A stretch of 40,638 bases of DNA from the IMG/VR virus record IMGVR_UViG_3300046007_008772, positions 1-40,638 of that record; one strand, written 5' to 3'. Below the pieces are notes generated by a model that ran no database searches, was not told the origin of the DNA, and saw nothing but the letters and a program-made list of their open reading frames with translations. The DNA comes from a virus. How positions within the stretch are numbered: position 1 is the first letter of the stretch; every line of letters starts with the position of its first letter. This document shows positions 1 to 40,638 of the stretch, one piece after another. A program made the position numbers and the translations under genes.

Positions 1-980
1 AGACGACCCGAGGCGAGCATTCTGTCGCGCGTCACTTTGGACGCGCCTTTGGTCGAAGTTTTCGGCGCGCTGATCGGCTTGACAGGTGTGGGCGTTTTTA
101 CTGCTGCTTTCGCGGACGAGACTTTGCCGGCGGCCTTGCTCTTGGCTTGGTCGGCGGCTTGTTTGGCCATGAGGGTCTGCTCTCCGTAGAGGGCCAGACC
201 GACCCAGTATTCGGCTTGCGGGAGCTTCAAAAGCTCCGGCGCCTGCTTGACTGTGGCTTGGAACGCCGTGTGCATCGGCGTGCCTTTCTTGAAGATATCG
301 GGGAACAACGACTTCGCTGCCTCGACGGCCGGTTGACGCTGGGCGAGCCATTGCTGGCGTGCCGGGGCGTAGGTCACGATGACATCGTCTGCCTTGATAA
401 GGTAATTTTTCACCTCATCGGCATCGACGTAGACCTCGGTTCCGTCTGGGCGCTTTACGGTGGCGCCGTCCGAATTGCGTAAGGCCCATCGGCGGACCTC
501 TTGGGCGCTCTTGATTTTGGCATCAAGCGCTTCCTGCGTGTCCACATCGGCCAGCGGGTTTTCCGCGGTCGGCTGCAGCACAGGGCGTGCAGCTTCGTTG
601 ACCTGGGCTTCCAGCTCGGCGAGGCGCTTTTGGGCCTCCTCGTATTGCGATTTGACGGTGGCGGCTTCTTCGGCTGCGGCTTTCTTCTGGGCCGTCAGCT
701 TATTTATGCGCTTCTGGATCTTATCCGGTGAGGGCGCTTCGCCTTCCTCGTCTTCGCTGTCCTCGGAGCTTTCGCTTTCCTCGGTCGCTTCCTCGTTATC
801 TTCATTCGCATCTTCGCTTTCGCTGGATGCGTCTTCTGCTGTCTCGTCTTGTGAAAGATCACCGGATTCCTCCGGTTTCACTTCTTCCTCGGTGCGCTCG
901 GCCGGCGGCCGCAGCTCATCGAGAGCTAGTGAAAGAATATCGTCCGTACCTGCAGCCGTAGCTGCTTTCCCTTCGTCCAT
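1..980 (-). CDS. Scaffold/capsid-assembly-like protein (C-terminus cut by window edge)
   Basis: This gene is open at the left edge; 326 residues are visible. The ATG at 980 is preceded by a strong GGAGG ribosome-binding site. The first 25 residues are followed by a very acidic Glu/Asp/Ser-rich stretch (about residues 27-80), then a Lys/Glu/Ala coiled coil (about 83-125), and a Lys/Ala/Pro/Thr-rich tail near the edge. Acidic plus coiled-coil composition and a position after the large terminase and before a capsid gene fit an internal scaffold that directs procapsid assembly. A sigma70-like promoter lies about 95 bases upstream, so it probably heads the head-gene transcript. No catalytic motif is seen. 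The scaffold role is inferred from composition and order. Confidence 0.7.
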   Translation of the reverse strand, partial: MDEGKAATAAGTDDILSLALDELRPPAERTEEEVKPEESGDLSQDETAEDASSESEDANEDNEEATEESESSEDSEDEEGEAPSPDKIQKRINKLTAQKKAAAEEAATVKSQYEEAQKRLAELEAQVNEAARPVLQPTAENPLADVDTQEALDAKIKSAQEVRRWALRNSDGATVKRPDGTEVYVDADEVKNYLIKADDVIVTYAPARQQWLAQRQPAVEAAKSLFPDIFKKGTPMHTAFQATVKQAPELLKLPQAEYWVGLALYGEQTLMAKQAADQAKSKAAGKVSSAKAAVKTPTPVKPISAPKTSTKGASKVTRDRMLASGR

Positions 981-1074
981 GGAAAAACCTCCAAGTAGTG
1001 CCAGGGCGTCCGTCGCCCAGTCCGATCAACAACCTCGAGTGCCATGAGGGCACAACTCACCGTTGATGCTATAT

Positions 1075-1102
1075 AGTATAGCGTCTGAGTATAAAATGTC
1101 CA
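1075..1102 (-). promoter_or_regulatory. Candidate sigma70-like promoter for head genes
   Basis: Read on the minus strand there is TGGACA (1102-1097), a 16-base spacer, and TATACT (1080-1075). Transcription would start near 1068 and give a leader of about 90 bases before the scaffold-like gene at 980. The surrounding DNA is AT-rich compared with the genes around it. Assigned by motif only. Confidence 0.5.
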
Positions 1103-1283
1103 GCACTATTTTCGCGTGACGGTATTGTTTAACGATACTCCGCTTATGTCTTCAGGCGACATCTGGATAGAATCGCATATACCTGTGCACAAGTGTTTGC
1201 ACTTTGTGTCACAAAATGTGCGGTGTTTTTGCAGCGACAAGTCGCTTAATGACAGCTTCACGCTACATTAAGCCAGCGTAGTG

Positions 1284-1316
1284 TCGCCGCACGGCAACAT
1301 TTTGCCGTGTCGGCGA
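1284..1316. terminator. Strong two-part hairpin, no T-tract
   Basis: ACGGCAA-CATT-TTGCCGT (1291-1308) forms a perfect 7-base-pair stem. It is extended by TCGCCG (1284-1289) facing CGGCGA (1311-1316) after a small bulge. A further ACGGCAAC copy follows at 1317-1324. The hairpin lies 73 bases after the stop at 1389 on the transcribed strand. No run of T follows it on either strand, so it may be a pausing or regulatory element rather than a simple intrinsic terminator. Confidence 0.45.
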
Positions 1317-1388
1317 ACGGCAACCTGTAAGAAGAACTTTTCGATTTTGTCTAATAGTTCAAACGTGGCTTGAACTACTGCGCAGAAA

Positions 1389-1673
1389 CTACTCCACGGT
1401 CACCGACTCGGCGCGGCGCTGCTCCAAGGCTTCCCACAGCTCGAGGAGCGCGGAGAGTTGGCCGCTGGCGTGGGCCAGGTAGCCGGGTTCCTTGGCGGTG
1501 GCCATCGTGCTGACCAGCAGGGAGGTGTCGGCGATGCGGTCCTGGATCTCGGTCATCACGGCGAGGAAGGCCGGCGGGGCTTGGTCGCGGGAGAAGGCGA
1601 GGGCGCCTTTGGGGTTGTAATTGTCGGTCGTCCGGTAGCGGTCAACCGGGATGGGCTTGGTTTTGGTGAACAT
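1389..1673 (-). CDS. Phage protein of unknown function between terminase and scaffold
   Basis: 94 residues. I chose the ATG at 1673, eight bases after the previous stop, because residues upstream of it in the same frame are low-complexity shadow of the zinc-ribbon gene. It begins MFTKTKPIPVDRYRTTDNY, then has a helical, Leu/Ala/Glu-rich C-terminal half that could form a coiled coil. Packaging-module small proteins in this slot may be connector or packaging accessory proteins, but no family is recognised. Confidence 0.7.
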   Translation of the reverse strand: MFTKTKPIPVDRYRTTDNYNPKGALAFSRDQAPPAFLAVMTEIQDRIADTSLLVSTMATAKEPGYLAHASGQLSALLELWEALEQRRAESVTVE

Positions 1674-1680
1674 AAGTCTT

Positions 1681-1887
1681 TTAGCGGCGATGCACCATGC
1701 GCTCAAGCGCCCAGATGGCGGCGATGACGTGCGGGCCGCAGGCTTGGCAGACCATACCGAGCTGGTGGTCCTCGCCGTGGATGTCGCCGATACGAAGCGG
1801 CTTGGTACACACACCGCACTTCGGCGTGTCACTGCCGCGGCGTTGCGGGCGCAGGCGGCTGGGCGGGGCTGGCGGTGCTTGGGTCAT
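1681..1887 (-). CDS. Small zinc-ribbon-like protein
   Basis: 68 residues. The start overlaps the terminase stop as TAATG, which fixes it at 1887. Two Cys-x-x-Cys knuckles (CGVC and CQAC, about 25 residues apart) with His residues between them suggest a single bound zinc. The N-terminus is Pro/Arg-rich. It sits directly after the large terminase and is translationally coupled to it, so it may be a packaging accessory or a nucleic-acid-binding protein. The function is not known. Confidence 0.75.
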   Translation of the reverse strand: MTQAPPAPPSRLRPQRRGSDTPKCGVCTKPLRIGDIHGEDHQLGMVCQACGPHVIAAIWALERMVHRR

Positions 1888-3464
1888 TAGTAGCTTCCTC
1901 CTCCGTGGCTGCGCAGGATGTCGCCTTCGACGTTGATGGCGTCGGAGAGGCAAACGTATCTCAGGAGGTCTACAAAATCTTTTACAGCACCTAGCTTTTT
2001 GTCCGCACCAGTATAAGTCTGCAGCGCATAGATGACATTCTTGCAGTTCTCCGAGATGTAGAGCTTCGGCTGGTTGCGCGCGTCCACCGGCTTCTCGGGG
2101 TTGTATGACAGCGCGTCATTGATCATGCTGACGCCCTCATTGATGCTGTCGCCCGGTGTCGCCGTGAAGAGCATGCCGAGGTCGGCCATCTCGTCGATCA
2201 ACGTGGTTGGCGATTCCTTGCCGAGGGTGCGGGCGTTGCCGTAGCGCGAATCCATCCACCTCTCAAAGATTTCCTCGCCGCCTTCGACGCGCAGGATCTC
2301 GTCTTTGTAGCGCTCTAAGCCGAAGCCGAAGTCCTGCTGCGCGGGTCCGGGCTTGCCGTCGAGCTTCTTGCCATCCGGCAGCGCCCACTCGCCAGCGTAG
2401 CCCACGCCTTCGATGTAGGACGTTTGGTCTGGCCATTCGCGGTAGACGACGATGCGGCCGGCGGTGTCGTGGACGGTCCAGATCATGGCCCAGTTCTTGC
2501 CGCTCGCCGGATCGACCCAGTGGTAGCGGGTGCCTTGCGGGACATCGCTGTGGCGGATGACGTGGACCTTGGGATTGAAGAGCGGAAAGCGGCCGCTGAT
2601 GGCTTTGGTCGGGACGCCGTAGGCGCGGCAGAGGATTTTTTCTTTGGTCTCGCTCTGCAGCTCTTTCTTCATCCGCGACCAGCCGGCCCAGGGATTTGAC
2701 TGCGTGTGGAAATATAAAATCGGGCGGCCCTTGGGGTTTAGCTGCTCGATGGGCACCTTCTCGTAGCCAGAGGCCTCGCCCTTGTCGTTCTTGAGCGGCA
2801 GCAGCTCGGCGTCCGTATCGGTGACGGTCTTGGCGCCAGATAAGTAGTCGGCCACAGTCGGCGACCAGCCCTCCACCGGCGTGAATGTCACGGCGAGCTT
2901 GCCGTTCCGGTCCACCAAGCGGAACCGGAGCGTTTCGAGGACATCAAGCGGGACTAATTCGTCCGCCCAGGCAAAATCGATTTCGCCGCCCTCCAGCGTG
3001 GACGGATCTTGCGCGTAATTGCGGAAGATGCAGATGGATTGGTTGGGCGCAACGAATTTGGCCTCGGTGAATCCGCCCTTAACGCTGTAGGTGATGTTGG
3101 TGACCTGTCCCTTGCGCGCGTTTTTCCACTCCGGCGGGACATATTTCCAGACGCGCGGCTGCTGAAGCTCGATGCTGTTGGGTGCGGTGGTTTGGAAGCA
3201 CCAGACGACCGCCCCAGGTTTGCTGTACATGATTTTGAGCGCCTCTTTCGCTGCCCACTCCGTCTTTCCGCTCCGGTTTCCGCCCAGAACAAGCAATTCG
3301 CGGTGCTTATCGATCAACTCGGACGCGCGCTTCCACACCGGCGGGATGTAGCCATAGCGGAACGGGTCTGATGCCTCGCGGGCGATCAGTTCTTCGCGTG
3401 TTTTGAGATATTTCCAGCCTTCGTCGGCGCCCAGCTTCTCGAGCAGGTCAAGATCGACCTGCAT
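1887..3464 (-). CDS. terL: Terminase large subunit (packaging ATPase and nuclease)
   Basis: About 525 residues from the ATG at 3464. The frame stays open to 3650, and the true start could be a GTG at about 3506 or another codon upstream, since no clear ribosome-binding site is seen. The ATPase shows a Walker A motif GGNRSGKT (residues 61-68) and a Walker B-like IDFAWADE (162-169). The C-terminal half has the WVDPASGKNW segment expected at the start of the RNase H-like nuclease that cuts concatemers. It powers DNA entry through the portal. No small terminase subunit is recognised beside it; the 69-residue gene upstream or the HTH protein at 12055 are possible partners. Confidence 0.95.
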   Translation of the reverse strand: MQVDLDLLEKLGADEGWKYLKTREELIAREASDPFRYGYIPPVWKRASELIDKHRELLVLGGNRSGKTEWAAKEALKIMYSKPGAVVWCFQTTAPNSIELQQPRVWKYVPPEWKNARKGQVTNITYSVKGGFTEAKFVAPNQSICIFRNYAQDPSTLEGGEIDFAWADELVPLDVLETLRFRLVDRNGKLAVTFTPVEGWSPTVADYLSGAKTVTDTDAELLPLKNDKGEASGYEKVPIEQLNPKGRPILYFHTQSNPWAGWSRMKKELQSETKEKILCRAYGVPTKAISGRFPLFNPKVHVIRHSDVPQGTRYHWVDPASGKNWAMIWTVHDTAGRIVVYREWPDQTSYIEGVGYAGEWALPDGKKLDGKPGPAQQDFGFGLERYKDEILRVEGGEEIFERWMDSRYGNARTLGKESPTTLIDEMADLGMLFTATPGDSINEGVSMINDALSYNPEKPVDARNQPKLYISENCKNVIYALQTYTGADKKLGAVKDFVDLLRYVCLSDAINVEGDILRSHGGGSY

Positions 3465-3571
3465 AACCGGATGCGGCGTGGGCTTAAATCGTTGTGCGTG
3501 CTCGTTCACGAAATAGATCGGGCGCCGGCCGGTGCGACTGCGCAGCCGCCAGCTTCCCCCGAAGCCGTTGT

Positions 3572-3781
3572 TTAAACCGGCGCGGCGCCCAAAATGTCCA
3601 AAGTCGGATTCTCTGCGCAGGCGAGCTGGTCGATGCGCGCGGTCAGCCACCGGCCGCCATTCTCGCGGCAGACAGTGACGTAATCGTTCTCAAGGCCGCC
3701 CTGTGCGACAACGTAGAGGACTCGGCAGATGCCGATGCCGTCTACTTCGACGCGGAAGTTGTGGGGCGGCCAGGAGATCAT
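3572..3781 (-). CDS. Small phage protein of unknown function upstream of terminase
   Basis: 69 residues starting MISWPPHNFRVEVDG, with a balanced composition and a patch CRENGGRWLTARIDQL that looks like folded protein rather than shadow. It begins directly after the gene-poor stretch and is the first gene of the packaging transcript. The ATG at 3781 has no strong ribosome-binding site. It may be a head-to-tail or terminase accessory protein; no family assigned. Confidence 0.65.
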   Translation of the reverse strand: MISWPPHNFRVEVDGIGICRVLYVVAQGGLENDYVTVCRENGGRWLTARIDQLACAENPTLDILGAAPV

Positions 3782-3886
3782 ATGAAAAAAAGAGACAGGG
3801 CCACCGGCATTTCAGCGCCCAGACGCGCATTGCCAGCCGGTGATGGTTAGCGTTCCCTGCCTGTTGACCGCTTCGCCTATCTTGCG

Positions 3887-3905
3887 AAAAGCCGAAGGGG
3901 CTTTT
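3887..3905. terminator. Bidirectional rho-independent terminator
   Basis: AAAAGCC-GAAGG-GGCTTTT: a 7-base-pair stem with a 5-base loop, flanked by A4 and T4, so it works in either direction. It lies about 310 bases after the last early gene and would stop the long leftward early transcript before the packaging genes. Confidence 0.75.
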
Positions 3906-3939
3906 GTCAGCGAGGCGGCACCTTTGTTTTGCCGGGGAC

Positions 3940-3953
3940 GGTGCGGCCGCACC
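3940..3953. repeat. Perfect 14-base palindrome
   Basis: GGTGCGGCCGCACC is identical on both strands and is followed on the plus strand by TTTT. A partial echo, GGCACCTTT, lies about 20 bases to the left. It may be a protein-binding dyad or part of a tandem terminator with 3887-3905. Confidence 0.5.
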
Positions 3954-4215
3954 TTTTCAGACGCACGGGTGACCATGGTTGCGAGGGTAGTGGGGTGCCG
4001 TATTATCTGGGGCCGACACGACCAATAAGCCATATCCCTCTCCCGACCACAGGATACACCATACGGTGCTCCTCGTTTACTACGCTGCCCGGACAAAAAG
4101 AATGTGCAGGCGCCCCACTCGTCTCGCTCGGTGGAGCTGGGCATCCCGGAGATGGTCCGCGGCGTCACACCACATGAACGCCGGCGAGAACCCGCTTGAG
4201 CCTGCAACTTGAAAG

Positions 4216-4368
4216 TCATTTGGATTTGCGCTTGCGCATCTCCGCGCAGAGGGCGTCGGCCTTGCGCTTGGCCGCCTCGGCAACAAGTTTGGTGCGCTTG
4301 GACTTGAGAAGGACGATGGCTTTGTCAATCTCTTCAATTTCCGGTGTCATAATATCGTACTTACTCAT
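4216..4368 (-). CDS. Small Lys/Glu-rich coiled-coil protein
   Basis: 50 residues, MSKYDIMTPEIEEIDKAIVL..., ending in a Lys/Arg-rich tail (MRKRKSK). The ATG at 4368 overlaps the previous gene's stop as ATGAGTAA, which favours it over the internal ATG at 4350. The whole protein is predicted by eye to be helical, with alternating Lys and Glu and a heptad-like pattern. It is the last clear gene of the early operon. Function unknown; a nucleic-acid or protein-protein adaptor is possible. Confidence 0.7.
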   Translation of the reverse strand: MSKYDIMTPEIEEIDKAIVLLKSKRTKLVAEAAKRKADALCAEMRKRKSK

Positions 4369-4516
4369 AAATAGTGATTCGCCACAGGCCAGCTTGGGCG
4401 ATGGCGTAGCCGAGCCAGATTATGGCGTGCCAGAACTTGTGCTGGAGCAGGCCGAGGTCGATGGCGACGGCGAAGTAGATAAAGCCCACCAAGGCGATGA
4501 GGACGCTGGAGGTCAT
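4361..4516 (-). CDS. Small two-helix membrane protein
   Basis: 51 residues with two hydrophobic segments: SSVLIALVGFIYFAVAIDLG (3-22) and, after LLQHKFWH, AIIWLGYAIAQAGLW. The start overlaps the upstream stop as ATGA and the stop overlaps the next start, so it is translationally coupled on both sides. It would sit in the inner membrane. It lies in the early operon, away from the lysis cassette, so a role in exclusion or host takeover is as likely as a holin role. Confidence 0.75.
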   Translation of the reverse strand: MTSSVLIALVGFIYFAVAIDLGLLQHKFWHAIIWLGYAIAQAGLWRITIYE

Positions 4517-4764
4517 CGCTTGTTAAGCGCCTCTTTTAAGTCATGTCGAGTGTAGTGCAGGTCAGCCAGCAGCACCTCGTTGGATTCGCTCATTTCGTTG
4601 GCGATCCTTCTGGCCTCGCGCAGCTCCTGCTCAAGGCGCTCAATCTTGTCGCAGGCTTCATCAATCGCCTTGCCGACCTTTAGGCCGCTAGGCGGCTGCC
4701 GGTCATCTTCACCGCGGCGCCAGCGGTTGAAGTTGCGCAGAAATGTGACGGTTGGATCGCTCAT
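4513..4764 (-). CDS. Small coiled-coil phage protein
   Basis: 83 residues. The N-terminus (MSDPTVTFLRNFNRWRRGED) is basic; residues about 28-80 form a long charged helix (EACDKIERLEQELREARRI...) typical of a coiled coil. It overlaps neighbours by ATGA at both ends. Proteins with this layout are common in phage early regions and have no known role. Confidence 0.8.
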   Translation of the reverse strand: MSDPTVTFLRNFNRWRRGEDDRQPPSGLKVGKAIDEACDKIERLEQELREARRIANEMSESNEVLLADLHYTRHDLKEALNKR

Positions 4765-4916
4765 CGGCGCGCTTTGGCGGTTTTGGCGGATGCGCGGAAG
4801 GCTTTGGCGGTCGGAGCGCCGGCGGACCCGGGCTTGCGCATCTTCTCACCGCTTCCGGCGGCGATGCGGGCTTTTTTGGCGTGGATGTTTGCGTATAGTC
4901 CTGCGGGTTTTTTCAT
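4761..4916 (-). CDS. Small basic phage protein with AAGSGEKMRKPGSAGAPTA motif
   Basis: 51 residues, strongly basic (Lys/Arg/Ala-rich), starting MKKPAGLYANIHAKKARI. The central motif IAAGSGEKMRKPGSAGAPT resembles a motif I recall from many small uncharacterised phage proteins. It is coupled to the next gene by ATGA. The start at 4916 follows the previous stop by 2 bases. The charge suggests DNA or RNA binding. Too short for the usual ORF cutoffs, so it could be missed by automatic callers. Confidence 0.8.
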   Translation of the reverse strand: MKKPAGLYANIHAKKARIAAGSGEKMRKPGSAGAPTAKAFRASAKTAKARR

Positions 4917-4918
4917 AA

Positions 4919-5038
4919 TTATTCTTCTTCGTTGTTTCCGTAGCGGATGGCCCAGGCGAACATGCCGCCGTAGGCCGCCAGGGCACCGAGCACCACGCCG
5001 ATGGCGAGGCCGATGAGGATGTATCCAGCGGCGGTCAT
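4919..5038 (-). CDS. Very small single-span membrane protein
   Basis: 39 residues: MTAAGYILIGLAIGVVLGAL..., one transmembrane helix (about 5-29) with glycine repeats, then a charged tail RYGNNEEE. The start at 5038 overlaps the metallopeptidase-like gene's stop as ATGA. It is likely an inner-membrane microprotein expressed with the replication genes. Function unknown. Confidence 0.7.
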   Translation of the reverse strand: MTAAGYILIGLAIGVVLGALAAYGGMFAWAIRYGNNEEE

Positions 5039-5283
5039 TCGATCACTCGCCTCCACTTGTCGCGCCAGAGGCTGCGGGACATGGTGCCGGCGGCCTCGGC
5101 AACGGCTTCTTCGCTCAGGTGGGGAAAGCAGTCGTGCAACAATTCATGGATGATGGTGTCCATCTCATCGATGCCGCTTTGCCGCGGGTCAATGTATACA
5201 CGGCCATCGCCCAGCGTCATGCCGTCCGCTTTCTCGCGGCCGAGCTTGCGCCGGACGATGGCTATGTATTTTCTGCGGGGCAT
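5035..5283 (-). CDS. Small HExxH metallopeptidase-like protein
   Basis: 82 residues. The start MPRRKYIAIV at 5283 is fixed by a TAATG overlap with the upstream nuclease. It carries IIHELLHDCFP, an HExxH zinc-binding motif (HELLH), followed by an acidic LSEEAVAEAA helix that could supply the third zinc ligand. The size and motif resemble small phage minimal metallopeptidase folds of the ImmA/SprT-like kind. Substrate unknown. Encoded between a RecB-like nuclease and a membrane microprotein. Confidence 0.8.
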   Translation of the reverse strand: MPRRKYIAIVRRKLGREKADGMTLGDGRVYIDPRQSGIDEMDTIIHELLHDCFPHLSEEAVAEAAGTMSRSLWRDKWRRVIE

Positions 5284-6050
5284 TAGGCAGCCTTCTTGAG
5301 CCGAAGGTTTGCGTAGTGGAGCGCGAGGCGGGCCTTGAAGTTTTCCCACAGGGGTTCTGCGGAGAAGATCCACGACACCTCAAAGTCATCCGGCGACTCC
5401 TTGCCGATGCGCACGATGCCGCGGCGCTGGACTTTCATGTTAGGGCGGTTCTCGTTCCAGAGCTGCTCGTAGCCGGCCAGCTGGATCTTGTGCGCGCCGA
5501 CAATTGCTTTGCTGGTCTTCCAGTCAAGGAGGACGATCTTGCCGTCACGGTCGCGGGACGGTGCATCGATGGTGCCGCCGAAAAGGTATTCCTCGGAGAC
5601 GAGCTGCACTTCGGGTTCGATGACGGTGAAGCCTTCGCTGTCCCACCAGCGCTTGAAGTTGTTGAACGCGATGGTCGCTTTCTCGACATCCGCGGGGCTA
5701 AACTCGGAGAGGTCGGCAACGTGACCGTGCAGGAAGCACTCAATGAGGAAGTGCGCGATGGTGCCGATGTCGGCGGCCTTGTCTCGCACCTTGCGGTAGT
5801 CTTGTCCTTCCATGCCGAGCTTCCACGCCCAATGAATCAAGCCGCTGCTGTCCTCGCCGATCTTGGCGATGGTGCTGGCGCCGGGAACGTCGGTTCCGTC
5901 TTTGAGCGGATACTTCTGGTGGGCGCGGGTCTTCTCAAGGCGGACGATTTTGCGGCCGTCCTCAGTAAAGCGGTCCGGCTCCGCGGGCTTGGCGGCTTTC
6001 GCCGCTTTGCCCTTGGTGCTCGGCTTGCGTGTGGTGTTTTTCTTGGGCAT
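5283..6050 (-). CDS. PD-(D/E)XK nuclease, RecB/Cas4-like
   Basis: 255 residues. A Lys-rich tail (1-25) precedes the nuclease domain. The core shows IGTIAHFLIECF (95-106), GGTIDAP with D162, LLDWKTSK with D176 and K178, and a downstream KIQLAGYEQLW with the Gln typical of the RecB-type QxxxY motif. It probably acts as an exonuclease in phage recombination or host DNA breakdown. It follows the SSB by 5 bases and is coupled to the metallopeptidase-like gene, giving a recombination cluster of SSB, resolvase and exonuclease. Confidence 0.9.
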   Translation of the reverse strand: MPKKNTTRKPSTKGKAAKAAKPAEPDRFTEDGRKIVRLEKTRAHQKYPLKDGTDVPGASTIAKIGEDSSGLIHWAWKLGMEGQDYRKVRDKAADIGTIAHFLIECFLHGHVADLSEFSPADVEKATIAFNNFKRWWDSEGFTVIEPEVQLVSEEYLFGGTIDAPSRDRDGKIVLLDWKTSKAIVGAHKIQLAGYEQLWNENRPNMKVQRRGIVRIGKESPDDFEVSWIFSAEPLWENFKARLALHYANLRLKKAA

Positions 6051-6055
6051 GGCGA

Positions 6056-6628
6056 TTACCAGCTAATCTCTTCGTCGTCAGTGCCGGTCTTGCGTGCGGC
6101 AGGCTTGGCTTCGGACACGTCGAAGCCGTAGGACACGGCGCTGCCACCGTCGCCCCAAGTGACCAGCTCAAGGACTTGCACCGCTTTGGGCTGGAGCGTG
6201 ACGCCGGCGCCGAGGGACGCCGTGTACCAGCAGTAGGGAACTACCGCGACTTTGATCTTGGAGCCGCCGCCGATGTTGTCGGTGATGGGTTCGCCCGCGG
6301 CGTTGAAGAGCTTGGGTGCGCGGCTGTACATCTCGCCGTCCTTGCCCTTGCCCATGGCCTTCACCTTGAGCTTGAGTTGGACGAGGCCGTCGTTGTCTTC
6401 CCACGGCGCGGCGTGCATTTTCAATTTGTCCTTCTTCAGCTCGGCCTTTTTCTGCGCAACGAACTCGGCGAGCAGGGACTCGACTTGGCTGAGGAACGGT
6501 TCGGCTTCCTCGGCAGACATCTCGAGGTTGACTTTGTAAACGCCGACTTCATCGAACTTCGTGTCGGGTTTATTGAGGCTGGCGTAGCGGGCGATGCCCA
6601 CGGGCGTGGTTATGGTTTTGGATGGCAT
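6056..6628 (-). CDS. Single-stranded DNA-binding protein, T7 gp2.5-like
   Basis: 190 residues. The N-terminal part (GIARYASLNKPDTKFDEVGVYKV) matches the pattern of the gp2.5/DUF2815-type OB-fold SSB family. The protein ends in an acidic tail with an aromatic last residue (TGTDDEEISW), the hallmark of SSBs that recruit partners through the C-terminus. It coats single strands during replication and recombination. It sits between the resolvase-like and exonuclease genes, as expected for an annealing/recombination set. Confidence 0.9.
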   Translation of the reverse strand: MPSKTITTPVGIARYASLNKPDTKFDEVGVYKVNLEMSAEEAEPFLSQVESLLAEFVAQKKAELKKDKLKMHAAPWEDNDGLVQLKLKVKAMGKGKDGEMYSRAPKLFNAAGEPITDNIGGGSKIKVAVVPYCWYTASLGAGVTLQPKAVQVLELVTWGDGGSAVSYGFDVSEAKPAARKTGTDDEEISW

Positions 6629-6630
6629 GG

Positions 6631-6999
6631 TTATGTGTTTGGTTGGGTTTTTGGTTGGATAGGAAAGTCGGAGTGACGCATCAGGGCGCAGAAGTCCTCT
6701 TCGTTGAGCGTATAAAGGCGGCGGCAGTCGTCTTTGCGGTGGACAACTACGGCGCGTTGCTCCGGGAGTTTGTCGCGCTGCGCTTGAGCCATGGCCGCAT
6801 CAAGATCAAAGCGGGCGCGGCCGTGGCGCTTGCACTCAAAGTGCCAATCCGGCAAGCAGGGCACGACAACATCGGGAGCCGAGATTCCCCACGATCCTTG
6901 GCTCACTTGCGCACCCCGCTTTGCCGGAAATCCTTCGGCGGTCAACGCCTTGGCGACTTCGCGTTCAAAGCATGCGCCTTTCTGGCGGGAGTTAATCAT
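6631..6999 (-). CDS. Holliday-junction-resolvase-like PD-(D/E)XK nuclease
   Basis: 122 residues. The pattern NSRQKGACFEREVAKAL, GFPAKRGAQ, APDVVVP (D43) and FECKR (E55, K57) is the compact E...D...ExK core of Hjc-like resolvases found in phages. It would resolve branched recombination or replication intermediates before packaging. The start overlaps the GIY-YIG gene stop by ATGA, and the SSB gene begins 2 bases after its stop. Confidence 0.85.
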   Translation of the reverse strand: MINSRQKGACFEREVAKALTAEGFPAKRGAQVSQGSWGISAPDVVVPCLPDWHFECKRHGRARFDLDAAMAQAQRDKLPEQRAVVVHRKDDCRRLYTLNEEDFCALMRHSDFPIQPKTQPNT

Positions 7000-7568
7000 G
7001 CGGCCTCCTTTAGGCCGTTGCGTCGATCCGTAGCTCGGCGTGATGTTCCTGCGCGATTGTAAACGGGCTGCAGCTTGTGAATATATGTTCGCTCAATAGC
7101 GAATGCGTGCTGCAACTCGGCCGGAATAAAGTAAGCGCGGTCAAATCGCTTGTTTCGGCAATGATCGCCAATGCGCTTGGCTACACAATGAGTCGCGCCG
7201 ACATAAACGACACGACTCTGAAACATTAAAAAATATACGCCTGCGCACTGGGCAGAAAAGTCGGCAAGACGCAGCACATTAGTGTGCGAGGGATCTACAA
7301 ACCAAAGCGGCTTGGTTTCGTTGTTTTTCCACTTTGGAACGGACGCGAGCAGTTCCTGCCATAAATTTGCTGCGCGCTCGGCGGCCTCATCAATGTTTTG
7401 CGTTTTTAGGTGGTATTCACGTCTTTCGCCGTTTCTTTGAATGCGCACATAGTAATTTGTGGACTCAACCTCTTTGTTGTCCTTGATCCAGCGGCGCTTG
7501 CTAACGCGAGAGCGCCAGTAGTCGGCGTTGCGCTTATCGCTGCCGCATACGGCAATCGCGCTATTCAT
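6996..7568 (-). CDS. GIY-YIG endonuclease with an integrase-like N-terminal DNA-binding domain
   Basis: 190 residues. The start at 7568 overlaps the dnaB stop (ATGAATAG). The C-terminal domain (108-175) has GVY (110-112), YVG (122-124), Arg132, Glu159 and Asn171, the full GIY-YIG catalytic set. The N-terminal 85 residues (WIKDNKEVESTNYYVRIQRN, then a charged helix AAERAANLWQELL) resemble the arm-binding N-domain of tyrosine recombinases. No intron or second gene copy is seen, so it is a free-standing nuclease: homing-type, or a tool against host or rival DNA. Confidence 0.85.
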   Translation of the reverse strand: MNSAIAVCGSDKRNADYWRSRVSKRRWIKDNKEVESTNYYVRIQRNGERREYHLKTQNIDEAAERAANLWQELLASVPKWKNNETKPLWFVDPSHTNVLRLADFSAQCAGVYFLMFQSRVVYVGATHCVAKRIGDHCRNKRFDRAYFIPAELQHAFAIERTYIHKLQPVYNRAGTSRRATDRRNGLKEAA

Positions 7569-8943
7569 TGAGCGCCTCCCAGAGCTGTTTGTCCGGCGCG
7601 TAGACGGAGCCATCGCTGTCGCTGGTGCGGCCAACCGGGGCGGTGCCCTCAAAGCGGGTGAGGCTTGGACGCCAAGTAAGGTTGAGTGTGCCGGTGCGGC
7701 CGGCGCGGTGCTTGGCAACGATCAGCTCGGCGTCCTGCGGGTCGGGTTCTTGGTCCTGCACGGCGTAGTAGCAGGGGCGATGGACCAAGCACACGATGTC
7801 GGCGTCCTGCTCAATGCTGCCGGACTCGCGGAGGTCGCTAAGTTTGGGGCGGTTGTCGCTGCGGTTTTCCGCTTGGCGGTTGACCTGGGCGGCGGCGACC
7901 ACCGGCACGCCCAGCTCCATGCTCATGGCTTTGAGTCCGCGGGAGACGAAGCCGACTTCGTTTTCGCGGGACTGGGCGCCGCTGTGCGAGACGAGCTGCA
8001 GGTAGTCAACGAAGATGCACTTCACGCCCCAGCGCCGGACGGCCAAGCGCGCGCGGCCGCGGATGTCGAGCAGCGTAAGGCCGCCGCGGTCGTCAACGTA
8101 GAGCGGCTCGCTGGCGAACTGCGTGGCGGCGTCCATAATCCTGTGCTTGATGGATGCGGTGAGGAAGCCGTTGCGGATGATCTCGGTATTGGTCTCAGCG
8201 CGCGAAAGGACAACGCGGGCGGCCAGTTCGTTGGCGGGCATTTCAAGGGAGAAATAAACGACCGGCACGCCGCGGCGGGCCATGTTGTCGGCCATGTTCA
8301 ACATCAGTGCGCTCTTACCCATGGCGGGACGCCCGGCAACGATGGTGAGCTGGCCGCCGCGGAGACCGCCGGTGACTTGGTCAAAGTCCTTGATGCCGGT
8401 CTGCAGGCCGAGCTTGCGGTTGCCGGACATCAGTGCCTCCAGCTCGTCGAGGAGGCCCGGCACGATGGCGCTTGGAGCGCGCATGCTGTCGGTGGCGGTG
8501 GTCAGCGAAAGGCTCAAGACCGCTTCGCCGGATTGTTGGAGGACGCTGTCGGCGTCGGTTGCCATGTCTTGAGCGGCGGCCTGCATGGCGACTGCGGAGT
8601 CAATGATCCGGCGGCGAGCGTGGAGGTCGCGCAATGTTTGAGCGTGGTACTCCACTGCGGCGGGGCCGCCCGCGGAGTTGCCGAGCATCTCGGTAAGGGC
8701 ACCGGCACCGCCGACCGAATTTAGCTTGTGCGCTGCATCGATGCGCTGGGTCACGGCGATGACGTTGGGTGTGCCGCCGGAGGCGCGAACTTCGGTGATG
8801 GTCTCAAAGACCAGCCGGTGCGCGGGCGTGAAGAATAGATCGGCGTGGAGACCGGAGACCTCGTCAACGAGGTTCGGCTCGGCCATGAGGCTGCCCAGGA
8901 CGGCGCGCTCGGTGGCGGGCGACTGGGGCACGGTGCGTTTCAT
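7561..8943 (-). CDS. dnaB: Replicative DNA helicase
   Basis: 460 residues, the normal DnaB length. The N-terminal domain (about 8-110, SPATERAVLGSLM) is followed by a linker and a RecA-like motor with Walker A GRPAMGKS (204-211), FSLEM, Walker B IFVDYLQL (310-317), and the SRENEVGFVSRGLKAM and SDLRESGSIEQDAD helicase motifs. It unwinds DNA at the fork as a hexamer. With the initiator at 10575 and no phage polymerase, it suggests replication by loading this helicase at a phage origin and recruiting host primase and polymerase. Confidence 0.97.
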   Translation of the reverse strand: MKRTVPQSPATERAVLGSLMAEPNLVDEVSGLHADLFFTPAHRLVFETITEVRASGGTPNVIAVTQRIDAAHKLNSVGGAGALTEMLGNSAGGPAAVEYHAQTLRDLHARRRIIDSAVAMQAAAQDMATDADSVLQQSGEAVLSLSLTTATDSMRAPSAIVPGLLDELEALMSGNRKLGLQTGIKDFDQVTGGLRGGQLTIVAGRPAMGKSALMLNMADNMARRGVPVVYFSLEMPANELAARVVLSRAETNTEIIRNGFLTASIKHRIMDAATQFASEPLYVDDRGGLTLLDIRGRARLAVRRWGVKCIFVDYLQLVSHSGAQSRENEVGFVSRGLKAMSMELGVPVVAAAQVNRQAENRSDNRPKLSDLRESGSIEQDADIVCLVHRPCYYAVQDQEPDPQDAELIVAKHRAGRTGTLNLTWRPSLTRFEGTAPVGRTSDSDGSVYAPDKQLWEALNE

Positions 8944-9048
8944 TTAGGCGTGGCCTCCGTCGTTGTCGTCATTCCCCAGGGCCAGAAGCGTCACGACCAT
9001 GAAGGCGACCAGCAGCAGCTGAGTCGTTATGACAAAGACGCTGCTCAT
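8944..9048 (-). CDS. 34-residue membrane microprotein upstream of dnaB
   Basis: MSSVFVITTQLLLVAFMVVT..., one transmembrane helix (about 4-25), then an acidic tail GNDDNDGGHA. It has one of the best ribosome-binding sites of the region (GGAGGAAGG, about 6 bases before the ATG), and its stop abuts the dnaB start. It is too short for the usual ORF cutoffs. It overlaps the next, weaker 72-residue ORF in another frame. Function unknown. Confidence 0.65.
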   Translation of the reverse strand: MSSVFVITTQLLLVAFMVVTLLALGNDDNDGGHA

Positions 9049-9187
9049 TTGCGGCCTTCCTCCGTGCGAGGTCCGCGCGGCGACGTTCCCAGCGGTCGCA
9101 GGCGGCGTCTACGAGGCGAAATGTTTCTTCGAGCCATGGTGTGATGTGGTGTTCGGGCGGTGGCGGTGGTTGTGGTTCAGCGGCCAT
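8969..9187 (-). CDS. Hypothetical 72-residue Pro-rich/Arg-rich ORF
   Basis: Starts MAAEPQPPPPPEHH, then a helical, charged stretch (WLEETFRLVDAACDRWERRR). Its ATG overlaps the stop of the upstream small gene by 11 bases, which fits the overlapping style of this operon. It has no visible ribosome-binding site, and about 80 bases of its end overlap the membrane microprotein. It may be real with a long overlap, or end-shadow. It lies just downstream of a TTGGCA-type repeat array. Confidence 0.45.
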   Translation of the reverse strand: MAAEPQPPPPPEHHITPWLEETFRLVDAACDRWERRRADLARRKAANEQRLCHNDSAAAGRLHGRDASGPGE

Positions 9188-9356
9188 GACGAGTTACGGC
9201 TTTCTGTCGTGGCGTGATCTGTTGGCATATGTTGGCAGTTGTAGGCATAGAGGGCAAGGATTTTTTGGGGGTTTTTGGCGAAAAAATGCGGTCGTAGTTG
9301 CGCCGGTAGAGGTCGCCGTTGACCGGCCGCGGGCTGTCCCCTTTGCCGGCGCTCAT
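9177..9356 (-). CDS. Small phage protein with GKGDSPRPVNGDLYRRNYDRIF motif region
   Basis: 59 residues from the ATG at 9356 (ATGA overlap with the upstream gene). The N-terminus SAGKGDSPRPVNG...YRRNYDRIF follows a pattern (GKGD-PRPV...Y-NYDRIF) that I recall from many small uncharacterised phage proteins. The C-terminal half is basic with many Pro/Thr. DNA encoding residues 37-45 contains 10-base-spaced TGCCAA repeats, so this coding end may also carry an operator for the downstream dnaB genes. Confidence 0.75.
   Translation of the reverse strand: MSAGKGDSPRPVNGDLYRRNYDRIFSPKTPKKSLPSMPTTANICQQITPRQKAVTRHGR
9222..9247. promoter_or_regulatory. TTGGCA array upstream of the dnaB genes
   Basis: TTGGCA at 9222 and 9232 and TAGGCA at 9242 are spaced exactly 10 bases apart, the same unit and phasing as the arrays at 16177-16357 and 16680-16715. 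The array lies inside the end of a small coding gene, about 175 bases before the 34-residue gene and dnaB. It could be a third binding site for the RHH protein controlling an internal promoter of the lytic operon. Confidence 0.5.
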
Positions 9357-9616
9357 AGCTCGTACGCCTCCCGCTTGACGCCGCATTCCTCCCAGAATTG
9401 CTTCCGGTAGTGCTCTTCCAGTTGCTCCATCTGCTCCATGGCGAGGTCGTCCTCCACGATGCGCTCAAGATCCCAGCTCATTGGCAGGTGCTTGACCCGG
9501 GAGCGGGCCTCAAGGCGGACTTCCCGCGGAACCCGCTTGATCTTCCCACAGCAAAGATCAAGCAGGAACCGGCGGGCGGATGCGATGGCGCGGGCCTGCT
9601 CGCAGGGCGTGCTCAT
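9353..9616 (-). CDS. Small phage protein resembling the BPSL0761 family
   Basis: 87 residues. MSTPCEQARAIASARRFLLD followed by PREVRLEARSRVKHLPMSWD resembles the arrangement I recall for BPSL0761-type proteins (short N-terminal PxERTRA-type helix, then VRxxAxxLLRHYP). The C-terminal part is an acidic helix (EDDLAMEQMEQLEEHYRKQF). It overlaps neighbours by ATGA at both ends. No function is established for the family; the assignment is from memory of pattern only. Confidence 0.75.
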   Translation of the reverse strand: MSTPCEQARAIASARRFLLDLCCGKIKRVPREVRLEARSRVKHLPMSWDLERIVEDDLAMEQMEQLEEHYRKQFWEECGVKREAYEL

Positions 9617-9825
9617 AGCGGCTGGGCAGCCTCGAGAAGCGCCTCATGCTTGTCGTTGGCCACGTCCTCCGACAGCGCGGCGCACCGCTCCAAGACGCGC
9701 CGGAGGCGGTTGTTGCGCTTGATCAGCTCGCGGACGCGCTCCTCCAGAGCTAGCTCGTTGTAAGCGCCAAAGTTGTTGCCGAAGCCTATTTCGCCCACGA
9801 CCAGGTCAGGGATCATCGTGCTCAT
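9613..9825 (-). CDS. Hypothetical coiled-coil phage protein
   Basis: 70 residues, MSTMIPDLVVGEIGFGNNFG..., then a long helix (ELALEERVRELIKRNNRLRRVLERCAAL written in two heptad runs) ending acidic. Coupled by ATGA on both sides. Probably a small dimeric or adaptor protein of the early operon; no family recognised. Confidence 0.75.
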   Translation of the reverse strand: MSTMIPDLVVGEIGFGNNFGAYNELALEERVRELIKRNNRLRRVLERCAALSEDVANDKHEALLEAAQPL

Positions 9826-9998
9826 TGGCGGGCCTCCTTCAGTTCGTCGGCGAGCTGGCGGACGAGGGCGCGCAGGGCCATGATGGTGGCGATGGACTCG
9901 TCGGCGATGGCTTCGACGTATTCGACGTTGATGTTGAGGGTGGTTTTCGGCGCCTTGCGGGCGCTCGCCTTTTTCTTGGTGCTTTTGGCGGGTTTCAT
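9822..9998 (-). CDS. Hypothetical small protein with Lys-rich tail and helix
   Basis: 58 residues. The first 20 residues are Lys/Ala/Thr-rich (MKPAKSTKKKASARKAPKTT), then LNINVEYVEAIADESIATIM and a helical, charged C-terminus. The basic tail suggests DNA or membrane contact. Its ATG at 9998 follows the PD-(D/E)XK gene by 16 bases; its stop overlaps the next start (ATGA). Function unknown. Confidence 0.7.
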   Translation of the reverse strand: MKPAKSTKKKASARKAPKTTLNINVEYVEAIADESIATIMALRALVRQLADELKEARQ

Positions 9999-10014
9999 AA
10001 ATATTTATGGAGTA

Positions 10015-10578
10015 TTAAGGATAGGGTGGGACATTTGTTGTCTTAGGGGTCAAAGATTCTTGGGCCTTAATTGCTGCGACTTGGTCTAAAAGCTCCCAGT
10101 TGTCGGGATCGCGGGCGGCCATGGCGATGACGCTAGTCTTGTTTTTGCGATCTTCGGGCAGGATGTAGCAGGCGCGAACACGGTCACCTATTTCTGAGCG
10201 GGTGTAAAAAACCCAGCGGTCAATGTCGGCCAGGTGAACGGCCAAGATGTCGAACGCCGTGGAGCTGTATTGCTGCCGGCCGCTGGCGCCCTTGCGGGAT
10301 TTTGAGCAGTTGACGATGTAAAGCGTGCGGCCTTCGTCGCGGTAGGCCCGCTTGACCTGCACAAGGATGGCGCGCGTGTATGGTCGCTTGACGATGCGGT
10401 CGTAATCGGCGGCGCCGCCCGCATCGATAACGTCCCAGCCGCGCAGAACGGCCTGGTAGGCAAAGGCGGCCTCGCTGACCTTGCCCTTGTAGTCATTCGA
10501 CTCAAAATCCACGGAAGCGCCCTGCGTCACCGCCGAGTGCTCGCCATCCTCAACTGCAAACAGGACCGGCTGCGTCAC
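10015..10578 (-). CDS. PD-(D/E)XK endonuclease with QxK variant (group-I-intron endonuclease-like)
   Basis: 187 residues, starting at a GTG that overlaps the initiator stop as GTGA. The domain GKVSEAAFAYQAVLRGWDV (E36), ADYDRIV (D60) and ILVQVKRAY (Gln74, Lys76) fits the PDDEXK_5 group, which includes the cyanobacterial intron endonuclease I-Ssp6803I; VQVK in place of ExK is characteristic of that group. It may be a free-standing homing-type nuclease or a replication-linked nuclease, since it lies next to the initiator. The last 15 residues are disordered. Confidence 0.8.
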   Translation of the reverse strand: MTQPVLFAVEDGEHSAVTQGASVDFESNDYKGKVSEAAFAYQAVLRGWDVIDAGGAADYDRIVKRPYTRAILVQVKRAYRDEGRTLYIVNCSKSRKGASGRQQYSSTAFDILAVHLADIDRWVFYTRSEIGDRVRACYILPEDRKNKTSVIAMAARDPDNWELLDQVAAIKAQESLTPKTTNVPPYP

Positions 10579-11396
10579 GCCGCGTTCTCCTTGGCGAATT
10601 GTTCCCGCATCTCGGCAAGCGAGCGCTCGAGGGCGGTCTGTTTTGGGCGGCCTTGGGGTGGCAACTCGACGATCACGGGCTTGGCCGGGGCTTCGACGAA
10701 GCAGCCGCGCCAGCCGTGCTTGACCGACTTGCGCAGGGCTTCGACCGCAGCGGCTTCGTTGACGGCGGCGAGGTCATCGATGATGCGCTTGGCCGCGGTG
10801 GGCGTGAGCGGGGCGCGCAGCTCGCGGCGGTGTTGGGCGAACTCGGCCCAGGCGCGGGCGAGGCCGGGACCGTGGGGCAGCGGAATAGATGCTGGGTCGA
10901 ATTTGGGAGCGGTGGCGCGTTTTGGTTTGGGTGCCGCTACTTCCGAGAAAGAAGGATGCGAAGGCGATGAAATCGCCGGAGCTGGCGCGTCAGCGCCTTT
11001 ATTACGTTCCTTATTGTTCCTTATAGTTGGGGTCTCATTCTGACACCACTTGGGTCTCATTCTGACACTACTTGGGTCTCTTTCTGAGACCGGTCTCATT
11101 CTGAGACCCATCTCGGCGGACACACCGGGGATCTTCCAAATCGATGCCTCGGCGCCGTCTCCGGCCAGCTTGCGGTGGCCCTTTTCGACCATGATCAGCT
11201 CGCCGCGGTCTTGCAGGCGGCGAAGGCAGCGGGCAACCGTGGCGCGGGCCAGCCGGGTCTTCTCCTCGAGCTTTCCCCATGAACCAAAGCAGTTGCCGCT
11301 CTCATCGGCGAAGTCCGCCAAGGCCAGCAGGACGAGCCGGTCGGCGCCCTCCGCGGGCGACTGGGTCCAGACGTAGTTGGTGGCGGCTACGCTCAT
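10575..11396 (-). CDS. Replication initiator / helicase loader (lambda O-like layout)
   Basis: 273 residues from the ATG at 11396 (ATGA overlap). The N-terminal domain (about 1-92) is a winged-helix type: NYVWTQSP, LVLLALADFADESGNCFGSW, TRLARATVARCLRRLQDRGEL. A charged linker (about 94-135) is encoded by four DNA iterons. The C-terminal domain (about 170-273) has ARAWAEFAQHRRELR, then a helical stretch ending in a charged tail, like phage replication proteins that load DnaB. It likely binds its own gene's iterons to open the origin and bring in the phage DnaB. Confidence 0.8.
   Translation of the reverse strand: MSVAATNYVWTQSPAEGADRLVLLALADFADESGNCFGSWGKLEEKTRLARATVARCLRRLQDRGELIMVEKGHRKLAGDGAEASIWKIPGVSAEMGLRMRPVSERDPSSVRMRPKWCQNETPTIRNNKERNKGADAPAPAISSPSHPSFSEVAAPKPKRATAPKFDPASIPLPHGPGLARAWAEFAQHRRELRAPLTPTAAKRIIDDLAAVNEAAAVEALRKSVKHGWRGCFVEAPAKPVIVELPPQGRPKQTALERSLAEMREQFAKENAA
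10998..11115. other. Candidate replication origin: four iterons plus AT-rich stretch
   Basis: Four copies of GGTCTCNTTCTGA start at 11031, 11053, 11075 and 11092. The first three are 22 bases apart and the last is 17 bases on. Each copy has a dyad: copy 4 is GGTCTCATTCTGAGACC with 7-base arms and a 3-base centre; copies 1 and 2 have one arm mismatch. To the left lies an AT-rich stretch (10998-11026) with GTTCCTTAT at 11006 and 11016. This lies in the linker-coding part of the initiator gene, the same design as lambda ori inside gene O. Confidence 0.75.
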
Positions 11397-11881
11397 TTCC
11401 GGCGAATCAGTCGGGATTTCTTGCACTCATCAGCCGACTCAAAGATCAGCCGCCCCTCGACATCGGCCATCCCTGACCAGCGGGCCTTGAGGCGGTTGTA
11501 CGGAGGGTTGACCGGCTGCCAGCTCTTGGCGTCCTTCACAAAACAGACCACCGGCTCCGACCATCCGGGCACCTCGACGAAGAGCATGTTCGGGTGGCGG
11601 GCGGTCTGGTGGCGGCAGATCACCGCGGAGACCTCATCGCCGGCGCTGTAGCCGACTTGGACGGCGGTTTCCACGGCCAGCTCTTTGGCGGTCTTGGGGG
11701 CGGCTTTGAGGATGGCTTCGGGAGGTGTGCCCATGGGCGCGGTTGGGCGCGGTTGGGCGCGGCCTGCGTCTGTGGGCGGCTCTGGGGCGGGCTTGGCGGG
11801 TTCTGTGGGCGGCTCTGGGGCGGGTTGACTGATGGGTTGACTGAAGGTTGACTTGGCGCGGGTTAGGATGTCTTTGATCAT
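11393..11881 (-). CDS. Hypothetical protein with Pro-rich N-terminus, upstream of the initiator
   Basis: 162 residues. Residues about 15-55 are a low-complexity Pro/Glu/Ala region with repeated APEPPT units (short tandem DNA repeats at 11738-11763 and 11773-11826). The C-terminal half (about 70-155) looks folded: VQVGYSAGDEVSAVICRHQT, NMLFVEVPGWSEPVVCFVKD, PVNPPYNRLKARW. It is coupled to the initiator by ATGA. No family is recognised; it may be an accessory replication protein. It is the first gene after a 173-base gap. Confidence 0.7.
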   Translation of the reverse strand: MIKDILTRAKSTFSQPISQPAPEPPTEPAKPAPEPPTDAGRAQPRPTAPMGTPPEAILKAAPKTAKELAVETAVQVGYSAGDEVSAVICRHQTARHPNMLFVEVPGWSEPVVCFVKDAKSWQPVNPPYNRLKARWSGMADVEGRLIFESADECKKSRLIRRK

Positions 11882-12012
11882 AAGGTGTTTTTGCTAAAAA
11901 TTTTGGGAGGCCGAAGCGGTCGGGGGTATTAGAGAAATTGATAATGCAAGACCCCCTCCACCCCTCCATAACACGATCCAATAACTCTCATGTATGGTGG
12001 CTCTACTCTGTT

Positions 12013-12031
12013 GTCTCATTAACGGTCTCAT
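12013..12031. promoter_or_regulatory. Two initiator-iteron half-sites in the gap before the replication genes
   Basis: GTCTCATT (12013-12020) and GGTCTCAT (12024-12031) match the left arm of the iterons in the initiator gene and are about one helical turn apart (11-12 bases). They lie in the 173-base gap 11882-12054, which holds no other gene and is the natural place for a promoter of the initiator genes. This fits self-regulation by the initiator, but no convincing -35/-10 pair was found. Confidence 0.4.
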
Positions 12032-12054
12032 CAGTTTGCGGCTCATCTCTCGGA

Positions 12055-12645
12055 TTACTCTGTAGCTCCAGTCTCAATCTCAATAGCAGCAGCCGGCAGG
12101 GCAGCAGCCTTTTGCGCCTCGGCCGACACTGAGCCGACCGGTTCAAACGCCACGTCAATGACCTGGTCGCTCTTCCGCAGCCCTGACACGAAGTCCTGCC
12201 AAGCGTCAGCCGCCGGAGCCATCACATGCTCGACGCGCTGCGTTGCGCCGCCGCTCAACAGCTCTGCCTTCTCGCTTGCCACCGCCGACATGATGACCAA
12301 GCCGTGGTCCTTCATATCCGGCACACGATCAAGCAGTTCCGCGGTGCCGACAGCCGCCAAAGTTTTCCAATTGTTGGCTGCCGTCTGGCGGGCTTTCTCG
12401 AGCGCCTCGGGGCGATTGCGGATCAGCGCAATGATGGTGTGGAACGATGTATTAAAGGCCCGAGCGATGCGTGTGGCCGGCATGCCGCCGACATGCGCGG
12501 CGAGGATTTCAGCGACCTTGCCCGGAGGCACATCTTCGCCGGTGTGGCCTTGGACGCTGACGATCTGCCGGCCATCCTCAGCCTCGACCAGCTTGGTTGA
12601 CTTGGCGGTGCCCCTGGGCTTGCTGCGTGTTTTTGGTCTTCCCAT
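12055..12645 (-). CDS. HTH DNA-binding protein (regulator or possible small terminase)
   Basis: 196 residues from the ATG at 12645, one base after the HNH gene stop. It starts with a basic MGRPKTRSKPRGTAKSTK tail. A helix-turn-helix (about 53-80: VAEILAAHVGGMPATRIARA, NTSFHTIIALIRNR) is followed by a long helical segment (EALEKARQTAANNWKTLAAV) and a C-terminal acidic tail. The HTH plus helical-oligomer layout is shared by phage small terminases and by some regulators. It is far from terL, so I leave the role open. Confidence 0.7.
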   Translation of the reverse strand: MGRPKTRSKPRGTAKSTKLVEAEDGRQIVSVQGHTGEDVPPGKVAEILAAHVGGMPATRIARAFNTSFHTIIALIRNRPEALEKARQTAANNWKTLAAVGTAELLDRVPDMKDHGLVIMSAVASEKAELLSGGATQRVEHVMAPAADAWQDFVSGLRKSDQVIDVAFEPVGSVSAEAQKAAALPAAAIEIETGATE

Positions 12646-12646
12646 A

Positions 12647-13255
12647 TTAGTGTCTAGCGAACTCGCCGTGGAGTTCTTCTCGAAGCTGCTTTGCGTGCGC
12701 GGCGGCATCATCAAACCGCTTAAAATATTTGCTGTGCATTACCCTGTTGCACTGGATGTTCACGATCCATCCATCGGATGGCTTGTGGTAGCAGACGCCC
12801 TTTACTCCGCTGGTATTGTTATGTGGCTTCCGAGTGTTTTGGACGTTGCCGGAGTAGTTGCACTCGCGCAAATTAGCTGCGCGATTGTCTGTCCTGTTGC
12901 CATTGATGTGGTCGCAGCAAGGATGCGGCCAGCGGCCATGCATCAACGCAAAAGCAACTCGATGCGCATAAAACAAATGCCCATTAAACCGTACCCGCAG
13001 ATATCCTTGAGCGCCCTTGCCGGTTATGATGTCGCCGGGGCGCGTGTTTGACGCTTTCGGTTTCTTCCACCGCAAAACCCCAGTCTCCGGCTCGTAATCC
13101 AAATACTCCCGCAGCTCCTCAATCGTCGGCCGCGCCTTGGCCGCTCGCGCAATCCGCTGCCCATTTAGCGGCACATTTCCATCAGGGAAGCGCCTCGAAA
13201 CCGCCGCAGAATTACTCTGAAGCGCCCGCGGATTATTTTCGACCAAGGCGATCAC
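12647..13255 (-). CDS. HNH homing-type endonuclease with AP2-like domain
   Basis: 202 residues from a GTG overlapping the upstream stop (GTGA). It has an N-terminal segment with YLDYEPETGVLRWK (about 51-63), an HNH core with AHRVAF (H98), CDHINGNRTDNRAANLRE (H116, N-rich) and a C-terminal AP2-like fold (about 148-195: SGVKGVCYHKPSDGWIVNI, then KYFKRFDDAAAHAKQL). This HNH_3-AP2 arrangement is typical of free-standing phage homing endonucleases. It sits within the operon without an obvious host gene interruption. Confidence 0.9.
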   Translation of the reverse strand: MIALVENNPRALQSNSAAVSRRFPDGNVPLNGQRIARAAKARPTIEELREYLDYEPETGVLRWKKPKASNTRPGDIITGKGAQGYLRVRFNGHLFYAHRVAFALMHGRWPHPCCDHINGNRTDNRAANLRECNYSGNVQNTRKPHNNTSGVKGVCYHKPSDGWIVNIQCNRVMHSKYFKRFDDAAAHAKQLREELHGEFARH

Positions 13256-13476
13256 CGCAAAATCCTCCCTCGATGCCGCCGCATCAGCGGCCGCAGCGGC
13301 GCGATGCCCTGGTCCGTCTCAAAGATATGCAAATGCCCGCCCTTGATAGCCCGCGCGATCCGCTTCATGCCCATGTCTAAGAGCACGCCGGAAAGCCACG
13401 GGTCACGGCTCTGGACGTGATAGATGTCGTCCTCGACCTGCCAGGCGCACAGCTTGTCCGGTGCCACAGCCTTCAT
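13252..13476 (-). CDS. Hypothetical protein, 74 residues
   Basis: MKAVAPDKLCAWQVEDDIYH..., then DPWLSGVLLDMGMKRIARAI and a basic end (RPLMRRHRGRILR). Overlaps both neighbours (ATGA upstream, GTGA downstream), so translation is coupled. The balanced composition supports a real protein. No motif is recognised. Confidence 0.7.
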   Translation of the reverse strand: MKAVAPDKLCAWQVEDDIYHVQSRDPWLSGVLLDMGMKRIARAIKGGHLHIFETDQGIAPLRPLMRRHRGRILR

Positions 13477-13694
13477 CTCAACCTCTCCCTGTAAGACTGC
13501 GTAAGGTCATCCCACTCAAACCCACGCGGCGCCGTCAGTCGCATCCAGCCATCGCGCAGCGCCAGCCAGCCTTCCATCTTGGAATTGTACTCCCAGGCAG
13601 CCGGCGCGTTGTGCGGCGCGGTCGCCCGCCAAGACGCCGCGGAGCAGCCTGCAAACAATGTGCATGCCGTGGCGATGGCGAGCGGCTTGATCAC
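13473..13694 (-). CDS. Small predicted lipoprotein in the early operon
   Basis: 73 residues from a GTG start (GTGA overlap). MIKPLAIATACTLFAGC is a lipoprotein signal peptide with lipobox LFAGC and Cys17 as the lipidated residue. The mature part has aromatic residues (WEYNSKMEGWLALRDGWMRL). It would be anchored to the cell envelope. Expression with early genes rather than lysis genes suggests superinfection exclusion or envelope protection, though an o-spanin-like role is possible. Confidence 0.75.
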   Translation of the reverse strand: MIKPLAIATACTLFAGCSAASWRATAPHNAPAAWEYNSKMEGWLALRDGWMRLTAPRGFEWDDLTQSYRERLR

Positions 13695-13843
13695 TTGCGC
13701 TTCCTCCAGATCCTCTCAGCCACCGCCAACATGGCAGCCGCCGGCAAACATGGCCGCTCGCCGTGGTAGACCTTGGCGCCGGTCTTCTCGTTGTCCCGCG
13801 CGGCGAGCCATTGCGTGACGAGGTCGATGTCGTGGGTGGTCAT
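13691..13843 (-). CDS. Hypothetical protein, 50 residues
   Basis: MTTHDIDLVTQWLAARDNEK..., basic at the C-terminus (AERIWRKRK). The ATG at 13843 overlaps the methyltransferase stop as ATGA and its stop overlaps the lipoprotein start. I chose this start over the longer frame because residues upstream are methyltransferase shadow. Mostly helical; function unknown. Confidence 0.65.
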   Translation of the reverse strand: MTTHDIDLVTQWLAARDNEKTGAKVYHGERPCLPAAAMLAVAERIWRKRK

Positions 13844-14955
13844 GTGATTGCCTCCATCAGCTCGCCAACGAGAACTCGGAAAGCCCGCTCTGCGGTGGCC
13901 GGCACAACTCCGTTGCCGAGGAGCCGCAGGGAATCGGTGCGGTTTGTGGACGTAGCCATCCACTGACGAATCTCGGCCAGTTCTTGATCACTGAGACCGG
14001 ACACATTGGGTCCACCCAACCCATCGGCACTCCCATCAAGCAGCAAACCCAATTCTGGTTTAATTTCCCCGCCTGCGTTCTCTCCACCATCGGCGTCAGC
14101 TCCTTGTATTGCCGCTCCTCGTTGCCTCGGCCGCTCTTGTGGTCGCGGGCTGTTGGCGTGCCCCAGTGCTCCGGCTGCCGCTTCCACGCTTGTGTCGCAA
14201 GACTTTCGCCGCCGCGATTTTCGTTCCAATGCTCCCCATATTCTGGATGCATCGACGCCATCGCACTGCGCGGCGTTGCCCACAACCCTTGGCGGCTCCC
14301 AAGCGAACTGCTGCTCGCCGGGGCGGCTTGGCCATTCGTGGCCGCATCCTGCGTCACCACCGCGCAGAGGTAGTGCTTGCCCAGCATGTGGTCGTGACTC
14401 TTCGATCCAACTGGGCCAACGTCCTTGTATTCCGAGGCTCGTATCGTGGGCCAAGATGAAGACCCGCTTCCGCTGGTGAGGCGCGCCGCATTCACTCGCT
14501 GACGCCACGCACCACGTCGTTCGGTAACCCATTCCTGCCAAGTCTTGCAGCACGTCGGGAAGCCCAAGGCTGATATGTCCCTCGACGTTTTCAAAGAAAC
14601 AGACACTTGGTCGCATTGCAGCAATTCCGGCTGATATGTAGGGCCAGAGGTGTCTTGGGTCTTCGGCGCCGAGTCGCTTGCCGGCTGCGCTGAATGGCTG
14701 GCACGGGTAGCCGCCAGAGAGGATGTCCACCAGTCCGTGAAACTTTCCCCAAGGGAAGGTTCGCAGATCGCTCCAGATAGGTGCGTTGTCCAAGAGTTTT
14801 GCTTCAGCCTTCGCTGCCAAGTTGCAGACGGCGAAGCACTCGACCTCCACAAAAGCGACTGTGCGCAGGCGCTCGCCAATTGCTCGCTTGAGGCCGAGGT
14901 CGATGCCCCCGTAGCCGCTGCAAAGGCTGACGTGATTGATGGTGTTAGTATCCAC
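13840..14955 (-). CDS. DNA (cytosine-5) methyltransferase
   Basis: 371 residues from a GTG at 14955 with a strong GGAGG site 8 bases upstream; the start overlaps the HNH stop. Motif I SLCSGYGGIDLGL (10-22), motif IV GGYPCQPFSAAGKR (catalytic Cys85), motif VI ENVEGH (122-127), motif VIII HQRKRVFILA (160-169) and motif X LLGNGVVPATAERA (345-358) are all present, so it should be active. Residues about 170-320 are the variable target-recognition part. It likely protects phage DNA from host restriction. The same DNA also carries a methyltransferase-like sequence in the +1 frame (see 13857-14957). Confidence 0.93.
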   Translation of the reverse strand: MDTNTINHVSLCSGYGGIDLGLKRAIGERLRTVAFVEVECFAVCNLAAKAEAKLLDNAPIWSDLRTFPWGKFHGLVDILSGGYPCQPFSAAGKRLGAEDPRHLWPYISAGIAAMRPSVCFFENVEGHISLGLPDVLQDLAGMGYRTTWCVASASECGAPHQRKRVFILAHDTSLGIQGRWPSWIEESRPHAGQALPLRGGDAGCGHEWPSRPGEQQFAWEPPRVVGNAAQCDGVDASRIWGALERKSRRRKSCDTSVEAAAGALGHANSPRPQERPRQRGAAIQGADADGGENAGGEIKPELGLLLDGSADGLGGPNVSGLSDQELAEIRQWMATSTNRTDSLRLLGNGVVPATAERAFRVLVGELMEAIT

Positions 14956-14957
14956 AT
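13857..14957 (-). other. Overlapping +1-frame ORF with methyltransferase C-domain motifs
   Basis: A 366-codon frame opens at an ATG two bases before the methyltransferase GTG, sharing its ribosome-binding site, and stays open to 13857. Its first 160 codons look like shadow (Ser/Ala/Thr-rich). Codons about 168-316 read like the C-terminal half of many phage cytosine methyltransferases: SSSWPTIRASEYKD, LWATPRSAMASMHPEYG, HWGTPTARDHKSGRGNEERQ, GKLNQNWVCCLMGVPMGW. The other frame at the same place also reads as methyltransferase. A +1 shift just after motif VIII (near 14455) would join the catalytic half to this C-domain. Confidence 0.4.
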
Positions 14958-15319
14958 TGTTTTCCTCCGCGGTAATGGCGCGAATACATAGCGCGCAAAC
15001 TGACGTTTTGTTCTTCGGCCAGCTCAACGAGGAGGCGGCCGTCTACGATGATGTTGTTGCGCTGGTTGCGTGCTTGCTCTTTGCGCGTGGCCCAGCGGCA
15101 ATTCGCCTTGCTGTACCCAGCGTTGACATCAATCCGATCCAGCGTGTGGCTGAAAGATGGGCGCTCGCCCATGTCTTGAAGGAACCCAGCAAGCGTTGAC
15201 CACTTGGGGTCGTAGCCAATTCCTCGACCACCGTAATAGGCGAAGTCTTTGCGATTAGGATTGTCGCAGCGTTGCTTCATGCCCTTCCAAATTGCCCAGC
15301 AAGGATGACGTGTTTGCAT
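14945..15319 (-). CDS. HNH-type endonuclease-like protein
   Basis: 124 residues from the ATG at 15319. The block HPCWAIWKGMKQRCDNPNRK, YYGGRGIGYDPKW, FLQDMGERP, TLDRIDVNAGYSKANCRWAT is a widespread phage family with an HNH-like DRID-N...N-C-W core. A short C-terminal HTH-like segment (VDGRLLVELAEEQNVSLRAM) may help bind DNA. It is directly upstream of the methyltransferase and overlaps its start, which hints at a functional pair or a mobile nuclease inserted beside it. Confidence 0.8.
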   Translation of the reverse strand: MQTRHPCWAIWKGMKQRCDNPNRKDFAYYGGRGIGYDPKWSTLAGFLQDMGERPSFSHTLDRIDVNAGYSKANCRWATRKEQARNQRNNIIVDGRLLVELAEEQNVSLRAMYSRHYRGGKQCGY

Positions 15320-15321
15320 GG

Positions 15322-15540
15322 CTAACAATTCCCCCAGTGATGCCCGCAGATCCGATCCGCCTCGTAGTCCAAGCGCTTATCCGCTTCCCACTCGGCATCT
15401 TCCTCCGGCGTGCGATGCGCGTAGGGATCATGCGGCACGCCGTAAGCCTTGCTGCAGTCCTCTGCGTCACGCTCCTCGATGTCCGCCTCGCGGCCCTCGT
15501 CGCAGCAGCGGTCGTCCGGGTCTCCGAGTTCGTAGCTCAT
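15322..15540 (-). CDS. Hypothetical acidic protein, 72 residues
   Basis: MSYELGDPDDRCCDEGREAD..., very acidic with paired Cys (CC) and a C-terminal CGHHWGNC that could bind a metal. The ATG at 15540 overlaps the upstream stop (ATGA). Strong negative charge could indicate a DNA-mimic or inhibitor protein, but this is only a suggestion. Confidence 0.65.
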   Translation of the reverse strand: MSYELGDPDDRCCDEGREADIEERDAEDCSKAYGVPHDPYAHRTPEEDAEWEADKRLDYEADRICGHHWGNC

Positions 15541-15851
15541 TGCGGCACCTCCTCGTAACTCCGCTTGTCCCACTTGCTTTGAGACTTGCAGATGTCGGTG
15601 AATGCTTTCTCCATGGCCACGCTCTGCTTGAGCATGTTGACGTTCGTCGCGTTGACCATCGCCACGGCAAGGCGCCGCGCCTCATTGCGCTCCTTGATGA
15701 GCCTGAGCATCGGCGACTGCAATTGCGGCAGCGAAGCGGCCAGCGCCTCAACGACCGGAATGGCGGCATCGGCGGGTCCGAGGCATTCAGGGTCGCCGCA
15801 CTCGCAGAGCGCTTCCGGGTGATACGGCCGGTCAATGTTGAGGTCGATCAT
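15537..15851 (-). CDS. Hypothetical protein, 104 residues
   Basis: MIDLNIDRPYHPEALCECGD, with CECGDPECLGP resembling a small metal-binding knuckle, followed by a long helix (LIKERNEARRLAVAMVNATN). Coupled to both neighbours by ATGA. No family recognised. Confidence 0.7.
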   Translation of the reverse strand: MIDLNIDRPYHPEALCECGDPECLGPADAAIPVVEALAASLPQLQSPMLRLIKERNEARRLAVAMVNATNVNMLKQSVAMEKAFTDICKSQSKWDKRSYEEVPQ

Positions 15852-15973
15852 AGGGACCGTCCTTTCCTTTCAATCCAGTCGCAGAGGATCAGCGTGATGA
15901 CGCAGAGGACGGCGAAGGGAACGAATGGTCCGTCCAACAGGTAGTTGATCGTTTCGATTAATGTCGGCGTCAT
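15848..15973 (-). CDS. Single-span membrane microprotein
   Basis: 41 residues: MTPTLIETINYLLDG, then a transmembrane helix PFVPFAVLCVITLILCDW, then a basic tail IERKGRSL. It is one base from the HTH gene stop and overlaps the next start. Function unknown; early-operon membrane proteins may mediate exclusion. Confidence 0.65.
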   Translation of the reverse strand: MTPTLIETINYLLDGPFVPFAVLCVITLILCDWIERKGRSL

Positions 15974-15974
15974 A

Positions 15975-16163
15975 TCAGTTTCCTCCCGTGGTGTTGTTCG
16001 CGATGAACTTGGCGAGTTGGTCTGCGGGTATCCGGCGTGTGCGTTGCCCGAGGGCAATCGACGGCAGCCGGCCTTCTAAAACCCAGAGGCGGGTCTGTGC
16101 ATAGCTCACCCGGAGGGCATTCGCCGCGTCGCGGATCGTGAGCAGTTGTGTGTGGTGTGTCAT
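15975..16163 (-). CDS. HTH protein, excisionase/MerR-like, first gene of the lytic operon
   Basis: 62 residues, MTHHTQLLTIRDAANALRVS, then YAQTRLWVLEGRLPSIALGQ and RTRRIPADQLAKFIAN. This is the HTH_17/excisionase pattern: a winged helix with a wing near RTRRI. It could be Xis (directing excision with the integrase) or a Cro-like switch regulator, as it is transcribed divergently from the RHH gene across a repeat-filled control region and heads the long lytic operon. Confidence 0.85.
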   Translation of the reverse strand: MTHHTQLLTIRDAANALRVSYAQTRLWVLEGRLPSIALGQRTRRIPADQLAKFIANNTTGGN

Positions 16164-16172
16164 AGAAAGGCG

Positions 16173-16357
16173 TTCCTTGGCATTCCTTGGCAACGTGGGC
16201 AAACCTTTTGGGCGACTTGATTCACGAAGTGGGCGTGCATCGGATAGCCAAATAATGCCAAAGACTGCCAACACTGCAAGGATTATTTTTGGCATTCCTT
16301 GGCATGGGGCAAAGTCCCTATTTGACATCCGTTGGCATCCGTTGGAGTCTATTGGCA
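16173..16357. promoter_or_regulatory. Divergent switch region filled with 10-bp-phased TTGGCA repeats
   Basis: Units of TTGGCA or its complement TGCCAA repeat with 10-base spacing in four groups. Group A: TTCCTTGGCA twice in tandem (16173-16192). Group B, inverted: AGCCAA 16246, TGCCAA 16256 and 16266. Group C: TTGGCA 16289 and 16299. Group D: TTGACA 16322, TTGGCA 16332, TTGGAG 16342, TTGGCA 16352. Group D's TTGACA can serve as a -35 box for the RHH gene, so binding would block it. This fits cooperative side-by-side binding of RHH dimers on one face of DNA. Confidence 0.75.
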
Positions 16358-16370
16358 AACAGCAGCACCT

Positions 16371-16628
16371 ATGAGCACCAAGAAGCCAAGATACAAGGAG
16401 GACACCCGCAAGGGCGTCTTCGCCAACCTCAGCACCGACCTGCATGACCGCATGCACCGGCGGGCTGCGGCCGCAGATCACAAAGCCGCCAAGTATGTCG
16501 CCGTGGCGCTGGAATTCTACATGGACCTCGAGGATGCGTTCCAGGGTCCGCTCACCGAGCAATTCCGGGCGATGATTCTGCGCAATGTCGGCGGCATGGC
16601 CGACAGGATGGAAAAGGCGCTCAAGTAA
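16371..16628 (+). CDS. Ribbon-helix-helix DNA-binding protein, probable phage repressor
   Basis: 85 residues. The RHH fold is clear: a short strand KGVFANLS (about 14-21), helix TDLHDRMHRRAAAADHK and helix AAKYVAVALEFYMDLEDAF. A C-terminal helical extension (about 60-85) could make tetramers. It is the first gene of the plus-strand lysogeny module and faces the lytic operon across phased repeats, which also occur after its stop. In the place where lambda-like phages have CI, this is the best candidate repressor; it probably also represses itself. Confidence 0.8.
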   Translation: MSTKKPRYKEDTRKGVFANLSTDLHDRMHRRAAAADHKAAKYVAVALEFYMDLEDAFQGPLTEQFRAMILRNVGGMADRMEKALK

Positions 16629-16679
16629 GTCGCTTAATGACAAGCAATAGCAACAACTTTGCAAATAACACGTTGACAA

Positions 16680-16715
16680 TGCCAACAAACGCTAAAGAAT
16701 GCCATCAAATGCCAA
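16680..16715. promoter_or_regulatory. Phased TGCCAA array before the PEGA lipoprotein gene
   Basis: TGCCAA at 16680, TGCCAT at 16700 and TGCCAA at 16710 lie on one 10-base register (16690 reads CGCTAA, a weak match). The array covers the start of the lipoprotein gene and its likely ribosome-binding site, so a bound RHH protein could tune expression of the genes downstream. A TTGACA box overlaps its left end (16673-16678). Confidence 0.55.
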
Positions 16716-17077
16716 CACGCCTCCTCGCCATCCTAACCGCAGCCGTCCTATCCGGCTGCGCGGCGCCTGAGCCAGATATCCGCCGGCCAACCGCCCGCAT
16801 CGTCCCCATGAAGATCGCCAGCCAGCCCATCGGCGCCGTGGTCTTCCTCAATGGCGAGTACATGGGGCTGACGCCGCTGACCATCCCGGTCGAGGCCGAC
16901 CCGGACGGCAACTGGAGGCATGACGTACGCATCCAGGTGCAGGTGCCGCAGGACAGCAGCATCGAGGACACCTACACGTCCTACGAGGGCTACGCCGTGC
17001 CGCGGCACCTGCTCTTCCGCATCCCGCGGTATGTCCACTGGTACAGCGCGACGCAGCAGCACCGGCCGCAGCTATGA
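16709..17077 (+). CDS. PEGA-domain lipoprotein in the lysogeny module
   Basis: 122 residues from the ATG at 16709; an in-frame ATG at 16679 would add 10 residues of unlikely sequence. MPTRLLAILTAAVLSGC is a lipoprotein signal with Cys17 lipidated. Residues about 36-62 (MKIASQPIGAVVFLNGEYMG, LTPLTIPV) form a PEGA domain, a beta fold found on cell-surface proteins. The rest is beta-rich with conserved aromatics. It would be displayed on the envelope of a lysogen, so superinfection exclusion or lysogenic conversion is a fair inference. Confidence 0.8.
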   Translation: MPTRLLAILTAAVLSGCAAPEPDIRRPTARIVPMKIASQPIGAVVFLNGEYMGLTPLTIPVEADPDGNWRHDVRIQVQVPQDSSIEDTYTSYEGYAVPRHLLFRIPRYVHWYSATQQHRPQL

Positions 17078-17117
17078 CCCTTGAACTTTCTTAACCACCA
17101 ACACATAACCACACCAC

Positions 17118-17405
17118 ATGAAAGCCAAAGCCACCAAACGCAAAACATCCTGCGACAATACCGACCTCAACGTCACCGAGTTCCAAGTCTACTACAGCGT
17201 CGAAAAAAACGGCGAATGGGAACACGACGGATCGTTCGATACGCTCGCCGAAGCCGAAGCCTACTGCCGCGAAAAAAGCCACATTTACGCCACCGACGAA
17301 GATGACGAGATCGCAGCGCCGTGGGAGTTCTACGTCTACGAAACCAAGTGCGTCCGCGTCTTCCGCGGTAAGGTAAAGCGCGAGCTGATCCTGGAGGAAC
17401 AATGA
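17118..17405 (+). CDS. Hypothetical acidic protein in the lysogeny module
   Basis: 95 residues. A basic start (MKAKATKRKTSC) is followed by a folded-looking domain FQVYYSVEKNGEWEHDGSFD, TLAEAEAYCREK, YVYETKCVRVFRGKVKREL, with alternating strand and helix. Coupled to the next gene (ATGA). No family recognised. Expressed with the RHH gene and lipoprotein, so possibly a prophage-expressed accessory or defence function. Confidence 0.7.
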   Translation: MKAKATKRKTSCDNTDLNVTEFQVYYSVEKNGEWEHDGSFDTLAEAEAYCREKSHIYATDEDDEIAAPWEFYVYETKCVRVFRGKVKRELILEEQ

Positions 17406-17626
17406 CCCGCCACGACTACCTCGCCACCGGCACGTTCCCTTGGGGCGGCATCCGCATCGCTGGCCGGCGCTTTGACTCACCGGAGCTGTTCGCCATGATG
17501 CGCCGGCAGTGCCTGTGCGCGGACAGCGTGCGGCATGCCTGCGCCGACCTCGATGTGCTGCCATTCGCCGAGGAGGTTGCGGGGATTGAGGCGGACATTT
17601 GCCGCAGGGAAGCGGCCTACTGCTGA
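17402..17626 (+). CDS. Hypothetical Cys-rich protein in the lysogeny module
   Basis: 74 residues, MTRHDYLATGTFPWGGIRIA, with Cys residues clustered later (RRQCLCADSVRHACADLD ... DICRREAAYC) that may bind metal. Start overlaps the upstream stop (ATGA). Last gene before the tRNA-like attP candidate. Function unknown. Confidence 0.65.
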   Translation: MTRHDYLATGTFPWGGIRIAGRRFDSPELFAMMRRQCLCADSVRHACADLDVLPFAEEVAGIEADICRREAAYC

Positions 17627-17660
17627 CAAACTATTCGACAAACCAGCCATCGGACACAAA

Positions 17661-17706
17661 GGACCGAAGGCTTATGAGTCCCCTGCACTACCGCTGTGCT
17701 ACTCTG
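17661..17706 (-). other. Partial tRNA-Met(CAT)-like segment, candidate attP core
   Basis: Read on the minus strand, this segment has a D-arm with a perfect 4-base-pair stem (GCAC...GTGC, 17699-17685), then a GGGGA anticodon-stem side and the loop CTCATAA (17678-17672) with anticodon CAT, then AAGCC-like sequence to the variable loop. No acceptor stem or T-arm follows, so it is not a whole tRNA gene. It lies about 100 bases before the integrase, where phages keep an attP copied from the host tRNA target. Confidence 0.6.
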
Positions 17707-17740
17707 GCGAAAGCACGGTTGTCTCTGTAGAGGTTGTTGT

Positions 17741-17773
17741 TTGAGTTGATCTGGTTTGATCTGAATTGACTTA
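17741..17773. repeat. Phased TTGATCTG repeats, possible integrase arm sites
   Basis: TTGATCTG at 17746 and 17756 and TTGACTTA at 17766 are spaced by 10 bases; another TTGA starts at 17741. They lie between the tRNA-like segment and the integrase start. They may be arm-type integrase sites or an operator for int. The sequence differs from the TTGGCA arrays. Confidence 0.45.
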
Positions 17774-17807
17774 ATTTTGGCAAAGTTGCCGTCAAAGTTT
17801 GCCAGAC

Positions 17808-18938
17808 ATGCTTTCCGGTGGCAGAGTCTGTCGCATGGACACGCACGACATCAAGGTGGGCGGCATGGCCGGCAAGCTCTACCGCACTGCCGACTCGCCG
17901 CGCTGGCAGCTGGAATTCCGCCACCCGCAGACGACCAAGCGCATCCGCATCTCGACCGGGCTGCGCGACCTCGTCATGGCCAAAGAGAAGGCCAAGGGCA
18001 TGATCACTGATGCCTACCGGGACGGCTTGGCGGCCCTGCGGGCGCACGGCCAGCGGGCGGTTCACAAAACGGTTGGCGAAGCGGTCGATCATTACTTGAA
18101 GGTCGCGCAGATTGACACGAAGCAGACCAATGTCAATCGCCTCCTGCGCATGCTGCGGCTCGTCCTCGGGCAGGACAACGAGCGGGTGCAGGCGCGGCCG
18201 CTGACGGTCATCTCGCCGGACACCGCGGCCAAATACCGCACGACCTACCAGGGCAGCGCCTACACGATGCGCTCGGTGCTTTCCGGGGCGCGCAGCGTGT
18301 TCTGCAATCCGATGGACTGGCGCGGCTTCCCGCTGCCGGACTGCATCAAAGAGTTTGCCGCCATGACCAAGGGCATGAAGGCGCCGGTCTCGACCTTTGT
18401 GCGAATTCCGCCGGAGATACTTGGCAAGATGGATAACTCCAGCAAGGCAATCGGCGGCGCCACGCGGCGGGCATTCCTGCTGACCCGCTACTTGGGCATG
18501 ACGCCCAAGGAGGTCGCCTACTGTCGCAAGGGCTGGATCGAAGACCGCGGCGACCGGCATGTGTTGGTGCTGATTGAGCGGGAGGACGAAGGGCTGACAC
18601 TCAAGACCGGCGCCAAGCGCGGGCGGGTCATGGCGGTGCCGGCGTGGATGGTGCCAGAGCTGCTCGCCGCGGACGACTTCATGGTGCCGGGGCGCACCAA
18701 GGGCATGCGGGTGAAATTCATGGAGCGCAACTTCAACATGTGGGTGCGCGAGTTTCTGCCGGACCGGAGGGCGGCGGCCTACGAGCTGCGCAAGCAGGCG
18801 GGCAGCGATGTGCTGAATGAGACCGGCAGGATCAGCTTGGTGCAGCACATGCTCGGGCATTCCGAGCCTTCGACCACGGCACGTTTCTACGCTGTCTTCG
18901 ACCGCGAGGTGGATCTCCGGGATGTTTGGCACAAATGA
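17808..18938 (+). CDS. int: Tyrosine recombinase (phage integrase) with unusual active site
   Basis: 376 residues from the ATG at 17808; a start at 17835 (MDTHDIKVGG) is also possible. An arm-type N-domain (about 15-70: KLYRTADSPRWQLEFRHPQT, then ISTGLRD), a SAM-like core-binding domain (about 85-165) and a catalytic domain (about 200-365) are present. The C-terminal end has AYELRKQAG (Arg328), LGHSEPSTTARFY with His351 and nucleophile Tyr361. But the first Arg in the GLRxxE motif reads GMTPKE (Thr232), and the usual His before Arg328 is Tyr325. It would integrate the phage at the host tRNA. Confidence 0.85.
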   Translation: MLSGGRVCRMDTHDIKVGGMAGKLYRTADSPRWQLEFRHPQTTKRIRISTGLRDLVMAKEKAKGMITDAYRDGLAALRAHGQRAVHKTVGEAVDHYLKVAQIDTKQTNVNRLLRMLRLVLGQDNERVQARPLTVISPDTAAKYRTTYQGSAYTMRSVLSGARSVFCNPMDWRGFPLPDCIKEFAAMTKGMKAPVSTFVRIPPEILGKMDNSSKAIGGATRRAFLLTRYLGMTPKEVAYCRKGWIEDRGDRHVLVLIEREDEGLTLKTGAKRGRVMAVPAWMVPELLAADDFMVPGRTKGMRVKFMERNFNMWVREFLPDRRAAAYELRKQAGSDVLNETGRISLVQHMLGHSEPSTTARFYAVFDREVDLRDVWHK

Positions 18939-18942
18939 CGAA

Positions 18943-18958
18943 GCCCGCCGGAGCGGGC
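18943..18958. terminator. Hairpin between convergent integrase and giant gene
   Basis: GCCCGC-CGGA-GCGGGC, a 6-base-pair GC stem with a 4-base loop, lies between the stops at 18938 and 18990. There is no T-tract, so ending may need Rho or be partial. Its place between converging genes makes a two-way terminator likely. Confidence 0.55.
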
Positions 18959-18989
18959 CTCAAGTCTCCTTCCGGGCGTGCCAGATGAG

Positions 18990-21900
18990 CTATTGTTGTT
19001 CCTGCTCGGCGACCACGGCGGCCATCCCGCCAACAAACAACGCCTGCCCAGCCTTCTTGATCCCCTCGCGCATCTGCGGGGTGATGTTGACGCGCCAGAT
19101 GGGGGTTTCGACAGTTTTGGGAATGGTCTTCGGAACGCGCATGCCAACGCGGCGAAGGGCAGCGACATCATCTTCGGTGGCATCAACGCGCTGCGAAATC
19201 TCGCCCTTCTCCACCTGCGCACCCCACTGCTTCACATACTTGCTGATCTCCTTGGGCAAGATCTGGTCGTAGAAGCCCTTCATGCCTTCGCCGCCAACGC
19301 GCAAATCAACTCCTGTAAAGTCTGCCTCGTATGGGTCGGCCGTTGTTGCTGCGCGTTGCTTTTGCGTCAGCTTGGCGTCTTTCTCAACCTGGGTCGTTAT
19401 CTGCTTGATTGCCTTATCGGCAAGCTCTTTGCCTATTGTATCGGCAAGCTCTTGGTCGGTTTTTGCAACGCGCCGCAGGCTATCATTCCCAGATGCTTCA
19501 ACGTGCCATCCCGCCTGATCAGCTGGGCTTTCAATTTTATGAACGCGAATCCGGTCAAAGTGCTGGCTCAAATCATACCGCGCCGCCTGCGTCTCCCCAG
19601 TCGTCCACCCAATCCACTCCTTGCCGCTTCCAACGGCATCAGCGAGGGCGCGCTTGAACATCTGGACGGGCCAGTCTTTGCGGAAGGGGGCGTCGGGGAT
19701 TGGTGACTGCGTTGTGCCCCTCGCCTCAGTGTTCAGTCTATTTATCGCCTCATTTTTTGCCGATTCACCGCTGTATTGTCTGGATGTAAATTGATCCCCG
19801 TTTGGGTCATTTACCCAATACATTCCATTTTCAATCGTAAACGTATAACCAGCGGGAAGTTCTTTATATTTTTCTTCACCAACATATCCTGCAACCCGCC
19901 CAGCCTGATGCCGGTCACTCTGGATCTCCTCCAGAAACAGCCCCGGTTTACCCGCGGCATCAGTGCGCTCGTTGAGGCGCATGTGGGCAACGTAGTTGGG
20001 AACCCCTTGGAAGTGAGACGAGGCGTAGTCATCTGGCATTTCAGCCATTCTCACTTCAAGTTGTCGCATCTGCTGTTCAAGCTGTGAGCGCAAATTGGGA
20101 TCGTCTGCCGTGTTAAACTGATTAATGACTTCTTTGAGTTCTTTTCGTAGCGCAGCTTTAGCCGGCATTGCTAACACGACTTCACGATAGTTGGCTCCTC
20201 CCGGCAATTGGTATTGACCAAACTTTGCGCGGTCATCGCGATACATGGCTGGGTCAAAATCTGGATCATTCGCTGCTTGCGTAATGTTTGAATCTTCCGG
20301 CAGCACAACCTCCTCCAACCTCACCGCCCCATCCTCCTGCAGATACCGCAGCAGCGCCTCCTTGGGCACCTTCCCGCCGTTCTCCTTGGCGATGCGCTCC
20401 ACGGCTTGCTCAATGCCGGTCCACTTCAGCTCCTCGGCCTTGATGCCGTTCTGCGGGTTCTTGAGGATGGCGCGCACTTGGTCTGCTGTGGCGGCCTTGC
20501 CTTGGATCTTGGCGTCCAGCACTTGGGCGCTCTTCATGTAGAAAGGCGGGGCGCCTGCGGGAGCAGCATCCGGCATCGCCTGCCCACGCCTCTGCAACGC
20601 CCGCTGCAGCTGCGGATCTTCCTCCCGCACGCCGCGGCGCTGCAGCTCTGCGCTGATCGCCTCGTTGCGCCGGAGCAGCTCGCGGGTCTGCGCCGCACCG
20701 CCACGCACCGGACGGCCCTCACGCATGCCCAGGGTGGACAGCCCGAGGTAGCCTTGGTTCTCCTCGTATTGGCGTTGGAGTTGGTCGGTGGGAACGGACT
20801 TGAGGGAGTCCGGCATGGCTTGGGCGCGCGGGGCGGCTGATGGCGCATCTTGCGGAGGCCGTGCCGCAGACACAAAGATGTCGTCAGGATTCTCGGCCAC
20901 CAGCAGCCGCTTGCCGTCGATCATCATCTCCTTGGGATTGCGCAGGTAAGCCTCTACGACTACCGGATTGGCTGGCTCGTTGATCGCCTTGGCAGCGTCA
21001 CGCAGGCGGGCGCCAAGGTCTTTGGGGATGCGCTTGGAGAGGTCGTTGAAATAGCTGGCCAGCTCATCCATGTCGTCCACATAGCGCACGTTAAACTCTG
21101 GAACCTCGCTGACATCGGCAAACTCCCGCAGCTTGAGGCCAGCCTCCATGCGGGCGCCAAGGTCACGCATCACGTCATTGGCAGCGTCCACGGCAGCCTG
21201 CGCCGAGTCAACGCCCGCGCCAGCATAGCTGTCAGCGGAGGCGACATCCTCAGTAAATGAAACCCCGCCGCGCGACAGGCCAGAGCTTCGGGCGCGATAC
21301 TTGGGATCAAACTTGCGCCCCTTAAAGTCTGGCGAGCCGTGATACACTGGGCCGACCAAGCCTTGGCGGCGGGCCTCGTCTGGAGTGATTGTGACATCCG
21401 GCATCGCCTGCCCACGCTGGGCGGCTGATTTCTTCGGCTTGCGAAGGCTGATGTCCCGCAGACGGTTGAGCAGTGCCTCGTAGCCTTCGCGCGTGTAGCT
21501 TGCGCCCTCGCCAGCCGTGGCCGGCTTGTTTTCGCTATCAAAGACTAGGCCGCGCATCGGCTCATCCGAGTGCAGCCAGTCGAAGAACTCCTTCACCGGA
21601 ATGCGCTGGCGATACATGGAGTTGCGCGTGTCAACGAAGCCAACAAGGGCGTTCCTGTCCTCGTTGATGTCCATGTCGTTGTAAGCGTTGGCCAAGACTG
21701 CGCCAAGTTCATCGCCAGCCTCCTTAATGAACTGCTCCATTGGGACGTAACGGCGAGGCGTCTTAGGCATCCCATCACCCCTACCAGAAGCCGCCACATC
21801 CGGCATCCCCTGAGCCGGGCGCGGGATCTGCTGGGGCATGCGCACCGGCAGGTCGGTGTCTAGGTCTGGTCGCGGAGCCGGGGCATCGGGCATGAAGTTG

Positions 21901-24900
21901 CCGTTGGCCTTTTGGTAATCAAAGCTGAAGCCTTGGCGGCCGGTGCCAGCGATATCATCAAAGGCATCAAGGCGCAGCGTCTTGAGTGCGGAACCCTTGC
22001 CGCCCAGTCCGGTCAGCGGGTTGGCCGCGCGGTTGGCCTTGGTGCCAATGCCGAGCAAGGCGTTGACGGCGTTGCGACGATCCGGTCCGATGCCGTCTGA
22101 TCCGGCGCGTCCGTTGGCGTGGTTGTCCAACACGCGGCGGAGGTCGGCCTCGAGCTGCTTGAAGTCCCAATTGATCTCGGCCAGCGAGGGGTCGCGCTGG
22201 GCGATGGCCTTCATGGCGCGGTTGCGGAACTGCGTGAGATCGACAACGAAGGCGTTGATGTTGCCGTCCTTGGTCGCTTGCCACTCAACGAACATCACCT
22301 CGCGGTTGATGGCCCGCGCGTCACGCACGTTGCCTTGCTTGAATAAGTCCCTGGATTTGCCCCATGCAAAGTAGCGCACCTGCATGGTCTCTCCGGCGTT
22401 GCCAATTGACTCCATGCGGCGGGCGAGTTGCTTGAGAGGCGTAGGGAATCGCGTGAGGTCAAAGCGCGGCGGCAAGGTCTTGCCGGCCACAATGCGCTGA
22501 CCGTCGCGGAAGCGGACGCCAAAGGTCGGGTCGTTCGGCTCCTTGGTGCCGCGGTCGATCATCTCGCGCACCTGCTGCTGGCGGGCGCGAATGAACTTGG
22601 CGCGGTCGGAATCATTCTTTTTATCCCTCAACTTGACGTTGCCGCTCTCGTCGATGAAGGCCAGCTCGTTCTCAAGGCGGCCGTTGCCGTAGTCGCGGAA
22701 CGTGACGTTTGGGTTGTTCTTCAGATCATTCGGGTTGCCGCTGCGCGACAGCGGGGCGCCGACCGGAGCCTCATGCGCTGGGTCGTTGAGCCACTGCTGG
22801 TAGGCGCTGACATACTGCCGGATGTTGCGGCGCATGACTGGGTCGGCGGCGAGGATTGGGTTATCCTTGAAAAGTCTGTCGGGAGGCGCCTGCAGCTTGC
22901 CGGTCTGCGGGTCGATGGGCGCGCCTGCCGCTGCGAGCGCCCTAGCATTGGCACCGAGCACGTTTTCAGCAAAGCCAACCGGATTGAATCCCGCAGGGAT
23001 GCCGCGGCGGATCTGGGCGTAGTCGATACCGGCCGCACGGTGCTCTTCGGCGAACACTTCATCACGCAGCCAGTCAAGGCGGTCGGCGTCACCGCGGGCC
23101 AAACCATTTTCTGTCAGCTCATTGAGGATGCTGTCTACCTCAGCCTCGCTCACGTCCATTTTCTGTCCGGGGAACTCCCGCGCATTGCGCCCAGCGACCA
23201 CATTGCGGGCATACTCGCGTGCCATGGCGTCCAGCTTCTCGGGACCGTAGCGCTGGTTGATGCTGGCGCGGGCCGAGTTTTTCATCTCTGGCGACATGGC
23301 GGCGCTGGCCAGCAGGGCGTGACCGTATTCATGCGGCGCCACGTCGGTGCGGCGGGCGTCGGCGTTAAGGAAGAGGCGGGCGCGCTGACCTTCCGGTGCA
23401 TGCAGGAAGTATCCCGCCGTGCCATTGCCACCTAGCGCGCTGACGTTGGCGTTGTAGTCAAGGCCGTTGAGCGGGATGAAATCGACCGAGTCGCGGTAGA
23501 ATCCCTGCATGGCCGCCATGCCAGCGAGGTCTTCAAATTTTGTATTGCGCATCAGCGCGTCGATGTCGCCGCCCGCCAGCTCCACGTCGGTCAGCATGCG
23601 GCCGGGTTCCTTCATGCTGTAGTAGACCTCGGCCGCCCGATCCGGCGCAGCACGTCCTAGCTCGCCCGCATTGTTCTGCTGAATGTCCACCAGCATGCGC
23701 CCGATGTCGCTCACCGCCGCATCGCGCCGGCGCCCGCGGGCACCGGCCACACGACCAACCAATCCGCCGCCCGCACCAAACAGCACGCCGGCACCGTAGA
23801 TGCCCTCTGCGGTCTGCTCGTCGCCCATCTCGCGGTAGGCTTCGGCAAAGGGGATGTTGACCAGCGGTCCAACCACTGCGCCACGCCCCACGGCACCGGC
23901 GGTGCGCGAAGCCTGCACGATCAGCGGGTTGGCTAGGCGCGCTGCCACTTGGCGCACGCGCGGGGAAAATGCCTCGTTTTTGGCGATCCGCGCCGGTGTC
24001 GATTCCAGCGGGACGAACTTGCTTGGGTTGACCAACGCCTCGCGGATCTCCCGCGGCACCGCCGCATTGTTGGCCACGGCCGCCCGCGCCACATCGTCCA
24101 TACCGTTGGTCGCATCAGCCGACTCGCGCATGATCATCTTGGCCGTGCCGGTCGCGCCCTCGACGCGGCGAAGCACACCGGAACCCATCTTGTACATCGG
24201 GTAGAGGCTCATCAGCGCCAGCGCTGTGTTGCGCGCCTCCTCCGGCGCTCCAGACATGACGGTCGCCACGGCACCGGCGCCACCGCCATAGGCTGCGGTT
24301 TTGGCGATCTTTGATTGCGTCTTTCGGTCCAGTGCGCCAAAGGTCATCTTCTGCACGGCGCGCGTGAACACGTCCGCACCCTTGTCGATAATGTTGGCGC
24401 TGCCGCCCGCCGCCGCCTCAGCCGCACCCAGCGTTTTGGCGCTGAAAAGTTTTCCGAGACGCGCTGCGCCGGTCACTCTGGTCGCGGCAAAGCCCGGCGC
24501 CAAGTTCTCCGGTGCCAGTAGGATTTCTGCAGGCAGTGTGAAGCTCTGGTTAGGTTTCACGCCCAGCAGCTTCTCATCCATGATGTCAAGGTAGGTGCTG
24601 CGGATTGCGTTTTCCTTGGCGTAAAGCTGGTAGCGGTGCTCGTCTAGGTCCGCATCAGTCACTGGCACCAGGGTCTTTCCTTCGCCAGCCATCTGGGTAA
24701 GCGGAGCCACGCCGCCGAGCGGGGAGTAGACAAACTCGCCGGTCTCCTGCACGCGATAACGCGGCTTGCCCATCGCCAAATTGTTAAGTGCCAAGACAGT
24801 CTCGGTCGTGTTCAGTGCCGTGCCCTGGACGCCCGCCTTGGCCGAAGCCGGAGCCTGCAGCGCCGCCTCCAGCATCGGCACGCGCTTGTAGTCACGGTCA

Positions 24901-25361
24901 AGGGCGCCGGTCTTGATGAGCGCGTTCTCAACGACCGCAGCTAGGTTGCCGCTCTTGTCTAGCGCCATGTTCCAGTCGGCCACGCTCTGCAGAATGCCGC
25001 CGCCGATGGCCTTGGCCATCTGCCACTTGCCGGGGCGCTTGCCCTCTTCGGTCAGCTTGACCTCCAGCTCGTCCGCCTCCTTGAGCTGCTCCGGCGACAG
25101 AATGACGCGAGCATCATACTTGGCGTCCACCGCCCGCTGGTCCAACTCCTCGGGCGTCAGCTCCGGCGCGCCATACAGCGCATCGCGCACATCCAACTCC
25201 TCCGGCGTGTATTCCGCTTTGGTCTCCTGCGGCCCGTCGTAATAACTCATGGCTGCGCCCACGCCGCCCGAGATCACGTCGTAGACCGGACGCGGCGCTT
25301 GCTGCGCCTCCAGCGCATCCAGCTCCTCCGGCGTGTATTCTTCTTTAGCGGCCGGCGGCAT
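18990..25361 (-). CDS. Giant polyvalent virion protein (metallopeptidase, ART-like and other modules)
   Basis: 2123 residues. The N-terminus has four YTPEELD-type repeats (about 9-15, 51-57, 68-74, 88-93). Residues about 280-560 are Ala/Gly-rich with hydrophobic stretches, possibly membrane-inserting. A zinc peptidase motif HEYGHALL (His677, Glu678, His681) sits in about 560-780. An ADP-ribosyltransferase-like module begins at VYHGSPDF (1339) and continues FTEDVASADSYA. The end (about 1640-2090) has EEIQSDRHQAG, WIGWTTGETQAARYDLS and YDQILPKEISKYVKQWGA, typical of large polyvalent protein domains. AMPD linkers join modules. It is last in the virion operon and probably is packaged and injected to act early in the host. 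Its start overlaps the previous gene by 17 bases. Confidence 0.85.
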   Translation of the reverse strand: MPPAAKEEYTPEELDALEAQQAPRPVYDVISGGVGAAMSYYDGPQETKAEYTPEELDVRDALYGAPELTPEELDQRAVDAKYDARVILSPEQLKEADELEVKLTEEGKRPGKWQMAKAIGGGILQSVADWNMALDKSGNLAAVVENALIKTGALDRDYKRVPMLEAALQAPASAKAGVQGTALNTTETVLALNNLAMGKPRYRVQETGEFVYSPLGGVAPLTQMAGEGKTLVPVTDADLDEHRYQLYAKENAIRSTYLDIMDEKLLGVKPNQSFTLPAEILLAPENLAPGFAATRVTGAARLGKLFSAKTLGAAEAAAGGSANIIDKGADVFTRAVQKMTFGALDRKTQSKIAKTAAYGGGAGAVATVMSGAPEEARNTALALMSLYPMYKMGSGVLRRVEGATGTAKMIMRESADATNGMDDVARAAVANNAAVPREIREALVNPSKFVPLESTPARIAKNEAFSPRVRQVAARLANPLIVQASRTAGAVGRGAVVGPLVNIPFAEAYREMGDEQTAEGIYGAGVLFGAGGGLVGRVAGARGRRRDAAVSDIGRMLVDIQQNNAGELGRAAPDRAAEVYYSMKEPGRMLTDVELAGGDIDALMRNTKFEDLAGMAAMQGFYRDSVDFIPLNGLDYNANVSALGGNGTAGYFLHAPEGQRARLFLNADARRTDVAPHEYGHALLASAAMSPEMKNSARASINQRYGPEKLDAMAREYARNVVAGRNAREFPGQKMDVSEAEVDSILNELTENGLARGDADRLDWLRDEVFAEEHRAAGIDYAQIRRGIPAGFNPVGFAENVLGANARALAAAGAPIDPQTGKLQAPPDRLFKDNPILAADPVMRRNIRQYVSAYQQWLNDPAHEAPVGAPLSRSGNPNDLKNNPNVTFRDYGNGRLENELAFIDESGNVKLRDKKNDSDRAKFIRARQQQVREMIDRGTKEPNDPTFGVRFRDGQRIVAGKTLPPRFDLTRFPTPLKQLARRMESIGNAGETMQVRYFAWGKSRDLFKQGNVRDARAINREVMFVEWQATKDGNINAFVVDLTQFRNRAMKAIAQRDPSLAEINWDFKQLEADLRRVLDNHANGRAGSDGIGPDRRNAVNALLGIGTKANRAANPLTGLGGKGSALKTLRLDAFDDIAGTGRQGFSFDYQKANGNFMPDAPAPRPDLDTDLPVRMPQQIPRPAQGMPDVAASGRGDGMPKTPRRYVPMEQFIKEAGDELGAVLANAYNDMDINEDRNALVGFVDTRNSMYRQRIPVKEFFDWLHSDEPMRGLVFDSENKPATAGEGASYTREGYEALLNRLRDISLRKPKKSAAQRGQAMPDVTITPDEARRQGLVGPVYHGSPDFKGRKFDPKYRARSSGLSRGGVSFTEDVASADSYAGAGVDSAQAAVDAANDVMRDLGARMEAGLKLREFADVSEVPEFNVRYVDDMDELASYFNDLSKRIPKDLGARLRDAAKAINEPANPVVVEAYLRNPKEMMIDGKRLLVAENPDDIFVSAARPPQDAPSAAPRAQAMPDSLKSVPTDQLQRQYEENQGYLGLSTLGMREGRPVRGGAAQTRELLRRNEAISAELQRRGVREEDPQLQRALQRRGQAMPDAAPAGAPPFYMKSAQVLDAKIQGKAATADQVRAILKNPQNGIKAEELKWTGIEQAVERIAKENGGKVPKEALLRYLQEDGAVRLEEVVLPEDSNITQAANDPDFDPAMYRDDRAKFGQYQLPGGANYREVVLAMPAKAALRKELKEVINQFNTADDPNLRSQLEQQMRQLEVRMAEMPDDYASSHFQGVPNYVAHMRLNERTDAAGKPGLFLEEIQSDRHQAGRVAGYVGEEKYKELPAGYTFTIENGMYWVNDPNGDQFTSRQYSGESAKNEAINRLNTEARGTTQSPIPDAPFRKDWPVQMFKRALADAVGSGKEWIGWTTGETQAARYDLSQHFDRIRVHKIESPADQAGWHVEASGNDSLRRVAKTDQELADTIGKELADKAIKQITTQVEKDAKLTQKQRAATTADPYEADFTGVDLRVGGEGMKGFYDQILPKEISKYVKQWGAQVEKGEISQRVDATEDDVAALRRVGMRVPKTIPKTVETPIWRVNITPQMREGIKKAGQALFVGGMAAVVAEQEQQ

Positions 25362-26409
25362 TCGACTGCTGTGGCTGCTGCGGGGCGAGGCGGTAGACCC
25401 ACTTGCCCTGCTGGTTTTGAATAAGCGTCATTGGTTGGCCGGTCACTGGATCAATGCGGGTTGGTTTGAGGTTTGGAGGAGGCTGGGAAGGTTGCGGTGC
25501 GGCGGCGGCCGGTGCGGCGCCCTGCGCTTGTGGTTGTTGTGGCAGGCCTTGGGAAAGAATCTCGCGCGTGCGCTTGAAGTATTCCCGCCAGACCTGCGGC
25601 GGATCGTCGCGGCGCGGGAACATCTCCTCGAGGAACTTGCGCTCGTCGTTGGATAGCGGCTTAACGTATTTGGCCGCCTCCAGCACCTCAGTCTTGGTCG
25701 TGAAACTCAGCTCAAACCGCTTGGCGTAGCGATCCTGATTGTTCCACTTGTCCCATTCGTTGGCCACAAAGCTGCCCGCCGCTGGGCCGACCAGCTTGTC
25801 CAGGTCACTGTCCTCGGCGGTGTATTTGTCCATGATGCCGAGGACGCTCTGCACGCGGGCCGCCTGCTGCGCCTGCTCGCGCTCTTTGGCGGGGTCCGCT
25901 GCCTTGCTCGCGCTCTGCATCGCCTGCCGGTCCTGCATTTGCCGGAACTCGTCAGCAAGCCGCGCGGCCTCAGCCGCTGGCACCTTCTTCATGTTCTTGA
26001 TGTTGTCGTAGACGTAGCGTGACTGCGGGTCGAGAGCATCGCGCATGGCGATGGCTTCCTGCGTTTGCCCCGCAGCATGCAGTTGCGCGATCCTTTGGAA
26101 CGGCTCAAAGTTAAAATGCACGCCCTTGGCTGGGACGCTAACCGTAGCGCGGCGCACTTCGGCGGGCGTTGGGTCAACCATGGCGTCTTCCGGCGCGCTC
26201 AAGTCGTCCAGCGGCAGCGGGTTGCCCTCGGCGTCCCTCACCGGCGGCAGCACGTCATCGCCCGCTTGGGCCATTGCATTGTTTCTGCTCAAGTCACTTG
26301 GGTCCATATTTGCGGTCTCCTCGTCCATTGTCATCGGAGGTTCCACGACCATGCCGCCTGGAGGACGGTCTAGCGGGAAGCGCCCCTCGGGTTTTCGTTT
26401 GCTCGACAT
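25345..26409 (-). CDS. Internal virion protein, Gln/Pro-rich (inferred)
   Basis: 354 residues. The N-terminal third is disordered (Pro/Asp/Glu-rich); the middle (about 95-290) is helical with FQRIAQLHAAGQTQEAIAMR, AARLADEFRQMQDRQAMQSA and WREYFKRTREILS; the C-terminal 70 residues are Gln/Pro/Ala-rich (PQQPQAQGAAPAAAAPQ). This matches small partners of giant polyvalent proteins in podovirus particles. Start overlaps the upstream stop as TAATG. No enzyme motif seen. Confidence 0.7.
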   Translation of the reverse strand: MSSKRKPEGRFPLDRPPGGMVVEPPMTMDEETANMDPSDLSRNNAMAQAGDDVLPPVRDAEGNPLPLDDLSAPEDAMVDPTPAEVRRATVSVPAKGVHFNFEPFQRIAQLHAAGQTQEAIAMRDALDPQSRYVYDNIKNMKKVPAAEAARLADEFRQMQDRQAMQSASKAADPAKEREQAQQAARVQSVLGIMDKYTAEDSDLDKLVGPAAGSFVANEWDKWNNQDRYAKRFELSFTTKTEVLEAAKYVKPLSNDERKFLEEMFPRRDDPPQVWREYFKRTREILSQGLPQQPQAQGAAPAAAAPQPSQPPPNLKPTRIDPVTGQPMTLIQNQQGKWVYRLAPQQPQQSNAAGR

Positions 26410-26864
26410 TACGGAAGCATCGTGCCGTCAAGGCTCGGTCCTTCTTCGGCCTGCGTGTTTGCGTTGGTGATTTGCTGTCCGACAATCGGCGCGCTGGCGC
26501 GAACCGTAGCGGTGCGCTGGGCCATCAAGGAATTGCTGATCGGCCCTGCCATGTTGAAGAGCGCGTTGTAGCCGGCAATCTTCATCTGGGGATTTTTCTG
26601 TTTGCGGAGGTCGGCAAGAAATCCGCCCACGGCCGGGTTGTCCTTGAACATCGAGCCGCCGAGAATCTCGCCGATGCGGTCGTAGCCCGCGGCTTCGGCC
26701 TCCAGCCCCTTGTTTTGGGCGTACATGCCGCCCAGACTGGCCAGCGCCCCGCCAATATTCTGCCCGAGGTCGCTCATCATCTGCGCGTTAGTTTGAGCCG
26801 CCTGCATTTGACCGGCGGCCATGATTTCGCCCGAGCGGTCTGGTGTTGGATTGTAAGCAAACAT
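26409..26864 (-). CDS. Probable internal virion protein
   Basis: 151 residues, MFAYNPTPDRSGEIMAAGQM, helical and Ala/Gly/Met/Gln-rich (NIGGALASLGGMYAQNKGLE), a composition common in ejection proteins that line the particle core. Followed closely by the 354-residue gene (TAATG overlap). Role inferred from place and composition. Confidence 0.7.
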   Translation of the reverse strand: MFAYNPTPDRSGEIMAAGQMQAAQTNAQMMSDLGQNIGGALASLGGMYAQNKGLEAEAAGYDRIGEILGGSMFKDNPAVGGFLADLRKQKNPQMKIAGYNALFNMAGPISNSLMAQRTATVRASAPIVGQQITNANTQAEEGPSLDGTMLP

Positions 26865-26882
26865 AGTGTTGATCTCCTTTTG

Positions 26883-28004
26883 TTAAGCCGCCTTGGCAGC
26901 CATCAGTTCTTCAGCGAGGGCGGCGCCGATGACAGCCGGCTTGATGGCCAGCCGTTTCTTGCCCTTGTAATCGACTTCAGTTACCGCCTCTGGCAGCACC
27001 TTCTGCACGTCTTGAGCCATGAAGCCCTTGTGCTTTTTGTCCTCGCCCTTGTATTTGTATTCGTAGGCGGTGAGGCCAAGCACGCTGCCAGCCTTGCCGA
27101 GCGGCTTGATGTCTTTCTTCTCGCGCTTGTCAGAGAGGGCAAAGCCCGCGCCGCCGAGCAGACCGCCGCCGATGCTCCCGATCATGCCCATGGTCGCCGC
27201 CTGGTTCATTGCGCCGGCCTGCATCTGCGCGCCGCGCATCGCCGCCCAGTTGTTAAGCTGACTGTTCGCCCGAGTATCCAGCATGTTGGCATTGAAGCTC
27301 GCCACATTACCGGCCATCTGCTGCGCACCGCCGAAGGTCTGCCCGATACCGCTCTGCAAGTTGTTGCCGAGGTTGCCGCCGATCTGCGCACTGCCAAGCG
27401 CGCGACTGTAGGGATCAACCATAAGCTGCCCCTGAGCCGCACTGCCCAGCATGCCGCCAGCCTGACCGGCGCGGCCAAAGACATTCCCCGTCACCATCTG
27501 GTTGGTCGCTGAGGCGAAGTTCCGCCGGCTGGCCTCGCGGGCTTGCGCGGCGGCGTCACGGTTGAGGATCTCAGCGGCGCTGCTGCCCATGCTGGTGCCG
27601 AGACCGCGAGCGGCGAACGCAGCGCGGGCGGACTGCTGGGCGTCACGGGTCTCCTCGGCGGACAGCGACCGGCCGAGGCCAAGCTCAGTTTCGGCCTGCT
27701 GCTGGAGCATGCGCTCAATGTTCGTCGGCCCCACTTGGTCGGCCAGCATGTTGCCGAGGCCGGAGACGCGGTTGATGTCCGCGCGGGCGGCCTGCGTGTA
27801 AGGGTTGTTGAGGTTATCGGCGATGCGCTGGATCGTCCCGAGCTGCAATGCCTCAAGCTGCGGATACGCCTCAATTTGCGCCTGCACTTGAGCGCGGGCT
27901 GACGCCGCCGCCTGCTCGTTGGCCGAGCGCATCAATGCGTTAAAGTCCAAGGGTGCCGCGTGCTGCACCGAGGGTTTCTTAGATTTTTTGCTGCTGCCTC
28001 CCAT
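26883..28004 (-). CDS. Internal virion protein with C-terminal S74-type chaperone-like domain
   Basis: 373 residues. Residues about 20-280 are helical, Ala/Gln/Gly-rich, like podovirus ejection or internal core proteins. Residues 290-373 begin with LSDKREKKDIKPLG and contain YEYKYKGEDKKHKGFMAQDV and LPEAV, the recognisable start of the Peptidase_S74 intramolecular chaperone. In tail spikes this domain cuts itself off after trimer folding. The catalytic Ser/Lys pair typical of S74 (SD-R-K-DI) is present as S291-D292-K293-R294. Its presence on an internal-type protein is unusual. Confidence 0.75.
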   Translation of the reverse strand: MGGSSKKSKKPSVQHAAPLDFNALMRSANEQAAASARAQVQAQIEAYPQLEALQLGTIQRIADNLNNPYTQAARADINRVSGLGNMLADQVGPTNIERMLQQQAETELGLGRSLSAEETRDAQQSARAAFAARGLGTSMGSSAAEILNRDAAAQAREASRRNFASATNQMVTGNVFGRAGQAGGMLGSAAQGQLMVDPYSRALGSAQIGGNLGNNLQSGIGQTFGGAQQMAGNVASFNANMLDTRANSQLNNWAAMRGAQMQAGAMNQAATMGMIGSIGGGLLGGAGFALSDKREKKDIKPLGKAGSVLGLTAYEYKYKGEDKKHKGFMAQDVQKVLPEAVTEVDYKGKKRLAIKPAVIGAALAEELMAAKAA

Positions 28005-28008
28005 AATT

Positions 28009-28362
28009 TTATCCTCCTACTCGCTTACTAAGTTTCGCCCAGTCATGGGCCTTGATTTCAAAACTGTTGTGCCGGCACCAAAGCGCCCACTGCTGCGGCC
28101 GTGACGCCACACGCATAAACTCCCGCACAGGGTTTGCGCACCCAGCACTAGCAGCCAGCTCCACGAACCAAGCATTCGGCTCGCCGTCATCGTGCATCTC
28201 CTCCTGCTCCGCGTCCCAGTAGACCTCCCGAGCCAACAAGAAAACCTTGTCGGTTGAGTAGACCAGCCCGTGCGTGAGATGCCAGCCGAGCGTTTCCTCG
28301 AAGGTCTCGTCCGTGACGTGGTTGTCGTGCCATGCTTTTGCCTTTTGCCATGGGGTCATCAT
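28009..28362 (-). CDS. Virion-associated hypothetical protein
   Basis: 117 residues, MMTPWQKAKAWHDNHVTDET, with many Trp/His (WDAEQEEMHDDGEP, WALWCRHNSFEIKAHDW). Start overlaps the tail-fibre stop (ATGA). The arrangement suggests a small assembly or enzyme-like accessory protein; no family recognised. Confidence 0.75.
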   Translation of the reverse strand: MMTPWQKAKAWHDNHVTDETFEETLGWHLTHGLVYSTDKVFLLAREVYWDAEQEEMHDDGEPNAWFVELAASAGCANPVREFMRVASRPQQWALWCRHNSFEIKAHDWAKLSKRVGG

Positions 28363-29090
28363 CCCTCATACATAATGTTGACCGATCCGGCGTCGAAGGT
28401 GTCGCCGCTGACGGTGGTTAGGCTCAGCTGTGTAAGCGTGCCAGGCAAAGCAACGGAGCCACCGCCAACAATTACAAAATCAAAACTGCCGCCGGACCCG
28501 CCAGACACGCCGCCGCTGTGCGACGACACCCATGTATTGCCGCTGACGTTTATCAAAATCATGTTGCCGTATCCGGCGTCTATGGCCGCCCCGTGCCACC
28601 ACCCGAATCCACTCGTTACCCTGTCTGTGTTTTGAAAATTTTCAGCGGTGCGGCCAAAAGTTCCTGTGAAACTGGTGTATCCTGTTGTCGTTAGCCCAGA
28701 GGACGTGCCGAGTTGAACCGCCAGCCTTGAGCTGCCGTTGGTGCTCACGCCGTTAAAAGAAACGGTAATGCGCCTTGCCCAAGACGGAATTGCTGAAAAA
28801 TTTATGCTGGTGCCGCTGGTGGTGTTTTGTGCTGTGGCAAGAGTCAACGGCTGCGAGAGTTTGGCCGGAGTTACGTTTGCGTCCAAAATCTTTGCCGTCT
28901 CCACGGCATTGCTGGCCAGCTTGGCCGCCGTCACATTGGCGTCCAAAATCTTCGCGGTCGTCACTTGCCCATCCGCAATGTCCGCCGTCTGGATATTGGT
29001 CACGGTCGCCAGATCTACGACATCGTTGAGCTTGGCGGGGGTGACGGTTTCGCCGGAGGTGAATGTTCTGCCTTTAGTTACAGTTGCCAT
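28359..29090 (-). CDS. Tail fibre/tail-spike protein
   Basis: 243 residues. The N-terminal stalk has TAKILDANVTAAKLA-type repeats (about 43-78), a pattern common in fibre shafts. The C-terminal knob (about 90-243) is Gly/Ser/Thr-rich beta: INFSAIPSWARRITVSFNGV, GSFDFVIVGGGSV. It probably contacts the host receptor and is followed by a small assembly gene. Located after the nozzle gene. Confidence 0.85.
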   Translation of the reverse strand: MATVTKGRTFTSGETVTPAKLNDVVDLATVTNIQTADIADGQVTTAKILDANVTAAKLASNAVETAKILDANVTPAKLSQPLTLATAQNTTSGTSINFSAIPSWARRITVSFNGVSTNGSSRLAVQLGTSSGLTTTGYTSFTGTFGRTAENFQNTDRVTSGFGWWHGAAIDAGYGNMILINVSGNTWVSSHSGGVSGGSGGSFDFVIVGGGSVALPGTLTQLSLTTVSGDTFDAGSVNIMYEG

Positions 29091-29108
29091 GATTTTGTTC
29101 CTTAGTTG

Positions 29109-31232
29109 TTAAGCTGCGTTCCTTGTCTCAGTCGGCGGCAGGCTCGGGCCGGCGGCCTCGATGCTGACGTTGCGGATTTCGGGCCGGTTGGCCGTGGTTT
29201 CAAATTGTAGCTCGCAGTAGTGGGCTTTGGCGCGGATCGGCTGCTTGAGCGTGTAGTCTTCGCTCAAGCCCGAGGTGTTCGTCTGCCCTGGGACCAGCGT
29301 AATCTCGTTGTCAGGATTGATCGTGATTGCTTTGACCGTAATGCCGGCGGTGTCCGGCAGCACCACATCGGCGAGCGAGCGGACGAAGCGCTTCGTTGTC
29401 ATGCTGCCAAGGCCGTAGCGCCGCGTGCGGATGCGTCCAGTGACAAGGCTAGTTCCACCGTTGGCAGCGTTGTCGTCGCGGGCGTTGACGTTTTCTTCCA
29501 GCAGATACAGATTGCCGGTGCGCGGGATGCTGAACACGCGGCGCTGGTTGTCGTAGCTGGCCACCATGATCTGGTTGACGGCGGCGCTGCCGGGATAGAT
29601 GTCTCGGTATTCCCACTGCTGGTTTAGCGAATTGAAAGCCAGGACAAGCTGGTTGCCGTCGAGCGGTTCGGTGCTGGTCGGGAGCGCGATCAAGTAGCGG
29701 TTGTTGTGCCAGATGGCGAAGGCGGCTTTCTCGACGCGGGACTGCACAACAGTGCTGAACAGGTCGGCGATTGGCTCGGAGAGCGGTGTCGTGTCGCCGC
29801 GCAGTTTGAGGTCGAGCCTGCTGTCCAAGCGGTAGATGCCGGCGTCCGAGAGGAAGAAGACGAATTGTCCGGCGGTGACGATAGTGTTCCGCGCCGAGCA
29901 GCCAATCTCGTTGGTGAGCTGGACGAGGTTGGTGATCGGCGTGTCGATGGCCGTGGCGCTGCCATCGGTTGAGGCAAACTGGTTAATCGTGGCTAGCCAG
30001 ATGGACTTTCGGCAGAAGACGAGCACCTGACCCTCGACCCATGGATGGATGGCAACGATGCGGTCATCGCCGCCAGCTCCGGCACGGAAGCTGTTCCAGA
30101 AAGGGTCGTAAAGGTCGGGATTGAGGATGTCGCTGATGGCCACCGTGTCGCGGTTGCGGGCGAGGCAGAGGCGGTTATTGATGTAGGCCGCCCAGCCGAC
30201 TGATGGCATCTTGGTATAAGTCACGCCTTCGGCCGGCACGCCTGCTGCGGCGCGGTCAAAGTTGCCGCTGCCACCGTTCCAGTAGAGAGGCGGCTTCACT
30301 CTGCGCACCTTGATCCCTGCGGCGGCGTGGGTCGCGGTGCCGCTCGGGACGGTGATCTCAAAGGAGTTGGTATTGAGGTTGGTCCCGAGCACGCGAAACT
30401 CATGTCCGTCGAACGCGGCCGTGGTGCTGCCTTCGACCCGCACCGTGGCGCCTTCGGGGTAGGCATGGGCGTCCACGTTGACCGTGGCGATGGTGCCGCT
30501 CACGGTTATGCCGGACGAATTGGTGAGCTTGCCCGCATAATTGCCGGTTTGCGCCGCCTCGCGGAAGACGTAGAGACGGTCGTAGGCTTGCAGCATGGAG
30601 ACCGTGTCAGTCGCCTCGATGCGCTCGTTCGGCGAGTTGGGGAAAGATTTGACCACCGGACTGGCACCCTGCTTCCAGAGGGTCACGCTGTCCGATCCGG
30701 CCATGGCGATGTATTCCGCTGCGTTGTCGTAGTTCTGCGAGGCGAAGACGGTGGCGGCATAGAGTCCGCCCTCGTAGCTGTCCCGCACTTCCGGCCCGTT
30801 GTTGGCGAGGATGGCGCCGGATGCGTCTGCTGCTGGGGTGCCAGACATTGTATAGCGGAATCCATTGGTCGTTACCGTTCCAATTACAAAGTCGCCATTG
30901 TAAAGCGGGTCTGTGGCTCCGCGTATGTTGATCTGGTCTCCGTCAGAAAAGCCGTGCGCATTGCAGGTCACAATGGCCGTTGTTCCAGTCCGCGTGATTG
31001 TTGCTGCCTTGTCCGTGCCGAGCGCAAAGTCCAGAGTGAGCGGGGCGCCGGTCGTGCCGATGGTGTCGGTGAGGCGCTTGCTGCCCTTGCGGGTTGTCGC
31101 CACGCCACGGTCCAGCCGCATATTCACGCTGTCCTGCAACATGCCAGCCGGCAGCGTCACAGGATTCAAGCGGCTGGCGAAGCCGATGAAGCCGGCATCG
31201 CCATCGCGGAGGATTGGACTTTCGAGGGCCAT
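29109..31232 (-). CDS. Tail nozzle protein (tail tubular protein B / gp12-like)
   Basis: 707 residues. The N-terminal DSVNMRLDRGVATTRKGSKR matches the pattern of podovirus nozzle proteins (an N-arm with RKGS). The remainder is beta-rich with inserted beta domains (about 75-145 and 225-310) and a conserved repeat-like propeller core (FREAAQTGNYAG, WAAYINNRLCLARNRDTVA, IVAIHPWVEGQVLVF). It would sit below the adaptor and form the tail tip. Start overlaps the lysin stop region (TAATG). Confidence 0.85.
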   Translation of the reverse strand: MALESPILRDGDAGFIGFASRLNPVTLPAGMLQDSVNMRLDRGVATTRKGSKRLTDTIGTTGAPLTLDFALGTDKAATITRTGTTAIVTCNAHGFSDGDQINIRGATDPLYNGDFVIGTVTTNGFRYTMSGTPAADASGAILANNGPEVRDSYEGGLYAATVFASQNYDNAAEYIAMAGSDSVTLWKQGASPVVKSFPNSPNERIEATDTVSMLQAYDRLYVFREAAQTGNYAGKLTNSSGITVSGTIATVNVDAHAYPEGATVRVEGSTTAAFDGHEFRVLGTNLNTNSFEITVPSGTATHAAAGIKVRRVKPPLYWNGGSGNFDRAAAGVPAEGVTYTKMPSVGWAAYINNRLCLARNRDTVAISDILNPDLYDPFWNSFRAGAGGDDRIVAIHPWVEGQVLVFCRKSIWLATINQFASTDGSATAIDTPITNLVQLTNEIGCSARNTIVTAGQFVFFLSDAGIYRLDSRLDLKLRGDTTPLSEPIADLFSTVVQSRVEKAAFAIWHNNRYLIALPTSTEPLDGNQLVLAFNSLNQQWEYRDIYPGSAAVNQIMVASYDNQRRVFSIPRTGNLYLLEENVNARDDNAANGGTSLVTGRIRTRRYGLGSMTTKRFVRSLADVVLPDTAGITVKAITINPDNEITLVPGQTNTSGLSEDYTLKQPIRAKAHYCELQFETTANRPEIRNVSIEAAGPSLPPTETRNAA

Positions 31233-31798
31233 TAGGCGGCGATGTCCTTTCTGGGTTGGGTTAAAACGTAGGAGACGGTCTTGGCGTTGTTGCGCTTGAG
31301 TTCGGTCTCAACGAGCGTGATGAAGGCCGGCCATTGCGCGGGCGGGATTGTCTGACAGCCCTCGCTGCTCACGCTGCGGTTGCTTCCCTTGTGGATGTTG
31401 ATGCCAAACCATCCGGTCTCGGTCTGCCCGCCATCGCGGTTGACTGTGACAGGACCGCCTTGGACCAAAGCCTTGTAAGGGTTGCCGCTCCGAAGGCCGT
31501 GCTTGCCCAGTTTGTAGCGCCAGACGCCTTGCTTGAGGCTGGCGTATCCTTTGCGAACCTTGGGATTGATGCCGTAGTGAGCGGGATCGACGTTGGCGTT
31601 GAAGGCGGCGTGGACGTTGGGGGAAACGAGGATGATGGCGTCGTCATAGATTCCACGGTCCTGCCGGCCCTTCGCTCCCATGCTGTCCCGGTAGTAGCCC
31701 CTGATGCCGACCAAGCACACCGGATCACTGACACCGGCGCTCTTTAGCTGCCGCTCAGTGTCTTGCCGTTTTTGCTGTGGCCGGTTTTTCGGGATCAC
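31232..31798 (-). CDS. Putative endolysin with YkuD-like Cys motif
   Basis: 188 residues from a GTG at 31798. The core (about 27-170) has GIRGYYRDSMGAKGRQDRGI, YDDAIILVSP, PYKALVQGG, then GWFGINIHKGSNRSVSSEGC with His136 and the SxGC motif (Ser145, Cys148) as in L,D-transpeptidase-type folds. It resembles a phage lysis enzyme family I recall with a similar motif. It probably cuts peptidoglycan cross-links. It sits at the end of a lysis cassette (31820-33096). Confidence 0.75.
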   Translation of the reverse strand: MIPKNRPQQKRQDTERQLKSAGVSDPVCLVGIRGYYRDSMGAKGRQDRGIYDDAIILVSPNVHAAFNANVDPAHYGINPKVRKGYASLKQGVWRYKLGKHGLRSGNPYKALVQGGPVTVNRDGGQTETGWFGINIHKGSNRSVSSEGCQTIPPAQWPAFITLVETELKRNNAKTVSYVLTQPRKDIAA

Positions 31799-31819
31799 TT
31801 GCTTGGGTTATCGACGATG

Positions 31820-32170
31820 CTAATTCCGGCTAGCCAATTCAGCGGCGGCGGCTTCCACGGTCACTGGCCCGACATAGCCGTCGAGCTTGAGGTGCTGGCC
31901 ACGGCCGTGCGTGTTAAGCAGGGCTTGGATTTGCGTGCCGTAATCTTTGATGACGTTGGCTGGCAGCTTTGTGACGATCACGTCAAGGATGCCCCAGATG
32001 ATGCCGGCGAGAATGGCTTCGTTGAGGCCGAGGGCGCGAAGGTCGAGGCCGCTCTTGGTGGCCAGATAGGTGAGGGCGGCAGCGGCGGCGGCGGTAACAG
32101 CCTTTTGCAGCAGCGGGCCGCCACGGGACAGCAGCAGGCGGACGAGTTGGCGTTCGATAAAGGTTTTCAT
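31820..32170 (-). CDS. Small membrane protein of the lysis cassette (with PG-binding-like end)
   Basis: 116 residues. Residues 1-20 are a basic amphipathic start; about 25-75 hold two hydrophobic segments (LLQKAVTAAAAAALTYLATK and GLNEAILAGIIWGILDVIVT). The C-terminus LDGYVGPVTVEAAAAELA resembles a peptidoglycan-binding GPxT motif. Its start overlaps the lipoprotein stop (ATGA). It may be a holin, pinholin partner or envelope anchor. Confidence 0.75.
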   Translation of the reverse strand: MKTFIERQLVRLLLSRGGPLLQKAVTAAAAAALTYLATKSGLDLRALGLNEAILAGIIWGILDVIVTKLPANVIKDYGTQIQALLNTHGRGQHLKLDGYVGPVTVEAAAAELASRN

Positions 32171-32367
32171 TGTTCTGGCTTTTTCCATTCCTTGTAAGAG
32201 TTGATGAGGTTGCCGACATTCGGAACGTAAGTGATCATCACCTTGATAGATCCCCAGTCGCCCGGCGCCGCCCCGCTGGTCTGCACCGGCGGCAGCGGCA
32301 GGGTCACGCATCCACCAAGGACGAGTGCGACAGCCAAGCCGAAGGCGAACTGGGGGCGACACTTCAT
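32167..32367 (-). CDS. Small lipoprotein, o-spanin-like (Rz1-like)
   Basis: 66 residues. MKCRPQFAFGLAVALVLGGC is a lipoprotein signal (lipobox LGGC, Cys20), then a Pro-rich start TLPLPPVQTSG, as in Rz1 outer-membrane spanins. It overlaps neighbours on both sides (TAATG, ATGA). It would help disrupt the outer membrane. A partner i-spanin is not obvious, though the 116-residue membrane protein could serve. Confidence 0.75.
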   Translation of the reverse strand: MKCRPQFAFGLAVALVLGGCVTLPLPPVQTSGAAPGDWGSIKVMITYVPNVGNLINSYKEWKKPEQ

Positions 32368-32540
32368 TAGAGGCGCGCTGTATTGTCCTTGGCCTGCACC
32401 AAGCCCCAGCCCGCGAGGATGCTGGTGATGATGAGCGCCAGATCAGGGATCTGCTCAGTTTGCAGGTATTCCTTCCCGCCGGTCGCAATAGCGATGAGCA
32501 TGGTTAGGATGCCGATGGTCGTTGTTTTCCAGTTGCGCAT
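32367..32540 (-). CDS. Holin-like membrane protein
   Basis: 57 residues, MRNWKTTTIGILTMLIAIAT, GGKEYLQTEQ, then PDLALIITSILAGWGLV: two transmembrane helices with a short polar loop and a basic start, as in small phage holins. It sits 2 bases after the next membrane gene's stop and its stop overlaps the lipoprotein start. Shortness suggests it may be missed by automatic callers. Confidence 0.8.
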   Translation of the reverse strand: MRNWKTTTIGILTMLIAIATGGKEYLQTEQIPDLALIITSILAGWGLVQAKDNTARL

Positions 32541-32542
32541 GG

Positions 32543-32746
32543 TTATTTCTCTTTCTGTTTTCTGCGGAGGTCGTGAAGGACCGAAAGTAAGGTGATTACA
32601 CCGACCGCAAGTCCGACACATAGGCCAGCGACTCGGAGGTAGACTTCGAGCTGCGAGACCAAGCTGACAGCGGCGCTGCCGATGCTGGCAAAGGTGCCGA
32701 GGGCGCCGCGCTCCACGGTCGAGAGGTGATGATGTAAAAGACTCAT
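32543..32746 (-). CDS. Holin-like or antiholin membrane protein
   Basis: 67 residues. An amphipathic N-terminal segment (ERGALGTFASIGSAAVSLVS) is followed by a strong transmembrane helix (VAGLCVGLAVGVITLLSVLH) and a basic tail DLRRKQKEK. Two small membrane genes side by side are typical of a holin/antiholin pair. Start overlaps the upstream stop (ATGA). Confidence 0.75.
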   Translation of the reverse strand: MSLLHHHLSTVERGALGTFASIGSAAVSLVSQLEVYLRVAGLCVGLAVGVITLLSVLHDLRRKQKEK

Positions 32747-33096
32747 TGCAGGTAATACGCTTCGCGGATTTCGCCCTTATGTCCGCGTTTTAGGTTAGCT
32801 TCCCACGCTTCCCAGAGAGCGTGGTCTTGGTCGGGCGAAGGGCCGGCAGTCAGCGGGATGGAGCCAAATTGCTTGTCGTAGCTCCAGCGTTTGCCGCCAT
32901 AAGAAAACACTGCATAGGCATGCCCGCGCGTCCGGGCATCCTCGCGCCAGTGGACTACCAGCACCTTCGCCGGCACGCCCTGCTTCTGCATGACCTCGCG
33001 GGCGGCAATGGCCGCCGGCAGGCAGTCGTTGACCTGCTGCTCAGCCGTTAAGCAGGCGGGCAGAAGCAGCGCAAGGATGACGAGGAGGAGGCGCAT
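32743..33096 (-). CDS. Exported transglutaminase-like cysteine peptidase
   Basis: 117 residues. The N-terminus MRLLLVILALLLPAC is a signal with a lipobox-like LPAC (Cys15). The mature part has NDCLPAAIAA (Cys25), RTRGHAYAVF (His59) and WSYDKQFG (Asp74), the Cys-His-Asp order of transglutaminase-like peptidases. It sits at the head of the lysis cassette and is coupled to the receptor-binding-like gene. It could trim peptidoglycan or host envelope protein during lysis. Confidence 0.75.
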   Translation of the reverse strand: MRLLLVILALLLPACLTAEQQVNDCLPAAIAAREVMQKQGVPAKVLVVHWREDARTRGHAYAVFSYGGKRWSYDKQFGSIPLTAGPSPDQDHALWEAWEANLKRGHKGEIREAYYLQ

Positions 33097-34418
33097 TAGG
33101 TTGTCAAAGATTGGAGCAAGGCGTTGGACAGGCGTTTGGGGAAGTAGGCGATGCGGCGGATGTGGCCGCTTACAAAACCATCGGCTGGCCGTCTGCCGAT
33201 AAACAAGTGAGTGATCCCGCTTGCGGGCGAGCCAGACGCTTCTGTGTCTACGGCCCCGCCATTCACACTAAACGCAAAATCGCTTGCTTTATATGCGCCT
33301 GCTGCTTTTTGTGTCGAACCCGCAATGCCCGAGCCGCCAAACATTTCTGCCGTCCCGCCGCCAGCATTGATAAATGAAACAAAAACCAATTTATCCAGAT
33401 TGCCAGAGCCTCCTTGGCCGATTGTAATTTGATTAAGGTCAGTATTGTCGTTGGCTGTTAAAAGCACTCGCTGATATCCGTTATGCAAAGATTCAGTTTT
33501 CGGCGTCGCCTCCGCAAACAAAGTCCCCTCCGAAGCATTATAAAACGAAGAGATCGGGTTCACGATGGCCGAGTCCGCGCTGCGGGTCACGGCGGCGGAT
33601 GTCGTCGGAATGTAGCTGGTGGGGAAGGCTCCTTGCTCCAGTTGTGGGGCCGCGATGCGGAGGGTGAGGTCGATGGCGTTGCCGTTGGTATATGAAACGG
33701 TGATTAGTGGGGCGGCGCGGACAACCGTGGCATCCGAAAATGTTATAGTGGTTGTGCGCCTCTGTGTTTTGAGGGCGCTCGATGTTGGGGTAAATGTGAC
33801 CGGATTGGTCTGTCCTGCAATCACGCCCCCATCACTCAATCGGCCTGCAATGTTTATTTGGGTAACGGCATTGGTCGCTGCCCCCGCCTGTAGCTTGATA
33901 TACGCCGAGTGCGTCCACACTTGCCCGTTTGCCGCAACAACTTGAGAGCTTGATTCGTCGGCAATGAACATAAAAGACGTTGATGTCGGCGTGCCGCTTA
34001 CCTTGATGTCGATGTAGGCCAGCCCATCTTCAGTCCCCGTGCCAATAATCTCGCTGGTAATCCCATTGGCATTTGCGCTGATTGACCATCCATTGGTCGG
34101 CATCACCCCGCCACTCCCAATAACCCCACTGGTCGAACCACCAGCCTGCGAGTTGCGGATGCTATTCGTCCGCGCCTCCTCGATGAGCAGCCCCAAGCTG
34201 TTGCCGCCAGAATGGTCAAATCGCGGGACGTTGGCGGCGGCCGTTTGCAGCACACCGTTCGCGTCAAAGAACGTGCCGATGCTGGCCCGCGTGAACGTGA
34301 TGCTCGGCCCGGTCCCGTTGTTCAGCGTCTTCTCCCCGGCAAAGTCGCGCGAGAAGGTCGGGCGCGCGATGGCGGCGCCGGACCCAGCAGAGAGCGTCAA
34401 TGTCGGGGCGAGGATCAT
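33096..34418 (-). CDS. Receptor-binding/capsid-spike-like protein with carbohydrate-binding fold
   Basis: 440 residues from the ATG at 34418 (TGATG overlap). It has RASIGTFFDANGVLQTAAAN, LGLLIEEARTNSI and, near residue 250, LEQGAFPTSYIPT, which are motifs I associate with phage head-spike and tail sugar-binding proteins. The C-terminal third (about 290-440) is a concanavalin-like beta sandwich (NPISSFYNASEGTLFAEATP). It probably binds host surface glycans. Confidence 0.8.
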   Translation of the reverse strand: MILAPTLTLSAGSGAAIARPTFSRDFAGEKTLNNGTGPSITFTRASIGTFFDANGVLQTAAANVPRFDHSGGNSLGLLIEEARTNSIRNSQAGGSTSGVIGSGGVMPTNGWSISANANGITSEIIGTGTEDGLAYIDIKVSGTPTSTSFMFIADESSSQVVAANGQVWTHSAYIKLQAGAATNAVTQINIAGRLSDGGVIAGQTNPVTFTPTSSALKTQRRTTTITFSDATVVRAAPLITVSYTNGNAIDLTLRIAAPQLEQGAFPTSYIPTTSAAVTRSADSAIVNPISSFYNASEGTLFAEATPKTESLHNGYQRVLLTANDNTDLNQITIGQGGSGNLDKLVFVSFINAGGGTAEMFGGSGIAGSTQKAAGAYKASDFAFSVNGGAVDTEASGSPASGITHLFIGRRPADGFVSGHIRRIAYFPKRLSNALLQSLTT

Positions 34419-34675
34419 CAAGCGGTGTAGGCGATGATCCGGCCGCTGTGCAGGTCGATGGCGGTGAACTTGCCGAAGAGCACGGTGCCCGCCGGAATGA
34501 CGGGGGCGCTGGCGTCGGTGGTGTTCGCAATGTCGGCGATGTTGCCGGTCAGCGTGTGGAACTTGGCGTCGGCGAGCACCTGGATGGCGAGCCAGTCGCC
34601 GGTGCGGGCCGTTGTGTCGGCGATGTAGTTGCCGCCGCTGAGGCCGTTGGTGATTTTGTTGTTAGGGAATCCCAT
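34418..34675 (-). CDS. Small structural protein, fibre-like
   Basis: 85 residues, MGFPNNKITNGLSGGNYIAD, then a beta-type domain (VIPAGTVLFGKFTAIDLHSG). Coupled to the receptor-binding-like gene. The layout suggests a particle decoration or fibre tip protein. No family recognised. Confidence 0.7.
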   Translation of the reverse strand: MGFPNNKITNGLSGGNYIADTTARTGDWLAIQVLADAKFHTLTGNIADIANTTDASAPVIPAGTVLFGKFTAIDLHSGRIIAYTA

Positions 34676-34691
34676 ATGTTTTAGTAGTTGA

Positions 34692-35309
34692 TTAGTATTG
34701 GTTGACGCGGGCGGTCCACATGCTGGGCTGCCCTTGTTGGAAATAGTATTTGTCCCGCTGGGCGATTAGCTCGGCTTCGGCCATTTGTTCCATGGCCAGC
34801 GCCTTGTCCATCTGGCCGTCTTCGGTGAGGAGATCGGCAGACAACATAAGACCGGCTGCCTTGGCCAGGACGCTTGGCACAGTCGCCGAGAGGTTGCTGA
34901 CGCTGTATTCGGTCGGGCGGATGCGGTAGCGGACCCACACACTGGTCGGCAAGTCGCTGTCTTCGGGGAATCTGATGTTGTCTCCGAGCAGCGTGTAGCC
35001 GATCTCTCTCGGGTAGACGTTAGTTGCCGGATTGTCCCTCATGACAGAAAAGACCTCGCCCATGGCGGTCTGGCCGCTCTGCTCGTAGGGGATGAAGTAG
35101 CCGGTCGTGTCGTTGCCTTCGACGGTGCGGCTCTCAACGCGCATAAGCTCCGGCCAATCGGCCCACTCCCAGCAGTCGGCGATGCGTTCGTTGGCGGCGG
35201 CGACCATCATTGTTCTCGCTCCGGTTGGGATCGACGAGATGTCGCTGGCGTCATTGCCGACACGTTGCCATGCGCGGAGGAGGATAGATTGAAGAGTTAC
35301 GGTTCTCAT
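34692..35309 (-). CDS. Head-tail adaptor (tail tubular protein A-like)
   Basis: 205 residues. It has LQSILLRAWQRVGNDAS, a helical region AANERIADCWEWADWPELMR, then PREIGYTLLGDNIRFPEDSD and VWVRYRIRPTEYSV, the pattern of podovirus adaptor proteins that connect portal to nozzle. The C-terminus is a helical tail (MAEAELIAQRDKYYFQQGQP). Overlaps the upstream gene by ATGA. Fits the short-tailed particle. Confidence 0.85.
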   Translation of the reverse strand: MRTVTLQSILLRAWQRVGNDASDISSIPTGARTMMVAAANERIADCWEWADWPELMRVESRTVEGNDTTGYFIPYEQSGQTAMGEVFSVMRDNPATNVYPREIGYTLLGDNIRFPEDSDLPTSVWVRYRIRPTEYSVSNLSATVPSVLAKAAGLMLSADLLTEDGQMDKALAMEQMAEAELIAQRDKYYFQQGQPSMWTARVNQY

Positions 35310-35785
35310 GGTGCTGCCAAAATTGCCAAAGCCTCGCCGCTGGCCTCCTCAAACGCATACGGACTCGCAGGCCAATCGTTTCGCCGCTCCTCCGGCTGCG
35401 TCACGCCCGCGACGATAAGCTGATCCAGCCACCCCTGCACTGCCGCGAGCTTGGGCGAGGACTTTTGCGCGGCGTCAAGTTTGAGCTTGAGATACAACAT
35501 GGTCGTGCTGCGGTTTCCCGCAAAGCCCTGCGCGTCTACCCACTCGGCGGCGGTGAAGGTCGGAGCAGGCACTTCCACCACACTCCACCCTTGCGTCACC
35601 GTCCGCGTATCGGTGTCGATCACTTCGGTCTTCTCCAATCGCTGCGTAGCAGGGTCGTAAGCAGGCTGATCCTCCTGCACCACATCCACCTCCAAGAGGC
35701 GCGCGTCAAGGCCGACCACGGGTTCTTCGTCGATGCGGGGCCACGGGAGAATGGCGCTGTTTTGGGTGTCGTAGAGGGCTTTCAT
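35306..35785 (-). CDS. Virion-module protein, tail-assembly-like
   Basis: 159 residues. MKALYDTQNSAILPWPRIDE, then a beta stretch with VTQGWSVVEVPAPTFTAAEW, then a helical end (LYLKLKLDAAQKSSPKLAAV). A similar shape is seen in phage tail-assembly or connector-related proteins. Coupled to the adaptor by ATGA. Role inferred from place only. Confidence 0.7.
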   Translation of the reverse strand: MKALYDTQNSAILPWPRIDEEPVVGLDARLLEVDVVQEDQPAYDPATQRLEKTEVIDTDTRTVTQGWSVVEVPAPTFTAAEWVDAQGFAGNRSTTMLYLKLKLDAAQKSSPKLAAVQGWLDQLIVAGVTQPEERRNDWPASPYAFEEASGEALAILAAP

Positions 35786-35787
35786 GG

Positions 35788-36459
35788 CTATTTAAGGCAC
35801 GCGCCGAGAAGAACGATCCAGTCGCTGCCGCTGCTGCGGGTGGCCGTGACGGTTTGCGAGGCTGACGCGGTGATGAGTTCGCTTGCTGTTCCGGCGTTTG
35901 CGCTTTCGGCTGTTGCATCGAAATCGTCATTTGCAATTCCGCTAAAGGACAAGGTCGGTCCGGTTGTGAAAGTGATCGCAACGGCCAAAAGGGCGCCTTT
36001 TTCCACGCTAACGGTGACGTTGGTAGATGTTGCGGTGGCACTGGAAGAGGCTGAATTAGCGACGACCAAGGCGTTGTTGGCCAAAATACGGTAGACGCCA
36101 ATGATGGCTCGGACGGCTCCGTTGGAGAGCGTGACGGCTACGGTGCCGCTGGCTCCCGTGGGCACATCTGCCGCGATGAGGGCAACAAGGCTATGCCCGC
36201 CGCCGACGTTAGCTGTGTGCTGCGCCAAAACGGTCGCGGTGATGCCGCCGATGGTTGCGGAGCTGACACTGTGACCGGCGTTTCCTGAACGTGACGCGAA
36301 TCCTATCACCACGCGGCGGTTGGAATCTGCCGCGCCGAAATTCACGCCGGTGATGGTGTAAGTGGTGGCGTCGGCGGTGGATGTCTTGGACTCGATAAAA
36401 GACAACGACGTGATGTTGTCGCCGCTAAACGAGTAGGGATTGATGACGAAGGCGCTCAT
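35788..36459 (-). CDS. Beta-rich structural protein (fibre/decoration)
   Basis: 223 residues. MSAFVINPYSFSGDNITSLS, then a Thr/Ala/Val/Ser-rich beta-fold typical of phage minor structural and fibre proteins (VVIGFASRSGNAGHSVSSAT, VALIAADVPTGASGTVAVTL). Its start overlaps the previous stop as TAATG. Part of a run of fibre-like genes after the portal. Confidence 0.75.
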   Translation of the reverse strand: MSAFVINPYSFSGDNITSLSFIESKTSTADATTYTITGVNFGAADSNRRVVIGFASRSGNAGHSVSSATIGGITATVLAQHTANVGGGHSLVALIAADVPTGASGTVAVTLSNGAVRAIIGVYRILANNALVVANSASSSATATSTNVTVSVEKGALLAVAITFTTGPTLSFSGIANDDFDATAESANAGTASELITASASQTVTATRSSGSDWIVLLGACLK

Positions 36460-37241
36460 TACGCTCGGGTTCCTTTCAGAACAACTTTGAGTCCCTTGCC
36501 CGCCACGGTGCTGCCGATCTGGTCGATGTCGATGGTGACCTCCGCGTCATCGGCCAGCGCGGTGTCGGAGATAACGGCGGCGGTTGCGGCAGTGGTGGAG
36601 GTCAGTTCGCTCGCGTCAATGGAGAGCTTTGTCGAAAGGATGGTGCTGCCGCCTTCGTTGATGTCCACGATGAGCGTGCTGCCCGTCGGAGCCGTGTTGA
36701 CCGAGGCGCGGACGCTGGAGAGCGTCATGGCGTAGGGCATACGGAAAGTTACTTTGGCGGTGCCGGTGGTGAGGTTGGTTGCTTCGTCCGAGCAGGCGAT
36801 GACGAGTTCGGCGGATGCGCCGACAAGAGAGGTCAGCGCGATGGTGCCGGACGCATCCGGCACGGTCAGCGTGCGGGTCTGGCCGGTGGTGATGCCGGAG
36901 AGTTGGAAGGCTAAATTTTTGGAGCTGTCGCCGTTGTCGTAGAGGAGGAAGTTGGCGTCGTTGAAAACGTCGGGGAGGATTCCGGCGTAGGTGTAGTCGG
37001 CGTCGCGGCTGACTCCGGCGGTGGCCGTGCGGATGTAAATGCCGGCGGGCTTGCGGGCGAGCAACCAGGCGCCGCTGGCCTCGCGGACCAGCCAGGCGGT
37101 GTTCAATGGAGCAACGCCTGCGTCAAGACTTAGGTCTGCGTAGAGGGCCACTTCGCCGTCAATGTAGGACGCACCGCCGCCGCCTCCACCGGAGCCGGTG
37201 AAGTCGAAGTTGCCGCTGAACGGATTGAACTTTAGTCCCAT
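36459..37241 (-). CDS. Tail-fibre/structural protein
   Basis: 260 residues. MGLKFNPFSGNFDFTGSGGG is a pattern I recall at the start of phage fibre proteins: a short particle-binding head and a Gly linker. A stalk-like region (about 30-140) is followed by a beta domain (TAKVTFRMPYAMTLSSVRAS, VDINEGGSTILSTKLS). Three bases separate it from the next gene. Likely a surface-exposed particle protein. Confidence 0.75.
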   Translation of the reverse strand: MGLKFNPFSGNFDFTGSGGGGGGASYIDGEVALYADLSLDAGVAPLNTAWLVREASGAWLLARKPAGIYIRTATAGVSRDADYTYAGILPDVFNDANFLLYDNGDSSKNLAFQLSGITTGQTRTLTVPDASGTIALTSLVGASAELVIACSDEATNLTTGTAKVTFRMPYAMTLSSVRASVNTAPTGSTLIVDINEGGSTILSTKLSIDASELTSTTAATAAVISDTALADDAEVTIDIDQIGSTVAGKGLKVVLKGTRA

Positions 37242-37244
37242 GGT

Positions 37245-37463
37245 CTAGCTGCGGGTGACCGTGGCGATGTCCGCGTCATCGGTGGTCGGCGGGTTGGTTG
37301 TGTAGGTGAAAGTCAAAGTGGCAACCGTCTGGCCACCGCTTCCGCCTTCCTTGTAGGTCACGGTGCTGGGGTTATTGGTGCTGCCAACGTAGGAAATCGA
37401 GACGTGGTCGTGCTGCGGAATGTTGAGGCCAGCGACGTTGCGGACGTTAATGTTCGGGTGCAT
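37245..37463 (-). CDS. Small structural protein, 72 residues
   Basis: MHPNINVRNVAGLNIPQHDH, then a beta-rich end (VATLTFTYTTNPPTTDDADI). Four bases after the portal stop. Probably a small fibre or decoration subunit. No family recognised. Confidence 0.7.
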   Translation of the reverse strand: MHPNINVRNVAGLNIPQHDHVSISYVGSTNNPSTVTYKEGGSGGQTVATLTFTYTTNPPTTDDADIATVTRS

Positions 37464-37467
37464 ACGG

Positions 37468-39564
37468 TTAGGCGGCGGGTTGGGCGGTCATGCCGAGTTG
37501 CTGGTCTTGGGCCATCTTTTGCAGCGCGGGCTGGGCGCCGGTGCGGCCGATGACTGCGTTTTGTTGTTGCTGAAGCTGGAATTGGAAGGCTTGTGCTCTC
37601 GCGTCGATCATGCTGCGGAAGATTTCGTCTTGCTGGTAGCGCTGCTGGACGGCGGGGTTGGACTGAATGATGGTCTGCAAGGTTTGCAGGCGGACTTGGG
37701 CGTTTTGGCCGCCTTCTTTGAGCGGCGGCTCGGTGCCTGCGGCGATTTTTGCGAAGGCGGTTTGTTCGTCTTCTTGTTCGGCTGCGGTGGCTACTCCGAT
37801 GTCCTGCACGATGAGGTCGGAGAGGTTTTGATCTAGGGCGGCCATCATGTAGCGGATCAAATTTGCGCGGTCCAAAATCCCGAAGGAATCCAACGGCACC
37901 AGAGTTTGCGCGACGAATGTAAGTTTGGCCTCAAGGGCGGCTGCGTCCAACGTGCGGGCATCGAAATCCGCCGTCACGTCGAACTGTCCGCGGATGTCGG
38001 CGGCGCCTTCGGTCATGGCGACCGGGTTGCCGGTGATGCGGGCGACCTCTTCCGGCGTCATGTATTGCTGGGCGAGCTGCATGATCTGGGAGACGACCAG
38101 CTTCATGTCGAGGAGCCAGCTATCGACCAGCTCCTGCATGTGGAGCATGGAGATGTTGGGATTGACCGTGTCGGTCATGCGGCCGAAGTAGCGGTCCACA
38201 TCGGCGCGGGTCGCCATCTCGACCTCAATGCTGCCTTGGCCGAATGGCGGCGGGGCCATCCAAGAGATTTCACCTGGGCGGCGCTCGGGGATTTGCACGC
38301 CGGGGCCGAGGACAAGGTCAAATTTTCCGCGCGCGGCCGGTGTTTTAAGCGGAGGAATGATGCTGAGACTTGTGGCATCAACCCGCGCATCGCGCTGGAT
38401 CTTGCATTCCTCTTGGGCGGTCTGGGTGATCTCGGGGATGCCGCGCGCCTCGAGCAGCGGGCGCGTGTTGCGCTCGCGGGGCAATTCAACAAAGGGATAC
38501 AAGCCGTGGTCATACGGCATCAGCTCATGGATGGCCGGCTTGTCGGTGATGTTGTAGCTGAGGACGGTGCGGGTGACCTTGGTGGCGTTGGTGCGCGGGT
38601 CGTGCTCCTTTTTGTAGACGTGCCAGACTTCGATGAGGTCGCGGAGCTGCTCGAAGAGGAAGTTGTCGGAGCGGTGGATGTTGAGGTGGATGCGCTTCAG
38701 CTCGCCCTTGTGCTTGACCGCGCGCTCAACCCACTCGCTGTCCCAGCCTTCCAACGTGGCGCGCTCGCGGAGTTCAAATTCGCTGAGGAGTTCCCGGCGG
38801 GCGACAAAGGGAGCGCGTTGAATTGAATCGGTCTGTATTGGAAAAATTATGTCCTCCCAGGGTTCCAAGGAACGCACGACCGGCTTGCTGGAGAAAATGT
38901 AGGGCTGCTCCCATTCGACTTCGCCCTTTTCGCGGAACTGGCGGACCTTGGTCGTGGTGCCCAGCTCGGGGATGATTTCGCCCATGAGCTGGGCGGCGAG
39001 TTCTTCCTGCTCTGGGTCGAGGATGACCTCAAGGAGGGCTTGCAGGTTGGGGTCTTGGCTTTCCTGCAGCATCATCATGGCCTCTTCCATGGTGAACGTC
39101 TTGATTTCGACGCGGGTCTGCTGCTCCCAATCGACCGCCATGATGGCGAGGCCATAGGTCTCGCGGGTCTCGGCGGCGAGGCGGACTTCGCGCCGGAGGT
39201 CATCAAGGCAATGGCCCATGAGCCACTTGAGGACGGTGTCGATGGCGTTCTTTTTGGCCACGTCCATGGACTCGACGGGCTGCACTTGGATGCGGGCCTT
39301 GAAGAAGGCGTTGACCAAGGCGATGACACGCTCGCGAATCAGCGATTCGGAAAGAAAAACCCGGGTGTCGGCCGCATTCTCGAAGGGGAAGATTTTCTTG
39401 CCGTAGGCGCTCTGGTGCTTGCGTCCGTCATCCGTCTGCCCGGGCCAAATGCAGTAGCGGGTGTTGAAGTTTTTGACCTTGCGCTGTTGATACTGGGAGC
39501 CGTCAGCGTCGGCCTGGTCGATGTCGCCGATGATCTTGGTGAGGTCTTCTCGTTTAAGAGTCAT
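37468..39564 (-). CDS. Portal protein
   Basis: 698 residues from the ATG at 39564 (ATGA overlap). The N-terminal domain has YCIWPGQTDDGRKHQ, FPFENAADTRVF; a long middle includes a helical crown-like region with RTNATKVTRTVLSYNIT and the hinge LYPFVELPRERNTRPLLEAR; the C-terminal 130 residues are Gln-rich coiled helices (QQRYQQDEIFRSMIDARAQ) forming the barrel into the capsid. It fits the T7/P22-type portal length. It anchors the terminase and adaptor. Confidence 0.93.
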   Translation of the reverse strand: MTLKREDLTKIIGDIDQADADGSQYQQRKVKNFNTRYCIWPGQTDDGRKHQSAYGKKIFPFENAADTRVFLSESLIRERVIALVNAFFKARIQVQPVESMDVAKKNAIDTVLKWLMGHCLDDLRREVRLAAETRETYGLAIMAVDWEQQTRVEIKTFTMEEAMMMLQESQDPNLQALLEVILDPEQEELAAQLMGEIIPELGTTTKVRQFREKGEVEWEQPYIFSSKPVVRSLEPWEDIIFPIQTDSIQRAPFVARRELLSEFELRERATLEGWDSEWVERAVKHKGELKRIHLNIHRSDNFLFEQLRDLIEVWHVYKKEHDPRTNATKVTRTVLSYNITDKPAIHELMPYDHGLYPFVELPRERNTRPLLEARGIPEITQTAQEECKIQRDARVDATSLSIIPPLKTPAARGKFDLVLGPGVQIPERRPGEISWMAPPPFGQGSIEVEMATRADVDRYFGRMTDTVNPNISMLHMQELVDSWLLDMKLVVSQIMQLAQQYMTPEEVARITGNPVAMTEGAADIRGQFDVTADFDARTLDAAALEAKLTFVAQTLVPLDSFGILDRANLIRYMMAALDQNLSDLIVQDIGVATAAEQEDEQTAFAKIAAGTEPPLKEGGQNAQVRLQTLQTIIQSNPAVQQRYQQDEIFRSMIDARAQAFQFQLQQQQNAVIGRTGAQPALQKMAQDQQLGMTAQPAA

Positions 39565-39899
39565 GGGACGAGGATGGTGGGATTCCGTGGAGTGTAGTTG
39601 ACCGCGCACTGCGGGTTTTTCTTGATGAACCAAGAGCGGAACGATTTGTCGCCCCAGCAGTCGCGGCCAAGATGCTGTTGCCACGCAAAATAAGCATCGG
39701 CCGGCACGTCCATGACATGCTGGCCGAGACCATCGACGGTGCAGTGCTCGATCTGGTCGTTGAGCTGCTTGGCGCGGGTGGATTGGATGCCGGCCATGAC
39801 CTGCTGGGCGTGCCAGCCGGTCTTTAGCTCATCCCGGACGAGTTGCGCCAACTCGCCATCCATGTCGGCGACCAGATCGCCGAAGATTTGATCTGACAT
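39561..39899 (-). CDS. Hypothetical head-module protein
   Basis: 112 residues, MSDQIFGDLVADMDGELAQL, a helical middle (WHAQQVMAGIQSTRAKQLND) and a conserved-looking end SFRSWFIKKNPQCAVNYTPR. A good GGAG ribosome-binding site precedes the ATG at 39899. It lies between the decoration-like gene and the portal. No family recognised. Confidence 0.8.
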   Translation of the reverse strand: MSDQIFGDLVADMDGELAQLVRDELKTGWHAQQVMAGIQSTRAKQLNDQIEHCTVDGLGQHVMDVPADAYFAWQQHLGRDCWGDKSFRSWFIKKNPQCAVNYTPRNPTILVP

Positions 39900-39910
39900 C
39901 CTAACTCCTA

Positions 39911-39930
39911 CGGCCCCATTGCTGGGGCCG
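39911..39930. terminator. Perfect 8-base-pair hairpin after the capsid genes
   Basis: CGGCCCCA-TTGC-TGGGGCCG: an 8-base-pair GC-rich stem with a 4-base loop, between the stop at 39947 and the start at 39899. There is no T-run. It may damp transcription from the highly expressed capsid gene into the portal gene, or protect the capsid mRNA 3' end. Confidence 0.6.
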
Positions 39931-39946
39931 CAGTGTGTTAAGACGC

Positions 39947-40396
39947 TTAGAGGTCGCTCAGTTTGGCGACGCCGAGGTAAACGTGAAGTTCACCGGTGTC
40001 GATGTCGCTGAGGCTTTTGGCCGTCATCGATTCAACCAAGAGTTCGACTGCGTTGGCCGCCGTGTAAACGAACGGGACGGAGGCGGGAGCAGCGGCGGCG
40101 AAGAGGACTTCGGTGCCGTTCTCGTTGACCTGCGTGGCGGCGACGTATTCGTCGTCGTCGGAGCTGTCACCGAGCTGAACCTTGGTGTCGTTGAGGGCGC
40201 TGTCGCTGGCATCCTTGAAGGGCGTGACCAGTTTCCAGGCGGCCGTGGTGACCACATCGCCGGCGGCAAGGGCCAGAAGCGAGAGCGTCTGGTCGGTGTC
40301 GGCGGTGGACTGGGTGAGGTCTTCGTGCGTGACGATGGCCTTGTGGGTAAAGCCGGTGGCGGCTTTGGTCTCTGCGGGAAGTTCAAACACTTTCAT
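39947..40396 (-). CDS. Head decoration-like or capsid-associated protein
   Basis: 149 residues, MKVFELPAETKAATGFTHKA, Ala/Thr/Asp-rich beta, with VTTAAWKLVTPFKDASD and VEYLL-like pattern ELLVESMTAKSLSDIDTGEL at the end. It follows the capsid gene by 38 bases, as decoration proteins often do. The role is from place and composition. Confidence 0.75.
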   Translation of the reverse strand: MKVFELPAETKAATGFTHKAIVTHEDLTQSTADTDQTLSLLALAAGDVVTTAAWKLVTPFKDASDSALNDTKVQLGDSSDDDEYVAATQVNENGTEVLFAAAAPASVPFVYTAANAVELLVESMTAKSLSDIDTGELHVYLGVAKLSDL

Positions 40397-40434
40397 CTGA
40401 TTAGTTTTTTCTAGTTAGTTGTTAAGAGTTTGAC

Positions 40435-40638
40435 TTAGGCAGTCGCGTTGAACTTCGCCATGGCCTTGGGCGACATGACGGCGAGGGAGACGATGGCGTC
40501 CACCAAACCGCGAGGTCCGCCGCCCTGATCCTCCAGCTCTTGGAACCGCGGACGGCGTCCGTAGCGGAGCATGAGGTGGTCGGGCGACATGACGTAACCG
40601 CGGGCGTATTTCTCGGCGTCGGTCGAAGCGTTGGCTCT
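40435..40638 (-). CDS. Major capsid protein, C-terminal end (cut by window edge)
   Basis: Only the last 67 residues are visible. They contain EKYARGYVMSPDHLMLRYGR, then RRPRFQELEDQG and a Gly/Pro turn, then a helical tail ending AKFNATA. A short C-terminal fragment with this look, placed between scaffold and decoration-like genes in the circular order, is most likely the major capsid protein. The start lies beyond the window. Identity is inferred from position more than from motifs. Confidence 0.55.
   Translation of the reverse strand, partial: RANASTDAEKYARGYVMSPDHLMLRYGRRPRFQELEDQGGGPRGLVDAIVSLAVMSPKAMAKFNATA

Follow-up and report, generated by a model that had tools for sequence, protein, structure and literature searches.

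The question raised by this locus is which phage protein reads a series of short repeats, spaced 10 bp apart, that lie between two divergent genes, and what is controlled through them. The window, by which we mean the whole stretch of DNA that was analysed, comprises the 40,638 bp of an IMG/VR virus record. The leftward operon, called lytic in the original prediction, does hold replication genes: it comprises an HTH_17 gene and genes for an O-like replication protein, SSB and the DnaB helicase. The rightward side carries an RHH gene, a PEGA lipoprotein gene and an integrase gene. This organization makes it most likely that the window is a temperate phage. The genes around the locus are the following.

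15975–16163, minus strand: HTH1 gene (HTH_17, excisionase-like), 62 aa, heading the leftward operon; matches to the HTH_17 and excisionase families.
16204–16240, minus strand: remnant of HTH2, an alternative HTH gene, inside the HTH1–RHH gap; from comparison with relatives.
16371–16628, plus strand: RHH gene, 85 aa, the proposed reader and repressor; sequence similarity.
16709–17077, plus strand: cargo gene, here for a PEGA-domain lipoprotein, with other genes at this place in relatives; domain match and relatives.
17799–18938, plus strand: tyrosine integrase gene; domain match.

A unit scan of the gap between the HTH_17 and RHH genes confirmed the 11 TTGGCA-type units first reported there, in groups of two, three, two and four, the second being inverted. 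The exact 10-base registers claimed for them hold inside each of the four groups, but not across groups: a single register for the whole gap is rejected, the distances from one group to the next being 59 bp (16187 to 16246), 23 bp (16266 to 16289) and 23 bp (16299 to 16322). The 207-bp gap contains 8 exact hexamers, compared with a shuffle mean of 0.5, and 3 exact pairs at 10 bp, compared with a shuffle mean of 0.0008; as none of 5,000 dinucleotide shuffles reaches either value, a chance origin of the units is rejected. Among 12 representative relatives, the same-strand GGCA–GGCA spacing in the gap peaks at 10 (23 pairs, the runner-up having 6), and the same analysis of 12.6 kb of control DNA gives no such peak. 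The four groups are named A to D.

16177–16192, plus strand: array A, TTGGCA at 16177 and 16187, just before the HTH1 start; kept in relatives.
16246–16271, minus strand: array B, inverted, AGCCAA at 16246 and TGCCAA at 16256 and 16266, in the leftward promoter region; kept in relatives.
16289–16304, plus strand: array C, two units, at 16289 and 16299; confined to a subclade with RHH at least 95% identical.
16322–16357, plus strand: array D, TTGACA at 16322, TTGGCA at 16332, TTGGAG at 16342 and TTGGCA at 16352, over the RHH promoter; kept in relatives.

The TTGACA of the RHH promoter, likely its -35 element, doubles as the first unit of array D, in line with the earlier placing of this array over the RHH gene's own promoter. 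The -10 elements of the B and D promoters are poor sigma-70 matches, and a promoter scan finds only the promoter at array E, described below. In three relatives (L020, L021 and L024) the RHH start codon is about 35 bp after the start of the TTGACA, and the RHH mRNA is possibly leaderless or nearly leaderless in these phages. The symmetry of the units is limited to TG....CA, a clean palindrome being rejected, so that the DNA by itself is no proof that the reader is a dimer. Phased repeats had been taken as the mark of an RHH protein; they are compatible with one, but excisionase-type HTH proteins use such repeats too.

The system had been described from the switch gap only. It is not confined to this gap, as two further arrays were detected by the unit scan and shuffles, one over the promoter of the cargo gene and one, 7 kb from the switch in the window, which contains the sole exact TTGGCA-N4-TTGGCA pair outside the gap in the whole record.

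16680–16715, minus strand: array E, TGCCAA, CGCTAA, TGCCAT and TGCCAA at 16680, 16690, 16700 and 16710, 10 bp apart, over the cargo promoter.
16673–16700, plus strand: promoter-like TTGACA-16-AAGAAT of the cargo gene; consensus match only.
9222–9247, plus strand: array F, TTGGCA, TTGGCA and TAGGCA at 9222, 9232 and 9242, 10 bp apart, in an intergenic gap of the replication module.
8969–9187, minus strand: small gene downstream of array F; gene context.

The slot after the RHH gene behaves as a cargo slot under array E, its content varying from the PEGA lipoprotein to unrelated small proteins.

About 40 distinct contigs, all from one phage family, were recovered when viral contigs were scanned with RHH, HTH1 and HTH2. 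In nearly all of these relatives arrays A, B and D occupy the same places, and most of them also have array E. Array F lies about 6–8 kb from the RHH gene in nearly all relatives with enough sequence, while the genes that flank it change; it is degenerate in L020 and L021. A protein-free DNA pattern of three phased units matched at least 119 stretches, and among the matches listed 109 are in the F-array context of this family. Homologous phages that keep the RHH gene and lack the repeats would have spoken against the original prediction; relatives with a close RHH protein keep phased repeats in the same gap, and this conservation agrees with a phage switch region built on putative phased operators. 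The family is common in IMG/VR, yet a search of 50,697 phage records gave no match to its RHH protein, integrase or switch gap DNA, and the matches to its terminase were distant and limited to two records. Among bacterial genome contigs, no relative was found by RHH or integrase.

A first candidate reader is the HTH_17 protein, HTH1 or HTH2. It could act as a directionality factor of the Apl/Cox/Xis kind, binding head to tail with one monomer per repeat and repressing both early promoters and its own gene, with the RHH protein doing another job. Besides the family matches of HTH1, this reading accounts for the position of array A right before HTH1 and for the presence of HTH1 or HTH2 in every relative with a complete gap. 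In the arrays, direct repeats follow each other at about one helical turn. This spacing is a hallmark of excisionase-type HTH proteins (PMC7498355) and counts against an RHH reader. Apl-type proteins bind repeats of this kind, and phage 186 has seven, with a 10–11 bp spacing, between pR and pL (PMC7498355). However, the repeat sequence does not go with the excisionase-like gene. HTH1 and HTH2 are 31% identical and their recognition helices differ; the window and L006–L009 carry HTH1 and L010–L014 carry HTH2, while RHH is 95–100% identical across this set (95–96% identical to the window's in L010–L014) and the array units are the same. The F-array consensus is aTGCCNACA with HTH1 or HTH2 alike. 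On the RHH tree, the HTH label changes five times by parsimony, and at least two of these changes are forced by supported branches. An exchange of HTH proteins that leaves the arrays unchanged favours RHH over HTH as the reader. In L006, L008 and L009 the HTH2 remnant shares the reading frame of HTH1 and might lengthen that gene.

The arrays do change in phages with a different RHH beta strand. The strand is RRSVHANLS in L215–L219, residue 17 being H and not the F or Y seen in the others, and in these contigs arrays A, B, D and E read TGTCCA/TGGACA instead of TTGGCA, still 10 bp apart. The distant array F has also become TGTCCA/TGGACA in the four of these contigs that are long enough. HTH2 has diverged as well in this clade (55–60%). 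These observations suggest that the change at RHH residue 17 and that of the arrays are linked, the link being a correlation drawn from one evolutionary event. The switch of all arrays, distant F included, together with F17H favours RHH as the reader. A second case, L043/L225, keeps the HTH1 recognition helix (SYSTARKWVLDGRLPS) nearly unchanged while array D is altered and array E is not found, which argues against an HTH_17 reader; RHH is 43% identical there, and L225 retains TTGGC units in part. A weaker sign for RHH may come from residue 15: Gly15, at the position of CopG R4, accompanies T as the second base of the A and B units with either HTH type, a pattern that fails for array F. The original preference for RHH as the likelier reader thus gains support from the indifference of the arrays to the HTH swap and from their change with the RHH beta strand. 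In another relative, L039, the N-terminal half of RHH is the usual one, the C-terminal half is different and the arrays are kept, which suggests that the C-terminal part was exchanged.

The integrase side carries repeats of another sequence. At 17669–17704 the minus strand resembles the 5' half of tRNA-Met, ending at the CAT anticodon loop; this stretch, about 95 bp before the integrase ORF and also present in L019, is a candidate attP core. Other 10-bp-phased repeats (TTGATCTG / CCAGATCAAA) are located at 17741–17772, just upstream of the integrase, and also in L018, L019, L225 and L039; they are possibly integrase arm or excisionase sites. The phased repeats of the putative attP region differ from the A–F units, while Apl binds one kind of repeat at the switch and at att. 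On balance, we consider it unlikely that the HTH_17 protein reads the arrays.

The same region bears on the idea that the arrays are not phage operators at all but integrase arm-type sites, replication or partition iterons, or sites for a host factor. Phased 10-bp repeats are known from integrase arms and iterons, array F is in the replication module and an integrase is present. However, the arrays are at promoters in five places, the attP candidate is elsewhere and bears other repeats, for which reason arrays A–F were rejected as integrase arm sites, and sites for a host factor would not change in concert with a phage RHH beta strand. The record has no AAA_31 (ParA) match, which speaks against partition sites and also against a plasmid-type partition system with RHH as the centromere binder. 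Altogether, we regard sites of these kinds as very improbable.

It could also be that both proteins act on overlapping sites, RHH as a lysogeny repressor and HTH_17 as a Cro/Cox-like antagonist on the same 10-bp arrays. The two genes are always together and flank the arrays, and the units come in two orientations (A, E and F versus B and D). No sequence feature of a second reader is seen, however, and the units are unchanged by the HTH exchange, so that we give little credit to this arrangement. We favour instead, with a probability of roughly 60%, the reading in which the 85-aa CopG/FitA-type RHH protein is a phage-wide repressor that reads arrays A–F in this phage family. In support of RHH as the reader, the same arrays are found at several places, including F, 6–8 kb off, where the neighbouring genes change. 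In support of RHH as the repressor, the record has no match to a CI-type repressor with the HTH_3 and Peptidase_S24 models, so that for these models the original statement that there is no such gene holds; a lambda-like CI/Cro switch, with an HTH_3 repressor (often S24), is absent by the same models.

The assignment of the 85-aa protein to the CopG/FitA-type RHH proteins is of moderate strength. The profile gives a collinear hhalign match to CopG over residues 16–52 (P 3.8e-4) and a match to FitA (P 0.004), and the Pfam FitA-like_RHH model is matched with an E of 0.06, in 4 of 15 relatives. There is no sequence match to Arc, and a PDB sequence search with the RHH profile gave nothing. AF2 monomer models made with 15 and 20 relatives show helices at 22–33 and 38–57 and no strand, with a pLDDT of 59, which makes a PDB fold search of the model meaningless; such low confidence is not surprising when an obligate dimer is modelled as a monomer from a shallow alignment. 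The case for an RHH reader is weakened by the modest sequence support for membership in the RHH class, which structure prediction did not confirm, and by the contrast between units that are only partly palindromic and an RHH dimer that is two-fold symmetric. RHH residues 15 and 17 align with CopG R4 (Arg4) and T6 (Thr6), and these two CopG residues contact bases (PMC8251345). A role of RHH as a type II antitoxin is rejected, as the genes after it vary among relatives and there is no constant toxin partner.

In the mechanism that we propose, RHH dimers would bind 8-bp elements, in this phage TGCCNACA (TNGGCA when read on the opposite strand), spaced by one helical turn; neighbouring dimers would then share one face of the DNA and could bind cooperatively. 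The leftward early promoter carries array B and RHH's own promoter array D, and dimers at each turn would cover both promoters; array A precedes the HTH1 gene, array F the replication (DnaB) sub-operon and array E the variable cargo gene. In a lysogen, the replication genes would be repressed by RHH, which would also limit its own synthesis through D and adjust cargo expression through E; binding to F would bring the DnaB sub-operon under its control as well. The gene at the head of the leftward operon encodes the Xis-like HTH_17 protein, which would be made early and oppose RHH, in the role of Cox or Apl. The complete scheme would make RHH the sole master repressor, with no HTH repressor beside it and with an exchangeable Xis-like HTH protein as its partner. 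RHH would coat the phased arrays of the switch, of the replication module and of the cargo gene, and one or two residues of its beta strand (15 and 17) would determine the immunity type. This scheme is more tentative, and we place it a little below even odds.

That no phage switch with this layout had been described, as was first stated, is too strong. In phage 186, the direct repeats between pR and pL are bound by Apl (PMC7498355); this resembles the present locus, as does P2 with Cox, in having direct repeats one turn apart between early promoters and an excisionase-like HTH protein in the switch. Apl reads the 186 repeats both at att and between promoters that face each other, whereas the arrays described here appear to follow RHH, outlast the replacement of the HTH gene and occur also in the replication module. 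In SSV1, F55 is described as a small RHH protein that maintains lysogeny by binding tandem repeats, located within or beside early promoters and the promoter of its own gene (PMC5569661). A small viral RHH protein holding lysogeny on tandem repeats is what is proposed here, but SSV1 is an archaeal virus with archaeal promoters and two tandem repeats per site, and the present phages have longer arrays at 10-bp spacing, distributed over several modules, and an HTH_17 partner gene that diverges from RHH. Given the repeat layout of 186 and the action of F55 on tandem repeats, the layout is not unprecedented, and its novelty, as judged from the open-access literature (an older description may exist), is the combination of known features.

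Other systems share single traits with this one. In P22, Arc and Mnt belong to a secondary immunity region, beside a CI-type main repressor. The P22 switch uses RHH repressors, Arc and Mnt (PMC10516654), but our protein has no sequence match to Arc; YosL of SPbeta is a predicted Arc-type RHH protein in a lysis–lysogeny system (PMC10516654). CopG of pMV158 is likewise an RHH repressor, with dimers lined up next to one another on the operator (PMC8251345), but it controls plasmid copy number. Cluster A mycobacteriophages have one repressor and genome-wide stoperators, the sites drifting with the repressor (PMC6550527). In this they are similar to what we propose, one repressor with many genome sites whose sequence moves with it; they differ in their HTH-domain repressors and single 13-bp sites, mostly off promoters, compared with an RHH-type protein and 10-bp arrays at promoters.

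If our reading is true, RHH-based lysogeny control would be added to bacteriophages, where HTH repressors are the rule. The F17/TTGGCA and H17/TGTCCA variants would then offer a ready test of how a two-strand DNA reader is recoded with its operator set following, and they predict two immunity groups. Finally, three TGCCNACA units at 10 bp are also present, in other contexts, in contigs outside the family (L085, L090/L100/L145, L093, L171 and L172).
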